A stretch of DNA of 64,000 bases, from assembly GCA_018711625.1 (NCBI GenBank), contig DVID01000009.1:62001-126000 (forward strand), written 5' to 3'. Within the stretch, counting starts at the first letter, position 1, and each line of letters begins with the position of its first letter. The position numbers were made by a program, and so were the translations under genes. The notes beneath the pieces are model-generated. The model saw only the letters and a list, made by a program, of their open reading frames with translations, ran no database searches and was not told the DNA's origin. Below are positions 1-64,000 of the stretch, piece by piece. The DNA comes from Candidatus Limicola stercorigallinarum. Its GTDB lineage: Bacteria > Actinomycetota > Coriobacteriia > Coriobacteriales > Coriobacteriaceae.

Positions 1-1078
1 CGCGCGTCTTGTTGAGGTTGGCCTTCATCTGTTCGGGATAGAGGATGAGGCCGTCGATTACGCGAATGAGGCACTGGAACATATGGTCGAGCGCGATGAA
101 GCTATCGGCCTGGGCCACGCGCTCGGCAGAGCTGTGCGAGATGTCGCGCTCATGCCAGAGGGCAACGTTATCAAAGGCGACTTGCGCATTTGCCTTCACT
201 ACACGAGAAAGGCCGCAGACCTTCTCCATGGTGATGGGGTTGCGCTTGTGCGGCATGGCCGAACTGCCCTTCTGACCCTTCTTGAACGGCTCTTCGGCCT
301 CCAAGGTATCGGTCTTTTGGAGGTTACGCACCTCAGTGGCAATGCGCTCGCAGGTGGCAGCGGTGGTGGCCAGCACCCCGGCGAGGTACGCATGGTGATC
401 GCGGCTGATGACCTGCGTGGACAGCGGGTCGTGAACAAGACCCAGATGCTCGCAGACGTACTCCTCCACAAACGGGTCGATGGAGCTGTAGGTACCCACG
501 GCACCGGAAATAGCGCCGAAGGCAACGTTCTTACGGGCATCGATGAGACGGTCGAGGTCGCGGCGGAGCTCCCAGGCCCAGCTACCAAACTTCATGCCAA
601 ACGTCATGGGCTCGGCATGGATGCCGTGCGTACGGCCGGCGCAAAGCGTGTTGCGCTCCTCAAAGGCACGGCGCTTGCAGATCTCGCCGAGCTTTTTCAC
701 GTCCTCAATAATGATGTCCGTCGCCTGAACAAGCTGGTAGCAGAGGGCCGTATCACCAAGGTCAGAGCTGGTCATGCCAAAGTGCACCCAACGGCTGGGC
801 TTGGGCTCGCCTTCGGGCACATCCTTGTCGATGTACTCGCCCATGTTGGTGAGGAAGGCGATGACGTCGTGGTTGGTAACGGCCTCAATGGCGTCGACTT
901 CATCCTTGTTGAAAGCGGCATGCTCGCGAATCCACGCGGCCTCCTCCTTGGTGATGCCAATCTTGCCCATCTCTGCATGGGCCTCGCAGGCGAGCACCTC
1001 GATTTCCTGCCAGATGGCGTATTTGTTCTCCAGCGAGAAAATGTGGCCCATTTCAGGACGGGTATAGCGGTCGATCAT
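1..1078 (-). CDS. purB: Adenylosuccinate lyase, 3' end truncated by window edge
   Basis: Minus-strand translation from ATG at 1078: MIDRYTRPEMGHIFSLENKYAIWQEIEVLACEAHAEMG...; contains GSSAMPHKRNPITMEKVCGLSR signature. Open at the window edge, so absent from the ORF track. Confidence 0.95.
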   Translation of the reverse strand, partial: MIDRYTRPEMGHIFSLENKYAIWQEIEVLACEAHAEMGKIGITKEEAAWIREHAAFNKDEVDAIEAVTNHDVIAFLTNMGEYIDKDVPEGEPKPSRWVHFGMTSSDLGDTALCYQLVQATDIIIEDVKKLGEICKRRAFEERNTLCAGRTHGIHAEPMTFGMKFGSWAWELRRDLDRLIDARKNVAFGAISGAVGTYSSIDPFVEEYVCEHLGLVHDPLSTQVISRDHHAYLAGVLATTAATCERIATEVRNLQKTDTLEAEEPFKKGQKGSSAMPHKRNPITMEKVCGLSRVVKANAQVAFDNVALWHERDISHSSAERVAQADSFIALDHMFQCLIRVIDGLILYPEQMKANLNKTR

Positions 1079-1272
1079 GTGCGGCTCCTTTTTGAGTATT
1101 GGCACGCTATGGGTACCGCTCTATTGTACGCGGGCGCGGCGGGGCAAGCAGCAAATCCCCCGCATGCCGCGGAATACCCATGCCTAGCCGCGCGATTTGC
1201 CGTTGGGCGTACGGCATTCAGGACGGAACATCTGACGGATTCGCAGTTGCGGCTGGAGCGCAGTCATCAACT

Positions 1273-1420
1273 CCAAAAACATTGCGATTTGTTGCAGTTT
1301 AGGGCACACCCTACGAGTAGACTTACCTTCGCGCGGAATAAAAACGCAGGTCACAGAGTTGGACTTTCCTCGTGTATCCGAGAGGTAGGGCCTAAACTGC
1401 AACAAATCGCAATGTTTTGG
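1273..1420. repeat. Palindromic intergenic repeat, copy 1
   Basis: Inverted arms ccaaaaacattgcgatttgttgcagtttagg / cctaaactgcaacaaatcgcaatgttttgg (about 30 bp); the reverse complement of the core aligns with the repeat at 40878-41030. Confidence 0.85.
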
Positions 1421-1520
1421 TTGGAGGGGTGGAGCCAAGCTCGTTTCACCCTATCAAACCGCGAAATATCGTCATCTTTTCCAAGCTTTCGCGGTACTGG
1501 GAGTCATCGCATGTCGGTGG

Positions 1521-1596
1521 GTCCGCGCACGGGGCCCGTATATGGAAAAGGCAGACGCTGGTGCCTTCAAATTCCTGGAGCGGGCAACGGGACTCG
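1521..1596 (-). repeat. Distal direct-repeat copy of tRNA-Gly 3' end plus terminator
   Basis: Near-identical to 1701-1778 (gtccgcgcacggggcccg.atatg.aaaaggca...ctggtgccttcaaattcctggagcgggcaacgggactcg). Confidence 0.85.
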
Positions 1597-1700
1597 CGTA
1601 TTCGCTCCGCGAATCCGCAGCTTCGGATGCTTCGCATCCTCGCACGCTCGCTGGCAAACGCTCACGCGTTTGCTCAGCCTCGCGACCCCAGCGGGTTCGA
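1597..1700 (-). repeat. Three-hairpin cassette between tRNA-Gly 3' repeats (locus 1)
   Basis: Hairpins gcaaacgctcacgcgtttgc (1654-1673), ggatgcttcgcatcc (1625-1639), attcgctccgcgaat (1599-1613); homologous to the cassette at 36008-36108. Confidence 0.8.
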
Positions 1701-1757
1701 GTCCGCGCACGGGGCCCGAATATGCAAAAGGCACCATCGCTGGTGCCTTCAAATTCC

Positions 1758-1832
1758 TGGAGCGGGCAACGGGACTCGAACCCGCGAGTGTCAGCTTGGG
1801 AAGCTGATGCCTTACCACTTGGCGATGCCCGC
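1758..1832 (-). tRNA. tRNA-Gly (anticodon CCC)
   Basis: Minus strand GCGGGCATCGCCAAGTGGTAAGGCATCAGCTTCCCAAGCTGACACTCGCGGGTTCGAGTCCCGTTGCCCGCTCCA; 7-bp acceptor pairing, loop TTCCCAA, encoded CCA. Confidence 0.93.
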
Positions 1833-2069
1833 GTATGTGCACCACATGCGTTGGTGCTCAAGAAAGTATATCGTGCCCGTATTCGCAGGACAAGGCATGG
1901 CAGTAGAAACAGGTACGATCCGCACGAAACGGACTGGCCCATCATGTATCCATCTATGAAAGAATCTGTGGAGCGTTGGGTTTTTGGGTACTATAACTAT
2001 CCGAATCAGCAAGCATGCGCTGGACCGGCCCAGCCGGAGCCAGCGGTATCCACCCTAGGAGGTGCCATA

Positions 2070-2597
2070 ATGATCCGCGTTGACATTGAGACCATCATCA
2101 TGGCCTCCGGTGCGGTTCCGTCTCTCATCGTATTGCGCGAGCGTCCCAACCGCACGGAGAGCAAAGCTCCCCTGCGGGCGCTCTCCATCCAAACCGGCTC
2201 GTTCGAGGCAGCATCCATCAGCCGCGGCATTGAGGGCAACACCGGGTCGCGCCCCATCACGCACGACCTCTTTGTCGACACCATCCAAAAGCTCGGGGCA
2301 CGCCTTGAACGCGTGGAAATCAATCGCGTCGACGCCCCCGTGTTCTACTCTTCGATTGTGCTGGCGCAAGACCACAGCAGTGATGACGAGAACGCCTCGG
2401 CACGCGAGATCACGGTTGATGCGCGCCCCAGCGACGCTCTCGCGCTCGCCGTACGTGCAAACGCGCCCATCTTCGTTGAGGATGACGTGATGAACCGGGC
2501 AGGAACCATTTCCTACCGCACCGAAAAGGCATCGGGCGATGACGAACTCGAGAAGTTCGATGAGTTTGTGCAAACGCTCTCGCCCGACGATTTCTAA
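2070..2597 (+). CDS. Bifunctional nuclease family protein (DUF151/BFN-like)
   Basis: MIRVDIETIIMASGAVPSLIVLRE...ITVDARPSDALALAVRANAPIFVEDDV; RBS aggaggtg upstream of the ATG. Confidence 0.85.
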   Translation: MIRVDIETIIMASGAVPSLIVLRERPNRTESKAPLRALSIQTGSFEAASISRGIEGNTGSRPITHDLFVDTIQKLGARLERVEINRVDAPVFYSSIVLAQDHSSDDENASAREITVDARPSDALALAVRANAPIFVEDDVMNRAGTISYRTEKASGDDELEKFDEFVQTLSPDDF

Positions 2598-2682
2598 GGA
2601 AAAGCCCTTGTGCCCGTGCGTGTGGCGCAGACACACCTAGACGAAGCGAGACCACGTTTTCAACCTCTATCTAACGCTTAGC

Positions 2683-2714
2683 AAACGAGGCGGCCCCTCA
2701 GGACCGCCTCGTTT
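2683..2714. terminator. Bidirectional hairpin terminator between the BFN gene and gyrA
   Basis: aaacgaggcgg-cccctcagga-ccgcctcgttt, between convergent genes. Confidence 0.8.
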
Positions 2715-2754
2715 CATATCTGACAAATATGTCTAGGGAAAGAGGGTTTGCACC

Positions 2755-5505
2755 CTACTCGTCCATCAGATCCTCAAGCGCCTCGTCAGCCGCACCAATA
2801 TCCACGCGGTCATCCTCGGGCTCGCCTGCGGCGCCAAGGTCAAGCGCTTCTTGGCCCTCCACCACAGCGGCCGTCTTCGCATTCTTCTTGGCACTCGTCA
2901 TACGCGCTACGGCGGTCACACGGTCACCATCCGCCACGGTGAGAATCTTCACGCCCTGCGTGGCGCGGCCGGTTTCCGAAATATCGGTAGTCTTGACGCG
3001 GATAACCGTCGCACCCTCGGTGATAATGAAGAGCTCATGCTGCGGGCCAACCGTCTTCATGGCAGCCAGCTTGCCCTTCTTATCCGTCATCTGAATGGTG
3101 TAGACACCCTGGCCGCCACGGTTTTGGCACGGGTAATCCGCCACCGGGGTGCGCTTACCAAAGCCCAGCTCGGTGATCACAAAGAGGTCACCACGGCCGT
3201 TGGAGATCTCCATGCCCAGCACGCGCGCGTCGTCCTTCATGGTGATACCGCGCACGCCGCTCGTGTCGCGACCGGTGGCACGCACCTGGCCCTCGTCAAA
3301 GACAATGGCCTTGCCCGCCGTCGTGGCCATGATCACCTTGTCGCCCGGACGCACGCGACGCACGTCAAGCAGGGAGTCACCCGCCTTGAGGTTGATAGCG
3401 ATGATGCCATCGCGGCGCGAGCGATCGTAGGCGCTCATGACGGTCTTCTTGACCATGCCGTCCGTTGTGGCGAAGAGCAGATACTCGTCATCGGGGAACT
3501 CACGGCACGAGATGACACTCGCAATGCGCTCGCCATCCTCAAACGGCAGCAGGTTCACAATCGCGGTACCGCGTGCCTGGCGGCTACCGATGGGCAGCTC
3601 ATGCACCTTTAGGCGGTACACCTTGCCGCGGTTGGAGAAGAAGAGCACGTACTCGTGGGTGCTTGCGATGAACATCTCAGAGATGACGTCGTCTTCTTTG
3701 AGGTTCACGCCCGAGACACCCTTGCCGCCGCGCTTCTGCGAGCGGTAGGTGGCCACCGGGATGCGTTTCACGTAGCCGGTGTGGGTGATGGTCACCACCA
3801 TGTCCTCGTCGGCGATGAGGTCCTCCACGTCGAGGTCCTTCTCGGCAGCGCGGATCTCGGTGCGGCGCTTGTCGCCAAACTTATGCGCAATCTCGCGCAT
3901 CTCGTCCTTGATAACGCCAAGGATTTTATCCTCGTGCGCCAGCAGGTCCTCGTAGTAGGCGATGGCACGACGAAGGCCGTCGAGCTCGGTTTGGATCTTG
4001 TCACGCTCAAGACCGGTCAGGCGGCGGAGCTTCATCTCCAGGATGGCCGTGGTCTGCTCGGGCGTGAAGCCAAAGCGTGCGATAAGGCGCTCGCTCGCCT
4101 CGGCGTCGGTGCGCGAGGAGCGGATGATGGAGATGACCTCGTCGATATGGTCGAGTGCAAGCAGGTAGCCCTCGAGAATGTGCGCGCGGGCCTGGGCCTT
4201 CTTGAGGTCGTAGCGGGTGCGGCGGGTGACAACGTCGACCTGGTGGTCGATATAGCAGCGCAGCATCTCGGTGAGCGACAGGCACTTGGGCACGCCGTTC
4301 ACGAGCGCCAGGTTGTTCACGCCAAAGGTGCTCTGCAGCGACGTGTACTTGTACAGGTTGTTGAGCACGACCTGCGGGATGATGCCCTTCTTGAGCTCGA
4401 TGACAAGACGGATGCCCTTCTGCGTGGACTCGTCGCGCATATCGGAGATGCCCTCGATGCGCTTCTCGTTCACGAGCTGGGCGATCTTCTCCTGCAGCGT
4501 GCCCTTGTTCACCTGGTAGGGAATCTCGGTGAACACGAGGCGGTTGCGGCCGGTCTTGGTGGACTCCACATGCGCCGTCGCACGCACGGTGATGGAGCCG
4601 CGCCCGGTCTCGTAGGCCTTGCGGATACCGTCGGAGCCCATAATCACAGCGCCGGTGGGGAAATCCGGGCCCGGCATAATCTGCATGAGCTCGTCCACCG
4701 TAGCATCCGGGTGGTCGATAAGGTGGCAGGTGGCCTCGATAGCCTCGGTGAGGTTGTGCGGCGGGATGTTCGTGGCCATACCCACGGCGATGCCCGAGGA
4801 GCCGTTAACCAGCAGGTTGGGGAAGCGTGCCGGCAGCACGCGCGGCTCAGCAAGCGATTCGTCGTAGTTGGGCTGCCAGTCTACGGTGTCCTTCTGCAGG
4901 TCGCGCAGAAGCTCCATGGCGGGCTTGGCCAGGCGGCTCTCGGTGTAACGCATGGCGGCGGCGGAGTCGCCGTCGATGTTGCCGAAGTTGCCGTGGCCGT
5001 CGATGAGCGGCACGCGCATGGAGAACCACTGCGCGAGGCGGACCATAGTGTCATACACCGCGAAGTCACCATGCGGGTGGTACTTACCGATAACCTCGCC
5101 CACCGTCCACGCACTCTTCTTGTGCGGACGGTTGGGGTAGATGCCCGACTCGTTCATGGCGTAGAGGATGCGGCGGTGCACAGGCTTCAAGCCGTCGCGC
5201 ACATCCGGCAGGGCGCGGGCCGTGATGACCGACATGGAGTATTCGATGAAGCTCTGTCGCATCTCGCGGCCAAACTCCGAGACCTGGAGCTGTCCGCCGT
5301 TGATATCCTCGCCCGCGTCTTCACCACGGTCGACGGTTCCGAAGCTCTCCTCAAGCTCCTCGCCGTCCTCAGCATCCTCCTCGTTAGAGTCATCCTCGAT
5401 ATAGACGTCGGCGCCCTCGTCGTCGCTCTCCGCACGGGCAAGCAGACGCTTCAGGTCGTCTGGCAGCCCCTCGTCGGGCGGCGTGTTGTTCATATCATCT
5501 GCCAC
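2755..5505 (-). CDS. gyrA: DNA gyrase subunit A
   Basis: 916 aa; [47 protein letters not shown] motifs; acidic N-terminal extension. Confidence 0.97.
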
Positions 5506-5585
5506 GTATACCTCCTACGTAGGTTATTTGGGTCATTTGGGGACGTGTTCGTTTTGCCCCATCCGTCCCGCATCAGGTTTTTGGG

Positions 5586-5680
5586 TTGTCGAGGTGCCCG
5601 AGATTGCCCTGAAAGCGGAGGGCGCACGCCTAACGTGCGGCGCCCGACTGCTTGAAGGGCAAGATTGGGTGCCTCGACAA
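5586..5680. repeat. Imperfect inverted repeat in the gyrB-gyrA intergenic region
   Basis: ttgtcgaggtgcccgagattgccct (5586-5610) versus agggcaagattgggtgcctcgacaa (5656-5680). Confidence 0.7.
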
Positions 5681-5687
5681 GCCAAAG

Positions 5688-7763
<2,076 letters not shown>

Positions 7764-7831
7764 TCATGATAGCGGAAAACAAGCCTCTCAAAATGGCGTT
7801 TCAACACCTCTACAAGGCCACCAGATTGGCT

Positions 7832-8407
7832 CTACGGCCTTTTGAGGGTGTCTGTACTCTTTTTCCACTCAAGGCTCGCCCGCATGGCGGATTTGAGGGC
7901 ATCGCGGAGGCGGTCGTTTTCAACGGGTGCCACGGCCGCATCAAGAGCAGCCACCTCATCGCAGGACAGCTCCTGGCGGGGCGGACGCTCCGCCTTGGCG
8001 GGCATGGTGGCCCGAGCGCGCTGCTTATGCTGCGCGGCATTGCGCTCGTACCCGGGTTTTGAGGTGCGGAACACAAACCCGTCGAGGTCAACTCCTTCGC
8101 GGGCCATGCGGGCGCGGATAATCTCGCGAAGCATGGTGAGTTCCTGCGTCCACGCGGGCTCGTCGACGTAGACCAAGAGCCTATTCGATTCGGGGAGATA
8201 CCTCAAGCCTGTCACGTGGCTACCTTCTCGTGTGCCGCCACATACGGCGTTCCACGCCCGGTACACCTCGCGCGAACGCTCGGCGGCGTGCATTTGCTCA
8301 AGGCGCTCCGGCGAGGCGGCGTCTATGATACGGCTCCGCTCGCGCGCCAAAAAAGTCTGCAGCCCCACGGTTCCCCGCTCACGGCCCTGCCTTCCGCGTG
8401 CCATCAC
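7832..8407 (-). CDS. DUF721 / DciA-like protein
   Basis: Follows recF; ...VYRAWNAVCGGTREGSHVTGLRYLPESNRLLVYVDEPAWTQELTMLREIIRARM resembles the DUF721 domain. Confidence 0.8.
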   Translation of the reverse strand: MMARGRQGRERGTVGLQTFLARERSRIIDAASPERLEQMHAAERSREVYRAWNAVCGGTREGSHVTGLRYLPESNRLLVYVDEPAWTQELTMLREIIRARMAREGVDLDGFVFRTSKPGYERNAAQHKQRARATMPAKAERPPRQELSCDEVAALDAAVAPVENDRLRDALKSAMRASLEWKKSTDTLKRP

Positions 8408-9567
8408 TGGCCTCCTTGGTCTGCGGCGGCTTCGGCACCTGCGGCGCCGAGCCTGTCGGTCCCCACGGTGACCACCCGCGCACGGCGGAGCACGTCATCC
8501 GAGAAATAGCCCAGGTTCGTGGTGGTGATAACCGTCTGAATCTCTTCTTGGATGAAGGCCAAAAACGCATGGCGGCGCGCGGCGTCAAGCTCGCTCATCA
8601 CGTCGTCAAGCAGAAGGAGCGGCGGCGCCCCGAGGATATCGCGCGTCACCTGCACCTCGGCCACCTTCCAAGCAAGCACCAGGCTCCGCTGTTGCCCCTG
8701 CGAAGCAAACGTACGTGCATCGCGGCCGTCAATGGTGAAGCGAATCTCGTCGCGGTGCGGCCCCACAAGCGTCATGCCACGGCGGAGCTCGTCGTCATGA
8801 GCGGCGCCCAACCGCTGCCAGAACAGGTCGGTCGCCGTGGCGCGGTCAAACGGTGCCGCGCCATCCGTGGCCACCGGCACCTCCTCATCTGCAATCGACG
8901 GCACATAGCGCACGTCAAGCTCCTCGTGCTCGGCAATGCCACGATATGCCTCGATAAGGTGTGCGCGCACCCGAGCAAGCAGGGCGGTGCGGTGCATCAT
9001 GAGCGAAACGCCCGTCTGCACCAACGCCTCATCCCACGCCGCGAGCACGCCCGGGTCGCCACCATAGGTGCGCAGGAGCGTGTTGCGCTGCTCGACGATA
9101 CGCTCATACGAGCTCACGAGCTGGGCATATTGCTCGTTCAGCTGGATGCCAAACGTATCGAGCGCTTCACGGCGCAGACGCGCCGAACGTTTCACCATGT
9201 CTAGATCGTCAGGACAGAAGAGCACCGAGGGAAGCACCCCGCGCACACCCGACGCCCGACACCGCTTTCCGTTGCGCACAAACTGACGCTTACCTGCCAC
9301 AACCTCGCAGGCAAGGTCGATATGACGTCCATCGCCCTCAACCACAAGCTCCATGCGCGCCGAGGAGCGCCCGGTGCGCACGAGTTCCGCCGGCGTTGGC
9401 CGCCGGAACGAACGGCCCGAGGTGAGCAGCTGGAGCGCTTCGATGAGGTTGGTCTTGCCAGCAGCGTTGCGGCCCACAAGAATCGTCACCCCCGAAGACA
9501 GCTCGAGGGTTGCGTGCGAAAAGTTGCGGTAATCCGCCACCTGCAGGGTGCGGGCTGTAAGCGTCAC
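8404..9567 (-). CDS. recF: DNA replication and repair protein RecF
   Basis: MTLTARTLQVADYRNFSHATLELSSGVTILVGRNAAGKTNLIEAL...LLLLDDVMSELDAARR. Confidence 0.96.
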   Translation of the reverse strand: MTLTARTLQVADYRNFSHATLELSSGVTILVGRNAAGKTNLIEALQLLTSGRSFRRPTPAELVRTGRSSARMELVVEGDGRHIDLACEVVAGKRQFVRNGKRCRASGVRGVLPSVLFCPDDLDMVKRSARLRREALDTFGIQLNEQYAQLVSSYERIVEQRNTLLRTYGGDPGVLAAWDEALVQTGVSLMMHRTALLARVRAHLIEAYRGIAEHEELDVRYVPSIADEEVPVATDGAAPFDRATATDLFWQRLGAAHDDELRRGMTLVGPHRDEIRFTIDGRDARTFASQGQQRSLVLAWKVAEVQVTRDILGAPPLLLLDDVMSELDAARRHAFLAFIQEEIQTVITTTNLGYFSDDVLRRARVVTVGTDRLGAAGAEAAADQGGQ

Positions 9568-9576
9568 GGTGCGTCA

Positions 9577-10680
9577 CTAGATGCGGACGGGCATAACAAG
9601 ATAGAGGTAATTAATCTTGTCATATGCCTTGAACACACCGGCCTGGCTGTAGCTCTTGAGCTCGAGCGTAAGCTCCTTCTCACGGCCGAGCACATTCAGG
9701 CAGCCAAAGATGTAGTGGTAGTTGAACGCGATCACGCCCGACTCACCCGCCACCTCAACATCGATGGTCTCCTGCGCCAGATCCTGATCGTTGGAGATAG
9801 ATGAGAGGGAAAGCGTGCCCGCCTGCGCGTCAATCTCAAACTTGACGGCAGGGTTGGTGGTGGCAATGACCGCCACGCGCTTAAGCGCGGCCGAGAAGGC
9901 GTCGACGTCGATCTTCACGCTCGTTACGCACGAATCGGGGATGAGCTGCTTGTAGTTGGGATACATGCCCTCAATGCGGCGCGACACGTAGCAGGTGTTC
10001 CCGGCCTCGAATACCACCTGGGTGTCGGTGGCGCCCACCAAGATGGTCGGCTGGTCGCTCATGATTGAAAGCGCGTCGTTGAAGGCGTCGGCTGGGACGT
10101 TGAGCTCAAAGCTCCCCTCCAGCGAGGACGTCTCAACCTGGGTATCGACCACGGCCAAACGGAAGGAATCGGTTGCCACGAGGCGGATGGTATTGTTCTC
10201 AACCGTCATGTGCACGCCGCCCAGGATGGGACGGGCCTTGTCGCTTGAGGTCACGCGCCACACGCGGGCCACCATCTCGGTGAGAACATTGGTGGGAAGC
10301 TCCACCGCGGCCTCGATGGCATAGGTGGGGAACTCCGGGAAGTCCGCCGCGGCAAGCGTGTTCAGGCGGAAGCGGCTCTTGGCGCAGGTGATGAGCACCT
10401 GGCGCTCCACCGTCTCGAAGGAAACCGGTGCATCGGGAAGGGTCTTGGTGATATTGGCAAGCATCTTGCACGGGATGACCATCTCGCCAGGCTCCTCCAC
10501 GAGCGCTGCCACACGGTGGCGGATGGAGATGGTGTAGTTAGAGGTTTGGAACTCGAGCACACCATCGGCTGCGCGCACGAGCACGCCCGAGAGGATGGGA
10601 AGCGTCGAGGCGCTCGCGACGCCTTTCGACACGATGGCGATTGCGTCGGCGAGGGTTCCTTGGCTTACGGTGAACTTCAT
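9577..10680 (-). CDS. dnaN: DNA polymerase III beta subunit
   Basis: Start MKFTVSQGTLADAIAIVSKGVASASTLPILSGVLV at 10680; C-terminus YLVMPVRI. Confidence 0.96.
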   Translation of the reverse strand: MKFTVSQGTLADAIAIVSKGVASASTLPILSGVLVRAADGVLEFQTSNYTISIRHRVAALVEEPGEMVIPCKMLANITKTLPDAPVSFETVERQVLITCAKSRFRLNTLAAADFPEFPTYAIEAAVELPTNVLTEMVARVWRVTSSDKARPILGGVHMTVENNTIRLVATDSFRLAVVDTQVETSSLEGSFELNVPADAFNDALSIMSDQPTILVGATDTQVVFEAGNTCYVSRRIEGMYPNYKQLIPDSCVTSVKIDVDAFSAALKRVAVIATTNPAVKFEIDAQAGTLSLSSISNDQDLAQETIDVEVAGESGVIAFNYHYIFGCLNVLGREKELTLELKSYSQAGVFKAYDKINYLYLVMPVRI

Positions 10681-10909
10681 GGCGCTCCCTTTCTTTATAT
10701 CTATATAGATATATCTTCCATAATAGTAATAAGACCGTGGAAGATGTTGGAAAGTCACAAATGGGCAGGTTGAAGGCTTAAACCTATTCGACGCAACCTG
10801 TTGAGAACCACCCTTGTTGTCAACAGACCACATATGCCTTGCAGGTCATCCACTACCAAGGGCCAGTTATCCACACCCTTTCCCACGCTGTTCCACATCT
10901 TATCCAACC
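10681..10909. promoter_or_regulatory. oriC: dnaA-dnaN intergenic region, candidate origin element
   Basis: Perfect DnaA box TTATCCACA (10867-10875), several near-boxes, AT-rich stretch with an 18-bp perfect palindrome TATATCTATATAGATATA (10696-10713). Confidence 0.6.
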
Positions 10910-12571
10910 TTACGATTTGAGCACGATCTTGTTGCGGAGGGTCTGCAGGTCTTCAACAAGGCCGCGATCTTCCTTGAGCTTGCGCTCGATCACGCGGATG
11001 GAGTTGATAACCGTCGAATGGTCGCGCCCACCAAACTCGGCGCCCACCATCGGCGTGGTCATTTCGCACATGTCCATGGCTAGATAGACTGCCACGTGCC
11101 GTGCAAAGGCGATGTTTGCCGGCCGTCGCGGCCCGATCAGGTCCTCATGGCTCACGTGATAGAACTCTTCCACCACGGACTGCACGGTGTCAACGTGAAT
11201 CTTTTTGTGGGCCGTGTCGAAGTATTCGTTGGCGATGTGGTCGATATCCTCGGCGGTAAGCTCGGAGCCTGTCTGCTCTTTTTCAAACGAGTCGCCGGCG
11301 CAGCGCTCGCAGAAGCTCTCAAGCTCGCGGATGTTGGTGCCCGAGATCTCGGCCATATGGCGTAGCTGCTCGTCGGTCAGGTGCCCGCCGCCTGAGCGAA
11401 TGGATCCCAGCAGCGAGTCGTCCACATCGGTGTGACCCTGCGCTGCGGGGAGCACGGTGTTCTCGTAGTAGCGCTTGAGGATGGTGTATTTCATCTCAAA
11501 GCCCGGCTCGGACACCAGGCAGAGCATGCCGGCGTTAAAGCGGCTGGTCAGGCGCTCGTCCATACCGAGCTTTTTAGGCGCGCGGTCCGATGCGATAACA
11601 ACCTTCTTGTTGTCGCGGATAAACTCGTCCATCAGACGGAAGAAGTATTCGATACTCGCCGTTTTACCAATGATGTTTTGGATGTCATCGATGATGAGCA
11701 CGTCGGCATCGTGATAGTCGCGCAGGATAGCGCGGCCTTCCGTTTTTTGAATAGCGACCTCGTTGATGAAGTCGTCGATATAGGCCTGGCTGTTGGCGTA
11801 TTTCACCCGAATGTAGGGCTTGTTCTCGTTGAGGTAGTTTTTGATGGCGAGCAAGAGGTGCGTTTTGCCCAGACCCGAGTTGCCGTAGATAAAAAGCGAA
11901 GTGCAGCTGCCCGGCTCTTCGGCCATGGCGGCAAAGCGCACGGCCGACTGATAGGCATGCTTGTTCTCGTCGCCATAGACAAAATTCTCAAAGGTGAATT
12001 TGGAATGGATGGCCTGCGTGTGCGCCGGGTGCTCATTTGCAGCTAGCGCCTGCACTGTTGGTTGCGCGGGCGCGGTGGCTGTAACGGGGTGCCCGCTCAT
12101 GGAGGCCGCCATGCGGCGGAACGCCTCGGGCGAGAGCGTGTTGGTGACCGTTACCTTGGTATTCTCGCCAGACGCATCTTGAACGGGTGCAAAAACCGGA
12201 GCAGGTACAGGAATGCTGGTGCTTGCTGCTGGCTGCGCACTCTCGCGCACGGGGACCGCCGCCGGCGCTTGGTGTGCGGGACTCGACACCGCCTCTGGTG
12301 CCGCACCGCCGGTTACCTCCTGCGGGGTAGTGATGCGCAACGTAAGCGGGCAAAACGCAATCTCCTCCAGATAGCGTTCAATCACCGCGCGTTGCTTCAT
12401 GAGATAGGAGTAGGCAAAGCGTGACGGCGCCTCGATGGTGAGGCTGTCGTCGGTGAGCTCAAGTGGCACCGACTGCAGGAGCATGTTCACCAAGCGTGTG
12501 TCAACGCCATCCCTCCGACAGAAGGAGATGGTGTCGTCCAAGATCATCTTCGCGTCGTTGTCCATGGTCAC
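10910..12571 (-). CDS. dnaA: Chromosomal replication initiator DnaA
   Basis: FIYGNSGLGKTHLLLAIKNYL, DVLIIDDIQNIIGK, C-terminal HVAVYLAMDMCEMTTPMVGAEFGGRDHSTVINSIRVIE. Confidence 0.97.
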   Translation of the reverse strand: MTMDNDAKMILDDTISFCRRDGVDTRLVNMLLQSVPLELTDDSLTIEAPSRFAYSYLMKQRAVIERYLEEIAFCPLTLRITTPQEVTGGAAPEAVSSPAHQAPAAVPVRESAQPAASTSIPVPAPVFAPVQDASGENTKVTVTNTLSPEAFRRMAASMSGHPVTATAPAQPTVQALAANEHPAHTQAIHSKFTFENFVYGDENKHAYQSAVRFAAMAEEPGSCTSLFIYGNSGLGKTHLLLAIKNYLNENKPYIRVKYANSQAYIDDFINEVAIQKTEGRAILRDYHDADVLIIDDIQNIIGKTASIEYFFRLMDEFIRDNKKVVIASDRAPKKLGMDERLTSRFNAGMLCLVSEPGFEMKYTILKRYYENTVLPAAQGHTDVDDSLLGSIRSGGGHLTDEQLRHMAEISGTNIRELESFCERCAGDSFEKEQTGSELTAEDIDHIANEYFDTAHKKIHVDTVQSVVEEFYHVSHEDLIGPRRPANIAFARHVAVYLAMDMCEMTTPMVGAEFGGRDHSTVINSIRVIERKLKEDRGLVEDLQTLRNKIVLKS

Positions 12572-12616
12572 CCTCGGCGTTCACGTTTATCTTTGTGCTT
12601 CGTGCTGCATCCGGCC

Positions 12617-13963
12617 TTACGCGCCTCCGCCGTGCGTCTGCATCCATGAGGAGCCGAGCGCCGTGAGGTGATATTTCTGACCGTGTTTAACAACGAAGCC
12701 GCATTCTCCCAGTGTAGCAAGCTCGCGCGACCACGTTGGACCGGAGTTTCCAAAGGCCTGAGCAAGCTCGGTGGGGCCCGCCTGCCCATGTTCGGCAAGA
12801 AAGGCCAGCGCCAGCCGCCCGCGGTCACTTACATACAGGTTTTCCGCTGCGGGTGTCGCAGGTGCAGCCGGCATCGCAGCCGGTGTTCCAAAAGGCTGCT
12901 CACCAGCTAATTGTTGAGATGTGGAAAAGTTATGACCGTACTGTTGATAAGCGCCTGCGCCAAAAGGCTGGGCAGGCATGCTGGGCTGTACGGCTGCATT
13001 GTCAGACGCCGGGTATGGTTGTGCGGCAGGCACGGCCCCATAGCCGCCCGTGGCCCCGGCCCAACCGCCGGGGGCTACCGGAGAGGCTGGGTATCCACCC
13101 TGCGGATACCCATAGGGATAGGCCTGATACGGGCTGTATGGTGCCTCCGCCCCTGCTGGCATTGCTCCCGTTGCTGGTCCAGGCATGCCGGGTGGCGTCG
13201 CTCCTGTTGGAGTTCCGCCCCATGCTGCTGCCTGCGTGCCGTTGGCGCCGTTAGGCGCTGCCTGCCAGGGCGTTCCGAAAGGAGTGTTTTCTGCAGCAGC
13301 GCTGCTTTCTTTTGCATGTAGCTGCGAAGAGGTGAATGCTGCTCCGCGAACGGCGGCGCCTCGCGCGGTGTTGCGCTTGATCTCTTCCACGCGCGTGGGG
13401 TCTAAGCTTACCGTCACCACGGTGCCGGCGCCCAGGTTGTCCTCAATGGAGACGGCTCCCCCCGCCGCTTCGAGGTATTGCTGCACCATGGGGAATCCAG
13501 CGCCCGTGCCGCGGATGAATTGTTTCATGCCACGATTTGCCGAGGTCACGCCAAACTCAAACGCGCGTTCCTTGTCGGCGATGCCGGGGCCTTGGTCGGC
13601 AAAGCGTATGGTTTGCCCGCCATCGAGTATCGAGATAATGGGCTCCATGAAGTGAGCATGGATAAAGTTTTCGACAATCTCGCGAATCACCATGAGCGAT
13701 ATGTTGCCGCCTTGCTCTTTCATGCAGCGGTATACCGTGTTGGTAACTTCTTCAAGGTATGGACGAACCTCGGCAGGCTCAATCACCACCACGCGTGGCG
13801 TTGAAAACATATCGTCATAGATAGCGATGCGCGTGGCGAAGGCTGCGCGTGCCGCGTCTGTTGCCGCGGGCGCGGCCTCCTCGCGTGCTGCATCGCCGGT
13901 GATATGGCTGTTATCGGGCACGGGGGCGCCGGAATCGACAAAGGGGTAGAAGTCGTCTGCCAT
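12617..13963 (-). CDS. HATPase (anti-sigma/histidine-kinase-like) protein with Pro/Gly/Ala-rich linker and C-terminal wHTH
   Basis: VIREIVENFIHAHF...ILDGGQTIRFADQGPGI...GTGAGFPMVQQYLEAAGGAVSIEDNLGAGTVVTVSL (N/G boxes), low-complexity linker, then DRGRLALAFLAEHGQAGPTELAQAFGNSGPTWSRELATLGECGFVVKHGQKYHLTALG. Confidence 0.75.
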   Translation of the reverse strand: MADDFYPFVDSGAPVPDNSHITGDAAREEAAPAATDAARAAFATRIAIYDDMFSTPRVVVIEPAEVRPYLEEVTNTVYRCMKEQGGNISLMVIREIVENFIHAHFMEPIISILDGGQTIRFADQGPGIADKERAFEFGVTSANRGMKQFIRGTGAGFPMVQQYLEAAGGAVSIEDNLGAGTVVTVSLDPTRVEEIKRNTARGAAVRGAAFTSSQLHAKESSAAAENTPFGTPWQAAPNGANGTQAAAWGGTPTGATPPGMPGPATGAMPAGAEAPYSPYQAYPYGYPQGGYPASPVAPGGWAGATGGYGAVPAAQPYPASDNAAVQPSMPAQPFGAGAYQQYGHNFSTSQQLAGEQPFGTPAAMPAAPATPAAENLYVSDRGRLALAFLAEHGQAGPTELAQAFGNSGPTWSRELATLGECGFVVKHGQKYHLTALGSSWMQTHGGGA

Positions 13964-14306
13964 GAGGTCTCATTCTGGTTCGTGTTGCACCTATGAACGA
14001 TAGTAGCTCACCCGACCCCCTTGCACAGCTTTCCACAAGTTTTCAAAACCTGTTGAAAAGTGAAGCAAAGTTCTGAAAAGTTATTAACAGCTTAGGAACA
14101 ACCTGTGGAAATCTTTGCTGAACGGCGTGAAAAACTATGAACGATTGGCTCTGAGCGGAAGAAAAGTTCCGCACCGGCGAGGTGAGCTGTGAGAACTTCG
14201 GGATGCTGTCACCTCATTTGTTGACATTCTCGCATTACATTCCCTACAATCTGAAAGCTCACGTGCCTTTATTTGATTGCAAAAATGCAGCAGGAGGATA
14301 GATATC
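13964..14306. promoter_or_regulatory. oriC: Candidate oriC segment upstream of rpmH
   Basis: Non-coding switch between the minus-strand and plus-strand gene arms; DnaA-box-like ctttccaca, cctgtggaaat, gttattaacag. Confidence 0.5.
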
Positions 14307-14441
14307 ATGAAGCGTACGTATCAGCCTAATAAGCGCAAGCGCGCCAAGACTCACGGCTTCCGTGCCCGTATGGCCACCAAGGGCGGTCGCGCCGTTCTCG
14401 CCCGTCGTCGCGCCAAGGGTCGCAAGCGTCTCACTGTCTAG
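14307..14441 (+). CDS. rpmH: 50S ribosomal protein L34
   Basis: [44 protein letters not shown], preceded by aggagg. Confidence 0.97.
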
Positions 14442-14459
14442 CGAGCGCGTTTCTCACCC

Positions 14460-14789
14460 ATGAGGACCATCAAGGCTCGGTCGGATTTCGAGCGTGTCTA
14501 CACACAGGGTCGGCGGTATAACCATCCCTTGGTTCGTATGGTAATACGTGACACTCATGCAGAAGGCGATCCAGGGAGGGTCGCCTTCGCTGCACCAAAG
14601 CGTCTTGGCGTCGCCGTCGTGCGGAACCGTTCGAAGCGTGTTCTGCGTGAGGCGGCGCGTGCTTGTTCGCTCCCCTGGGCAGGGCATGATGTCATTTTGT
14701 TCGCCACGCCTAAAACTAAAGATGCGCGTCCTCATGAGATGCAAGACGCCCTACGTTCCCTCGCTCGCCGAGCGGGCGTTTATGCATAG
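14460..14789 (+). CDS. rnpA: Ribonuclease P protein component
   Basis: [29 protein letters not shown]...[27 protein letters not shown]. Confidence 0.94.
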
Positions 14790-15015
14790 GGGAGTGCGCA
14801 GGCTCCTGCGCCAGATGGTGATTGCACCCATTAGGGTCTACCAACGGTTTATCTCCCCGCTGTTGCCTGGCGTGTGCATCTATAGCCCCACTTGCTCTCA
14901 GTATGCGGTGGAAGCCATAGAGAAACACGGAATCGTTTATGGTTGCTGGCTGGCGGTTCGTCGTATCGTGCGATGCAACCCGCTTCATGCTGGCGGCTAC
15001 GACCCCGTGCCTTAG
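14782..15015 (+). CDS. yidD: Membrane protein insertion efficiency factor YidD
   Basis: [50 protein letters not shown]...[13 protein letters not shown]; overlaps the rnpA stop. Confidence 0.94.
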
Positions 15016-15043
15016 GGTGCGATAACCGGAGGTTTAACTATTC

Positions 15044-15814
15044 ATGTGGGATTGGATCGTCAACATTCTCTTTGAGATCCTGAAGCTCATTCAGTCATTT
15101 GCTGTTGACTGGGGTCTTTCGATCATCATCCTGGTGCTCATTGTCCGTCTTATCCTGACGCCGCTTTTGTTGAAGTCCACGAAGTCGACGGCGCGCATGC
15201 AGGTGTTGCAGCCCAAGCTCATGGAGATCCAGGAGCGGTATGCCGACGACCCGCAGCGCATGAACGAGGAGATGCAGAAGTTCTACTCCGAGAACAAGTT
15301 CAACCCCTTTGGTGGTTGCTTGCCGCTCTTGGTGCAGATGCCCATCCTGTTCGCGCTGTTCACGCTTCTGCGTGATCTTCCGCGCTACTTCTCGGGCGAG
15401 TCGTTCTCGTTTTTCAACATTCTGCCCGACCTTACGGCTACGCCTGCGGGCACCTTCAGCCAGGGTATTGATGTTGCAGCTCCGTACCTCATCGCGCTTG
15501 TGCTCTTTGCGGTGCTGACGCTTATTCCGCAGCTTGTTATGGCACGTAACCAGACGGGTGCCCAGGCCAATACCATGCGTACCACGTCGATCGTGATGGC
15601 CATCATGATGCTTTTCATTGGTTGGGCTCTGCCCGCCGGTGTGCTTCTGTACTACGACGTATCGACGCTGTGGCAGGTTGTTCAGCAGCTCTTTGTTACG
15701 CAACGCGTGATTGATAAGGCCAAGGCCGAGGAAGAGGCCCGCTTGGCTGATGCACCCATCGAGGTTGATGTGGTGCGCCGTGAGCGCAAGACACGCCCGC
15801 ATAAGAAGCACTAA
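15044..15814 (+). CDS. yidC: Membrane protein insertase YidC/Oxa1
   Basis: VDWGLSIIILVLIVRLILTPLLLKSTKS...NPFGGCLPLLVQMPILFALF. Confidence 0.94.
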   Translation: MWDWIVNILFEILKLIQSFAVDWGLSIIILVLIVRLILTPLLLKSTKSTARMQVLQPKLMEIQERYADDPQRMNEEMQKFYSENKFNPFGGCLPLLVQMPILFALFTLLRDLPRYFSGESFSFFNILPDLTATPAGTFSQGIDVAAPYLIALVLFAVLTLIPQLVMARNQTGAQANTMRTTSIVMAIMMLFIGWALPAGVLLYYDVSTLWQVVQQLFVTQRVIDKAKAEEEARLADAPIEVDVVRRERKTRPHKKH

Positions 15815-15841
15815 TTAGGTACCTTACTATTTGGAGTTTCC

Positions 15842-16399
15842 ATGTCTGAAGAGATGCTTGAGGAGAACGAGGCGCCTATCGCTGGCGATTATCCTGAGCT
15901 TGCCGCTCGTTACAAGAGCGGCGAAGAGCTCACCGATGAGGATTTGGATGTCATCGCTGATGTTGCCATTTCGGTTCTTCGCTCCATGCTTGGCTTCTTT
16001 GATGCGGCCTCCTCGCCCATTGACGAGTACGAGGGTGATGACGGCGAGCTGATTTTGGATGTTACGGCTCCTAACCTTGCCGTACTCATTGGCCGCCATG
16101 GTCGCACCCTTGAGTCACTCCAGACGCTCTTCTCCCTTCTGGTGAGTCGCAAACTTGGGTTCCGTTATCCGGTTGTGGTTGACATTGAGGGCTATAAGAG
16201 CCGCCGTCATGACAAGGTGACCTCTATGGCAAACTCTGCTGCGGCGCGCGCGGTTCGCCAGCATGGCTCGGTTACGCTTCCTCCCATGAACGCCTATGAG
16301 CGTCGTCTTGTTCACCTGGCATTGCGTGACAATGCAGCTGTGGAGACGCACTCGGAAGGTATGGACCCTGATCGCCGTGTGGTAATTACCGCGCTTTAA
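15842..16399 (+). CDS. Jag/KhpB-like RNA-binding protein (KH and R3H)
   Basis: VTAPNLAVLIGRHGRTLESLQTLFSLLVSRK (KH GxxG) and NAYERRLVHLALRDNAAVETHSEGMDPDRRVVI (R3H). Confidence 0.9.
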   Translation: MSEEMLEENEAPIAGDYPELAARYKSGEELTDEDLDVIADVAISVLRSMLGFFDAASSPIDEYEGDDGELILDVTAPNLAVLIGRHGRTLESLQTLFSLLVSRKLGFRYPVVVDIEGYKSRRHDKVTSMANSAAARAVRQHGSVTLPPMNAYERRLVHLALRDNAAVETHSEGMDPDRRVVITAL

Positions 16400-16422
16400 G
16401 GTGACCTACAAACTGCTAGTAT

Positions 16423-16450
16423 GAAGGGGTGCTTAGCGCCCCTTCTTTTT
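16423..16450 (+). terminator. Rho-independent terminator after jag
   Basis: gaaggggtgcttagcgccccttctttttt. Confidence 0.8.
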
Positions 16451-16498
16451 TGCCAAAAACTCACGTTGCGCAAATTCTTGTCATAGAAAGGTTTTGCT

Positions 16499-17248
16499 AT
16501 GAACGAGCTTGAGCTTGCCCTCAGCAGTGATATGCGTGATGAGCTTGTAGCTGAGCTGAAGAAGCTTGCCGTTTCATACGGACTGTCAGTATCGCAGGAT
16601 GTTCTGAATGGCTGTCTTGATCATCTCTTGATGGTTGTTGATGTGAATCGCCATGTGAACCTCACTCGCATCACCACCCCGCATGAGGCCTTGGTTCTTC
16701 ATATCCTTGATTCTCTGCTTTTGCTGCCTTTGTTTTCACTTGCTCCTGAGGGTGCGTATCTTGATATGGGTACGGGTGCCGGGTATCCTGGGATTCCCTT
16801 AGCTTTGGCTTCGGGACGCACAACAGTTTTGCTAGACTCTGTTGGTAAGAAGGTTCAGGCTGTCAAAGAATTCTGCGACACTCTGAATCTTTCTCATGTG
16901 TCATGTGTTCATGATCGTCTTGAATCTTATGCTGCTTCTGCTCGCGGTCAGTTTGCTGTCGTTACTGCTCGTGCTGTTGCGGCTCTTCCTGTTCTTGTTG
17001 AGTATGCAACACCATTCCTTGACTCAGATGGTTTGTTTATAGCTGCTAAGGCTCGTCCTTCGGATGAGGAGCTAGTTGCTGGCCGCATTGCTGCTGAGAA
17101 ATGTGGACTCGAACAAATTGATTACTCAGAATTTGATCTTCCCTTTGAATTGGGTCATCGTACGGTTATTTGCTATCGTCGAATGCGTAAACCTCTTGTT
17201 AAGCTTCCGCGTGCTGTTGGAATGGCTAAGAAGTCTCCGCTTGCATGA
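16499..17248 (+). CDS. rsmG: 16S rRNA (guanine-N7) methyltransferase RsmG/GidB
   Basis: VNLTRITTPHEALVLHILDSLLLLPLF...YLDMGTGAGYPGIPLALASGRTTVLLDSVGKKVQAV. Confidence 0.94.
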   Translation: MNELELALSSDMRDELVAELKKLAVSYGLSVSQDVLNGCLDHLLMVVDVNRHVNLTRITTPHEALVLHILDSLLLLPLFSLAPEGAYLDMGTGAGYPGIPLALASGRTTVLLDSVGKKVQAVKEFCDTLNLSHVSCVHDRLESYAASARGQFAVVTARAVAALPVLVEYATPFLDSDGLFIAAKARPSDEELVAGRIAAEKCGLEQIDYSEFDLPFELGHRTVICYRRMRKPLVKLPRAVGMAKKSPLA

Positions 17249-17273
17249 TAGCTCTTCTTATATAACCTTGATT

Positions 17274-17306
17274 GACCCCTGTTGTCTAATTGGATGACAG
17301 GGGTTT
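17274..17306 (+). terminator. Hairpin terminator after rsmG
   Basis: gacccctgttgtc-taattg-gatgacaggggttttg. Confidence 0.75.
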
Positions 17307-17343
17307 TGTTGTTTCACCCTTAAATATCATGGTCCTTATCATT

Positions 17344-17359
17344 AGTTTCACGTGAAACA
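17344..17359. promoter_or_regulatory. parS: parS site 1
   Basis: agtttcacgtgaaaca, 15/16 to TGTTTCACGTGAAACA. Confidence 0.9.
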
Positions 17360-17551
17360 TTCGGGCTCTGTTTGATGTGACTCTGAGAATAGACAAATTA
17401 GGTTACTACTAACTATTGTTTACTGAGCTATTATCCAAAACAGCTCATGTTGCCCTGCATAGCTTTCTTGAGGTTCCTGAGCTAAATATTTAGTAATATC
17501 GATTATTGTTTGCAGACGCTTAACCATTACTACAATTCAATTCGCAGCGTA

Positions 17552-17567
17552 TGTTTCACGTGAAACG
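17552..17567. promoter_or_regulatory. parS: parS site 2
   Basis: tgtttcacgtgaaacg, 15/16. Confidence 0.9.
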
Positions 17568-17616
17568 CGATAGGACAAACACATGTCTCTTTAAGGAAAA
17601 GATGTTCTTGCAGAGA

Positions 17617-17632
17617 CGTTTCACGTGAAACA
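17617..17632. promoter_or_regulatory. parS: parS site 3
   Basis: cgtttcacgtgaaaca, 15/16. Confidence 0.9.
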
Positions 17633-17661
17633 TAATGAATACGAGCGAAGTTTCGAAACGT

Positions 17662-17677
17662 TGTTTCACGTGAAACA
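17662..17677. promoter_or_regulatory. parS: parS site 4 (perfect)
   Basis: tgtttcacgtgaaaca, 16/16. Confidence 0.95.
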
Positions 17678-17717
17678 TCCTCCCAGATAGTTAAAACGAA
17701 GATGTAAGGAGGAATGG

Positions 17718-18518
17718 GTGAGCTACAAAGACGTAAAACGGTCGAAAAGTGCTAAAGATACCCGTGTCATAGCCATTATCAATCAAAAAGGTGGCGTGGG
17801 TAAGTCAACAACAGCGGTAAATCTCTCGGCGGCATTAGGCGAGGCGAACCGTAAAACACTGCTCATTGATTTCGACCCCCAAGGAAACAGCACAAGCGGT
17901 TTGGGAATTGAAAAAGAGGGTCTCGAGCAATGCATCTATGATGCATTGCTGAATGATGTTCCTGCTGAAGAGCTCATTCATGATACAGAGAGCAAGAAAG
18001 TCTTTGTAATTCCAGCAACAATACAGCTAGCAGGTGCTGAGATTGAGCTGGTTTCTGCAATGGCGCGCGAAACTCGACTCAAAGAGCTCATTGCACCGAT
18101 TAAAGATGAATTTGATTTCATCTTTATCGATTGTCCTCCGTCTTTGGGTTTGCTTACTATTAATGCATTGACGGCTGCGGACAGTGTGCTTATCCCTATT
18201 CAATGCGAATATTATGCACTTGAAGGCGTGACAAAACTTCTTGAGTCAATGCGCATGGTGAAGAGCCGTATTAATAAGTCTCTTGATACGTATGGTGTGC
18301 TGCTCACTATGTATGATTCGCGTACTTCGCTGTCGAATCAGGTTGTAGATGAGGTTCGAGCCTATTTTGGTGACAAAACATTTAAGACGTTAATACCTCG
18401 TACAGTAAAATTGTCGGAAGCTCCATCTTACGGCATGCCAATCATTTCGTATGCTCCCAATAATAAGGGGGCTAAAGCATATATGTCGCTCGCTAAAGAG
18501 GTGATCAGCCGTGCCTAG
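17718..18518 (+). CDS. parA: Chromosome partitioning ATPase ParA/Soj
   Basis: VIAIINQKGGVGKSTTAVNLSAALGE deviant Walker A; GTG start after aaggagg. Confidence 0.95.
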   Translation: MSYKDVKRSKSAKDTRVIAIINQKGGVGKSTTAVNLSAALGEANRKTLLIDFDPQGNSTSGLGIEKEGLEQCIYDALLNDVPAEELIHDTESKKVFVIPATIQLAGAEIELVSAMARETRLKELIAPIKDEFDFIFIDCPPSLGLLTINALTAADSVLIPIQCEYYALEGVTKLLESMRMVKSRINKSLDTYGVLLTMYDSRTSLSNQVVDEVRAYFGDKTFKTLIPRTVKLSEAPSYGMPIISYAPNNKGAKAYMSLAKEVISRA

Positions 18519-19395
18519 TGCTAAGCGTAAAAGTGGATTGGGTAAAGGTCTGAGCGCCCTCATGACTGAAGCTCAAACAGAAACGGGGCAAACAGCTCAG
18601 GAACAAACGCTTCCCATTACTTCAATCATTCCTAATCCGAATCAACCTCGTACGCATTTTAATGAGACAGAGCTGCGGGAGCTCAGTGAGTCCATTGAAA
18701 AACATGGCGTGTTGCAACCACTTCTTGTACGGCATAAAGGTGACCACTACGAGATTATTGCTGGAGAGCGTAGATATCAGGCGTCTAAACGAGCTGGGCT
18801 CGATGAGGTTCCGGTAATCATCCGTGACGTTGATGATCAGGACATGCTCGCCCTTGCGCTCATTGAAAATCTTCAACGTTCTGACCTCAATCCCATTGAA
18901 GAAGCGCGTGGCTATAAGCAACTAATTAAAACAAGCGGAATGACCCAAGAGGCGCTTGCGAAGGCAGTCTCAAAGTCCCGTTCCGCGATTACCAATTCAC
19001 TGCGACTCTTGGATTTGCCGGAGCAGGTTCAGCAGATGCTCTTTGATGGATTACTGACTGCGGGGCACGCTCGGGCAATTCTTGCTGTTCCCTTTGAGGA
19101 TGCTCGTATCAAACTTGCTGAGCGTGTTGTTAAAGAAGGATTATCAGTGCGAGCGACAGAAAACCTTGCTCCATTGTTTTCTGTCGGAGAAACGCCCCGT
19201 TCGCCTCGTAAACCAACGCCACAGTCATTCAAGAAGGCTGCCCGTGTGCTCCGACAGGCATTCAACACCAACGTGCGTGTCTCAAGTTTGCGCGGCAAGA
19301 ATAAGATTGAGATTGAATTTAAGGACGAGGATCAACTCCAGCACATACTCGAGCAGATGCTCGCGGTGTCATCTTCCGAACATGAGGATGAGTGA
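18511..19395 (+). CDS. parB: Chromosome partitioning protein ParB/Spo0J
   Basis: LGKGLSALM, IIPNPNQPRTHF, EIIAGERRYQASKRAGLDEVPVIIRDVDD, ALIENLQRSDLNPIEEARGY. Confidence 0.96.
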   Translation: MPSAKRKSGLGKGLSALMTEAQTETGQTAQEQTLPITSIIPNPNQPRTHFNETELRELSESIEKHGVLQPLLVRHKGDHYEIIAGERRYQASKRAGLDEVPVIIRDVDDQDMLALALIENLQRSDLNPIEEARGYKQLIKTSGMTQEALAKAVSKSRSAITNSLRLLDLPEQVQQMLFDGLLTAGHARAILAVPFEDARIKLAERVVKEGLSVRATENLAPLFSVGETPRSPRKPTPQSFKKAARVLRQAFNTNVRVSSLRGKNKIEIEFKDEDQLQHILEQMLAVSSSEHEDE

Positions 19396-19400
19396 TTAGC

Positions 19401-19655
19401 ATGTTTAAGCGTGTTGCTCAAGGTTTTACCGTGTTGGCAGTTGCGGGGGCAACCTCGTATGTGGTGTATACCATAATGACGAAACATGATGTGAAAGAAC
19501 GCGTGATTTTAAGCCTGCAACGCATGAAGCAATCATCAAAGGAGCGTATGAATCAGGTAACTGAGGAGGTTGCGCTACATACAGCTCAGGTAACCAATAA
19601 TCCAAAGATCAACCAGGATTGGGTTGCTCAGCAATGGAGCAATGTAGGTTGGTAG
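19401..19655 (+). CDS. Small hypothetical membrane-anchored protein downstream of parB
   Basis: MFKRVAQGFTVLAVAGATSYVVYTIMTKHDVKERVILSLQRMK...; single TM helix near the N-terminus; overlaps or abuts the parB stop. Confidence 0.6.
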   Translation: MFKRVAQGFTVLAVAGATSYVVYTIMTKHDVKERVILSLQRMKQSSKERMNQVTEEVALHTAQVTNNPKINQDWVAQQWSNVGW

Positions 19656-19708
19656 ATATTTAGGTACCTAAGTAATAATTAAGTCATTGCATCTCATAGT
19701 CTTGTCAT

Positions 19709-19724
19709 GTTTCACGTGGAGCAT
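19709..19724. promoter_or_regulatory. Degenerate parS-like site downstream of parB
   Basis: tgtttcacgtggagca, 14/16 to the parS consensus. Confidence 0.55.
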
Positions 19725-19753
19725 GAAAACGGCCGCCAAGGGCGGCCGTTTTC
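19725..19753. terminator. Bidirectional terminator, parB operon / rlmN
   Basis: gaaaacggccgcc-aag-ggcggccgttttc. Confidence 0.85.
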
Positions 19754-19812
19754 TGTAAAAGCATTCTGGTGAAACGGTATGAGCTGCTCGCAGGTACTCC
19801 TTATGGGAGGCT

Positions 19813-20859
19813 CTATCGGGCTCCCACAATGCGCTGTTTGAGCTGACCACAGGCAGCGTCAATGTCTCCCCCGCGCGAGTTGCGAATCGTTGTCTCAACA
19901 CCACGCATCTGAAGGCGACGCTGGAGCTCCTCAACCTTCTTAACCGGCGAAGGCTTGAAGGGGCTATCAGGAATGTGGTTGAGCTGGATGAGATTCACAT
20001 GGCAGAGCGTGCCCTCGCAGAAATCGCAAAGTGCCTGCATTTCGGGGTTGGTATCGTTGATACCCTCAATCATGGCAAACTCATAGGTGGGACGGCGTCC
20101 CGTACGTTCAACGTAATCCTGGATGGCCTCGTGCAGACGCGGCAGTGTGTACTTTTTCACGCCAGGCATAAGCTGGTTGCGCGTTGTTTGGACGGCTGAA
20201 TGAAGTGAAATTGCCAAAGTGAACTGCTCAGGAAGCTGGGAGAACGCGCGGATACCAGGGATGATGCCACAGGTGGATACCGTGAGGTGACGCGCGCCGA
20301 TGTTGGGGCCATGCTCCGCATTGAGCATACGGAGAGCCTCGACCGTGTGGTCAAAGTTGGCGAATGGCTCACCTTGGCCCATGAACACCACACTGGTCAC
20401 GCGCTCGCCAAAATCGCGCGCTACGTGGAGAACCTGGTCCACCATCTCCTGAGCTGTGAGCGACCGGGTGAGTCCAGCGAGGCCGGTGGCGCAGAACGAG
20501 CAGCCCATGCCACACCCTGCCTGCGTGGAAATACAGACTGAGAGTTTATTGCGGCTCGGCATGGCAACGGTTTCCACAGCCACGCCGTCGGGGAACTGCA
20601 AAAGATATTTGCGCGATCCATCTTGCGAAACCTGACGAGCTGCCTCACGTGGGATTCCAAACGTGAAGCGCTGTGCAAGCTGGTCGCGCAGACTCTTCGG
20701 AAGATTGGTCATCTCATCAAACGAACATACGTTCTTATCGAAGAGCCATTCTGCGAGCTGTTTTGCGCGAAACGCCGGTTGCTTGCACGAGGCAACAAGC
20801 TCAGTAAGCTCATCCATCGTAAGCGAGCGGATATCGCGCGGCTGTTTTGTTTGTTCCAT
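19813..20859 (-). CDS. rlmN: Dual-specificity 23S rRNA/tRNA (adenine-C2) methyltransferase RlmN
   Basis: VCISTQAGCGMGCSFCATGLAGLTRSLTAQEMVDQV (radical SAM CxxxCxxC); likely start MEQTKQPRDIRSLTMDELTE. Confidence 0.94.
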   Translation of the reverse strand: MEQTKQPRDIRSLTMDELTELVASCKQPAFRAKQLAEWLFDKNVCSFDEMTNLPKSLRDQLAQRFTFGIPREAARQVSQDGSRKYLLQFPDGVAVETVAMPSRNKLSVCISTQAGCGMGCSFCATGLAGLTRSLTAQEMVDQVLHVARDFGERVTSVVFMGQGEPFANFDHTVEALRMLNAEHGPNIGARHLTVSTCGIIPGIRAFSQLPEQFTLAISLHSAVQTTRNQLMPGVKKYTLPRLHEAIQDYVERTGRRPTYEFAMIEGINDTNPEMQALCDFCEGTLCHVNLIQLNHIPDSPFKPSPVKKVEELQRRLQMRGVETTIRNSRGGDIDAACGQLKQRIVGAR

Positions 20860-20982
20860 TGCGCGCCTTTCTATGTGCGTATGGGTGTTGGAGTATCTGT
20901 ATACAATAAGATACCGTGAGAAAAAACCGCGTGCCACAGATCCGCGCGGCGGCTAAAAATCCACCAACGGAAGGAGCTGGCA

Positions 20983-21948
20983 ATGTCCAGAAAGAGCCGG
21001 GAAGATATGCGCGTGGTTGTGCTGGCAGGCGGTATATCCGACGAACGCGAGATTTCTCGCGCTTCGGGTGCAAATGTTGTATCTGCACTCAACGAGCAGG
21101 GCTATGGCACGGTTGAGATGCTCGACCCATCGGACAACGACTTTCTTCAGGCACTCTCCAACGGCTCCTATGACGTGGCGTTCATAGCCCTCCATGGACG
21201 TGGCGGCGAGGATGGCATGGTCCAGAGTATCTTGGAGTACCTGGGTATCCCCTACACGGGTTCTGGCGTAGCAGCAAGCGCCTGTGCTGCCGATAAGGAT
21301 ATCTCGAAGGTGCTCTATGAACATGCTGGTATTCCTATTGCGCGCGGCACAGTGGTGTTCCGCGGTAAAGACATCGATTGTGCCGCCATTGTGGCAGACC
21401 TGGGCGATCAGCTCTTTGTTAAGCCTGCCGTGAATGGATCGAGCTACGGCGTTTCATGTGTAACCTCGGCAGACGAGCTTCCGCCGGCGCTTGAGCTCGC
21501 ATTCGAGCATGGCGATAAGGTCCTCGTGGAGCAGCGTTTGGTAGGAACCGAGATCACCGTCGGAGTGTTTGGCGATGACACCGTTGAGGCGCTGCCCATC
21601 GTTGAGATTTTGAAGCAGGAGGGTAGCGAGTTCTACGACCTTGATGTGAAATACATCGATCCTACGCTCGTGCATCGCATTCCTGCGCGGCTTGATCCTG
21701 CCGACTATGCTCGTGCGCAGGAGCTGGCCTGTGCCGCTCATAAGGCGTTGGGCTGCACGGGCTTCTCGCGGAGCGATTTTATTGTGACGACTGATGGCCC
21801 CGTCATTCTGGAAACGAATACCATCCCGGGCATGACCGATACCTCGCTCTATCCCGACGAGGTGCGCCACGCCGGTAAAACCTTCCCCGAGGTAGTTGCC
21901 GCATTGGTGGATATTGCGCTCACCCACGCCGAGAACGCCTCAAAGTAA
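20983..21948 (+). CDS. ddl: D-alanine--D-alanine ligase
   Basis: VVVLAGGISDEREISRASG, ALHGRGGEDGMVQSILEYLGIPYTGSGVAASA, LETNTIPGMTDTSLYPDE. Confidence 0.93.
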   Translation: MSRKSREDMRVVVLAGGISDEREISRASGANVVSALNEQGYGTVEMLDPSDNDFLQALSNGSYDVAFIALHGRGGEDGMVQSILEYLGIPYTGSGVAASACAADKDISKVLYEHAGIPIARGTVVFRGKDIDCAAIVADLGDQLFVKPAVNGSSYGVSCVTSADELPPALELAFEHGDKVLVEQRLVGTEITVGVFGDDTVEALPIVEILKQEGSEFYDLDVKYIDPTLVHRIPARLDPADYARAQELACAAHKALGCTGFSRSDFIVTTDGPVILETNTIPGMTDTSLYPDEVRHAGKTFPEVVAALVDIALTHAENASK

Positions 21949-21974
21949 CGGGCCTTTACCCTTCGGAGTTGAAT

Positions 21975-24863
21975 ATGACCATAGACGAGGCGGTGCTGCC
22001 GGGAACACCCCCAGCGGTGGTTGAGGCGTATCGCACCCTTGCCGAGCGCGCCCGTACGCGTATGTTTGGCCTGATAGAAGAGGATGTCATCATCCTCGAC
22101 ACCGAGACCACCGGTCTCTCGGTGCGCGACAACGAGCTGATTGAAATCTCGGCCGCGCGCCTATCGGGCCGCACGATCATGGAGCGCTACAACACCTTCG
22201 TGAAGCCCTCGGGTCTTATTCCGCCCGAGATTGTGACGCTTACCGGCATCACCAATGCCGACGTGGCTCATGCGCCCTCTGCGCGTGAAGCGGTGGCAGG
22301 GCTCGTGGACTTTGTGCAAGGGTGCCCGGTAGTGGCGCACAATGCCACCTTCGACCGTAGCTTCATTGAGGCGGTCAAGGGTGGCGTCAAAGTGAGCGAC
22401 ATTTGGATCGACTCGCTTGCGCTCTCACGGGTTGCCTTGCCACGTCTCGCTTCGCACAAACTCTCGTTTATGGCCGACATCTTTGGCTGTGCCTCGGTTT
22501 CGCATCGTGCTGAGGACGATGTAGATGCGCTTGCTGGCGTGTGGCGTATTTTGCTCACCGCCTTGAGCGACCTTCCTGCAGGTCTTATGGGTCATCTTGC
22601 CACGATGCACCCCGATGTGCCATGGTCGTACCGTCCCATCTTCTCCTATTTGGCGCAGGAGCAGCTTGGTGCTCCCTTCTCATTGCTGGCTGCGCGGTCG
22701 GACATTCTTAAGGCCGATGTAGCTGCCGAGAAGTTCGATGCCAAAGATGTGGCGCGCATTGAGATGCCACGCTGCGATGAAGTTGAGGCGTGCTACGCGC
22801 CTGGTGGCCTTGTGAGCCGTATGTATCAGACGTACGAGCCGCGCACGGAGCAGATTGAGATGGCTACCGAGGTGCGCGATGCGCTCGCTACCTCAACACA
22901 TCGGGTGATTGAGGCGGGCACGGGCGTTGGGAAGTCCATAGCCTACCTTATCCCCTTGGCGGAGGCCGCCAAGCGCAACAACATCACCGTGGGTATCGCA
23001 ACAAAATCGAACAACCTGGCCGATCAGCTTATGTATCACGAGCTCCCTGCGCTTGCGCGCGAGATTGAGGGGGGCCTTTCGTTTTGCGCACTCAAGGGGT
23101 ATGACCATTACCCCTGCCTGCGCAAGCTGGAGCGCCTAAGCCGGTCTACGAGCGAGATTGTTACCACGCGCGACCCTGCAGACACCCTGACGGCTATAGC
23201 AGTTATCTATGCCTATGTGTGCCAGTCTCCCGCGGGCGATCTTGATTCGCTCGGTATTCGGTGGCGGAGCGTCAACCGTGCGGACCTTACCACGGGTTCG
23301 CGCGAGTGTGCACGGCGTCTTTGCCCCTTCTTCCCAGATAAATGCTTGGTACATGGTGCGCGCCGCCGCGCCGCGCGGGCCGATGTGGTGGTAACCAACC
23401 ATTCGCTTCTCTTCCGCAATGTAGCAGCCGAGGGCAAGATACTCCCACCTATTAGGCACTGGGTGGTGGACGAGGCGCATGCCATTGAGAAAGAGGCTCG
23501 CCGGCAATGGGCCGTTACCGTTTCGGCGGATGATACCCGTGCGGTGTTTGAGCGCCTGGGCGGCGAAAAGGCTGGCGTGCTGGGCGCCCTCACCCGTGAT
23601 TTGGCCTCTTCAGATGCGGCGACGCTCTATATGGGGCTGACCGCCCGTGCTACGGCAACAGTGGCGCGCGCTTCGCTTGCTATGGCGGGCGTGTTTGAGG
23701 GTGTGCGCGACCTGGCTCAAACTGTGCGCAGTGGTGGCTACGACCTTACGAATACTTGGGTAGGGCCCGAGGTGCGCGCTTCAGCTTCGTGGGAGCGGTT
23801 TTTAGAGGCGGCGCACCCGGCGCTCGATGCCCTTGATGCTGCACGTCACGCTCTTGATGCTCTGGTGGAGACGGTGGCAAAGGACAAGCCTGAGCTTGTG
23901 GTGGATGCTGCCGATAGCGCCCGCCGCGTGGTGGAGCTCTTTGAGAGTCTCAAGCTCATTGCCGAGGGGGCGGACAACCGCTATGTGTATTCGTTCCAGG
24001 TGAATAAGCGCATAAAAGCTGGTGGTGAGACGCTGACAGCCGAGCGCCTTGATATTGGCGAGGTGCTAGCAGAGGAATGGCTCCCCGAGATGTCGAGTGC
24101 CATTTTCACGTCGGCAACCATGACCGTTTCGGGCACATTTGACCACTTCTTGCATGCTGTCGGGCTCGACCGTCTTCCCAGCGGCTCATACAAGGCGCTC
24201 CACTTGGATTCGAGCTACGATTTTGACGCCCATATGGCTGTCGTGGTGGCGGGGGACTTGCCTGATCCGCGCAACCGTGAGGCCTATCTGGCAGCGCTCG
24301 AGCAGCTGCTTGTGGATGTGCACCTGGTCATGGGTGGTTCCACGCTCACGCTCTTCACCAACCGGCGTGATATGGAAGACTTGTACGCTGCTGTTGAACC
24401 CAAACTCGCGCGCGAAGGGCTTGAGCTTCTTTGCCAAACGCGGGGCACCTCGCCCAAGCAGCTGCGTGACCACTTTATCTCCGAGCGCATGTCGTCCCTT
24501 TTTGCCCTCAAGGCGTTTTGGGAGGGCTTCGATGCCTCGGGCGATACGCTGCGTTGCGTGGTCATTCCTAAACTGCCTTTTGCAAGCCCCACCGATCCGC
24601 TCTCGTGTGAGCGCAACCTCAGGGAAGACCGTGCTTGGGCGCGCTATGCCTTGCCTGATGCGGTTCTTGAGGTGAAGCAGGCAGCGGGTCGTCTTATCCG
24701 CTCGTCATCCGACACGGGCGTGTTGGTGTTGGCGGATTCGCGCTTGCTCACCAAGGGGTATGGCAAGAAGTTCCTCAATTCCCTGCCCACCCCAAGCTAT
24801 CAGCGCATTGAGGCCTCGCAGGTAGGGCACTACATCACACTGTGGCGTCATGCCCACGGCTGA
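21975..24863 (+). CDS. DinG-family helicase with N-terminal DEDD exonuclease domain
   Basis: VIILDTETTGLSVRDNELIEISAARLSG exonuclease motif; VIEAGTGVGKSIAYLIPL Walker A, VVDEAHAIEKEA, C-terminal helicase QAAGRLIRSSSDTGVLVLAD. Start within 21969-21975 uncertain. Confidence 0.88.
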   Translation: MTIDEAVLPGTPPAVVEAYRTLAERARTRMFGLIEEDVIILDTETTGLSVRDNELIEISAARLSGRTIMERYNTFVKPSGLIPPEIVTLTGITNADVAHAPSAREAVAGLVDFVQGCPVVAHNATFDRSFIEAVKGGVKVSDIWIDSLALSRVALPRLASHKLSFMADIFGCASVSHRAEDDVDALAGVWRILLTALSDLPAGLMGHLATMHPDVPWSYRPIFSYLAQEQLGAPFSLLAARSDILKADVAAEKFDAKDVARIEMPRCDEVEACYAPGGLVSRMYQTYEPRTEQIEMATEVRDALATSTHRVIEAGTGVGKSIAYLIPLAEAAKRNNITVGIATKSNNLADQLMYHELPALAREIEGGLSFCALKGYDHYPCLRKLERLSRSTSEIVTTRDPADTLTAIAVIYAYVCQSPAGDLDSLGIRWRSVNRADLTTGSRECARRLCPFFPDKCLVHGARRRAARADVVVTNHSLLFRNVAAEGKILPPIRHWVVDEAHAIEKEARRQWAVTVSADDTRAVFERLGGEKAGVLGALTRDLASSDAATLYMGLTARATATVARASLAMAGVFEGVRDLAQTVRSGGYDLTNTWVGPEVRASASWERFLEAAHPALDALDAARHALDALVETVAKDKPELVVDAADSARRVVELFESLKLIAEGADNRYVYSFQVNKRIKAGGETLTAERLDIGEVLAEEWLPEMSSAIFTSATMTVSGTFDHFLHAVGLDRLPSGSYKALHLDSSYDFDAHMAVVVAGDLPDPRNREAYLAALEQLLVDVHLVMGGSTLTLFTNRRDMEDLYAAVEPKLAREGLELLCQTRGTSPKQLRDHFISERMSSLFALKAFWEGFDASGDTLRCVVIPKLPFASPTDPLSCERNLREDRAWARYALPDAVLEVKQAAGRLIRSSSDTGVLVLADSRLLTKGYGKKFLNSLPTPSYQRIEASQVGHYITLWRHAHG

Positions 24864-25764
24864 GGCTCTGGACGTAGCGCAGAAAGTCCGCTCGCAACGC
24901 GTGTGGCTCCACAATCCAGGCATCGCCACCTTGAGCGAGAACTTGGTCAAAGAGCCATGCGCGTGCGGTCACATTGAGGTGCATCAGCATGCGGTCTTCG
25001 GTTCCGGGGTCGAGCTCGTATGAGGTCACTCCAGCCCAGCTCATAGCGTCTGCCAAGGCGTCGGCGGGCAGGGAGAGAGTCACCGCCTCACCAGCATGTG
25101 CCATGCTCGCAGCAACGTCGTAGTGACTATAGGCGTGGGGTACGACAGAATCTTCGGTGGGGGTAACAGCGGTGACACGGTCGAGGCGGTAGCGACGTTC
25201 TCCATCGTGCTCCAAGTCCCACGCGATGAGGTAGGCGGTGTCGCTCGCCACCTCGATGGTGGCGGGGTCTATCAGGCGTTCGCGTGGTTCAGCATCGTCG
25301 TGTGCGCGATAGCCCAAACGCAGGCGCACACCGTCCTGTATGGCTGCTTGCAGTGCCGGGTACCACGGTCCAAACGAAGGTGCGCCGCTGAGCTGGGTAT
25401 CGCTGTGAAGGTTGGTGCCTAAGGGGAGCATGGCATGCTCAATGTGGGCGCGAGTTGCCTCGTCGATGTTGAGCGTGGAGAGCACGCTTGCCACGGCAAT
25501 TCCTTCAGACACCGTAAGGCGAAGAGTTGCCAGGCGCGCCGCATCGCCTTCGAGCACGACCTCGTCGTTTCCGAGGTACACCAGCGCTCGTGAACCCGTT
25601 TCGCGGTTGGCGAGCGTGGAAATGGTTGTAAGGCACGCATCGAGTTCATCGGCCGACATGTGAAGGTTGTGGCAAAGTTCCGCCACAGGAAGGCGACCCT
25701 CAGGGGCGGCGCTAAGCGCTTCCAGAAGCTCGAGCGTACGTATGACCGCAACATCAGTTTTCAT
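24835..25764 (-). CDS. WYL-domain transcriptional regulator, PafC-like
   Basis: RTLELLEALSAAPEGRLPVAELCHNLHMS...YRAHDDAEPRERLIDPATIEVASDTAYLIAWDLEHDGERRYRLDRV. Confidence 0.8.
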   Translation of the reverse strand: MKTDVAVIRTLELLEALSAAPEGRLPVAELCHNLHMSADELDACLTTISTLANRETGSRALVYLGNDEVVLEGDAARLATLRLTVSEGIAVASVLSTLNIDEATRAHIEHAMLPLGTNLHSDTQLSGAPSFGPWYPALQAAIQDGVRLRLGYRAHDDAEPRERLIDPATIEVASDTAYLIAWDLEHDGERRYRLDRVTAVTPTEDSVVPHAYSHYDVAASMAHAGEAVTLSLPADALADAMSWAGVTSYELDPGTEDRMLMHLNVTARAWLFDQVLAQGGDAWIVEPHALRADFLRYVQSLSRGHDATV

Positions 25765-26782
25765 GGGCGCACACCGCCTTGTTGCAGAGGGTATTCCAAG
25801 TATCTACCAGCGCATCTGGCGCTATGGGGACAATGTTGTCGCGCGCGTGGCCAAGCAGATAGCGCGCCATCGCGTCCAACGAGCGCGCCTCAATATGCCA
25901 GGTCCACGTATCGTCTGCCTCATGTGTGATAGTTCCCCGTCCGCAGGTGATGGTCGCGCGTTCCGCCTCAGTGCTCGTGGCGGGAAACTGCACCATAGCG
26001 TCAACAGGTGCCTCGTCTGAAAAATCAAAGGGCAAAAAACGGTAGGCGCGTACATCAAAGCTTTCCGGCACCACATAGCGCCCTTGCGGCCGCCATGCGC
26101 GCTTGATGCGATCGATGCGGAAGGTGCGAATTTGGCCCGAGGCGTCATCCAGCCCGGTGAGGTACGTGGTCCCATTCTGCATAAACAGGCCGTAGATTTG
26201 AATCGTTCGTTGCGATTCGGTGCCTTTGGCGTCGCAATAGCTCACCTTAAGGGCGCGTTTGGTCGTATACGCCTGCCAAACCGCCTCCACGATGGGGTTG
26301 GGTGTGCGGTCAGGCGCATCGAAGATGCTTGTGGTGCGCTCCCCGCTGCGCACCGCACGAACGATCTGCGCCTTTTTGAGTGCGCTGGCAAGAGGTGTGG
26401 AAAGGGGGTTTTGGGGAATGGCCAGGTGCTTTGTAAGGGCATCGATAACAAGATCGAGCTCGTCAAGCGAGAGCTCGTCTGTTGCGGCAAAGGTGCTTGT
26501 GCGGTCAATCGCCCAGAGTCCCGTTTCCGTTTCTGAGGAGCCTTCGGGCTGCATATTGCGAATGATGATGCCGCACGAGGCAAGCGCCTTGCGGTCACGG
26601 CGAAACTTGCGCATCTCAGAGTCGAGGTTATCCGAGCCATAACCCAGGTCAGAGTCGGTCACAATCTCTTCTGTGGTGAGTGGCCGTGTTGAGGTGTTCA
26701 GCATAAACACCAGGTTGAGCCGGCGCCAACCAGCGTCGTCAGCCGTGGGCGAAGTCGTGGGAGAAGATGTGCGTGCGGCCAC
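25754..26782 (-). CDS. WYL-domain transcriptional regulator, PafB-like
   Basis: RRLNLVFMLNTSTRPLTTEEIV...LKVSYCDAKGTESQRTIQIYGLFMQNGTTYLTGLDDASGQIRTFRIDRI; overlaps the next gene. Confidence 0.8.
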   Translation of the reverse strand: MAARTSSPTTSPTADDAGWRRLNLVFMLNTSTRPLTTEEIVTDSDLGYGSDNLDSEMRKFRRDRKALASCGIIIRNMQPEGSSETETGLWAIDRTSTFAATDELSLDELDLVIDALTKHLAIPQNPLSTPLASALKKAQIVRAVRSGERTTSIFDAPDRTPNPIVEAVWQAYTTKRALKVSYCDAKGTESQRTIQIYGLFMQNGTTYLTGLDDASGQIRTFRIDRIKRAWRPQGRYVVPESFDVRAYRFLPFDFSDEAPVDAMVQFPATSTEAERATITCGRGTITHEADDTWTWHIEARSLDAMARYLLGHARDNIVPIAPDALVDTWNTLCNKAVCAHEN

Positions 26783-26986
26783 CGTTTCACCTTCCGTGCA
26801 AGGAGTTGAGATGCCAGACCATTCTAATCGATGTGGAGATAGGGGGTAATCACCGGCAGCTTAGTATGGTAGGGGGCACCACAACAGCAGAAATGCAGGA
26901 TTCGCGGTATACTTCCGACAGAATATAGCTGCTGTGCGGCGGAGGTATTCCCCACAGCATGTTGGAAACGTCGATACGGAGTGCAG

Positions 26987-29900
26987 ATGGCAAACACGCG
27001 GACATACCTCAACCATCTTCTCCAGAGCACGGGTATTACGCCCGCATGCAGCGAGGAGGAGCGCGTAGCGGCTGAGGAGATTGCGCAGATTTTCGCCCAT
27101 CACGGCTTCACGCCTGAGACGCAGGAGTTCAGTGCGTCGGGTTCTCAGCGCATGGTGCAGGGCGTTTTGGGCATTGCTGCCTTCCTGGGTGCGGTTCTCA
27201 TGGGCGTGGGCGGTGCTATTGGCATTGTGGGCCTTTTGCTTGCTCTGGCATCTGCGGTGCTCTACGCGCTCGAGCGTTCCGGGCGCCCCATTCTCTCAAG
27301 CTTGGGAGCGGGCGGCCTTTCGCAGAACGTGATTGCTTACCACAAAGCCTCGGGCCCGCTCGCCTCGCCGCGCAACCGCCCGGTGGTGATTGTGGCGCAC
27401 TACGATTCGCCTCGCGCCGATATCTTCGCCAACATGCCATATGCCGCCTATCGTCCGGCTCTGGTAAAGCTTTTGCCCATCGCTATGCTGGTGCCTGCGA
27501 TTGTTGCGATTGTTCGCCTACTTCCTTTGCCGGGTGCGGCGAGCACGCTGCTGTGGATTGTGGCCATTCTCGTGGCGCTGGTACCGCTGGCGCAGTCTGT
27601 TGCCATCATCTTGAACCGTTTTGTGCTGCCCTATACCTCGGGCGCGGTGTGCAATAAGTCGTCTGTGGCGTCGCTTCTGGGCGTGATGGACGCGGTGGCG
27701 CCGTATGAGGGTGTTGATGAGTTTCCTGGTGATGTGCCCTTTGAGGAATACTTCGAGGAGCAGCAGCGCATTGCCGAGGAAGAGCGTGCCGCCGCCGAGG
27801 CTGCGGCCAACCCCGATTACGCCGACCTATTGGAGCAGGAGGGCATCGTCGTAGAGGAAGAGGCTGCCGCCGAGGACGAGGCCGCTTCTGAGAACGAGGC
27901 CGTTGAGGCCGACGATTTTGCTGCGGACGATGAAGAGGAATCCGCGGCAGAGGTCGCAGACGAGGAGCTTGAGTCCGAGGATTTCTCGTTTGCCGATGAG
28001 GTGGCTGAGGATACCGCTTCTTCCGATGACGATGGTGCGCTTGCAGTTGAGGAGGCCATCTCCGAGGTTGAGCAGGAGGCCACCGAGGAAGCTGCAGAGC
28101 CCGAGCAGCCGAGCATTATCAATGCAGCGGGTATGTATCGCTTTGGTGCTGACGCCATCCATGCTCTTGGTATGGTGCCCGAGAGCTGCGTTTTGGTGTA
28201 TGAGGATCTTGATCCCGCGCCGCAACATGCGGCCCGTCCGGCTGCCGCTGTGCCTGCGTCCACTCCGAGCGTTGCAGCTCCTCAGGAAGAGTCTGCGTTT
28301 GCAGCTCCTGCAGAGGAGGTTGAGGAGACTTCTGAGTTCGCCGCCCAGCAGGACATGGTTGAAAAAGATGTATCCGCATCTGCTACGCCGTTGGACGACG
28401 ATTTTGAGGATGAGGACGACGGTCGCGACTATGAGGCAGAGCGTGATGCGCTCATCAGCTCTACCCACAAACCCATCCGGCATCAACCTATCCAGCAGGT
28501 GAATGCTCCCGCGCGTGGCTTCACGGGCCTTTCGGGCATTGGTGGCGCCGGCGGCATTGGCGAGCTTTTCTCGCAGGTGGGCGGCAAGGCCTCTGAGCTC
28601 TTTAGCTCGGTGCTCCATCACGGACGCCACGCGATCGAAAGTATCGAGTCTACGGCGCGCTCCATTACCGGGTCGAACAAGACCGAGGACGAGCTGTACG
28701 AGTCGTACGACGAGAACGCCGCTGAGGACCTTGATGGCACCGAGGGCGCGTTTGACGATGAGGGCCAGGTCGGCGAGAACGTTTCGTGGGACGAGGCCGG
28801 CGAGGATTCTTGGGACGAAGAGGTTGCATCTGACACGTTCCAGGATGACGCGCAGGATGATGGCGGCGCTGCTGCCGACGAGGTGCCGATGACGGGTGCG
28901 ACACAGGTCTTCGCAGCGCTTGACGACGAGGACCAGCACACCGCCACCATTGAGGACACCATTGCCGTTGACGCATCGACGATCGCTCCCGCTTTTGCTG
29001 AAGACGATGGGCAGCTCTCCACGGATATGGACGATGATGCTTTCGCTCCTGAGGCGGGGGCTCCTGCTGTGGATGAGACGGTTTCTGCTTCCGAGGATGT
29101 TGACGTTACCGGTGACACGCAGCTCTTTGTGATGCCGGAGCCCGAGGAGGAGGCTGCCGCTTCTGAGGTGGTTGCCGCTTCCACCGACGAGGAAGCTCGT
29201 CCGGAGCCTGTCGCGCCGCAGCCGAGTGCTCCGGTCGAGACGGTCGATTCCCTCATGGCGGAGATTTCTTCTGCGCATCCGCGCCGCACAGCGTTCAACA
29301 CGGTGCCCGACCCGGCGCAGCCGTCGCTCAACCAGAATTCACCTTCGAGCCGTGCCTCGCTTTTCGATTTGCCCGATCCCTCTGTGGCGTCCGACGATCC
29401 TTTTGCTACGTCTGCACCGCGTACACAGAACGTCTCTACCACCACGTCGTTCGAGGTGGTTGATGGTACGGCAACGTGGGAGCGCCAGCAGGATGACTCA
29501 CCCTTCGAGACCATCACCACGGACGATGCTTCCGCGGCGCCTGCCCAGCGCGGCAAGCGTGGATTTGGCAAGCTGTTTGGCCGCAAGAAGCATACCGACG
29601 TTACGCCCACAGACGCGTGGGACGACTTTGATGGTGACGACTGGAAGGGCGGTGCCACGGGCATCCAGGGAGTCTCGGAGCATGAGCTTCGCGACGCCAT
29701 CACCTCGATGGGCGATGACGAGCTGCTGGGGCACGACATCTGGTTTGTGGCAACCGGCGCCTCCGAATATGGCAATGCTGGCATGAAGGCGTTCCTCGAG
29801 ACTCACCGCGACAAGCTGCGCGGCGTGTTCCTCATCAACCTGGAATGCGTGGGTGCAGGTCAGCTTGCCATGGTGGCCACCGAGGGCGACCGCCGCGTGC

Positions 29901-30163
29901 TTAAGGGCGATAAGCGCATCACCAATCTGGTGCGCCGTGTTTCTGCCGCGTTCCACAACGAGTTTGTTTCGGTTGAGATGCCCTATGAGGCCACGGATGC
30001 TTATGTGGCCATGAACATGAGCCTGCGCTCGCTCACCATTGCTGGTGTGGATGGCCCCAACTTTGCGTGCTCGCATAGCGAGGCCGATCAGCCCTACAAC
30101 GTTAATCCCGAGAACGTTGACTTGGTGGCCGACGTGGTGACTGAGGTGATTCGTCGCTCGTAG
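26987..30163 (+). CDS. Membrane M28-type peptidase-fold protein with very long acidic low-complexity insert
   Basis: VVIVAHYDSPRADIF, TM helices, about 650-residue Asp/Glu/Ala-rich region, then WFVATGASEYGNAGMKAFLETH...LINLECVGAG...NFACSHSEADQPYNVNPENVDLVADVV. Confidence 0.75.
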   Translation: MANTRTYLNHLLQSTGITPACSEEERVAAEEIAQIFAHHGFTPETQEFSASGSQRMVQGVLGIAAFLGAVLMGVGGAIGIVGLLLALASAVLYALERSGRPILSSLGAGGLSQNVIAYHKASGPLASPRNRPVVIVAHYDSPRADIFANMPYAAYRPALVKLLPIAMLVPAIVAIVRLLPLPGAASTLLWIVAILVALVPLAQSVAIILNRFVLPYTSGAVCNKSSVASLLGVMDAVAPYEGVDEFPGDVPFEEYFEEQQRIAEEERAAAEAAANPDYADLLEQEGIVVEEEAAAEDEAASENEAVEADDFAADDEEESAAEVADEELESEDFSFADEVAEDTASSDDDGALAVEEAISEVEQEATEEAAEPEQPSIINAAGMYRFGADAIHALGMVPESCVLVYEDLDPAPQHAARPAAAVPASTPSVAAPQEESAFAAPAEEVEETSEFAAQQDMVEKDVSASATPLDDDFEDEDDGRDYEAERDALISSTHKPIRHQPIQQVNAPARGFTGLSGIGGAGGIGELFSQVGGKASELFSSVLHHGRHAIESIESTARSITGSNKTEDELYESYDENAAEDLDGTEGAFDDEGQVGENVSWDEAGEDSWDEEVASDTFQDDAQDDGGAAADEVPMTGATQVFAALDDEDQHTATIEDTIAVDASTIAPAFAEDDGQLSTDMDDDAFAPEAGAPAVDETVSASEDVDVTGDTQLFVMPEPEEEAAASEVVAASTDEEARPEPVAPQPSAPVETVDSLMAEISSAHPRRTAFNTVPDPAQPSLNQNSPSSRASLFDLPDPSVASDDPFATSAPRTQNVSTTTSFEVVDGTATWERQQDDSPFETITTDDASAAPAQRGKRGFGKLFGRKKHTDVTPTDAWDDFDGDDWKGGATGIQGVSEHELRDAITSMGDDELLGHDIWFVATGASEYGNAGMKAFLETHRDKLRGVFLINLECVGAGQLAMVATEGDRRVLKGDKRITNLVRRVSAAFHNEFVSVEMPYEATDAYVAMNMSLRSLTIAGVDGPNFACSHSEADQPYNVNPENVDLVADVVTEVIRRS

Positions 30164-30193
30164 CGAAGGGGCGTGACGAAGACACGTGTAGCA

Positions 30194-30240
30194 AAACGTG
30201 CCAGGCACGGGTTTCGAGAGGAGCCTTGCCTGGCACGTTT
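30194..30240. terminator. Bidirectional hairpin terminator
   Basis: aaacgtgccaggca...tgcctggcacgttt, 14-bp perfect arms. Confidence 0.8.
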
Positions 30241-30359
30241 ATATAGAGCGGTACGGTTGATGGTAAAGCGCGGGGATGGGTATCGCTGAGCGTCCCAATT
30301 GCACGGCGCGCGCAATGGTGCGTTTAACTCCTACGAGTTAGTGTCCTTAGACTGACGTC

Positions 30360-30674
30360 CTAGAGAAAAATGGGGCATGCTGCGCCGTCATCGAGGCGTG
30401 CCTGTTCGTCGGGGTCAATATGAGGCGGCTCGCCTTCGGCAAAGCGCTTTGAGAGATACGTGATGATGTCGTCCGACTCGTAGAGTGGCGTGCCGTCAAT
30501 GAACAGGCATGGCACCTGCACCTTGCCGCCCACTTCCAGCAGGGTTTGACGTGCGGCAGATTCGGCGGTGATGTCACGCTGGTTGAGTGCGATATCGTGT
30601 TGCTCCATATACAGCAACACTTTGCGGCAGTATGGGCAGGTGGGCATGATGTAGAGCACCAGATCGTTGTTCAT
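30360..30674 (-). CDS. Glutaredoxin / GST N-terminal-like protein
   Basis: MNNDLVLYIMPTCPYCRKVLLYMEQHDIALNQRDI...VPCLFIDGTPLYESDDIITYLSKRF; CPYC active site. Confidence 0.88.
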   Translation of the reverse strand: MNNDLVLYIMPTCPYCRKVLLYMEQHDIALNQRDITAESAARQTLLEVGGKVQVPCLFIDGTPLYESDDIITYLSKRFAEGEPPHIDPDEQARLDDGAACPIFL

Positions 30675-30845
30675 GGTTTTCCTTTCACGTTTAGTTGAAA
30701 TGCTATGCACTGTGTACCCGTTATGAGGCTACTATGTGCAGATGCTCATGGAGCGACCGTGTGGGATGCAACAATTTGTTAGGGTGCCGCCACGCGACGG
30801 CTAATCTTGATAGCATACGGAGTGACGAATGAGTTGGGAGGCTCC

Positions 30846-31055
30846 GTGTCTGCGTTCACCACATTCATCAAAAGGCATTGGCTTGCCTACGTTATTGGCA
30901 TTGCCCTTGCTGTGGCGCTAGGGCTAGGCGCTGCGTATGTTGTGGGTGTTATAGGATCCACGCCTGAAGAAGAGCAGCAAGCTCAGACGGTTACCGGTAC
31001 AGGTAACACGGATGGTACATCCGACACCACAACGGGCGACGTTGCTGCTGAATAA
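30846..31055 (+). CDS. Small hypothetical membrane protein
   Basis: VSAFTTFIKRHWLAYVIGIALAVALGLGAAYVVGVIGS...; one TM helix; start uncertain (ORF track 30807). Confidence 0.5.
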   Translation: MSAFTTFIKRHWLAYVIGIALAVALGLGAAYVVGVIGSTPEEEQQAQTVTGTGNTDGTSDTTTGDVAAE

Positions 31056-31081
31056 CCATCATCACTTTCTATATCGATGTG

Positions 31082-31111
31082 AAACCGCTGCGTTTTGTTG
31101 ACGCGGCGGTT
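31082..31111. terminator. Hairpin terminator
   Basis: aaccgctgcgttttgttgacgcggcggtt followed by tgttg. Confidence 0.6.
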
Positions 31112-31127
31112 TGTTGTATGCAGAAGT

Positions 31128-32057
31128 TTAGGAGCTCGTGGGAGCCCGATTGACCGTAATGCCATAGGAAAGGGTGCGTTGGTCGCGCCAGGTGGTGTAG
31201 CTGCAGGTAACAAAGGTCCACAGCTGCTTGATGTTCTGGGGGTGCGCAAGCACCGCTTCAGATTCAGCGAGTTTCTCGTCAAGCCAGGGCTGCAGCTCTT
31301 CAATGGTCAAGTCGCTGTACAGGCGTTCTTTTGTAGCATCGACAATATTGGCTGCAAAAAGCTCCACGTGAAACGTTGTGGTGGGCGTATACAGGTACAC
31401 CTGGTTGCAGGAGGCGAGGTGTTCCGGGTCATAGTTGTCGCGCCATGCGGAGAACATTGAACCGTTGAGCTGTTCATGGCCATAGAGTACAGGGGAGGCT
31501 GCATTGAGACCGTCTGCGGCGTTTTGGGCATCGAGATGGATGGTCCCCTCGTTATTGGGATATGCCACTCTGCCGTCAAAGGTGGTGTGCAGGTAGCGAT
31601 CTGGGTCACTGGCGGGTGCCTGCACTACGGGATAATCAATCGGGGTTCCCGGCACATAGATCCAGGCAATGATATCGGGGTTGATGGCGCGCAGACCATC
31701 CCAGTCGATGGCGCGTGTCATAAGAGGGTCGGCGGTACCGTTTGAATCGTCTCGGTTTGACTCAGCCTCCGTGGCGCCCGCTTCTAACGCTGCGCGCTCC
31801 TCGCCAGAGGCTGGTGCCTCCGTCATAGCATCGCGCAGCCTCTCATAGCTATCCATTGCCGCAAGGGATTGCTGCGCCCATGCACCGCCTACCGCCGCAA
31901 GCATCACGCAAAAGAGCAGGATTGCCATCGCAACGGCAGAAGCTCCGTGTCGATGCGTTGGTGCCGAGAGGGACGTGTATGGTGAGCGATTCATGGCGGC
32001 CTCAAAACTGCGGGGCATGCGAGGATGTTCGCATGCCCCGCCTTTGTCGTGCATCAT
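31128..32057 (-). CDS. Class B sortase-like transpeptidase
   Basis: IIAWIYVPGTPIDYPVVQ...YLHTTFDGRVAYPNNEGTIHLD...SPVLYGHEQLNGSMFS...LWTFVTCSYTTWRDQRTLSYG (catalytic His, TC-x-Y, Arg). Confidence 0.88.
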   Translation of the reverse strand: MMHDKGGACEHPRMPRSFEAAMNRSPYTSLSAPTHRHGASAVAMAILLFCVMLAAVGGAWAQQSLAAMDSYERLRDAMTEAPASGEERAALEAGATEAESNRDDSNGTADPLMTRAIDWDGLRAINPDIIAWIYVPGTPIDYPVVQAPASDPDRYLHTTFDGRVAYPNNEGTIHLDAQNAADGLNAASPVLYGHEQLNGSMFSAWRDNYDPEHLASCNQVYLYTPTTTFHVELFAANIVDATKERLYSDLTIEELQPWLDEKLAESEAVLAHPQNIKQLWTFVTCSYTTWRDQRTLSYGITVNRAPTSS

Positions 32058-32140
32058 TTGTTTGCGTCAGGGCGTTGTGCGCATGGTACGGTTTCCCTTG
32101 CAGGGTGTAGCGGCTTTTGCGCTACATGGTCCGAGTAGGT

Positions 32141-35100
32141 CTAGAGTGGATGGTGAATACCCCAGTCGTCGCCTCGCGCACCAATGCGGTACCGATAGAT
32201 AAGCGCTCCAATGATGCTCATACCTGCGCATCCTGCTACCAGCAGGAGAGCATGCTCGCGCATCCAGTCACCCGTCTTTTCTATATACTCGCCCCGATCC
32301 TTTTCTGGCGTTTCAGGTTCGGGCTCCGGTGTGGGTTCAGGATCTTCGGGGTCTTGGGGCTTGGGGTCATCGTTCTCATCCGTGGGAGCAGGATGCTCGG
32401 GCGCAGCCTCTTCCTCAATGCTTACGGTTGTTTTTGCGTATAGGGGTTCGTCTAGGTCGGGAGAGGAAAGCTCCACTTGGTTGGTTGCAGAAGTTCCAGC
32501 AAGGTTCTCATCTGCGGCCTGGGCATCGTACGAGATGGTTATGGCGTCATCTGCGGTGAGCTCATCCAGCGCAAGCACAAAGCCGGTGCCCTTTTGCTCT
32601 ATGCTGGGCTCAGTGAGTGTTTCACCATGTACCGTTACCTCAAGGGTAGCCATGTCGATAACCATACCTTCCGGCAAGCCAGTATCGGTGACGGTGACAT
32701 CGCTTAGGTCTTCACCTGCGATTGTCTCGATGGTGTAGTGTGCCGTGTCGCCCACATGGATGGTTTGCGGTTCAACCTGCTTGGTGATAGTGGAGTCACC
32801 GGGAAGCACTACCTGCACGCTTGCTGTTGCGGTAAGAGGTTCATCCAGGCTATCACTCGTGAGCGTCGCGGTGTTGACGATGTCATTCTCGGCGAGCGCC
32901 GGGTCTGTTGCGGTAGCCGTATAGGTGATGGTGACAACACTGCCGGGTTCAAGGGAACCCAGGCTTGTGATAAAGCCGGTACCGCTTGGCTCCACGGTTG
33001 CTACGTCCAGAGACTCACCATTGAGCGCGATCGCGATCGAATCAAGGTTTATCACCATGCCTTCGGGCAGGTCGCTATCTTCGATCATCGCGTTTTCGAT
33101 GCCCGATCCCGCGTCTTCCACCTGGGCCTCAATGGTGTAGTGGGTCTCATCACCTACGAGCAGCGTTGAGCGGTCAACCGCCTTCGTAAGTGTTGCCTCC
33201 GAGGGGTCAAGGGGGATGGAAATGGTGGCCTCAGCTTGCAGGGGCTCTTCGAGCGTGCTTGCTGCAAGCGTGACGGTATTGGTTACGTCGCTACCTGCAA
33301 GCGTGTCACTTGTCACCTGGGCTCGATACGTAAGCTCAAGGCTTGAACCGGTGCCAATCGAGTCGAGCGTGACGATAATCGCATTGCCTTCACCGCTTAT
33401 GGCAGCGTTTTCTACAGGCTCGCCGTCAAAGGTGAGTGTGATGCTTTCGCGGTCGAGCGTCATGCCATCGGGCAGGCTGTCGTCGGTGAGGACTACCTTG
33501 CGCGCCGGGTTGTCAGCAACGCTCGCTGTGACGGTGTACGTTGCCCAGTCTCCTACGGGTACCACCTGCGGGTCAACCGACTTAAAGAGGTTCACTGCTG
33601 CCAGAGGGTCAACAATGGTCAGGTCGACATCGTTTGACCAGTTTTCATCCGTTCCGTTTACCAGTGCATACGAGCTGTTTCGTACATAGAGCTCGCCTGC
33701 TTCATTGCGCTGTGTCTCGGGCGGAATTGCCACCAGGCGTGCGGTAAACACAAGTCGATAATGCTGCCCAGTGAGTGCTGTATTGCTCAGATAGGTGGGG
33801 TTGAAGGTGTATCGCACGGTATTCGATGCAGTCTCTCCATCGTTGGGTGCTGTCTGGTCGTTTGTGGGATCCGGGTCGGGCGTTTCGACGGCGGGGCGCT
33901 CGTCGTTCGACGGGTCGCTGTTATCGGTGATTACGTCATCCTCATTGTTCGCCCTGGTATCAACATCGCCTTCGGTGTTGTCGGTTTCTTCATCCGGCGC
34001 CTCTTCTTCCGGGGAATCTTCTTCCGGCGAAGGTTCTACGCTCATATCGGCAGAAATGGTGCCGGCATCAGCTGTGATGTCCGATCCATCCACGAGCACC
34101 CGTGCGGTGCCCTCAACATAGCGAAGCTCAGACGGTAGCACATCAGTGAGCTCAAGCGAGGTGTAGCGCCAACCGCCTGAGCAGGTTACACCCTCCTCGT
34201 GTGCGGTGTAATCCACGGTAAAAGTGACCTCGTCACCTACCGCAAGGCCGGAGGTTTTATCGGCCGACTTAACGATAGGAGTGTGTTCGTCGTGTTCGCT
34301 TGGGGCAGTGAGGAAATCGGTGGTGAGCGCAAAGAACGAAGGCGTGGTGCCACTTGTGGCTACATCACTACCGGCATCGTTGATACCCCATGAAGTATCA
34401 AAGTAAAACTCCGACGCCTCACCGGCATGACCGCCCTCCTGAGTGGTGTCAAAAAATACCTCTACCAGGCCGTTTTGGTACTCCTCTGGATTCTTGCGGA
34501 AATCCACCGAAAGCGACACGTCAGCGCTCTGCGCACGTTTGCCACCATCCTCAATGGTGATGGCGGGATTATCCGAAAGAATGCGCCCACCGGTGACCGA
34601 TCCGCCAAAGCTGAAACCCTGTCTCACATCGAGGTCGATGCAAGTGGTATGGCCTTTCAGCTCAACGGGTGTATCGGTGCCGGCAAGCACCCACTCAACA
34701 TCTACCTGCAAGTCGCCTAGGCCAACGGTGTAGAAGTTGAAGTTCTGAATGCCTGTGTCCTTGTCGGTGAGTGCTTTGTACTGAACATTCACAAACACAC
34801 CCGGCTGGAAGTTTTTGTACTGCTCAACTTCCCAGAAGTTGTTCCAGCCGTTATAGACTTCAAGGTAAGTCCAGTCTTTGAGGGTGACCAGTGCGTCTAT
34901 GGCCTGGCCGTTATAGGAGCCGCCAGTGTAGCGCAGGGTAGGTTCCGACTTGGGTGTGTCTTCATCGATGAAGAAGGCATACCCGTCTGAGCCATAGGCT
35001 TGCTGCGTGGTATCGTCGGGGTCATCAGGCCCCGGTTCAAAGATGCCGTCAGCGCTCCAGCAGTGGTACTGAAAGATGTCTTCCTCATACGTCCAGCCAT

Positions 35101-35380
35101 CTTCAATCTCAATGCCATCAAAGTCTATGGACCAGCTGTAACCCTCGGGCTCCAACTCGTCGGCATTGACTGTTTCAATTTGTGCCGTGCCCGGTGCGGC
35201 GAAGATGCCTGGTGTGTTCATCAGGAAGGCGCCCGCGATGGTGCCGATCAGAATGATGGCAAGCATGCCTAGTGCGCGCGCCCGCACGGCTAGCGGTGTG
35301 GCTGCGCCACGGCTGCTTGGTCCGCCTCTGCCTCCGCACTCCTTGGATAGATGCCGCTGCATGTGGTCAATGAATCCCAT
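32141..35380 (-). CDS. Large cell-surface protein with DUF11-type repeats and C-terminal sorting-like signal
   Basis: Repeated A.LTK.VD...VGD..HYTI.....D...I.D..LPEGM.I blocks; C-terminus PEKDRGEYIEKTGDWMREHALLLVAGCAGMSIIGALIYRYRIGARG. Start MGFIDHMQ preceded by gggaggagg. Confidence 0.82.
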   Translation of the reverse strand: MGFIDHMQRHLSKECGGRGGPSSRGAATPLAVRARALGMLAIILIGTIAGAFLMNTPGIFAAPGTAQIETVNADELEPEGYSWSIDFDGIEIEDGWTYEEDIFQYHCWSADGIFEPGPDDPDDTTQQAYGSDGYAFFIDEDTPKSEPTLRYTGGSYNGQAIDALVTLKDWTYLEVYNGWNNFWEVEQYKNFQPGVFVNVQYKALTDKDTGIQNFNFYTVGLGDLQVDVEWVLAGTDTPVELKGHTTCIDLDVRQGFSFGGSVTGGRILSDNPAITIEDGGKRAQSADVSLSVDFRKNPEEYQNGLVEVFFDTTQEGGHAGEASEFYFDTSWGINDAGSDVATSGTTPSFFALTTDFLTAPSEHDEHTPIVKSADKTSGLAVGDEVTFTVDYTAHEEGVTCSGGWRYTSLELTDVLPSELRYVEGTARVLVDGSDITADAGTISADMSVEPSPEEDSPEEEAPDEETDNTEGDVDTRANNEDDVITDNSDPSNDERPAVETPDPDPTNDQTAPNDGETASNTVRYTFNPTYLSNTALTGQHYRLVFTARLVAIPPETQRNEAGELYVRNSSYALVNGTDENWSNDVDLTIVDPLAAVNLFKSVDPQVVPVGDWATYTVTASVADNPARKVVLTDDSLPDGMTLDRESITLTFDGEPVENAAISGEGNAIIVTLDSIGTGSSLELTYRAQVTSDTLAGSDVTNTVTLAASTLEEPLQAEATISIPLDPSEATLTKAVDRSTLLVGDETHYTIEAQVEDAGSGIENAMIEDSDLPEGMVINLDSIAIALNGESLDVATVEPSGTGFITSLGSLEPGSVVTITYTATATDPALAENDIVNTATLTSDSLDEPLTATASVQVVLPGDSTITKQVEPQTIHVGDTAHYTIETIAGEDLSDVTVTDTGLPEGMVIDMATLEVTVHGETLTEPSIEQKGTGFVLALDELTADDAITISYDAQAADENLAGTSATNQVELSSPDLDEPLYAKTTVSIEEEAAPEHPAPTDENDDPKPQDPEDPEPTPEPEPETPEKDRGEYIEKTGDWMREHALLLVAGCAGMSIIGALIYRYRIGARGDDWGIHHPL

Positions 35381-35727
35381 GGTCCTCCTCCCGTTGTGTG
35401 GTGATGGAGAGCGTATCGTGGGGTTGTGCACCAGTTAGGCGCTGCAGCTTGCAAAGAACTTCCCACATTCATACCGCGGGCAGAGGAAGGGTTTGTTGGC
35501 ACTGGTACATACGGCGGCGTGCACTGAGTGGTGAGAGGAAACGCTGGCGTTATGCGGTGGTGCCAACCTGGTGTATATCGGCGAATGGCGGCCTATTCCC
35601 TGGTAAACGGAGATGCCTCACCATGAGAGACGCCTGCTCCAAGCCAATCTTTCGATTTGCTGCCAAAAAAATTAAAAAAGATGTTGACGCATCGGAAGAC
35701 TGTGGGCTATCATTCTTCGAGTGCGAT

Positions 35728-35804
35728 GGACCTGTAGCTCAGTTGGTTAGAGCGTCCGGCTGATAACCGGGAGGTCACAAGTTCGAATCTTGTCAGGTCC
35801 ACCA
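35728..35804 (+). tRNA. tRNA-Ile (anticodon GAT)
   Basis: ggacctgtagctcagttggttagagcgtccggctgataaccgggaggtcacaagttcgaatcttgtcaggtccacca; cloverleaf and encoded CCA. Confidence 0.95.
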
Positions 35805-35818
35805 TTTTCTTTCGCAAT

Positions 35819-35857
35819 AAACACCCCACCGAGAGCCGAGTCGCCGGTGGGGTGTTT
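35819..35857. terminator. Hairpin between tRNA-Ile and tRNA-Ala
   Basis: aacaccccaccg...cggtggggtgttt. Confidence 0.7.
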
Positions 35858-35866
35858 ATTACATGT

Positions 35867-35942
35867 GGGGGTTTAGCTCAGCTGGGAGAGCGCGGGCTTT
35901 GCAAGCCTGAGGTCAGGGGTTCGATCCCCCTAACCTCCACCA
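35867..35942 (+). tRNA. tRNA-Ala (anticodon TGC)
   Basis: gggggtttagctcagctgggagagcgcgggctttgcaagcctgaggtcaggggttcgatccccctaacctccacca. Confidence 0.95.
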
Positions 35943-36007
35943 GGAATCTTCAACCTCGCTCCGGCGAGGTTTTTTCATAGACGTGTGACGCGCACGGGAT
36001 CGAACCC
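35922..36007 (+). repeat. Direct-repeat copy A: tRNA-Ala T-arm 3' part, terminator and inverted T-arm
   Basis: cgatccccctaacctccacca...cacgggatcgaaccc, 86 bp; 83/86 identical to 36109-36194. Confidence 0.9.
35952..35976 (+). terminator. tRNA-Ala terminator
   Basis: aacctcgctccggcgaggttttttc. Confidence 0.85.
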
Positions 36008-36108
36008 CGGTAGGGGCGCGGAGCGGAGCAAACGCGGGAGCGTTTGCCGCGTAGCGCGCGAGGGCGCGTGAGCGCCCGAAGCGGTTGGAGCGCGCCGCGG
36101 GCGCGCGG
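36008..36108 (+). repeat. Three-hairpin cassette downstream of tRNA-Ala (locus 2)
   Basis: gcaaacgcgggagcgtttgc (36028-36047), gggcgcgtgagcgccc (36062-36077), gcgcgccgcgggcgcgc (36090-36106); aligns with the cassette at 1597-1700. Confidence 0.8.
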
Positions 36109-36194
36109 CGATCCCCCTAACCTCCACCAGGAATCTTCAACCTCGCCCCGGCGAGGTTTTTTCATACACGTGCGACGCGCACGGGATCGAACCC
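36109..36194 (+). repeat. Direct-repeat copy B of tRNA-Ala 3' end plus terminator
   Basis: 86 bp, 3 mismatches to 35922-36007. Confidence 0.9.
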
Positions 36195-36439
36195 ATCGTC
36201 GATGCATTGCTGTTCGGTTAGAAAACAGGTTCTTTTTGACCGAGAAGTAGCGCATCGGTGAACGTGGTTCATGCGACAAGATACACTTCGCCGGGAATCC
36301 TTCACGCTCACCGGGATGTCGCAAAATGCATGTCTTCCTTGTCTTACTATGCAAACTAGGTAGCTGTGTCGCTACGCACTCCCACCGCCGCACGGGGGTG
36401 GCGGGATAGTTCATTGTGGCTTGAAAGGAAGGCACAGAG

Positions 36440-38134
36440 ATGGTTGATGTATACGAGCTCCTTGATACGTGGATTGCGAACGTCAAGGATGAGGAGCTTT
36501 TGGCTGAGCTCAAGAACATGAAAGATACCGGTGACGAGGCTGCTATCACCGATGCTTTCTTCCAGGATCTTGCGTTTGGCACCGCTGGTCTGCGCGGCAC
36601 GCTGGGCGCCGGCACCAACCGCATGAACATTTACACTGTCGGTCGTGCCACTCAGGGTTTTGCAAACTACCTTAACGCAACGTTTGAGAACCCCACCGTG
36701 GCCATCGCGCGCGACAGCCGCAACAAGGGCGAGCTCTTCGTAAAGACCACCGCTTCCATTCTTGCCGCCAACGGTGTTACGGCTTATGTGTATCCCAAGA
36801 TCAGCCCGGTGCCCACGCTTTCCTGGGCAACGCGTTACCTCAAGTGCTCGGGCGGCATCTGCATGACCGCTTCGCATAACCCTGCGGCCTACAATGGCTA
36901 CAAGGCCTACGGTCCTGATGGTTGCCAGATCACCTCTGAGGCCGCAGACGCCATCTCCGCAGCTATGGAGGCCACGAACCCCTTCACCGACGTCAAGACC
37001 ATGGACTTTGACGAGGCTGTTGCCCAGGGTCTTGTTAAGTGGATTGACGACGAGGTGCTCGACGCCTATTACGACGCCGTGCTCAAGTGCTCGGTAAGCA
37101 CGCTCACCGAGGAGCAGGTTGCCCAGGCTCCGCTTAAGCTCGTCTACACCCCGCTCAACGGCACCGGCCTCATTCCGGTGACAACCGTCCTCAACAAGGC
37201 TGGTATTACCGACATCACCATCGTGCCCGAGCAAAAGGATCCGGATGGTGACTTCCCCACCTGCCCGTATCCCAACCCCGAGATTCGCGAGGCCATGCAG
37301 AAGGGTATCGACCTGTGCGAAGAGGTGCACCCCGATCTTCTGCTGGCTACCGACCCCGATGCGGACCGCGTGGGCGTAGCCTGCAAGGATGGCGACGATT
37401 ACACGCTGCTCACCGGCAACGAGATGGGCGTGCTTTTGCTCGACTACATCTGCAAGATGCGTGCTGAGCGCGGCGAGGACCTGTCTCGCAAGGTAGCCGT
37501 GACCACCATCGTGTCTTCTTCCATGGTTGACGCGCTTGCCGCCGAGTACGGTTTTGAGCTGCGTCGTTGCCTCACAGGCTTCAAGTATATTGGCGACATC
37601 ATCACGAGCCTTTCTGATGCCGGCGAGGTCGACCGCTTCATCTTTGGCTTTGAGGAGAGCTACGGCTACCTTTCGGGCGATCATGTACGCGACAAGGACG
37701 CCGTCAACGCGTCGCTGCTCATCTGCCAGATGGCGCAGTACTACAAGCTGCAGGGCATCAACCTGGTTCAGGCCATGCGTGCGCTCTACGAGAAGCATGG
37801 TTACTATCACAACAAGACCATTTCGCTTTCTTACCCCGGTGCCGACGGTGCCGCCAAGATGGCAAACATCATGGCTACGCTGCGCGAAAGCGCTCCCACC
37901 GAGATTGCTGGCTCCAAGGTTGAGGCTGTGCTCGATTACAACGAGCATGTGAACGGTCTGCCCAAGGCCAACGTCATTGAGTTTGACCTTGAGGGCGGCA
38001 ACAAGGCTATCGTGCGTCCCTCGGGTACCGAGCCCAAGATCAAGCTCTACATCTTTGCGAAGGGTGCCGACGCCGCTGAGGCAGACGCCCTGATGGAGAA
38101 GATCGAAGAGGATGGCCGCAAGCTTCTCTCGTAA
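36440..38134 (+). CDS. Phospho-sugar mutase (phosphoglucomutase/phosphomannomutase family)
   Basis: AFGTAGLRGTLGAGTNRMN, GGICMTASHNPAAYNGYKAYGPDG, LATDPDADRVGVA, GFEESYGYL, RPSGTEPKIKLY. Confidence 0.93.
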   Translation: MVDVYELLDTWIANVKDEELLAELKNMKDTGDEAAITDAFFQDLAFGTAGLRGTLGAGTNRMNIYTVGRATQGFANYLNATFENPTVAIARDSRNKGELFVKTTASILAANGVTAYVYPKISPVPTLSWATRYLKCSGGICMTASHNPAAYNGYKAYGPDGCQITSEAADAISAAMEATNPFTDVKTMDFDEAVAQGLVKWIDDEVLDAYYDAVLKCSVSTLTEEQVAQAPLKLVYTPLNGTGLIPVTTVLNKAGITDITIVPEQKDPDGDFPTCPYPNPEIREAMQKGIDLCEEVHPDLLLATDPDADRVGVACKDGDDYTLLTGNEMGVLLLDYICKMRAERGEDLSRKVAVTTIVSSSMVDALAAEYGFELRRCLTGFKYIGDIITSLSDAGEVDRFIFGFEESYGYLSGDHVRDKDAVNASLLICQMAQYYKLQGINLVQAMRALYEKHGYYHNKTISLSYPGADGAAKMANIMATLRESAPTEIAGSKVEAVLDYNEHVNGLPKANVIEFDLEGGNKAIVRPSGTEPKIKLYIFAKGADAAEADALMEKIEEDGRKLLS

Positions 38135-38159
38135 GCCTATCTCATAGCGGGTGACTCGG

Positions 38160-38190
38160 ACGGGCGTCCCTTCGGGGGCGCCCGTTTGTT
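38160..38190 (+). terminator. Hairpin terminator after the sugar mutase gene
   Basis: acgggcgtcccttcgggggcgcccgtttgtt. Confidence 0.75.
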
Positions 38191-38254
38191 GTAGCGCGGT
38201 GCGGGGCTACGCACATATGGTGAGGTGTCCGGTGTGGGGGTGCGATGGCCCTTG

Positions 38255-39493
38255 CTATACGATGCCACCAGCGGCAATGCCGCTCATGCGCCGGGCTCGC
38301 GTGATAGCGTTGGCCACCCGTGCCTTGAGCGCTTCGACATCCTCGGCGGATACATCATCGGCGAGGGAGAGACGAAGCGACCCCCGCGTCCAACGCGGAT
38401 CGGTTATCCCAAGCGCGGTGATAACGTGGGAGGGATCTGTTGAGCCGGTTGAGCAGGCAGAGCCTGTGGCTGCGGCAACGCCCGCACGGTCGAGCAACAC
38501 CACAAGCAGCTCGCCGTCCACATCCTTGCATACGAACGAAGCGATGCTTGGAAGGCGATGGGCGTCATCGATCGCTCCGGTGAGGCGAACGTCGGGGAGT
38601 GAAGTGATGTGCGCAGCAAGATCATCGCGATAGGCTGCAACACGGGTCTGGCGTTTTTCCAGGTGATCTACCGCATCGGCAAGGGCCGCGGCCATCCCCA
38701 CAGCGCCAGCCACATTTTCGGTACCTGCGCGCAGTCCACGCTCCTGTGCGCCGCCCTCGATAAGAGGCGGCAGGGTGAACCCTTCCCGCACCACAAGCGC
38801 ACCTATGCCGCGCGGGCCATGAAACTTATGGGCCGAGAGCGAGAGTGCATCCACGCCAAGCTCGGAGAAATTGACCGGAATGTGGCCCACCGCCTGCACC
38901 GCATCGGTATGGAAGGCCGCGCCATGCGCATGTGCGCATGCGGCGAGCGCGGGAATATGCTCAACCGTTCCTACCTCATTGTTGGCAAGCATGATCGATA
39001 CAAGTGCGACCACGGGGCGCGACGCTCCATCGTCTTCGCCCGCCTCAATGGAGCAGAGCGCGGCTTCAAGGTCTTCAACCGCAACAAAGCCCTCGTTGTC
39101 TACCGGGAGAAAGGTTGTCTGCACGCCTTCCCGCTCCAGTGCGCGGCAGGTGTGTAGGATGGCGTGATGTTCAATGGAGGAGGTGATGAGATGAATCTTG
39201 GCATCCGGGCCCGCTATTTCTCGCGCGCGTGCAATGGCGCCGCGGAGCACCCAGGTGTCCGATTCCGACCCTCCACTCGTGATAAACACTTCATGCGGCT
39301 CCGCCCCCAGGCTCCTGGCAAGTGAGCGGCGCGCGGCATCGAGCGCGCGCGCTGCATCGCGGGCAATGCGGTGAATGCCACTCGGGTTGCCAAACACATC
39401 GGTGAGGTAGGGCATCATAGCGTCAAGGGCAGCAGGCGAAAGACGCGTGGTTGCTGCGTTATCGGCATAGATATAGGTGGGGTCGGACGACAT
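38255..39493 (-). CDS. Cysteine desulfurase (NifS/IscS family)
   Basis: YIYADNAATTRLSPAALDAMMPYLTDVFGNPSGIHR...LSAHKFHGPRGIGALVVREG...ATGSACSTGSTDPSHV. Confidence 0.92.
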   Translation of the reverse strand: MSSDPTYIYADNAATTRLSPAALDAMMPYLTDVFGNPSGIHRIARDAARALDAARRSLARSLGAEPHEVFITSGGSESDTWVLRGAIARAREIAGPDAKIHLITSSIEHHAILHTCRALEREGVQTTFLPVDNEGFVAVEDLEAALCSIEAGEDDGASRPVVALVSIMLANNEVGTVEHIPALAACAHAHGAAFHTDAVQAVGHIPVNFSELGVDALSLSAHKFHGPRGIGALVVREGFTLPPLIEGGAQERGLRAGTENVAGAVGMAAALADAVDHLEKRQTRVAAYRDDLAAHITSLPDVRLTGAIDDAHRLPSIASFVCKDVDGELLVVLLDRAGVAAATGSACSTGSTDPSHVITALGITDPRWTRGSLRLSLADDVSAEDVEALKARVANAITRARRMSGIAAGGIV

Positions 39494-39634
39494 GATGCCT
39501 CCCAAAGAGAATTGCTGGTGAAGCAGCCCGCCTGCCGCGCGATAGTGGACTGTGGTGGTGTGAGCGCTGGGCACGACAACGGGGCAGCGGCAATGCTCAG
39601 CCACGCTCAAGTGTGCTGTGCACGCAGGCTCATC

Positions 39635-40099
39635 TTAGCGCAGGACAACAACCCACACGATGACGACGGCAATGATGGCGAGCATGGCCAGCAGCAAAAG
39701 AATCCGTCGATTGCGCCGCGAACGCTCATAACGTGAGGTGAAGATTGTTTTGCTGTGTTTGGGTTTTTCGATATAGCGATCGTAGTGCAGCGGTGCCCGC
39801 TGGTCGACGGGGGTGGGTACATGGGCGGGTCCACGAACGCCGTCGCGCCCGCCACGCCCGTCAGACACGGGCGGCAGATAGTTGGGGTCTGAGGTGGCTG
39901 TTCCCATATGGCGCCTACCAGGTGTATCAAAGGGCGCAGATGAGTTGGGGGGAAGAGGATCCACGCGCGCCTCGGGTGCGACGCGCGCGTCGGTGGTGTC
40001 GGGGAAAGCAGAAGCCCGTGCCCGCTCGTTGCGGCGGGTGTTCCCCGAGCTGCGGTTTGTCATCGCCTGCCTGTCCATAGCGTTCCTCGGCCTCAGCAA
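39635..40099 (-). CDS. Hypothetical protein with C-terminal TM helix
   Basis: C-terminal RSRRNRRILLLLAMLAIIAVVIVWVVVLR; start uncertain. Confidence 0.5.
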   Translation of the reverse strand: MLRPRNAMDRQAMTNRSSGNTRRNERARASAFPDTTDARVAPEARVDPLPPNSSAPFDTPGRRHMGTATSDPNYLPPVSDGRGGRDGVRGPAHVPTPVDQRAPLHYDRYIEKPKHSKTIFTSRYERSRRNRRILLLLAMLAIIAVVIVWVVVLR

Positions 40100-40333
40100 T
40101 ACAACTGTTTTTTATTGTATAGCTTGTGCGCCGCCTTGCTTGCTCTGCACTAAATCGGCTTAGAGGCTACGCAGTATCTAAGTGTGTAAGACTTAGATTT
40201 GATGATAATGTGACGCTTAAAAAATCTGTATCGTCGTGTATGAATGCTAGCAACGAGGGAATAACAGCACTGTCCAACGAAGTCCCGGATCGGCCAAAGC
40301 AGGGTCCGGGCAATCACAAAGGAGTGATTTAGT

Positions 40334-40756
40334 ATGGCAAGCATGATTCCGTACCGTTCCGTTTTTGGTATCCGTCCCACGAGCCTCTTTGATGCGTTTG
40401 ACGACATGATGGATATGGCAAGCGCACCGCTGGCAAAGGCGTTCCCCATCGACGTTGAGGACACCGGCACTGGCTATGAGGTCAAGGCGTATCTCACCGG
40501 CGTAAGCAAGGACGAGATTGACGTTGAGCTCAATGAGGGTCGCCTCTCCATCTCCGTCAACGTTGAGGAGAAGGAAGAGGACAAGGATAAGAACTACCTG
40601 CAGAAGGAGTTCACCTCGTACAGCGCCACGCGCGGTGTCTATCTGAAGGATGCAGCAAGTGAAGGTCTTTCGGCCCGCTTTGCCGATGGTGTGCTGACGG
40701 TCACCGTTCCTAAGATTCAAGAGAAGAACAACGTCACGAAGATCTCTATCGACTAG
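40334..40756 (+). CDS. Hsp20/alpha-crystallin family small heat-shock protein
   Basis: FPIDVEDTGTGYEVKAYLTGVSKDEIDVELNEGRLSISVNVE...ARFADGVLTVTVPKIQEKNNVTKISID. Confidence 0.92.
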   Translation: MASMIPYRSVFGIRPTSLFDAFDDMMDMASAPLAKAFPIDVEDTGTGYEVKAYLTGVSKDEIDVELNEGRLSISVNVEEKEEDKDKNYLQKEFTSYSATRGVYLKDAASEGLSARFADGVLTVTVPKIQEKNNVTKISID

Positions 40757-40818
40757 CTGCGGTAACACCGGCGTGCACGGCTGACTTGACCGCCTGACGT
40801 ACAAACCTACAAAGGAAA

Positions 40819-40852
40819 ACGAGCCCGAAGTTTCCTCCGGGCTCGTTTTTTG
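40819..40852 (+). terminator. Terminator after hsp20
   Basis: aacgagcccg-aagtttcct-ccgggctcgttttttg. Confidence 0.85.
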
Positions 40853-40877
40853 TTTCTTCGATGGCAACTCTACCTAC

Positions 40878-41030
40878 CAAAACAAAATCTCTTCGATTTG
40901 TAGCAGTTTGAGGCCCACCCCTCAAATACACTGGGAAAGTCCAACGCCGTGACCTGCGGGTTTGTTCTGCGAAAAGGCGGGTCTACTCGGAGGGTGCCTT
41001 CTAAACTGCAACAAATCGAAAAGTTTTTTG
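40878..41030. repeat. Palindromic intergenic repeat, copy 2, plus tail to about 41092
   Basis: ccaaaacaaaatctcttcgatttgtagcagttt ... aaactgcaacaaatcgaaaagttttttg; core ggaaagtccaacgccgtgacctgcg matches copy 1 on the opposite strand. Confidence 0.85.
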
Positions 41031-41147
41031 TCAGGCGGGCGGGGGACAAGCTCAACTCGCCCGACCAAACTGCAAGTAATCAAAATGTTTTTACCGCGTG
41101 CGTCTGAGGTAATGATCTCAGCCGCAAGGTTGTCCTGAGATGCACAC

Positions 41148-42074
41148 CTACCACACGCTGATGGGACGATTCTGACCAGCGGGGCGAATATGCAGGTGGG
41201 TTCCGTCGTCGTGCACCAAGGTGGCGCTTGAACCTAGTTCGTTGTCGAGGGTGGCGCCCAGCGCATTGGCAAGTGCCCTCACGGCAAGGCTGGGACGGTT
41301 GTTTTCCTGCGAGATGTGCATGGCTACAAGCTCTTGGGTGCGCTTGCCTACAAGTTCACGCACCGCATCGGCCGCTTGGGCATTGGAGAGGTGTCCCTCA
41401 TTGCTAGCTATGCGATCTTGCAGGTAGCGTGGGTAGTCTCCTGTGCGGAGCATGGGCAGATCATGGTTGCTTTCCATGGCGAGGATGCGTACATCACTCA
41501 GTAGCTGCAAGGCTCCTGGCGTTACAAAGCCTGTGTCGGTAACAAACCCCACGGCATCCTCGCCGCACGAAAAGCGAAAACCAACGGGATTTATTACGTC
41601 ATGCGAGGTGGGGAAGGTTTCAACCGTTACGCCGGCAATGTGAAGCACTGTCCCGGGCATAAATTCGTGCGCGGCAAGCGCGGCGGTGGCTTTTCGAGCC
41701 TGCAGGGTGCCGGCAGTTGCGTAAAGCTCGCCATCAAAGTGGCGGCACCAAACGGGCACACCGCTGGTGTGGTCGCCATGTTCGTGGGTGATGAGGAGCG
41801 CCCGCACATCCGTTTCTTCAAGCCCCAGCTCGTGCATGCGCGCAAGGGTTTCGCGGCGCGAGAAGCCGCAATCAATCATGATGAGGCCTTCGGGACCCTC
41901 AAGGAGAGCACAGTTGCCCTTAGATCCGCTGCCCAGGATGTGTAGATGCAGGCACACCTCAGGTGCCGCAGCATCACCCCTCGTGACCGTGGCCGCGTGA
42001 AGCGTCCCGTGTTGATCATGGTGAGAACGAGCGCCATGCGCCGAGAGTGGGGCGGTGTATGCTTCAGCGCTCAT
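41148..42074 (-). CDS. MBL-fold metallo-hydrolase (YycJ/WalJ-like)
   Basis: HLHILGSGSKGNCALLEGPEGLIMIDCGFSRRETLARM...ALLITHEHGDHTSGVPVW; likely start MSAEAYTAP. Confidence 0.85.
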   Translation of the reverse strand: MSAEAYTAPLSAHGARSHHDQHGTLHAATVTRGDAAAPEVCLHLHILGSGSKGNCALLEGPEGLIMIDCGFSRRETLARMHELGLEETDVRALLITHEHGDHTSGVPVWCRHFDGELYATAGTLQARKATAALAAHEFMPGTVLHIAGVTVETFPTSHDVINPVGFRFSCGEDAVGFVTDTGFVTPGALQLLSDVRILAMESNHDLPMLRTGDYPRYLQDRIASNEGHLSNAQAADAVRELVGKRTQELVAMHISQENNRPSLAVRALANALGATLDNELGSSATLVHDDGTHLHIRPAGQNRPISVW

Positions 42075-42116
42075 AGAACCTCCGCACGATACAATGGGGA
42101 AAACAAGGAGGCGTTC

Positions 42117-43703
42117 ATGCCAACAGTGGCTCAGCATTATAACCAGACCGCAGCTCATGGTCATCTGGACGGCACGCAGCCGGCGGCACCGGTGGTGTTG
42201 ATGGTTTCAGGCGGCGCTGATTCAACCGCTCTACTCGTTTTGGCCTGCACCTCGCAGCTTGATATCCTCGACGGCTGCGGAAAAGCGCGGATTGCCCGCG
42301 AGCGTTTGCACGTGCTGCACATCAACCATCATCTGCGTGGGGCGGCTTCCGACGAGGACGAGGCGTTTGTGCGTCAGCTCTGTGATCACTATGGCCTGCC
42401 TATCTGCGTCGAGCATGCCTCATTTACCGATCTGGGCGGTCAAAACCTGGAGGCTGCCGCACGTGAGGTGCGCTACGCCGCCGCCCGCCGCTACGTGCGA
42501 GAACTGTGCGCCGAGGCCGGCTGCCCTCGTACCGCCGCACGCATCTTGACGGCCCACACGGCAAGCGATCGTGCCGAGACGTTTTTCATGAACGCTATCA
42601 AGGGTGCAGGACCTGCGGGCCTATCAAGCATTCCGCGCCGTCGCAACATCATCGTGCGCCCCCTCATCGACATGACACACGAGGAGCTCTGCCGCCGTCT
42701 TGAGGTGGCAGGCATCCCGTGGCGTGAGGACGAGTCGAACCAAGACACCAGCTACCTGCGCAACTATGTGCGCCATCGCGTGGTACCCGTGGCGCGCGAG
42801 CGTAACGCCAACTTGGCCCGAACGCTTGGTGCCACCTGTGACATCTTGGGTGACGAGGATGCCTTCATGTCGCAGCTTGCCGCTACGGCGCTCAGGCAAT
42901 GTACGCGCAGGCAGAGGCCCGGGCTTGTAGTGATAGATGGCACGCGTCTGTCTGCGGCCGAGATTGCCATCGCGCGACGCATGGTGCGCTTGGCGGTAAA
43001 ACAGCTCGACCCCGAGGTGCGGCTTGAGATGCGGCATGTGGAGACCGTGCTTGCCTGCGTGGCAGCCGGGTCTGGTTCGCTCACCCTGCCGGCGGGCATC
43101 GATGCCCGCATGGAGTTTGGCCTGCTTGCGCTGCGCACAGCTCGTGCTCGCGAGACCCTTGCTGCCGGCTGGCTTGCCGTGCCGGGTACTATGCCGCTCG
43201 CTAACGAGATGGTGCTCGAAGCCTCACTCATGGAGATTCCAGCGGGAAGCGACTGTGTGACGCTTGCCCGTGCTGCCGCTGCCGAACCCATGCAGGTAGG
43301 GGAGGGTATACGCGCGGTCGCGCTGGTAGATGCGGCGGCGCTGGGCTATGCCGAGCAAGATGTGGTGCGGCTTAAAGAGGCCGGAGGTGGCGTTCCGGCA
43401 GAGGCCCGGGCTGCGCGGTTATGGGTCGATGCCCCGGAACCAGGCGACCTTATGTGTCCTTTGGGTATGCACGGCCGCTCCAAGAAGGTCTCGGACGTGC
43501 TGGGAGAGGAACAGGTGCCCGTTGCGGAGCGGCAGCTTGTGCCGGTGGTGCGCACGGCCCCGTCGGGTGCGGTGGTATGGCTTGCCGGCATCCGGCTCGA
43601 CGACCGCTTTAAGTGCACAGCGTCCACGCGCGTGGCGGTGCGGCTCGTTTTGCGCAGCCCTGTGGACGAGGCCCCAACAGCGCAGTCGCCCGGTGTTCGT
43701 TAG
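42117..43703 (+). CDS. tilS: tRNA(Ile)-lysidine synthase
   Basis: VVLMVSGGADSTALLVL, LHVLHINHHLRGAASDEDEAFV, LTAHTASDRAETFFMN, RDESNQDTSYLRNYVRHRVVP. Confidence 0.92.
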   Translation: MPTVAQHYNQTAAHGHLDGTQPAAPVVLMVSGGADSTALLVLACTSQLDILDGCGKARIARERLHVLHINHHLRGAASDEDEAFVRQLCDHYGLPICVEHASFTDLGGQNLEAAAREVRYAAARRYVRELCAEAGCPRTAARILTAHTASDRAETFFMNAIKGAGPAGLSSIPRRRNIIVRPLIDMTHEELCRRLEVAGIPWREDESNQDTSYLRNYVRHRVVPVARERNANLARTLGATCDILGDEDAFMSQLAATALRQCTRRQRPGLVVIDGTRLSAAEIAIARRMVRLAVKQLDPEVRLEMRHVETVLACVAAGSGSLTLPAGIDARMEFGLLALRTARARETLAAGWLAVPGTMPLANEMVLEASLMEIPAGSDCVTLARAAAAEPMQVGEGIRAVALVDAAALGYAEQDVVRLKEAGGGVPAEARAARLWVDAPEPGDLMCPLGMHGRSKKVSDVLGEEQVPVAERQLVPVVRTAPSGAVVWLAGIRLDDRFKCTASTRVAVRLVLRSPVDEAPTAQSPGVR

Positions 43704-43833
43704 GCCATAAAAGCTCCGCGTCCGCCCGCATAGGGGGCTCACCTGCTACTATAAACACTTGTCAGGGTTCCGCCGTTACCGGAACCTCGTCATGCTCGGC
43801 GTCAAGCGCCGGCCCAGCGCAGAAAGGGATCTC

Positions 43834-44382
43834 ATGAGCACACAGCACCCCGACGTTGAAACCGTACTCTTCTCTGAGGAGGACATCGCACAGATCGTCA
43901 ACCGCTTGGGCGAACAGATCACCCGTGATTACGAGGGAAAAGACCTTGTGCTCATTGCTGTTTTGCGCGGCGCCGTTGTGTTTATGGGCGACCTTATGCG
44001 CGCCATCAAGCGTCCGCTCGCCATCGACTTCATGGCTGTTTCGAGCTATGGCGACAAGGCGAAGTCGTCCGGCGTGGTGCGCATTGTGAAAGACCTCGAT
44101 ATGGACATCAAGGGTCGTGACGTGCTCATCGTTGAGGACATCCTCGACTCGGGCCTTACGCTCAAGTACCTCATGAAGAATCTTTCGAGCCGTCACCCCG
44201 CTTCGCTTGAGGTGGCTGCATTCCTGTGGAAGGATATCGAGGGCAAGCAGGCTGCCATCAACCCCAAGTATGTGGGTGCGCACTGCCCCGACGCCTTTGT
44301 GGTGGGGTACGGCCTGGACTTTGCCGAGCGCTATCGCAACCTCCCCTATGTGGGAATTCTTAAACCGGAGGTTTATTCGTAG
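43834..44382 (+). CDS. hpt: Hypoxanthine phosphoribosyltransferase
   Basis: LVLIAVLRGAVVFMGDLMRAI...VLIVEDILDSGLTLKYL...FVVGYGLDFAERYRNLPYVGIL. Confidence 0.94.
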   Translation: MSTQHPDVETVLFSEEDIAQIVNRLGEQITRDYEGKDLVLIAVLRGAVVFMGDLMRAIKRPLAIDFMAVSSYGDKAKSSGVVRIVKDLDMDIKGRDVLIVEDILDSGLTLKYLMKNLSSRHPASLEVAAFLWKDIEGKQAAINPKYVGAHCPDAFVVGYGLDFAERYRNLPYVGILKPEVYS

Positions 44383-46653
44383 ATGACCTACAACCACAAC
44401 GAGCCGAATCCTCGCGACATCATGCGCGCGTCTGAGGGGAATGAGCGTCCCAGTGAGGGTGCGCCCAAGGCTCCCGAGCGCGGCCAGCAGGGCGATGCAC
44501 CTCATGGTGAGCGTTCGCATGGTAAGCATGATGGTGCAAACGACGGCCCCTTTAGTTCAAGCGATCTGTTTGGTGGTCGCTCGGGTGGTTTTGGTGGCCC
44601 GGGCGGCGTAGGCGGCCCTGGCAGGCAGGGTGGCCCGTCGCGCATCAACTGGCTCTATCTGCTCATCGCTTGCGCGCTTTTGGCCTACCTCTTCTTCAAT
44701 ATGGGCGGCGGCCTTCCTAGCGGGCAAACGACCGAGATCTCCACGAGTTCGCTTGTTTCTGCGATTGAGGAAGATCGCGTAGACACGCTCACCTACACCG
44801 TAGTGACCGGCGGCGTTGAAGGCACACTCTGGACCGACGAGGGCGATGTGGGCGACGAGAGCAAACTCGTGCCCTTCACCTCGACCTACGTGGGTTCCGA
44901 TTCGCTCTCTGAGCTTATGCGCGAGCACCCCGACACCACCTACAAGGTGGACACGAGCGACCCCAACTTCTGGAGCGACATGCTCGTGACCGTGCTGCCC
45001 ACCCTTCTGCTTTTGGCGCTCATGTTCTATTTCATGCGTCAGATGATGGGTGCCAACAGCAAGACCATGCAGTTTGGCAAGACGAACGCTAAAACCAACG
45101 AGGCTACGCGTCCCAAGGTGAAGTTTAAGGACGTCGCCGGCATCGACGAGGCGGTTGAGGAGCTCGAGGAGGTGCGCGACTTTTTGGCCGCGCCCGAGCG
45201 CTACCGCAAGCTGGGCGCCAAGATTCCGCGTGGCGTGCTCTTGGTGGGCCCTCCGGGCACCGGCAAGACGCTGTTGGCTAAGGCGGTGGCCGGCGAGGCG
45301 GGCGTGCCATTCTTCTCCATCTCGGGTTCGGACTTTGTAGAGATGTTTGTGGGCGTGGGCGCAAGCCGCGTGCGCGACCTCTTTAAGGAGGCCAAGGCGC
45401 AGGCGCCTTCAATCATCTTCATTGACGAGATTGATGCCGTGGGCCGTCAGCGCGGCGCCGGCTTGGGCGGCGGTCACGACGAGCGCGAGCAAACGCTCAA
45501 CCAGCTTCTGGTTGAAATGGACGGCTTTGAGGAGACGGAGAGCGTCATCCTTATCGCTGCCACCAACCGCCCTGACATCCTCGACCCGGCGTTGCTGCGC
45601 CCGGGCCGCTTCGACCGTCAGATCACCGTTGACCGTCCCGACGTGAAGGGCCGCGAGCAGATCCTGCGGGTGCATGGTGCCAACAAGCCGCTTGAAGACA
45701 ACGTGCGCTACGACAAGCTTGCGCAGCTCACCGTGGGCTTTACCGGTGCCGACCTGGCGAACCTCATGAACGAGGCAGCCCTTTTGGCGGCGCGCCGCAA
45801 GCGCTCGACCATCTCGATGGACGAGGTGGAGGAGTCCATGGAGCGCGTGATTGCCGGCCCGCAGCGCAAGAGCCGCGTGATGACCGAGCAAGAGCGCACC
45901 ACCATTGCCTATCATGAGAGCGGTCACGCGCTGGTGGGGCACGTTCTTGAGCACTCCGATCCCGTGCACAAGATTTCGATCATCAGCCGTGGTCAGGCGC
46001 TGGGTTACACCATGCAGCTTCCTACTGAGGATCACTTCCTTAAGACCAAGAACGAGATGCTCGATGAGCTGGCGGTGTTCTTGGGCGGTCGTGTGGCCGA
46101 GGAGCTCATGTGTGATGACATCACCTCGGGTGCGTCGAACGACCTTGAGCGTGCCACCAAGATGGCGCGCGAGATGGTCACGCGCCTGGGCATGAGCGAA
46201 GAGCTGGGAACGCAGGTCTTTGGCGAGGCGCAGCACCAGGTGTTTTTGGGTCGCGATTATGCGGATCATCAGGACTATTCCGAGGAGACGGCCCGCCGCA
46301 TTGATGTTGAGGTGCAGCGCATCATGCGCGAGGCGCACCGCCGTGCGGAGGAAATCCTGCTTGCCCGCCGCGACCAGCTGGAACTCATGAAGCAGGTGCT
46401 CCTTGAGCGCGAGACCGTGGAAGGCGAGGCTGTTGAGGCCCTGCTCGACGGCACCTGGGACGCCTATCTCGAGCGTGAGAAGGCGGGTGAGAGAGGGGCT
46501 GCCCCGCAGAGCACGGGCGCTACCTCATCCTCTCGTCGCAAGCCGCGCATGAGCGACGAGGAGATTGCGGCCGACGCGGCCCGCTATGCTGCGGAAATGG
46601 CAGCAAGCGAGGAAGAGGCGCCACCGCAGAAGGACGACGCGCCGGAAGCATAG
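44383..46653 (+). CDS. ftsH: ATP-dependent zinc metalloprotease FtsH
   Basis: [61 protein letters not shown] directly follows the hpt stop. Confidence 0.97.
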
Positions 46654-46669
46654 CTTCATCCACAAGGGC

Positions 46670-46698
46670 ATCCGTTCATCAACGGGTGCCCTTTTTGC
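46670..46698 (+). terminator. Terminator after ftsH
   Basis: aagggcatccgttcatcaacgggtgccctttttgct. Confidence 0.8.
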
Positions 46699-46717
46699 TA
46701 GGTGGGTGGACGGGGGA

Positions 46718-46812
46718 CGGGGTCATTCCATCCACCCGGGCAGGGGGAGCGGTGCCGTTCCGTCCACCTGGACAGAGGAGAACGGGGTCATTCCATCCAT
46801 CTGGGTGGATGT
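46718..46812. repeat. Three imperfect tandem units (32-33 bp)
   Basis: cggggtcattccatccacccgggcaggg.. / cggtgccgttccgtccacctggacagag.. / cggggtcattccatccatctgggtggat.. Confidence 0.75.
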
Positions 46813-46897
46813 GCCCTGTTTCGGTATGGCGCACGCCTCTGTGGACACTCATGCTTGCCGTATGATGGGCATGCACAACAACGAGCGAGGAGTGACC

Positions 46898-48091
46898 ATG
46901 ATCAACGAGCAGATGTATGCCTACGGCGCCGCGAGCTCTAAGATTCGCGAGATTTTTAGCTATGCCAACGAGCGCAAAGCCGTCATTGGCGCAGAGAACG
47001 TGTTTGATTTTAGCCTGGGCAATCCAAGCGTGCCTGCGCCCGATGCAGTGCGCGCCTCTATCGAGCGCTCACTGGCGGAAGTTCCCGCGGCAGAGCTCCA
47101 TGGGTACACCCCTGCGCCCGGTCTTCCCGCGGCTCGGACAGCGGTGGCTCAGTCGCTCAACCGCCGCTTTGGCACCAGCTACACTGCAGATAACGTGTTT
47201 ATGACGGTGGGCGCTGCGGCGTCGGTTTCTTGCACCTTGCATGCGGTGGCGAATCCTGGCGATGAGGTGATTGTGATCGCTCCTTACTTTCCGGAGTACC
47301 GCGTGTGGATTGAGACGGCCGGTGCCACCTGCGTGGAAGTGCTGGCAGATTTTGAAACTTTCCAGGTAGATGCGGCGGCAGTGGCAGCGGCCATCACACC
47401 GCGCACCGCCGCGGTGATCATCGACTCGCCCAACAACCCCACGGGAGCTGTGTACACGCGCGCCACGCTCGAGGCACTCGCGCAGGTGCTCGAAGCGGCC
47501 AACGCGCAGCGTGACGACCCCATCGTGCTTATTTCCGACGAGCCATACCGCGAGATCACCTATGGTGCCGAGGTGCCCTGGGTGCCCGCGATTTATGCCG
47601 CCACGGTGGTGTGCTACTCCTATTCCAAGTCGCTCTCGCTTCCGGGCGAGCGCGTGGGCTGGGTGCTTGTGCCCAACACGTGGGATCAGGAACCGCGTGT
47701 CATGGCGGCTGTGGCCGGAGCCGCCCGTGCTCTGGGCTTTGTGTGTGCTCCGGCGCTCTTCCAGCGCGTGGTGGCCGATTGCGTGGATGAGCCCTCCGAT
47801 GTGGAGGCGTACGCCCGCAATCGCGAGCTGCTCACCAGTGCTTTGAGCTCGTACGGTTACACCTATGTGGAGCCCGACGGTGCCTTTTATCTGTGGGTAC
47901 AAGCGCTTGAGCCCGATGCCGAGGCGTTTTGTGACCGTGCTCGCACGCTCGAACTGCTGCCCGTGCCTTCCAATAGCTTTGGCGTGATGGGATGGGTGCG
48001 CGTGGGCTATTGCGTGGCGCCCGAGGTGATTGAGCGCTCGCTGCCCGCATGGCGCAAGCTGGCGCAGATGTACGGAGTGGCACCAGCGTAA
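46898..48091 (+). CDS. PLP-dependent aminotransferase (class I/II)
   Basis: FDFSLGNPSVPAPDAVR...AVIIDSPNNPTGAVYTRATLEAL...VVCYSYSKSLSLPGERVGWVLVP. Confidence 0.9.
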   Translation: MINEQMYAYGAASSKIREIFSYANERKAVIGAENVFDFSLGNPSVPAPDAVRASIERSLAEVPAAELHGYTPAPGLPAARTAVAQSLNRRFGTSYTADNVFMTVGAAASVSCTLHAVANPGDEVIVIAPYFPEYRVWIETAGATCVEVLADFETFQVDAAAVAAAITPRTAAVIIDSPNNPTGAVYTRATLEALAQVLEAANAQRDDPIVLISDEPYREITYGAEVPWVPAIYAATVVCYSYSKSLSLPGERVGWVLVPNTWDQEPRVMAAVAGAARALGFVCAPALFQRVVADCVDEPSDVEAYARNRELLTSALSSYGYTYVEPDGAFYLWVQALEPDAEAFCDRARTLELLPVPSNSFGVMGWVRVGYCVAPEVIERSLPAWRKLAQMYGVAPA

Positions 48092-48198
48092 GCACCTCGT
48101 AAGCAAATGCCTGCGCGCTCATCATCGCTTGTGCACCGTTGTCTTGGCCAGAAGGTAATGTGGTATCGTGGCCCCAGGAAAACGCAAGGAGGTTACTT

Positions 48199-49038
48199 AT
48201 GTCCTACACCATTGCCGGGGACATTCACACCCACACGCTCTTCTCGCGCCACGCGTACTCCACCATTGCCGAGAACGTGGCGGCGGCGCGTGCGGCAGGC
48301 CTTGAGGTGCTGGGCTCGGCCGACCATTTTAGCTGCATGCTCTTTCCCGAGCAGCACATTCGCAACTTCCAGTTCTTCATTAACCAGGGAGTGTGGCCGC
48401 GCGTGTGGGATGGCGTCACCGTGCTGCGCGGCATGGAGGCCGACATCGTCTCGCTCTCCGGCGAGCTCTTTGGGCAGGATATCTCCTGCCGTGAGAACAT
48501 CACGGGCCGTCCCTTCCGCACGGAGCGCTCACTCTTTGACCAGGTGGTGCGCGGTATTGACTACGTGGTGGCAAGTGTGCACAACGGTGACTTCACCGAA
48601 GGCGCGAGCCTTGCGGCTACGACGGCTATGTATGTGAAGGCACTCGAGCAGCCGCGCGTGCTGCTGCTTGGCCATACGGGTCGCTCGGGCGTGCCGTTTG
48701 ATGTGGACGAGGTGCTTGAGGTGGCCAAGGAGCGTCACAAGCTCATCGAGATCAACGAGCATAGCCTTAACTCCGATGCGCATGGAGCGCATCACACCGC
48801 CTGCACCACCATTGCCGAGCGTTGCGCCGAGATGGGCGTGGGCATCGTGGTGTCGAGCGATGCGCATATCGCACACGATATCGGCCGCTTCCCGTTTGTG
48901 CGCTCTATGCTGGAGGAGATTCACTTCCCGCAGGAGCTCATCGCCAACCGGGGTCGCGCTGCCATGCTCGATGCGCTGGAAGCGGCGGGCGTGTGTGACA
49001 TGCTCCCCATTCGCGCCGCTCACGAAGTGCGCGCGTAG
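48199..49038 (+). CDS. PHP-domain phosphatase/phosphoesterase (YcdX-like)
   Basis: DIHTHTLFSRHAYSTIAENVAAARAAGLEVLGSADHF...VSSDAHIAHDIGRF; ATG after aaggaggt. Confidence 0.85.
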   Translation: MSYTIAGDIHTHTLFSRHAYSTIAENVAAARAAGLEVLGSADHFSCMLFPEQHIRNFQFFINQGVWPRVWDGVTVLRGMEADIVSLSGELFGQDISCRENITGRPFRTERSLFDQVVRGIDYVVASVHNGDFTEGASLAATTAMYVKALEQPRVLLLGHTGRSGVPFDVDEVLEVAKERHKLIEINEHSLNSDAHGAHHTACTTIAERCAEMGVGIVVSSDAHIAHDIGRFPFVRSMLEEIHFPQELIANRGRAAMLDALEAAGVCDMLPIRAAHEVRA

Positions 49039-49147
49039 CGGCAAGCTCTGCAGGGAACCCATAGGAAAGATAACGGTGGCAACCATGACGCCAGCCTCAC
49101 AAGGAGCGCCGGCGCATCTGCCACACCGACGAGATACAAGGAGTGTC

Positions 49148-49747
49148 ATGCTCAAGCGGACGTTTGACGAAGATCTGGAACGCGCCATCGCGTTTCATGG
49201 GCATCTGTGCGCCGGCCAGGTTATTGGCACGCGCATGGCGCGCCTGGCTATGGCGTACTTTCATATCGAAGATGCCGATACCTACCGCGACCTGGTGGCC
49301 TTCGTGGAATGCGATCGTTGCTTGGCCGATGCGGTGATCTCGGTTGCCAACTGCCACCTGGGGCGCCGCCGCCTGAAGTGGTATGACTACGGCATCATGT
49401 CGGCCAGCTTCTACGACCTGGCAACGGGTCGCGCCATCCGCATCTCCCAGCGCCCGGATGTGCCCAAGGCGCCGCACGACAAAGACGAGATGCTGGCGTT
49501 TTTTGCGGGACTTAGCGACGCCGAGCTTTTTTGCGTGCATGAGGTGACGCTTCCCGACTTTGAGGAGTTTGACCTGCCGGGCCGCCCGCGCAAGACGCAG
49601 ATTTGCGAGGTATGCGGCGAGCGCGTGCACGATGGTCGCGGTATCGAGCGTGACGGCCATACCTACTGCCGCCGCTGCGCAGGTGAGCATGTGTATTACG
49701 TTGAGGGCCGGGAGCTCTCGGCTGAGGAACTCTCTCACGGCGTATAA
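49148..49747 (+). CDS. FmdE-family protein with C-terminal zinc-ribbon-like domain
   Basis: AIAFHGHLCAGQVIGTRMARLAM...VECDRCLADAVISVANCHLGRRRLKWYDYG (FmdE-like) and CEVCGERVHDGRGIERDGHTYCRRCAG. Confidence 0.82.
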   Translation: MLKRTFDEDLERAIAFHGHLCAGQVIGTRMARLAMAYFHIEDADTYRDLVAFVECDRCLADAVISVANCHLGRRRLKWYDYGIMSASFYDLATGRAIRISQRPDVPKAPHDKDEMLAFFAGLSDAELFCVHEVTLPDFEEFDLPGRPRKTQICEVCGERVHDGRGIERDGHTYCRRCAGEHVYYVEGRELSAEELSHGV

Positions 49748-49895
49748 GGACGCGGAAGACCTCATTGGTGGTCAGGTTGCTCTGCCGAACCTTATAAAAA
49801 GGTAAGGAAACCATCATGGGTTGTTCACGGGTGCTTGGTACGCTGAGCGTACGCGGGGCGCACACCTGCTTCGCACGAATGGCAAAGGAGCGCCC

Positions 49896-51419
49896 ATGGC
49901 GGATGATAGGAGGAGCAAGACTTCGGCAACGTTGATTCGCGTTGCTGTCGCGCGATCGCTGCTTGTCTTGCTTGTGCTTATCATCTGCCTGGGCTGCGCC
50001 TGCGCGGTGATGCTGCGGTGCCGGTATGAAGAGGGCCGCCGTGGCACGGATGATGTTGCGGCGCCGCGGGTGGCCATGGCTGCCGAGCCGCAGCCCCAGG
50101 GGCGCATCGAGACCGCGCTTACCTACACGTGTATCGATAAAGATGGCACCGGTGAGGTTGAGGATACCTTTGTGTGGGATGATGCCTGGTTTACCGAAGG
50201 TGGCCCGGCATATGATTCCGAGCTTGCTCGCACCTGCGCGGTGCTGTCTACGTTGGCGTATTCAGAATCGGGTTATTACCAGGAAGCATCTGATCAACCT
50301 GCTTATATGGAAGATGCCTTGGCCCGCCTGGGCTTTGATGAGGTGTCTACCGAGTCATACCGCTTCCGCAGCGAGGTGGTTGACCAGGTGCTCAACCTTA
50401 TCATGCAGCAAGAGGACACGGTGGCCTATACCCTGGCGCGCAAACGCGTGACCACGCAGACGGGCGAGACGGTGTCGGTCATCCTTATGGTGGCGCGTGG
50501 CAGCTACGGATCGGAGTGGCTGAGCAATCTCAAGCTGGCGATTGAAGACGAGATGGCGGGGCACGAGGAGCAAGAGGCGGGTACTGATGGTGATACGGGA
50601 GATGCCGCGGAAGATGCCACGGGCGTAGGCACGCCAACGGCCGCCGAGATGGATGCCCAGAGTGCCCTAGAGGATGCTATGGGAGATTCTGCCCACCAGG
50701 GGTATAGCGAGGCCGCCGAAGAGGTGTGGGGCGCTCTTTCCTCCTGGATAGACGAAAGCCATGCCGCGGGCGAGCGTGTGGCCCTGGTTACCTGCGGGCA
50801 TAGTCGTGGTGGCGCCATCGCGAACCTTATCGCTGCCCGTGCAGCAGATGAGCTGGCGTATGCTCAGACGGAGACGGACGAGGCCGCGAGTGGTGCGGGC
50901 GCGCTTGCAGGTTACACAGGCGCCGTTGCAGATGAGGATGCTTCATCGCGCACACACATGGCTGCAACGGATACTGTGCGTGCCTATACCTTTGCGTCTC
51001 CGCGAACCACGGTGAGCGAGCGGGCGCACGATGATCGGTACAGCAGCATTTATAACGTGGTGAATCCGGCAGACATCATGCCGAGCTTGCCGCTTGCTAC
51101 CTGGGGATATGAACGCTATGGCTGCGACGTGTTGCTGCCTCGCGTGGGCGATGATGGCTTTGATGCCGCCCATGCTCAGATGGAGGCCCAGTTTGAGCGC
51201 GTGATGGGAATGCCCAACCAGTCCGTTCCCGCTGATGCCCATGTGGTGGACACGGTGGTGCGCGAGGTGGGGGAGCAGGTGACCTCCACCGCCGAGCTTA
51301 TGTCGCCCTCCGGCGTTGCCCAGGCGGTGGGTATCCTTGCTCAGCATGTAGATCCGGAGCGCATGCTCCGGGGGCACATGCCGAGCGTTTACCTTGCCTG
51401 GTTGAGTGCCTGTGCTTAA
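49896..51419 (+). CDS. Lipase class 3-like secreted/membrane protein
   Basis: N-terminal TM segment; LVTCGHSRGGAIANLIAARAAD (GHSRG nucleophile elbow); YTFASPRTTVSERAHDDRYSSIYNVVNPADIMPSLPLA. Confidence 0.78.
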   Translation: MADDRRSKTSATLIRVAVARSLLVLLVLIICLGCACAVMLRCRYEEGRRGTDDVAAPRVAMAAEPQPQGRIETALTYTCIDKDGTGEVEDTFVWDDAWFTEGGPAYDSELARTCAVLSTLAYSESGYYQEASDQPAYMEDALARLGFDEVSTESYRFRSEVVDQVLNLIMQQEDTVAYTLARKRVTTQTGETVSVILMVARGSYGSEWLSNLKLAIEDEMAGHEEQEAGTDGDTGDAAEDATGVGTPTAAEMDAQSALEDAMGDSAHQGYSEAAEEVWGALSSWIDESHAAGERVALVTCGHSRGGAIANLIAARAADELAYAQTETDEAASGAGALAGYTGAVADEDASSRTHMAATDTVRAYTFASPRTTVSERAHDDRYSSIYNVVNPADIMPSLPLATWGYERYGCDVLLPRVGDDGFDAAHAQMEAQFERVMGMPNQSVPADAHVVDTVVREVGEQVTSTAELMSPSGVAQAVGILAQHVDPERMLRGHMPSVYLAWLSACA

Positions 51420-51461
51420 GTAACCGCCGCTGTTTTGTTGGTGTCAGCGGTGTTTCAGCTC

Positions 51462-52985
51462 CTACCGCTCAAGCACCGCGACCGTCTCGACGTGCGAGGT
51501 GTGTGGGAACATGTCAACCGGCGTGAGGCGTACGAGCCGGTAGCCCGCCTGCCCAAGAATCGCAAGGTCGCGCACTTGTGTTGTGGGGTTGCAGCTTACA
51601 TACACCACACGCCGCGGCCCCAGCGCGCTGACCGCCTGGAGAAAGGTTGGCGTCGATCCGGCGCGCGGTGGGTCGAGCACCACAACGTCTGCCTTCATGC
51701 CGTCGCGCGCGCAGCGCTTGATGCAGCTCGTGGCATCCTCGGCCACAAACGTGGCATCAATATGGTTGAGCTGGGCGTTCTCTTGTGCATCAGTCACGCC
51801 GGCCGGGTTGCGTTCAACGCCTACGAGCGAGATGGGAGCCCCCTTGCGCGCCGAGGCTTCGGCTGCGGTGAGGCCGATGGTGCCACTGCCGCAATAGGCG
51901 TCGAGCACCACATCGCCTGCTGCAAGGTCCATGCCTTCGATAGCAACGCTGTAGAGGACCTCGGTCTGCTGCGGATTGGTCTGATAAAACGCGGTGGGCG
52001 AGATGGCAAAGGTGCATCCCAAGAGGCGGTCGTGCATGCGCGGGGTACCTGTGAGTATGCGGGTCTCCGGCCCCAGGATGGCGTTGCCTGGCCGCGGGTT
52101 GATGTTGTGCGCCACACCCACCAGGGCAGGATCGATGGCGGCAAGCGCTTCGGCAAACTCTTGCTCGCGTGGGAGGTCGCGGTTGCTGGTGACCACGGTG
52201 AGCAGGGCTTCGTTGGTGCGCCAGCCCATGCGCACAATGGCGTGGCGGAGCAGTCCGCGGTGGGCATCCTCATCAAAGGCGGTGATGTGCAGGTCTTCTG
52301 CCACGCGCGCTACCGCGTTGAGGATGCGCCGCGCGCCCGGGGCTTCCACCGGGCAGTCGGGGGTGGCGACGATGCGATGCGTTCCCGCAGCAAAAAAACC
52401 TGACTGCACGCTGCCGTGCGGGCCGGGGGCAAAGGGCGTGGCCGCCTTATGCCTAAAGGCACGCGGGGCAGGGAGCTTGCCGGCGTCGGCAGTTATACAG
52501 GCATCGCGCAGGGGGTCATAGGAAACATCCTCGGGCGAGCGCTCCAGCGGATAGCGCATCCCGCGAACGGGCTCAATGCCGCAGTCCCACCCAAACTGGG
52601 CCAGCAGCGGAGTAAAGAGCTCTTCGGTTGCAGCCTGTTTGTTCTTGAGTTGTTTGTGATAGGGCACACCTAAAAGCGAGCAGCCGCCGCAGGCATGCAT
52701 GATGGGGCAGGGGCCCGCAGTGGCGTGTGCCTGATCATGGGCAGAGCGAGCGGGAGCTTTGCGCGGCACGGACTTCTGAGGCGTAGCCTTGCGCGGCGCG
52801 GGTTTTCGCGATGCAGACTTGTGTCCCTCGGACCGCTGCGTCCGGTCGCTGTTCTTGGCGTTTCCGCTGCCCTGGCCGCGCGGTGCTCCCTTCAGCGGAT
52901 GTTTGCCACTCTGCTTCCTCTGTGCGGAGCCTTGATGTTGTGCGCCGCGGTCGGCTGCGCCTGAACGTGTGCGCTGCGATGCCAT
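51462..52985 (-). CDS. 23S rRNA (uracil-5-)-methyltransferase RumA/TrmA family
   Basis: CGGCSLLGVPYHKQLKNKQ; VVLDAYCGSGTIGLTAAE; VVVLDPPRAGSTPTFLQAV; RRVVYVSCNPTTQVRDLAIL; long basic N-terminal extension. Confidence 0.9.
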   Translation of the reverse strand: MASQRTRSGAADRGAQHQGSAQRKQSGKHPLKGAPRGQGSGNAKNSDRTQRSEGHKSASRKPAPRKATPQKSVPRKAPARSAHDQAHATAGPCPIMHACGGCSLLGVPYHKQLKNKQAATEELFTPLLAQFGWDCGIEPVRGMRYPLERSPEDVSYDPLRDACITADAGKLPAPRAFRHKAATPFAPGPHGSVQSGFFAAGTHRIVATPDCPVEAPGARRILNAVARVAEDLHITAFDEDAHRGLLRHAIVRMGWRTNEALLTVVTSNRDLPREQEFAEALAAIDPALVGVAHNINPRPGNAILGPETRILTGTPRMHDRLLGCTFAISPTAFYQTNPQQTEVLYSVAIEGMDLAAGDVVLDAYCGSGTIGLTAAEASARKGAPISLVGVERNPAGVTDAQENAQLNHIDATFVAEDATSCIKRCARDGMKADVVVLDPPRAGSTPTFLQAVSALGPRRVVYVSCNPTTQVRDLAILGQAGYRLVRLTPVDMFPHTSHVETVAVLER

Positions 52986-53311
52986 GCTGCCCCCGTAAGC
53001 TGCTCGTAGATGCTTCAATCGCTCCCATGCTATCAAACCTGTGCCGCGCCTGTCCGCGAGGTGTTCAACGTGAGGGCAACGCTGTGCGCGCGGCCCGCTT
53101 CCTAGTAAGGTGGGTCGCGCTTTTTGCCAGGTGCCCAAGGCAGGCAAGTCACCAGCAAGCATGCCGCCACCAGCCAGGCCTCACCTCGTTTGCACGGCAA
53201 GAGGGAGGCATTCATGGTGGTTCTTGTTTGCTGCGCCGCAAAACGGGCACAAGGAATGAATGTCCGCCTCACGTGCGGCGTTTTGAATCAAACAATACGA
53301 GAGGGGCTCTC

Positions 53312-55969
53312 GTGCTCGAACTCAAATCCATCACCAAGGACTACCCCTCGGGCGATACCGTGGTTCATGCGCTTAAAGGCATTTCGGTTACCTTCCGCAA
53401 CCAGGAGTTTGTAAGCATCCTCGGTCAGTCGGGCTGTGGCAAAACCACGCTGCTCAACATCATCGGTGGCCTGGACCAATACACGCGCGGCGACCTCGTT
53501 ATCAACGGCCGCTCCACCAAGAGCTATCTCGACCGCGACTGGGATACCTACCGCAACCATTCGGTAGGTTTTGTGTTCCAGAGCTACAACCTCATCCCGC
53601 ATCAGTCGGTTATCGCAAACGTGGAGATGGCACTTCTCCTTTCGGGCACGCCGGCCGCCGAGCGCCGTCGCCGTGCGGAGGAGGCGCTTGCCAGCGTGGG
53701 CCTCTCTGAGCAGATGCACAAGCGGCCCAACCAGCTCTCGGGTGGTCAGATGCAGCGCGTGGCCATCGCCCGCGCCATTGTGAACGACCCCGAGATCATC
53801 CTTGCCGATGAGCCCACGGGCGCTCTCGATACCGAAACCTCGGTGGAGGTCATGGAGATCTTGAAGCGCCTCTCGCACGACCGCCTCGTCATTATGGTGA
53901 CGCACAACCCGCAGCTTGCCGAGGAGTACTCCGACCGCATCGTGCGCATCCAGGACGGCTTGGTTATAAGCGACTCCAACCCTGTTGATCCGGAGCGCGA
54001 GCGCCTCACGCCTGAGCAGGTCCAGGCTCACGCCGTTGCCGACGCCAAAAAGGGCAAGCGCAGCATGGGGTTCAAATCGGCGCTCACGCTTTCGTTCACC
54101 AACCTCATGACCAAAAAGGGCCGCACCTTCCTCACGGCCTTTGCCGGATCCATCGGCATCATCGGCATCGCGCTCATCCTCTCGCTTTCGGACGGCGCGC
54201 AGAATTACATCTCCGAGACTGAGCAGTCCACCATGGGAAGCTACCCGCTTACCATCAACGAGACCAGCGTGGACATGGCGAGCATGATGAGCTCGATGAT
54301 GGGTTCGGTGGCCGAGACGACTGCGCAGGCGGTGGGCGAGGGAACCGTCGCATCGAAGAACCTTGTTACCGACATGGTGACGAGCGTGGCCGACGGCGCC
54401 AACGAAAACGATATGCCGACCATCAAGGCATGGCTCGAAACAAATCCGGGTAACATCGACGACATCACAACAGCGATTGAGTACACCTACGACGTGCCGC
54501 TCAATATCTACTCGTCCGACACCTCGGACGGCCCCGTGCAGGTAAACCCCGCCACGGTGATGGATGCGCTGGGTTTTTCCATCGGCGAGACGCAAGGTGA
54601 GATGTTGAGCTCGATGGGCTCGTCGTACGACGTGTTTACCGAGCTGCTGCCCAACCGCGACACCTGGGATCGCGACTACGATGTGGTGGCCGGGCACATG
54701 CCCGAGAACTGGAACGAAGTGGTGCTCTATATAGACAATAACGGCCGCATCTCCGACTACACCCTCTATGCGCTGGGTCTGCTTGATCAAAGCGAGTTGC
54801 GCGGCATGATGGCAAGTGTGGTGGCAGGCCGCAGCGTAGACGAGGTTGAAAGCACAAGCTACACCTACGACGAGCTCATGGATCTTACGTTCAAGCTGGT
54901 GCCGGAGGGGTCGAAGTACGCCGAGCAGGACGACGGCACCTGGGCGGACATGAGCGAAGACGATGCCTATATGACTGACGTGATCAACAACGCCGAGGAG
55001 CTTCATGTGGTGGGTATTGTGAAGCCGACCGAGGAGAACGACGAGTCCAACTGGGGCACGATGCTCTACACGCCCGAGCTCATCGAGCATCTGATTGAGG
55101 TGGGCTCCTCGAGCGCGGCGGTTCAGGCCCAGGAGCAGGACCCCACAACGGATATCTTCACCGGCCTGCCCTTCCAGGAGGATTCGGTTAATCTCAGCAT
55201 GGACGCTATCGAGGCCATGCTCACGCAGCTGCCCGCCGAGCAGGCCGCGCAGATGAGCTCCTACATTGATGGCCTTCGTGCTGAGGGCATGAGTGACGAT
55301 GAAATTGCCCGGGCCTTCTCCAACCGCATGGCAGAGCAAACCGATAACGCCACCTACGAGGGCAATCTTGCCACGCTGGGCGCGGGCGACCTGGATGATC
55401 CCGCGCAGATCAGCATCTACCCGGTGGACTTTGAGGCCAAAGGGCAGATCGACGACCTCATCGAGGATTACAACGATCAGGTTGCCGAAGCGGGTGAAGG
55501 CACCGAGATTCGCTACACCGACATCGTGGGCATGCTCATGTCGAGCGTGACAGACATTGTGAACGCCATCACCTATATCCTCATCGCATTCGTGGGCATC
55601 TCGCTCGTGGTGAGTTCGATCATGATCGGCATCATCACCTATATCTCGGTGCTCGAGCGCACCAAGGAGATTGGTATCCTGCGCGCCATCGGCGCATCGA
55701 AGCGCGATGTGAGCCGCATCTTCACTGCTGAGACGCTCATCATTGGCCTGGTATCGGGCGTGCTGGGCATCGCGGTGACGGTGGCGCTTGATATTCCCGT
55801 CAATATGATCATCGAGCAGGTGGCAGGCGTTGAGAACCTAGCCGCGGTGCCCGCCGGCGCTGGCGTGGCGCTCGTGCTCATCTCGGTGGTGCTCTCGCTT
55901 GTGGCGGGCTTGGCCCCAAGTCGTATGGCAGCCAAGAAAGACCCGGTGACCGCGCTGCGCACGGAGTAG
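53312..55969 (+). CDS. MacB-like ABC transporter, fused ATPase and FtsX-type permease
   Basis: SILGQSGCGKTTLLNIIGGLD, LSGGQMQRVAIARAIVNDPEIILADEPTGALD, C-terminal FtsX-like VLERTKEIGILRAIGASKRDVSRIFTAETLIIGL; GTG start. Confidence 0.92.
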   Translation: MLELKSITKDYPSGDTVVHALKGISVTFRNQEFVSILGQSGCGKTTLLNIIGGLDQYTRGDLVINGRSTKSYLDRDWDTYRNHSVGFVFQSYNLIPHQSVIANVEMALLLSGTPAAERRRRAEEALASVGLSEQMHKRPNQLSGGQMQRVAIARAIVNDPEIILADEPTGALDTETSVEVMEILKRLSHDRLVIMVTHNPQLAEEYSDRIVRIQDGLVISDSNPVDPERERLTPEQVQAHAVADAKKGKRSMGFKSALTLSFTNLMTKKGRTFLTAFAGSIGIIGIALILSLSDGAQNYISETEQSTMGSYPLTINETSVDMASMMSSMMGSVAETTAQAVGEGTVASKNLVTDMVTSVADGANENDMPTIKAWLETNPGNIDDITTAIEYTYDVPLNIYSSDTSDGPVQVNPATVMDALGFSIGETQGEMLSSMGSSYDVFTELLPNRDTWDRDYDVVAGHMPENWNEVVLYIDNNGRISDYTLYALGLLDQSELRGMMASVVAGRSVDEVESTSYTYDELMDLTFKLVPEGSKYAEQDDGTWADMSEDDAYMTDVINNAEELHVVGIVKPTEENDESNWGTMLYTPELIEHLIEVGSSSAAVQAQEQDPTTDIFTGLPFQEDSVNLSMDAIEAMLTQLPAEQAAQMSSYIDGLRAEGMSDDEIARAFSNRMAEQTDNATYEGNLATLGAGDLDDPAQISIYPVDFEAKGQIDDLIEDYNDQVAEAGEGTEIRYTDIVGMLMSSVTDIVNAITYILIAFVGISLVVSSIMIGIITYISVLERTKEIGILRAIGASKRDVSRIFTAETLIIGLVSGVLGIAVTVALDIPVNMIIEQVAGVENLAAVPAGAGVALVLISVVLSLVAGLAPSRMAAKKDPVTALRTE

Positions 55970-56045
55970 GTGGGTGCGCGGCGGCTGCCTGGCCTCCGCG
56001 CAGTCTCCGTGACATGCCTGGGGCCGGCCGAAGCTGCCAGAAACT

Positions 56046-56113
56046 GCTAGCTTGTTTTTTCGACGTTGAGGGACGTGTTTTTGCTTCATTCAACGTCGAA
56101 ATAACAAGCTAGC
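56046..56113. repeat. Inverted repeat, 23/24-bp arms, 20-nt loop
   Basis: gctagcttgttttttcgacgttga (56046-56069) / tcaacgtcgaaataacaagctagc (56090-56113). Confidence 0.85.
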
Positions 56114-56301
56114 GGCGTTTTGTGCTTGCGGAGCGTGGTTGCGGAGCTGCAACCCCGCTGCGCTCCGGCCATTCAGACCCTCCATGCCGGTTTGTGCCCC
56201 GTCGGAGGCGGTGGTGAGCGGCGCTGCCGCCATGGCTCGCAATCGCATGCACAACCAGGGGTTACGACATGCCCGCATGCGTCTTGTGGCGATTATGAGA
56301 A

Positions 56302-56325
56302 GAGATGTTACTTGGTAAACATCTC
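56302..56325. promoter_or_regulatory. Palindromic candidate operator upstream of the fatty-acid operon
   Basis: gagatgtt-acttggta-aacatctc, followed by aactaaaatgctttagctagttttgaca. Confidence 0.45.
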
Positions 56326-56420
56326 AAATAATTTAACTAAAATGCTTTAGCTAGTTTTGACAACCACGGGCGCCGCCGCGCCCTCGCTTCGGACGTCAGC
56401 TCGTCCGGGAAGGAGCAGTC

Positions 56421-56651
56421 ATGGATTTCGAGAAGATGCGCGAGGTCATCGCTGAGACCGTCGGTTGCGACCTGGAGAAGGTCACCCGCGAGGCCGAGCT
56501 CGAGGCCGACCTGGGCGCCGACTCGCTGGCTGCTATGGAGCTCGTGATGGCTCTTGAGGAGGCCTTCGACATCGAGGTCGACGACTCCGCCCTCGACCAG
56601 TTCAAGACGGTCGGTGACCTGGCCGATTACGTCGCTGAGAAGACGGCGTAA
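56421..56651 (+). CDS. acpP: Acyl carrier protein
   Basis: EADLGADSLAAMELVMALEEAFDIEVDD; DSL phosphopantetheine site. Confidence 0.97.
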   Translation: MDFEKMREVIAETVGCDLEKVTREAELEADLGADSLAAMELVMALEEAFDIEVDDSALDQFKTVGDLADYVAEKTA

Positions 56652-56735
56652 CGCGCACACATGCGCACACTTGGCGCGGGCCGGCGGCGTGGTCGTCGGC
56701 CCGCGTTGTATATGCGGTGAGTCGAAGGAGGCAAC

Positions 56736-57233
56736 ATGGGCATGAAACTGCACGATATCTACGACGTGATGGATCGCTTTGAGCAGAGCGGCATCGCACG
56801 CCTTAAGTTGACCTATGACGGTGTGGAGCTTGAGCTTGACCGCGCGGCTGCGCCCGCAGCCGGCGCTGCGGCACCCATCGTGGTGGCGGCACCTGCGCCT
56901 GGTATGGTGCCCCCGGCACCCGTAGCGGCTCCTGAGGCCGCCGCGAACGTGGCGTCTGCTCCCGAGGTGCCGGTGGTTGCTCCGGCAGAGGAGGGCCTCT
57001 TCATCACGGCGCCACTCGTGGGCACGTTCTATGCTGCTCCTGCGCCGGACAAGGATCCTTACGTGCAGCCGGGTGACGCGGTGAAGAAGGGCGACACGGT
57101 GTGCCTGCTTGAGGCCATGAAGATGATGAGCGAGGTCACCGCTCCGTGCGACTGTGTGATTGAAGAGATCATGGTTGCCGACGGCGAGCTCTGCTCGTTC
57201 GGCGCTCCGCTCATTCGCTACCGCGAGCAGTAA
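56736..57233 (+). CDS. accB: Acetyl-CoA carboxylase biotin carboxyl carrier protein
   Basis: Ala/Pro-rich linker; VCLLEAMKMMSEVTAPCDC biotinylation motif. Confidence 0.95.
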   Translation: MGMKLHDIYDVMDRFEQSGIARLKLTYDGVELELDRAAAPAAGAAAPIVVAAPAPGMVPPAPVAAPEAAANVASAPEVPVVAPAEEGLFITAPLVGTFYAAPAPDKDPYVQPGDAVKKGDTVCLLEAMKMMSEVTAPCDCVIEEIMVADGELCSFGAPLIRYREQ

Positions 57234-57249
57234 GCACGAGGTGCGAAGC

Positions 57250-58650
57250 ATGTTCAAGCGTATCCTCATCGCCAACCGCGGCGAGATTGCCGTGCGCGTG
57301 TTCCGCGCGTGCCGCGAGCTCGATATCGAACCCGTGGTGGTGTACTCCGAGGCCGACCGCGAGGCGCTCCACGTGCAGCTGGCCGAGCATGCCTACTGCA
57401 TAGGCCCCGCGCCTTCGGCTCAGAGCTACCTCAATACCGAGGCGCTCCTTACCGTTGCAAAGGCCGCCCACTGCGATGCCATTCATCCCGGTTACGGCTT
57501 TTTGTCTGAGAACGCGGCGTTTGCCGATGCCTGCGAAGAGGCGGGCATCACCTGGATTGGCCCTTCGGGCGACGTTATCCGTACCATGGGCAACAAGGCT
57601 GCCGCCCGCGAGCTTATGAAGCAAGCCGGCGTGCCGGTGGTTCCGGGCTCAGATGGCTCGGTGGCCACCGTGGAAGAAGCCCAGCGCATTGCCGATGAGA
57701 TTGGCTACCCCGTGCTTATTAAGGCGGCTGCCGGTGGCGGCGGCCGCGGTATGCGCAAGGTCTTCGATCCCGCGCAGTTCTGCGACCTCTTTGAAGAGGC
57801 CCGGGCCGAGGCTCGTGCCTGCTTCAACGATGACGAGATGTATCTTGAAAAGCTCATCGTCAACCCGCGCCACATCGAGTTTCAGATTATGGCCGATGCC
57901 CATGGCAACGTGGTGCAGCTGGGGGAGCGCGATTGCTCCATTCAGCGTCGTGGCCAGAAGATGATCGAAGAGACTCCCTCGCGCGCCCTCACGCCCGAGC
58001 TCCGCGCCCGCATGGGCGAGGCTGCCGTGGCCGCTGCCCGCGCTGCCGGGTATGTGAACGCCGGCACCATCGAGTTTGTGCTCGACCCCTCGGGCGAGTT
58101 CTACTTCATCGAGATGAATACGCGCATCCAGGTGGAGCATCCCATCACCGAGTGTGTAACGGGCATTGACCTCGTGCGCGAGCAGCTGCGCGTGGCCTCG
58201 GGTCTCACGCTCTCGTTCACGCAGGAAGATGTGCAGCTGCGCGGGCATGCCATCGAGTGCCGCATTAATGCCGAAGACCCGGCGCATGGCTTTATGCCCT
58301 CGCCTGGTCGCGTGGACTTTGTGCATATCCCCGGAGGTTACGGCGTGCGCGTGGATACCGGCCTCTACGCCGGCTGCGAGCTGCCGCCCTACTACGATTC
58401 GCTTGCGGCGAAGCTCATTGTGTGGGCGCCCACGCGTCTTGAGGCGCTCCGCCGTATGCGTCGCTGCCTCGAAGAGTTTGTGATCGACGGTCCCAAGACC
58501 AACATCGAGGTGCTCCATCAGATCATGTATCACCCCGGGTTTATCCGTGCGGCATACAACACGTCGTTCATTGACGAGAACCTCGACACGATGCTGGCGT
58601 GGGTGGATGCGGCAGACGATGCGGCTGCGACCGAAATGAAGGAGGCGTAA
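57250..58650 (+). CDS. accC: Acetyl-CoA carboxylase biotin carboxylase
   Basis: MFKRILIANRGEIAVRVFRACRELDIEPVVVYSEAD...IHPGYGFLSENAAFA. Confidence 0.96.
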   Translation: MFKRILIANRGEIAVRVFRACRELDIEPVVVYSEADREALHVQLAEHAYCIGPAPSAQSYLNTEALLTVAKAAHCDAIHPGYGFLSENAAFADACEEAGITWIGPSGDVIRTMGNKAAARELMKQAGVPVVPGSDGSVATVEEAQRIADEIGYPVLIKAAAGGGGRGMRKVFDPAQFCDLFEEARAEARACFNDDEMYLEKLIVNPRHIEFQIMADAHGNVVQLGERDCSIQRRGQKMIEETPSRALTPELRARMGEAAVAAARAAGYVNAGTIEFVLDPSGEFYFIEMNTRIQVEHPITECVTGIDLVREQLRVASGLTLSFTQEDVQLRGHAIECRINAEDPAHGFMPSPGRVDFVHIPGGYGVRVDTGLYAGCELPPYYDSLAAKLIVWAPTRLEALRRMRRCLEEFVIDGPKTNIEVLHQIMYHPGFIRAAYNTSFIDENLDTMLAWVDAADDAAATEMKEA

Positions 58651-58656
58651 AGGCTC

Positions 58657-59523
58657 ATGGCGGGAATCTTAGCCGAGCGCCGGCGCAGGCTGCTCGCTCT
58701 CAAAAAGATGCGCCAACAGGGTGCGGCCGTAGGCGTTGAGGAGCAAACTTGCCCCAGCTGCGGGCGCGTTCTCAACGAGGACGACCTGGCGCTCAACCAG
58801 TTTGTATGCCCCTACTGCGGTCACCACTTTGCCATCGCCGCACGCGAGCGCATCAAGATGCTTGTAGACGACGGACAATATCGCGAGCTCGATGCCGCGC
58901 TCGTCTCCACCGACCCACTCGACTTCCCCGAGTACCCCGAGAAGCTTGCCCGTCTACGCGCCACAACGCACCAGGGCGATGCCATTGTGTGCGCCCTTGC
59001 CAAGATTGGCGGCGTGCGCGTGGCTATCGCTGCGCTCGACACGCGCTTTTTGATGGCGAGCATGGGCGCTGTGGTGGGCGAGAAGCTCACGCGCCTCATC
59101 GAGCGTGCCACCAAGCAGCATCTGCCGCTCATCGTGTTCTCGGCAAGTGGTGGCGCGCGCATGCAGGAGGGCATCATCTCGCTCATGCAGATGGCAAAGA
59201 CCTCTGCTGCTATCCAGCGCTTTTCTGACCATGGCGGTCTCTATATCTCGGTGTTCACCAACCCCACCACGGGCGGCGTGACGGCAAGCTTTGCGAGCCT
59301 GGGCGACATTCATCTTGCCGAGCCGGGCGCGCTCGTGGGTTTTGCCGGGCCGCGCGTGATTGAGCAGACCATTGGCGAAAAGCTTCCCGAAGGCTTCCAG
59401 AGTGCGGAGTTTCAGCTCGAGCACGGGTTTGTGGACGCCGTGGTTTCGCGTGCCCGCATGCGCACAACGCTGATTCGTCTGCTCACGCTCCATGGAAAGG
59501 GAGGTGCTGAACATGTTGGATAA
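58657..59523 (+). CDS. accD: Acetyl-CoA carboxylase carboxyltransferase beta subunit
   Basis: CPSCGRVLNEDDLALNQFVCPYCGHHF zinc ribbon; SASGGARMQEGIISLMQMAKT; NPTTGGVTASFASLGD. Confidence 0.95.
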   Translation: MAGILAERRRRLLALKKMRQQGAAVGVEEQTCPSCGRVLNEDDLALNQFVCPYCGHHFAIAARERIKMLVDDGQYRELDAALVSTDPLDFPEYPEKLARLRATTHQGDAIVCALAKIGGVRVAIAALDTRFLMASMGAVVGEKLTRLIERATKQHLPLIVFSASGGARMQEGIISLMQMAKTSAAIQRFSDHGGLYISVFTNPTTGGVTASFASLGDIHLAEPGALVGFAGPRVIEQTIGEKLPEGFQSAEFQLEHGFVDAVVSRARMRTTLIRLLTLHGKGGAEHVG

Positions 59524-60355
59524 TCCGCCGGCAACCGTGGATGTGCTTACCGCGGCGCAGCGCGTGGCCATCGCGCGCCACCCCGGGCGTCCCGGTGTGG
59601 TTGAGATTGTGAACGCGCTCTTCACCGACTTCTTTGAGCAGTGTGGCGACCTTTCGAGCACCGACGACCCGAGCATCATGGGCGGCATTGCGCTCTTCCA
59701 CGGGCGCCCCGTGACGGTGCTTGGCAACCGTAAGGGCTCGGACATCGAGGAGCGCGTGGCCTGCAACTTTGGCATGGCGTCGCCCGAGGGCTACCGCAAG
59801 GCGCAGCGTATCATGCGTGCGGCCGAGAAGTTTGGCCGTCCGGTACTCACCTTCGTGGATACCTCTGGTGCTTATCCCGGCATGGAGGCCGAGATGCACG
59901 GCCAGGGCGAGGCGATTGCCCGCTCTATCGAGCTCATGAGCTCCCTCACCGTGCCGGTGATCGCTGTGATCTGCGGCGAGGGCGGCAGTGGCGGCGCCCT
60001 TGCCCTTGCTGTGGGCAATCGCGTGCTTATGCTCGAGAACGCCGTGTACTCGGTGCTTTCGCCCGAGGGCTTCGCGTCGATTCTCTGGAAGGACGCAAGC
60101 CGCTCCGACGAGGCGTGCGAGGTTATGAAGCTCACCGCCGACGACCTGCTTGAGCTGGGCGTTATCGACGGCATTATCCCTGAGCCTGCGGGTGGCGCGC
60201 ACGAAAACCCCGAGGCACTCTTCCAGGTGCTCGACACCTATCTGGCGCGCGAGCTTGCCGCGCTTGACAAGATGAGTCCGACGGCGCTCGCGAACGACCG
60301 GTATCGCAAGTTCCGCGCGATGGGCTCCAACGCGGTGAAGCGGGGGCGCGTATGA
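59513..60355 (+). CDS. accA: Acetyl-CoA carboxylase carboxyltransferase alpha subunit
   Basis: VEIVNALFTDFFEQCGDLSSTDDPSIMGGIALFHGRPVTVLGNRKG...TFVDTSGAYPGMEAEMHGQGEAIA. Confidence 0.94.
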   Translation: MLDNPPATVDVLTAAQRVAIARHPGRPGVVEIVNALFTDFFEQCGDLSSTDDPSIMGGIALFHGRPVTVLGNRKGSDIEERVACNFGMASPEGYRKAQRIMRAAEKFGRPVLTFVDTSGAYPGMEAEMHGQGEAIARSIELMSSLTVPVIAVICGEGGSGGALALAVGNRVLMLENAVYSVLSPEGFASILWKDASRSDEACEVMKLTADDLLELGVIDGIIPEPAGGAHENPEALFQVLDTYLARELAALDKMSPTALANDRYRKFRAMGSNAVKRGRV

Positions 60356-61308
60356 TGGGCGTAAAGATTGTGGGCACCGGTTCGGCGGTGCCGTCGCGCG
60401 TGGTGACCAACGACGATCTAGCACAGATTGTGGACACCTCCGACGAGTGGATCTCCACCCGCACCGGTATTCGTTCGCGTCGCTATGTGGATGCTGAGGC
60501 AGGCGAGAGTCACCGCACACTCGTGCGCGATGCAGCCCAGCGTGCGCTTGCGGCTGCAAACATTGCGCCCGAGCAGGTGGGCGTGTGTCTGGTAGCCACC
60601 TTCACGGCCGATACCTGCACGCCTTCTGCCGCATGCCTGCTTCAGGCCGATCTGGGTCTTCCCGAGGACACGCTCTGCTTTGACCTCAACGCGGCATGCG
60701 CCGGCTTTGTATATGGGATGCACGTGGCCGAGTGCTTGCTGCCCGGCGCCGCGCGACCCTACGCCCTCGTGGTGGGTGCCGACACGCTTTCGCGCGTGAT
60801 GGACTTCTCCGACCGAACCACCTGCGTACTTTTTGGTGACGGCGCTGGCGCCGTGGTGCTTGAGGCGCGGGAGGACTACCCAGGTCTGAGCGCTGTATGG
60901 GGTTCGCGGGGCGACGACACCTCGCTTGTGGCCCCGGGTGTGGGCAGCGCGGAGCCGTCGTATTTACATATGGATGGACGCGCGGTCTTTCGCTTTGCCA
61001 CCGAGGTTATGCCCCGCTGCACCACCGAGGTGCTTGCGCGTGCAGGCCGCTCGGCTGAGGACGTGGACCGGTTTGTGTATCACCAGGCCAACAAGCGCAT
61101 TGTGGACTACGCCGTGAAAAAGCTCGGCTTGGATCCGCAGAAGTGCGCCGGCAACATCGACCACACGGGCAACACCTCGGCGGGCAGCGTGCCGTTGCTG
61201 CTAGATGAGCTCGTGCAGGCAGGCGAGCTGGGCTCGGGGAGCCGTGTGCTCCTGGCGGGCTTTGGCGCGGGCCTTACCTGGGCCGGCTGCCTCGCCGAGC
61301 TGGCGTAG
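60352..61308 (+). CDS. fabH: 3-oxoacyl-ACP synthase III
   Basis: VKIVGTGSAVPSRVVTNDDLAQIVDTSDEWISTRTGIRSRRY...LNAACAGFVYGM...GNTSAGSVPLLL. Confidence 0.96.
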   Translation: MMGVKIVGTGSAVPSRVVTNDDLAQIVDTSDEWISTRTGIRSRRYVDAEAGESHRTLVRDAAQRALAAANIAPEQVGVCLVATFTADTCTPSAACLLQADLGLPEDTLCFDLNAACAGFVYGMHVAECLLPGAARPYALVVGADTLSRVMDFSDRTTCVLFGDGAGAVVLEAREDYPGLSAVWGSRGDDTSLVAPGVGSAEPSYLHMDGRAVFRFATEVMPRCTTEVLARAGRSAEDVDRFVYHQANKRIVDYAVKKLGLDPQKCAGNIDHTGNTSAGSVPLLLDELVQAGELGSGSRVLLAGFGAGLTWAGCLAELA

Positions 61309-61381
61309 CCGTATCTCCTGGCCGTCCTCAATGGCTAGGGAAGGCACAAGCGTGAACGAATCGAAAGGATTGCGTAACGAT

Positions 61382-62311
61382 ATGAAGAAGCTTAACGAGA
61401 TCTTGGGAACGGAGTTCCCCATCATCCAGGGCGGCATGGCAAATATCGCCACCGGTGCCTTTGCGGCGGCGTGCTCCAACGCCGGCGCGCTCGGCCTGGT
61501 GGCGGGCGGCGGCTTGGATGGCGAGAGCCTGCGTGAGCAGATCCGCCAGGCCCGCGAGCTCACCGATAAACCCTTTGGTGTCAACCTTATGCTCATGAAC
61601 CCGCACATCGACGACTGCGCGCGCGTGGTTGTGGAGGAGGGTGTCTCGGTGGTGACCACCGGCGCCGGCAACCCGGGCAAGTACGTTCCGATGTGGAAAG
61701 AGGCCGGCATTCGCATCTTCCCTGTGGTGGCAGCGCCGATTCTGGCCAAGCGCCTTGCGCGCCTGGATATTGATGGCATCATCGCTGAGGGCACCGAGTC
61801 GGGCGGGCACGTGGGCGAGGCCACCACGATGGCGCTCGTTCCCGCTGTGGTTGACACGGTGGATTTGCCGGTGATCGCGGCGGGTGGCATTGCCGACGGC
61901 CGTGGCATGGCGGCGGCGTTCGCGCTCGGCGCTTGCGGCGTGCAGGTGGGCACTTGCCTGCTTGCGAGCGAGGAGTGCCCCATCCACCAGAACTACAAGG
62001 ACAAGGTGGTTGCCGCGGGCGTGAACGACACCGTGGTGACGGGTCGCCCGGCGGGCGCCCCGGTTCGCTGCCTCAAGAACAAGATGACCAAGCGCTACCT
62101 GGAGCTTGAGCGCACGGACACCAAGCGCGACGAGCTTGAGGCGCTGACGCTCGGCAGCCTGCGCCGCGCCGTGTTTGACGGCGATGTGGACACCGGCAGC
62201 TTCATGTGCGGCCAGGTGGCAGGCATGGTGCACGAGGTTCGTCCGCTCCGCGCCATCTTTGAGGACATGATGGCCGGTTGCAAGACGGTGATTGAGGGTC
62301 TGGAGGCGTAA
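61382..62311 (+). CDS. fabK: Enoyl-ACP reductase II, FabK-like FMN enzyme
   Basis: MKKLNEILGTEFPIIQGGMANIATGAFAAACSNAGALGLVAGGG...IIAEGTESGGHVGEATTMALVP; alternative GTG start at 61352. Confidence 0.88.
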   Translation: MKKLNEILGTEFPIIQGGMANIATGAFAAACSNAGALGLVAGGGLDGESLREQIRQARELTDKPFGVNLMLMNPHIDDCARVVVEEGVSVVTTGAGNPGKYVPMWKEAGIRIFPVVAAPILAKRLARLDIDGIIAEGTESGGHVGEATTMALVPAVVDTVDLPVIAAGGIADGRGMAAAFALGACGVQVGTCLLASEECPIHQNYKDKVVAAGVNDTVVTGRPAGAPVRCLKNKMTKRYLELERTDTKRDELEALTLGSLRRAVFDGDVDTGSFMCGQVAGMVHEVRPLRAIFEDMMAGCKTVIEGLEA

Positions 62312-62314
62312 GCG

Positions 62315-63259
62315 ATGACAACTGCGTTTCTCTTTGCGGGCCAGGGCTCGCAGCATGTGGGCATGGGGCGTGACCTCTACGAGGCCTATCCTGCGTTTGC
62401 CCAGGTGATTGATGCTGCCGACGCTGAGCTTGATTTTGACCTCAAGGCACTTATGTTTGAAGGCCCCGAGGACAAGCTGAATCTTACTGAGTACACCCAG
62501 CCGGCTATGGTGGCCTTTGCCTGCGGTGTGACCGCGGTGCTCGCCGAGCAGGGCGTGACGCCCGATTACGTGGCTGGCCTTTCGCTGGGCGAGTATTCTG
62601 CCCTGGCGTGCGCCGGTGTGTTTGATCCGGTTGAGGCCGTGAAGCTCGCCGCCTTCCGCGGTGCCGCCATGGCAAGTGCTGCTGCCGGCCGCGATACGGC
62701 GATGATCTCTATTCTGGGTCTTGACCGCGAGACGGTGGAGGCGGTCGTGGCGAGCGCTGCCGCCGAGGCCGAGGCGGGTACCACGGTTGAGGTTTCGAAC
62801 TACAACTGCCCTGGTCAGATTGTGATCGCGGGTGACCGTGCGCCGGTGGAGGCCGCTGCCGCCGTCGCCAAGGAGGCCGGTGCGCGCCGCTGCATTCCGC
62901 TTAAGGTGAGCGGTCCTTTCCACACCTCGCTCTTAAAGCCCGCGGGCGACGCGCTGCGCGAGCGCCTCTCGGTGCTTGAACTTGGCGCTATGCGCGTTCC
63001 CGTGCTCTTCAACACGCTCGGCTGCGAGAAGGCGGAAGGCGATTCCATTGTGGACTTGCTTGAGCGCCAGGTGCAGTCGTCCGTGCGCATGGAAGACACC
63101 ATCTGCCGCCTGGCCGAGCTGGGCGTAGATCGCGTGATTGAGATTGGCCCGGGCAAGGTGCTTTCGGGCTTGGTGCGCAAGACCGCGAAGCAGATTGCCT
63201 GCACGCCTGTGGAGACCGTACAGGACATTCAGGCGCTGACCGATACCCAGGAGGGATAA
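62315..63259 (+). CDS. fabD: Malonyl-CoA ACP transacylase
   Basis: TAFLFAGQGSQHVGMGRDLYE...VAGLSLGEYSALACAGVF. Confidence 0.95.
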   Translation: MTTAFLFAGQGSQHVGMGRDLYEAYPAFAQVIDAADAELDFDLKALMFEGPEDKLNLTEYTQPAMVAFACGVTAVLAEQGVTPDYVAGLSLGEYSALACAGVFDPVEAVKLAAFRGAAMASAAAGRDTAMISILGLDRETVEAVVASAAAEAEAGTTVEVSNYNCPGQIVIAGDRAPVEAAAAVAKEAGARRCIPLKVSGPFHTSLLKPAGDALRERLSVLELGAMRVPVLFNTLGCEKAEGDSIVDLLERQVQSSVRMEDTICRLAELGVDRVIEIGPGKVLSGLVRKTAKQIACTPVETVQDIQALTDTQEG

Positions 63260-63262
63260 CCC

Positions 63263-64000
63263 ATGGATCTTACCGGAAAGACCGCCATCGTCACCGGTGG
63301 CAGCCGCGGCATTGGTCGCGCTGTGGTGCTTGAGCTTGCGCGCCACGGTGCAAACGTGGTGTTCTCGTATGCGGGCAACACCGCTGCCGCCGAGGAGACG
63401 GTGCGCCTGGCCGAGGCCGCGGGCACCCAGGTGCGTGCCGTGCAGGGTGATGCTGCGAGCGCCGAGGCCGCAGCCGAACTCGTGAGCGTGGCCAAGGAGC
63501 TCGGTGGCGTGGATATTCTTGTCAACAACGCCGGTATCACGCGTGACAAGCTTTGCGCCCGTATGAGCGAGGAAGAGTTTGATGCGGTTATCGCAACCAA
63601 CCTCAAGGGCGCGTTCCTCATGACAAAGGCCGTGCTGCGCCCCATGATGCGCGCCAAGGCAGGCGCCATCGTGAACATGGCGAGTGTGGTGGGCATTATG
63701 GGCAACGCTGGCCAGGCCAACTACGCGGCAAGCAAGGCGGGCCTCATCGGCATGACGAAGTCTGTGGCGCGCGAGGTGGCTGCTATTGGCATCCGTGTGA
63801 ACGCCGTGGCTCCTGGTTTCATCGCCACCGACATGACGGCCGCCATGCCCGAGACCGCGCGTGACGCCATGTGCGGCACCATCCCCGCTGGTCGCCCGGG
63901 CACGCCTGAGGATGTGGCGCATGCCGTGGCGTTCCTAGTGTCCGACGAGGCCGCCTACATCACCGGACAGGTTCTTGCCGTCGATGGCGGCATGAGCATG
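63263..64000 (+). CDS. fabG: 3-oxoacyl-ACP reductase, truncated by window end
   Basis: MDLTGKTAIVTGGSRGIGRAVVLELARHGANVVFSYAGN...NYAASKAGLIGMTKSVAREVAA; no stop before 64000. Confidence 0.94.
   Translation, partial: MDLTGKTAIVTGGSRGIGRAVVLELARHGANVVFSYAGNTAAAEETVRLAEAAGTQVRAVQGDAASAEAAAELVSVAKELGGVDILVNNAGITRDKLCARMSEEEFDAVIATNLKGAFLMTKAVLRPMMRAKAGAIVNMASVVGIMGNAGQANYAASKAGLIGMTKSVAREVAAIGIRVNAVAPGFIATDMTAAMPETARDAMCGTIPAGRPGTPEDVAHAVAFLVSDEAAYITGQVLAVDGGMSM

What the first reader, a model, noticed from the sequence alone, without database searches (positions are those of the whole stretch)
1521..1832. Second instance of the same architecture at tRNA-Gly, with covariation between cassettes
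Read on the minus strand, tRNA-Gly is followed by its terminator, an inverted T-arm (ggactcgaacccgc), a roughly 104-bp cassette, then a second copy of the Gly tRNA 3' end plus terminator (1521-1596 versus 1701-1778). The cassette aligns with the tRNA-Ala one: TCGAACCC..G....GGG.CGCG..GC.GAGCAAACGCG.GAGCGTTTGCC. Stem 1 is conserved (GCAAACGC/GCGTTTGC). Stems 2 and 3 differ in sequence but keep pairing (GGATGC/GCATCC versus GGGCGC/GCGCCC; ATTCGC/GCGAAT versus GCGCGCC/GGCGCGC). Each locus's flanking duplication and inverted T-arm match its own tRNA, not the other one. Independent recurrence argues against a chance tandem duplication and for selection on structure.
Basis: partly seen in the sequence, partly recalled or inferred. 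Interest (0 to 1): 0.85.

Follow-up and report, generated by a model that had tools for sequence, protein, structure and literature searches.

The report
tRNA-linked hairpin repeats in gut Coriobacteriia
Behind this glycine tRNA gene sits a short non-coding hairpin module, flanked by a repeat of that tRNA's own 3' end and an 11-letter mirror copy of its T-arm; it is a far-flung version of the long-puzzling E. coli 'tRNA-linked repeats', here present behind many tRNA genes across a whole bacterial class.

Summary
Read on the minus strand, tRNA-Gly(CCC) (1832-1758) is followed by a terminator, an inverted T-arm (1704-1694), a hairpin core of about 98 nt, and a copy of the tRNA 3' end plus terminator. 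The same anatomy follows tRNA-Ala, and 8 of about 45 tRNA genes in this genome carry complete or truncated copies. A covariance model built from six copies finds relatives in 54 of 67 family genomes and 107 of 400 class genomes. In a checked set of 102 model hits, every one lies just downstream of a tRNA or tmRNA. The inverted T-arm matches the resident gene over positions 52-62 perfectly in 84 of 100 cases (18.8 expected by permutation), and stem covariation is strong. Near-identical cores occur at different tRNAs with resident-specific flanks, so cores move or convert between loci. No dedicated enzyme was found: Y1, RT and IS110 are absent from several or most carriers, and the only shared tyrosine recombinases are Xer-like. 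The architecture is that of E. coli tRNA-linked repeats (TLR/RtT), known since 1978 and without agreed function; the same models rank the E. coli tyrT and lys TLRs first. I read it as a new, class-wide variant of a known kind. The integrase/attP reading is not supported.

The parts
1758..1832 (-). tRNA-Gly (anticodon CCC), resident tRNA; T-arm positions 52-62 at 1782-1772
   Evidence: ARAGORN; Rfam tRNA 63.5 bits
1726..1749 (-). first intrinsic terminator (GGCACC..GGTGCC then TTTT)
   Evidence: sequence
1694..1704 (-). inverted T-arm GGACTCGAACC, exact reverse complement of resident tRNA positions 52-62
1596..1693 (-). hairpin core, 98 nt: small stem S1, S2 (1673-1654), S3 (1639-1625), S4 (1614-1600)
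   Evidence: R2 hit 1712-1576 140.8 bits
1576..1595 (-). copy of tRNA-Gly 3' end from T-loop R57 to CCA (GAGTCCCGTTGCCCGCTCCA)
1521..1575 (-). copy of downstream flank with decayed second terminator (1567-1546), ending in GGAC of a lost inverted T-arm
35867..35942 (+). tRNA-Ala (anticodon TGC), resident tRNA of the second element
   Evidence: ARAGORN
35996..36006 (+). inverted T-arm GGGATCGAACC of tRNA-Ala
36007..36109 (+). hairpin core of the Ala element
   Evidence: R2 hit 35988-36129 113.1 bits
36110..36194 (+). copy of tRNA-Ala 3' end (36110-36129), terminator, and a terminal inverted T-arm (36183-36194)

Best explanation
This is a Coriobacteriia version of the tRNA-linked repeats (TLR/RtT) of E. 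coli. It is a non-coding hairpin module of about 110 nt that sits, in sense orientation, between a tRNA gene's terminator and a second copy of that tRNA's 3' end plus terminator. Shown: the anatomy, its class-wide recurrence at tRNA and tmRNA genes, strict tracking of the resident T-arm by an 11-nt inverted copy (positions 52-62), covarying hairpins whose loop types and G-T bias point to folding of the sense strand, tandem arrays with a period near 184 bp, and near-identical cores at different tRNAs. Inferred: the core spreads and is homogenised between tRNA 3' flanks as a non-autonomous repeat, using T-arm sequence identity (strand exchange or template switching at the T-loop, junctions at 56/57 or 58/59) with host recombination or replication enzymes rather than a dedicated transposase, and the local tRNA 3' end and terminator are duplicated each time. 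[quoted passage not shown] coli rRNA-linked RrB.
For: Anatomy in window. Eight occupied tRNAs in the genome. Spread: 54/67 family genomes, 107/400 class genomes, other families with the same tRNA context. All 102 aligned hits lie downstream of a tRNA or tmRNA (the one tmRNA not called by ARAGORN, L208, is read directly). Inverted T-arm sharply limited to positions 52-62, perfect in 84/100 vs 18.8 permuted, follows the tRNA rather than the repeat in 15/16 discordant cases, and follows A52 at tmRNA and Leu-CAA. Covariation. Loops c(GNA)g or c(GNNA)g 256 of 427 on the sense strand vs 2 reversed; G-T 48 vs A-C 16. Cores 95-97% identical at different tRNAs. Occupancy and array size differ between the related genomes G004 and G006. 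Link to TLR: E. coli tyrT and lysQ/lysV have the repeat, hairpin core and inverted T-arm; model R1 ranks the four tyrT TLRs first in 190 kb of E. coli, R2 ranks tyrT then lysQ/lysV. TLR definition and RrB processing: PMC8144298.
Against: The model scores on E. coli TLRs are weak (E 0.004-0.43), and Rfam's RtT model does not hit the Coriobacteriia copies tried, so common descent with E. coli TLRs is not proven. No clean new insertion was polarised: the empty/filled differences could be losses by recombination between the direct repeats. Core similarity across tRNAs could be ectopic gene conversion without insertion at new sites. No transcription data. G-T pairs are rare in the cores (1.5%, against 6.9% in adjacent terminators), which sits poorly with a purely RNA function.
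Confidence: 0.6

Rival explanations
1. [quoted passage not shown]
For: Covarying sense-strand structure; 11 nt antisense to the resident T-arm; E. coli RrA/B/F are transcribed by terminator read-through, processed next to the repeat, and bind Hfq and CsrA (PMC8144298).
Against: Patchy occupancy, arrays and loss between related genomes; G-T pairs rare compared with terminators; the core is found at many unrelated tRNAs, so no single regulon; other E. coli TLRs have no known function.
Confidence: 0.25
2. Remnant or miniature of an integrative element: a tyrosine integrase recombines at the T-loop and the repeats are attL and attR.
For: Junctions fall in the T-loop, a known crossover place for tRNA integrases (own knowledge); tRNA fragments are common att relics (PMC9897764).
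Against: The repeat includes the local terminator and tracks each locus; non-Xer recombinases are not shared by carriers; no recombinase next to tRNAs; no phage, plasmid or viral relatives; constant core of 81-109 nt.
Confidence: 0.06
3. REP/RAYT-like repeat moved by a Y1 transposase, or an IS110-like or reverse-transcriptase-driven element.
For: Short hairpin repeats at multiple loci resemble REPs in kind.
Against: Y1 absent in carriers G004, G006, G025, G033, G294; RVT_1 in 1 of 13 and IS110 over cut-off in 1 of 13 genomes tested.
Confidence: 0.04
4. Ordinary slippage: unrelated tandem duplications plus palindrome correction, without function or mobility.
For: Arrays and partial terminal units; near-perfect stems are what palindrome correction would leave.
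Against: One homologous core class-wide at different tRNAs; the sharp 11-nt boundary is not what neutral duplication leaves.
Confidence: 0.05

Closest known systems
E. coli tRNA-linked repeats (TLR), including RtT (Rfam RF00391) of the tyrT operon
   Same: Directly downstream of a tRNA (or 5S) gene; 3' part identical to the last 18-19 bp of that gene; hairpin core with c(GAA)g-type loops; arrays (178-bp period at tyrT); lysQ and lysV also carry a perfect 13-nt inverted T-arm and a repeated terminator.
   Different: Coriobacteriia copies reach up to 20 per genome, carry an exact 52-62 inverted T-arm nearly always, repeat the terminator, and are not hit by the RtT model. At tyrT the inverted T-arm is degenerate, and it was not found in the short argV/lysT spacers.
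RrA/RrB/RrF, TLRs after E. coli rRNA operons (PMC8144298)
   Same: Module between two terminators with a repeat of the upstream stable RNA's 3' end.
   Different: Linked to 5S rRNA and reported to bind Hfq and CsrA; no such data here.
tRNA-targeting integrative elements (attL/attR)
   Same: Partial tRNA 3' copy with a junction in the T-loop.
   Different: No recombinase, constant tiny size, repeat includes the local terminator and tracks each host locus.
REP/BIME repeats with RAYT
   Same: Multi-copy structured intergenic repeats.
   Different: Strict tRNA location; Y1 transposase missing in several carriers.

Membership tests
tRNA-linked repeats (TLR) | Immediately downstream of a tRNA or rRNA gene, same orientation | tested here: met
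   All 102 aligned model hits (tmRNA case L208 read)
tRNA-linked repeats (TLR) | 3' end identical to the last 18-19 bp of the upstream stable RNA gene | tested here: met
   20-nt copy from R57 to CCA in the window; copies found throughout
tRNA-linked repeats (TLR) | Several loci per genome, one to several units each | tested here: met
   8 tRNAs in this genome; arrays
tRNA-linked repeats (TLR) | Sequence/structure relationship to known E. coli TLRs | tested here: inconclusive
   R1 and R2 rank tyrT and lys TLRs at the top of 190 kb but at E 0.004-0.43
tRNA-linked repeats (TLR) | Transcribed and processed into a small RNA (shown for RrA/B/F) | not testable with these tools
   No expression data available
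Rfam RtT (RF00391) | Match to the RtT covariance model | tested here: not met
   No RtT hit in the window (gathering) or in six elements up to E 5; E. coli tyrT and lys copies are hit
Integrative element with tyrosine integrase | Own recombinase gene or a recombinase shared by carriers | tested here: not met
   Only Xer-like pair shared, also in non-carriers
REP/RAYT | Y1 transposase in the genome | tested here: not met
   Absent in five carriers
IS110 (bridge RNA) element | DEDD transposase in the genome | tested here: not met
   Above cut-off in 1 of 13 genomes
Retroelement | Reverse transcriptase in the genome | tested here: not met
   RVT_1 in 1 of 13 genomes

The most novel reading that the evidence does not exclude
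The module is a T-arm-addressed mobile repeat: on arrival behind a new tRNA or tmRNA gene it acquires an 11-nt inverted copy of that gene's T-arm (an address written from the target) and duplicates the gene's 3' end and terminator, moved by host enzymes acting on a folded sense strand; TLRs across bacteria would be members of this class.
Probability: 0.2. Interest if true: 0.85.

Novelty: new variant of a known kind. Interest (0 to 1): 0.57.

Why it matters
E. coli tRNA-linked repeats were first described in 1978, and a 2021 paper still states that TLRs have no known function (PMC8144298). A class-wide set, with up to 20 copies per genome, an exact T-arm address and natural differences between related species, gives comparative material that E. 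coli alone does not, so their origin (movement or duplication), the nucleic acid that folds, and the role of the tRNA copy become testable. The inverted T-arm, also present at E. coli lysQ and lysV, was not mentioned in the one TLR paper I could read (search for 'inverted': 0 hits).

Tried and rejected
Chance tandem duplication: rejected by the shared core and the permutation test. The closing stem (inverted T-arm with the repeated tRNA end) as the reason for the match: rejected as the main cause, because where repeat and tRNA differ the inverted T-arm follows the tRNA in 15 of 16 cases. A pre-existing inverted T-arm as the target: rejected, none found without a core or core remnant. Cargo or a large element behind the same ends: none seen in the fetched loci. 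Phage, plasmid and viral relatives: none. Y1, RT, IS110 and shared non-Xer tyrosine recombinases: not found as a common factor. A first strict count suggested no G-T preference; a looser count with controls showed a mild one, so I do not claim the fold is DNA only. Early literature searches were uninformative until the TLR paper turned up.

Full report
Observation. On the minus strand, tRNA-Gly(CCC) (1832-1758) is followed by an intrinsic terminator (1749-1726), the inverted T-arm GGACTCGAACC (1704-1694), a 98-nt core (1693-1596) with hairpins S2 (1673-1654), S3 (1639-1625) and S4 (1614-1600), then a copy of the tRNA 3' end from T-loop base R57 to CCA (1595-1576) and of the terminator region (to 1521). 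The tRNA-Ala element at 35996-36194 has the same plan.

Extent in this genome. The genome is a Coriobacteriaceae member; the nearest named genome hit by the cassette pattern is Collinsella sp. An2. A pattern search found four copies; reading the region behind every tRNA shows complete or truncated copies at Gly-CCC, Ala-TGC, Glu-TTC, Leu-CAG, Val-TAC, Gln-TTG, Leu-TAA and Thr-TGT.

Extent elsewhere. A covariance model from six copies matches 54 of 67 genomes of the family, with up to 20 matches per genome, and 107 of 400 genomes of the class, including several other families. Fetched copies from those families show the same tRNA context, inverted T-arm and repeat. tmRNA genes are also used. 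Arrays of two or more units occur, with a period mostly 177-203 bp.

The T-arm address. In 84 parsed elements, the match between the inverted segment and the reverse complement of the resident tRNA is 95-100% at each of positions 52-62 and drops sharply outside. That set was partly selected on the match, so I repeated the test on 100 hits chosen by the model: 84 are perfect, against 18.8 when tRNAs are permuted (maximum 33 in 5000). Orthologous tRNAs with different T-loops have correspondingly different inverted copies (Lys, Glu), and the tmRNA and Leu-CAA cases with A52 are tracked. When the repeated tRNA end differs from the tRNA, the inverted copy follows the tRNA in 15 of 16 cases. In a few cases the inverted copy extends into the acceptor stem (L207, L141, L142). 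It never occurs without a core or core remnant.

Structure. In 102 aligned hits, 91.6% of cells pair (76.9% shuffled), 34 of 36 pairs show two-sided changes (20.2 shuffled), and partners slid by 1-3 columns fall to 40-51%. The alignment was fitted to the model, so the paired percentage leans towards it, but the contrast is large. Hairpin loops are c(GNA)g or c(GNNA)g in 256 of 427 cases and the reverse-strand forms in 2; G-T outnumbers A-C 48 to 16. So the sense strand is the one that folds. G-T pairs are 1.5% of positions in cores against 6.9% in the neighbouring terminators, which leans towards single-stranded DNA but does not exclude RNA.

Movement or conversion. Cores 95-97% identical occur at different tRNAs of the same or related genomes while flanks stay resident-specific. 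The related genomes G004 and G006 differ in occupancy at Gly-GCC and Gly-TCC and in array size at other tRNAs. These differences are not polarised: loss by recombination between direct repeats is as possible as gain. Where the two flank copies are nearly identical, their similarity often ends about 9-13 nt before the inverted T-arm or just after it. Junctions lie at 56/57 or 58/59 in the T-loop.

Machinery. Y1 transposase is absent from five carriers, reverse transcriptase from 12 of 13 genomes, and IS110 above cut-off from 12 of 13. Among tyrosine recombinases only two Xer-like proteins are shared, including by non-carriers. Nothing similar was found in plasmids, phages or viral contigs. Host recombination or replication enzymes acting on T-arm identity is therefore my inference, not a result.

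Known relatives. E. coli K-12 has the same plan. At tyrT, 178-bp units carry the tRNA 3' end, hairpins and a degenerate inverted T-arm. At lysQ and lysV a perfect 13-nt inverted T-arm, hairpin core, repeated tRNA end and repeated terminator are present. Rfam RtT matches the tyrT and lys copies but not the six Coriobacteriia loci tried. The Coriobacteriia models rank the four tyrT units first in 190 kb of E. coli, and the second model then ranks lysQ and lysV, at weak E-values. PMC8144298 names these sequences tRNA-linked repeats, 22 at ten K-12 loci, first described in 1978, with no known function apart from evidence that three rRNA-linked ones are processed RNAs that bind Hfq and CsrA.

Verdict. 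This is a real, recurrent and strongly constrained structure, best filed as a class-wide variant of the tRNA-linked repeats. The new points are its breadth, the exact 11-nt T-arm address, its use of tmRNA, and the exchange of cores between tRNA loci. The integrase reading is not supported, and the mechanism of spread remains inferred. The literature held is open-access only, so absence of prior reports on Coriobacteriia is not proven.

Noticed in passing
window 1276-1418 and 40896-41016: A 35-nt inverted repeat (core ATTTGTTGCAGTTT) enclosing about 73 nt; a second copy lies at 40896-41016, and similar ones are near other tRNAs of this genome. Looks like a dispersed palindromic repeat.
   Followed up: partly
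L003 and L046: Another inverted repeat family (ATGGATGCGGTT[A/T]TCCGACGTTTT with its reverse complement) follows tRNA-linked elements.
   Followed up: no
L202, L203, L207, L208: Degenerate intergenic arrays (GATCCTAGTGC / TTCTCGCC and TCTCCCAAGC / GACG motifs) next to tRNA-linked elements in G004 and G006.
   Followed up: no
L092, L099, L100, L109, L124, L139: Elements often lie at contig ends, so arrays probably collapse in short-read assemblies and copy numbers are underestimates.
   Followed up: no
L316:9329-9590, L315:6653-6900: E. coli lysV and lysQ tRNA-linked repeats carry a perfect 13-nt inverted T-arm and a repeated terminator.
   Followed up: yes
G053 (L067, L119, L131): One genome of a genus that mostly lacks the element carries seven copies, suggesting acquisition there or loss in its relatives.
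   Followed up: no
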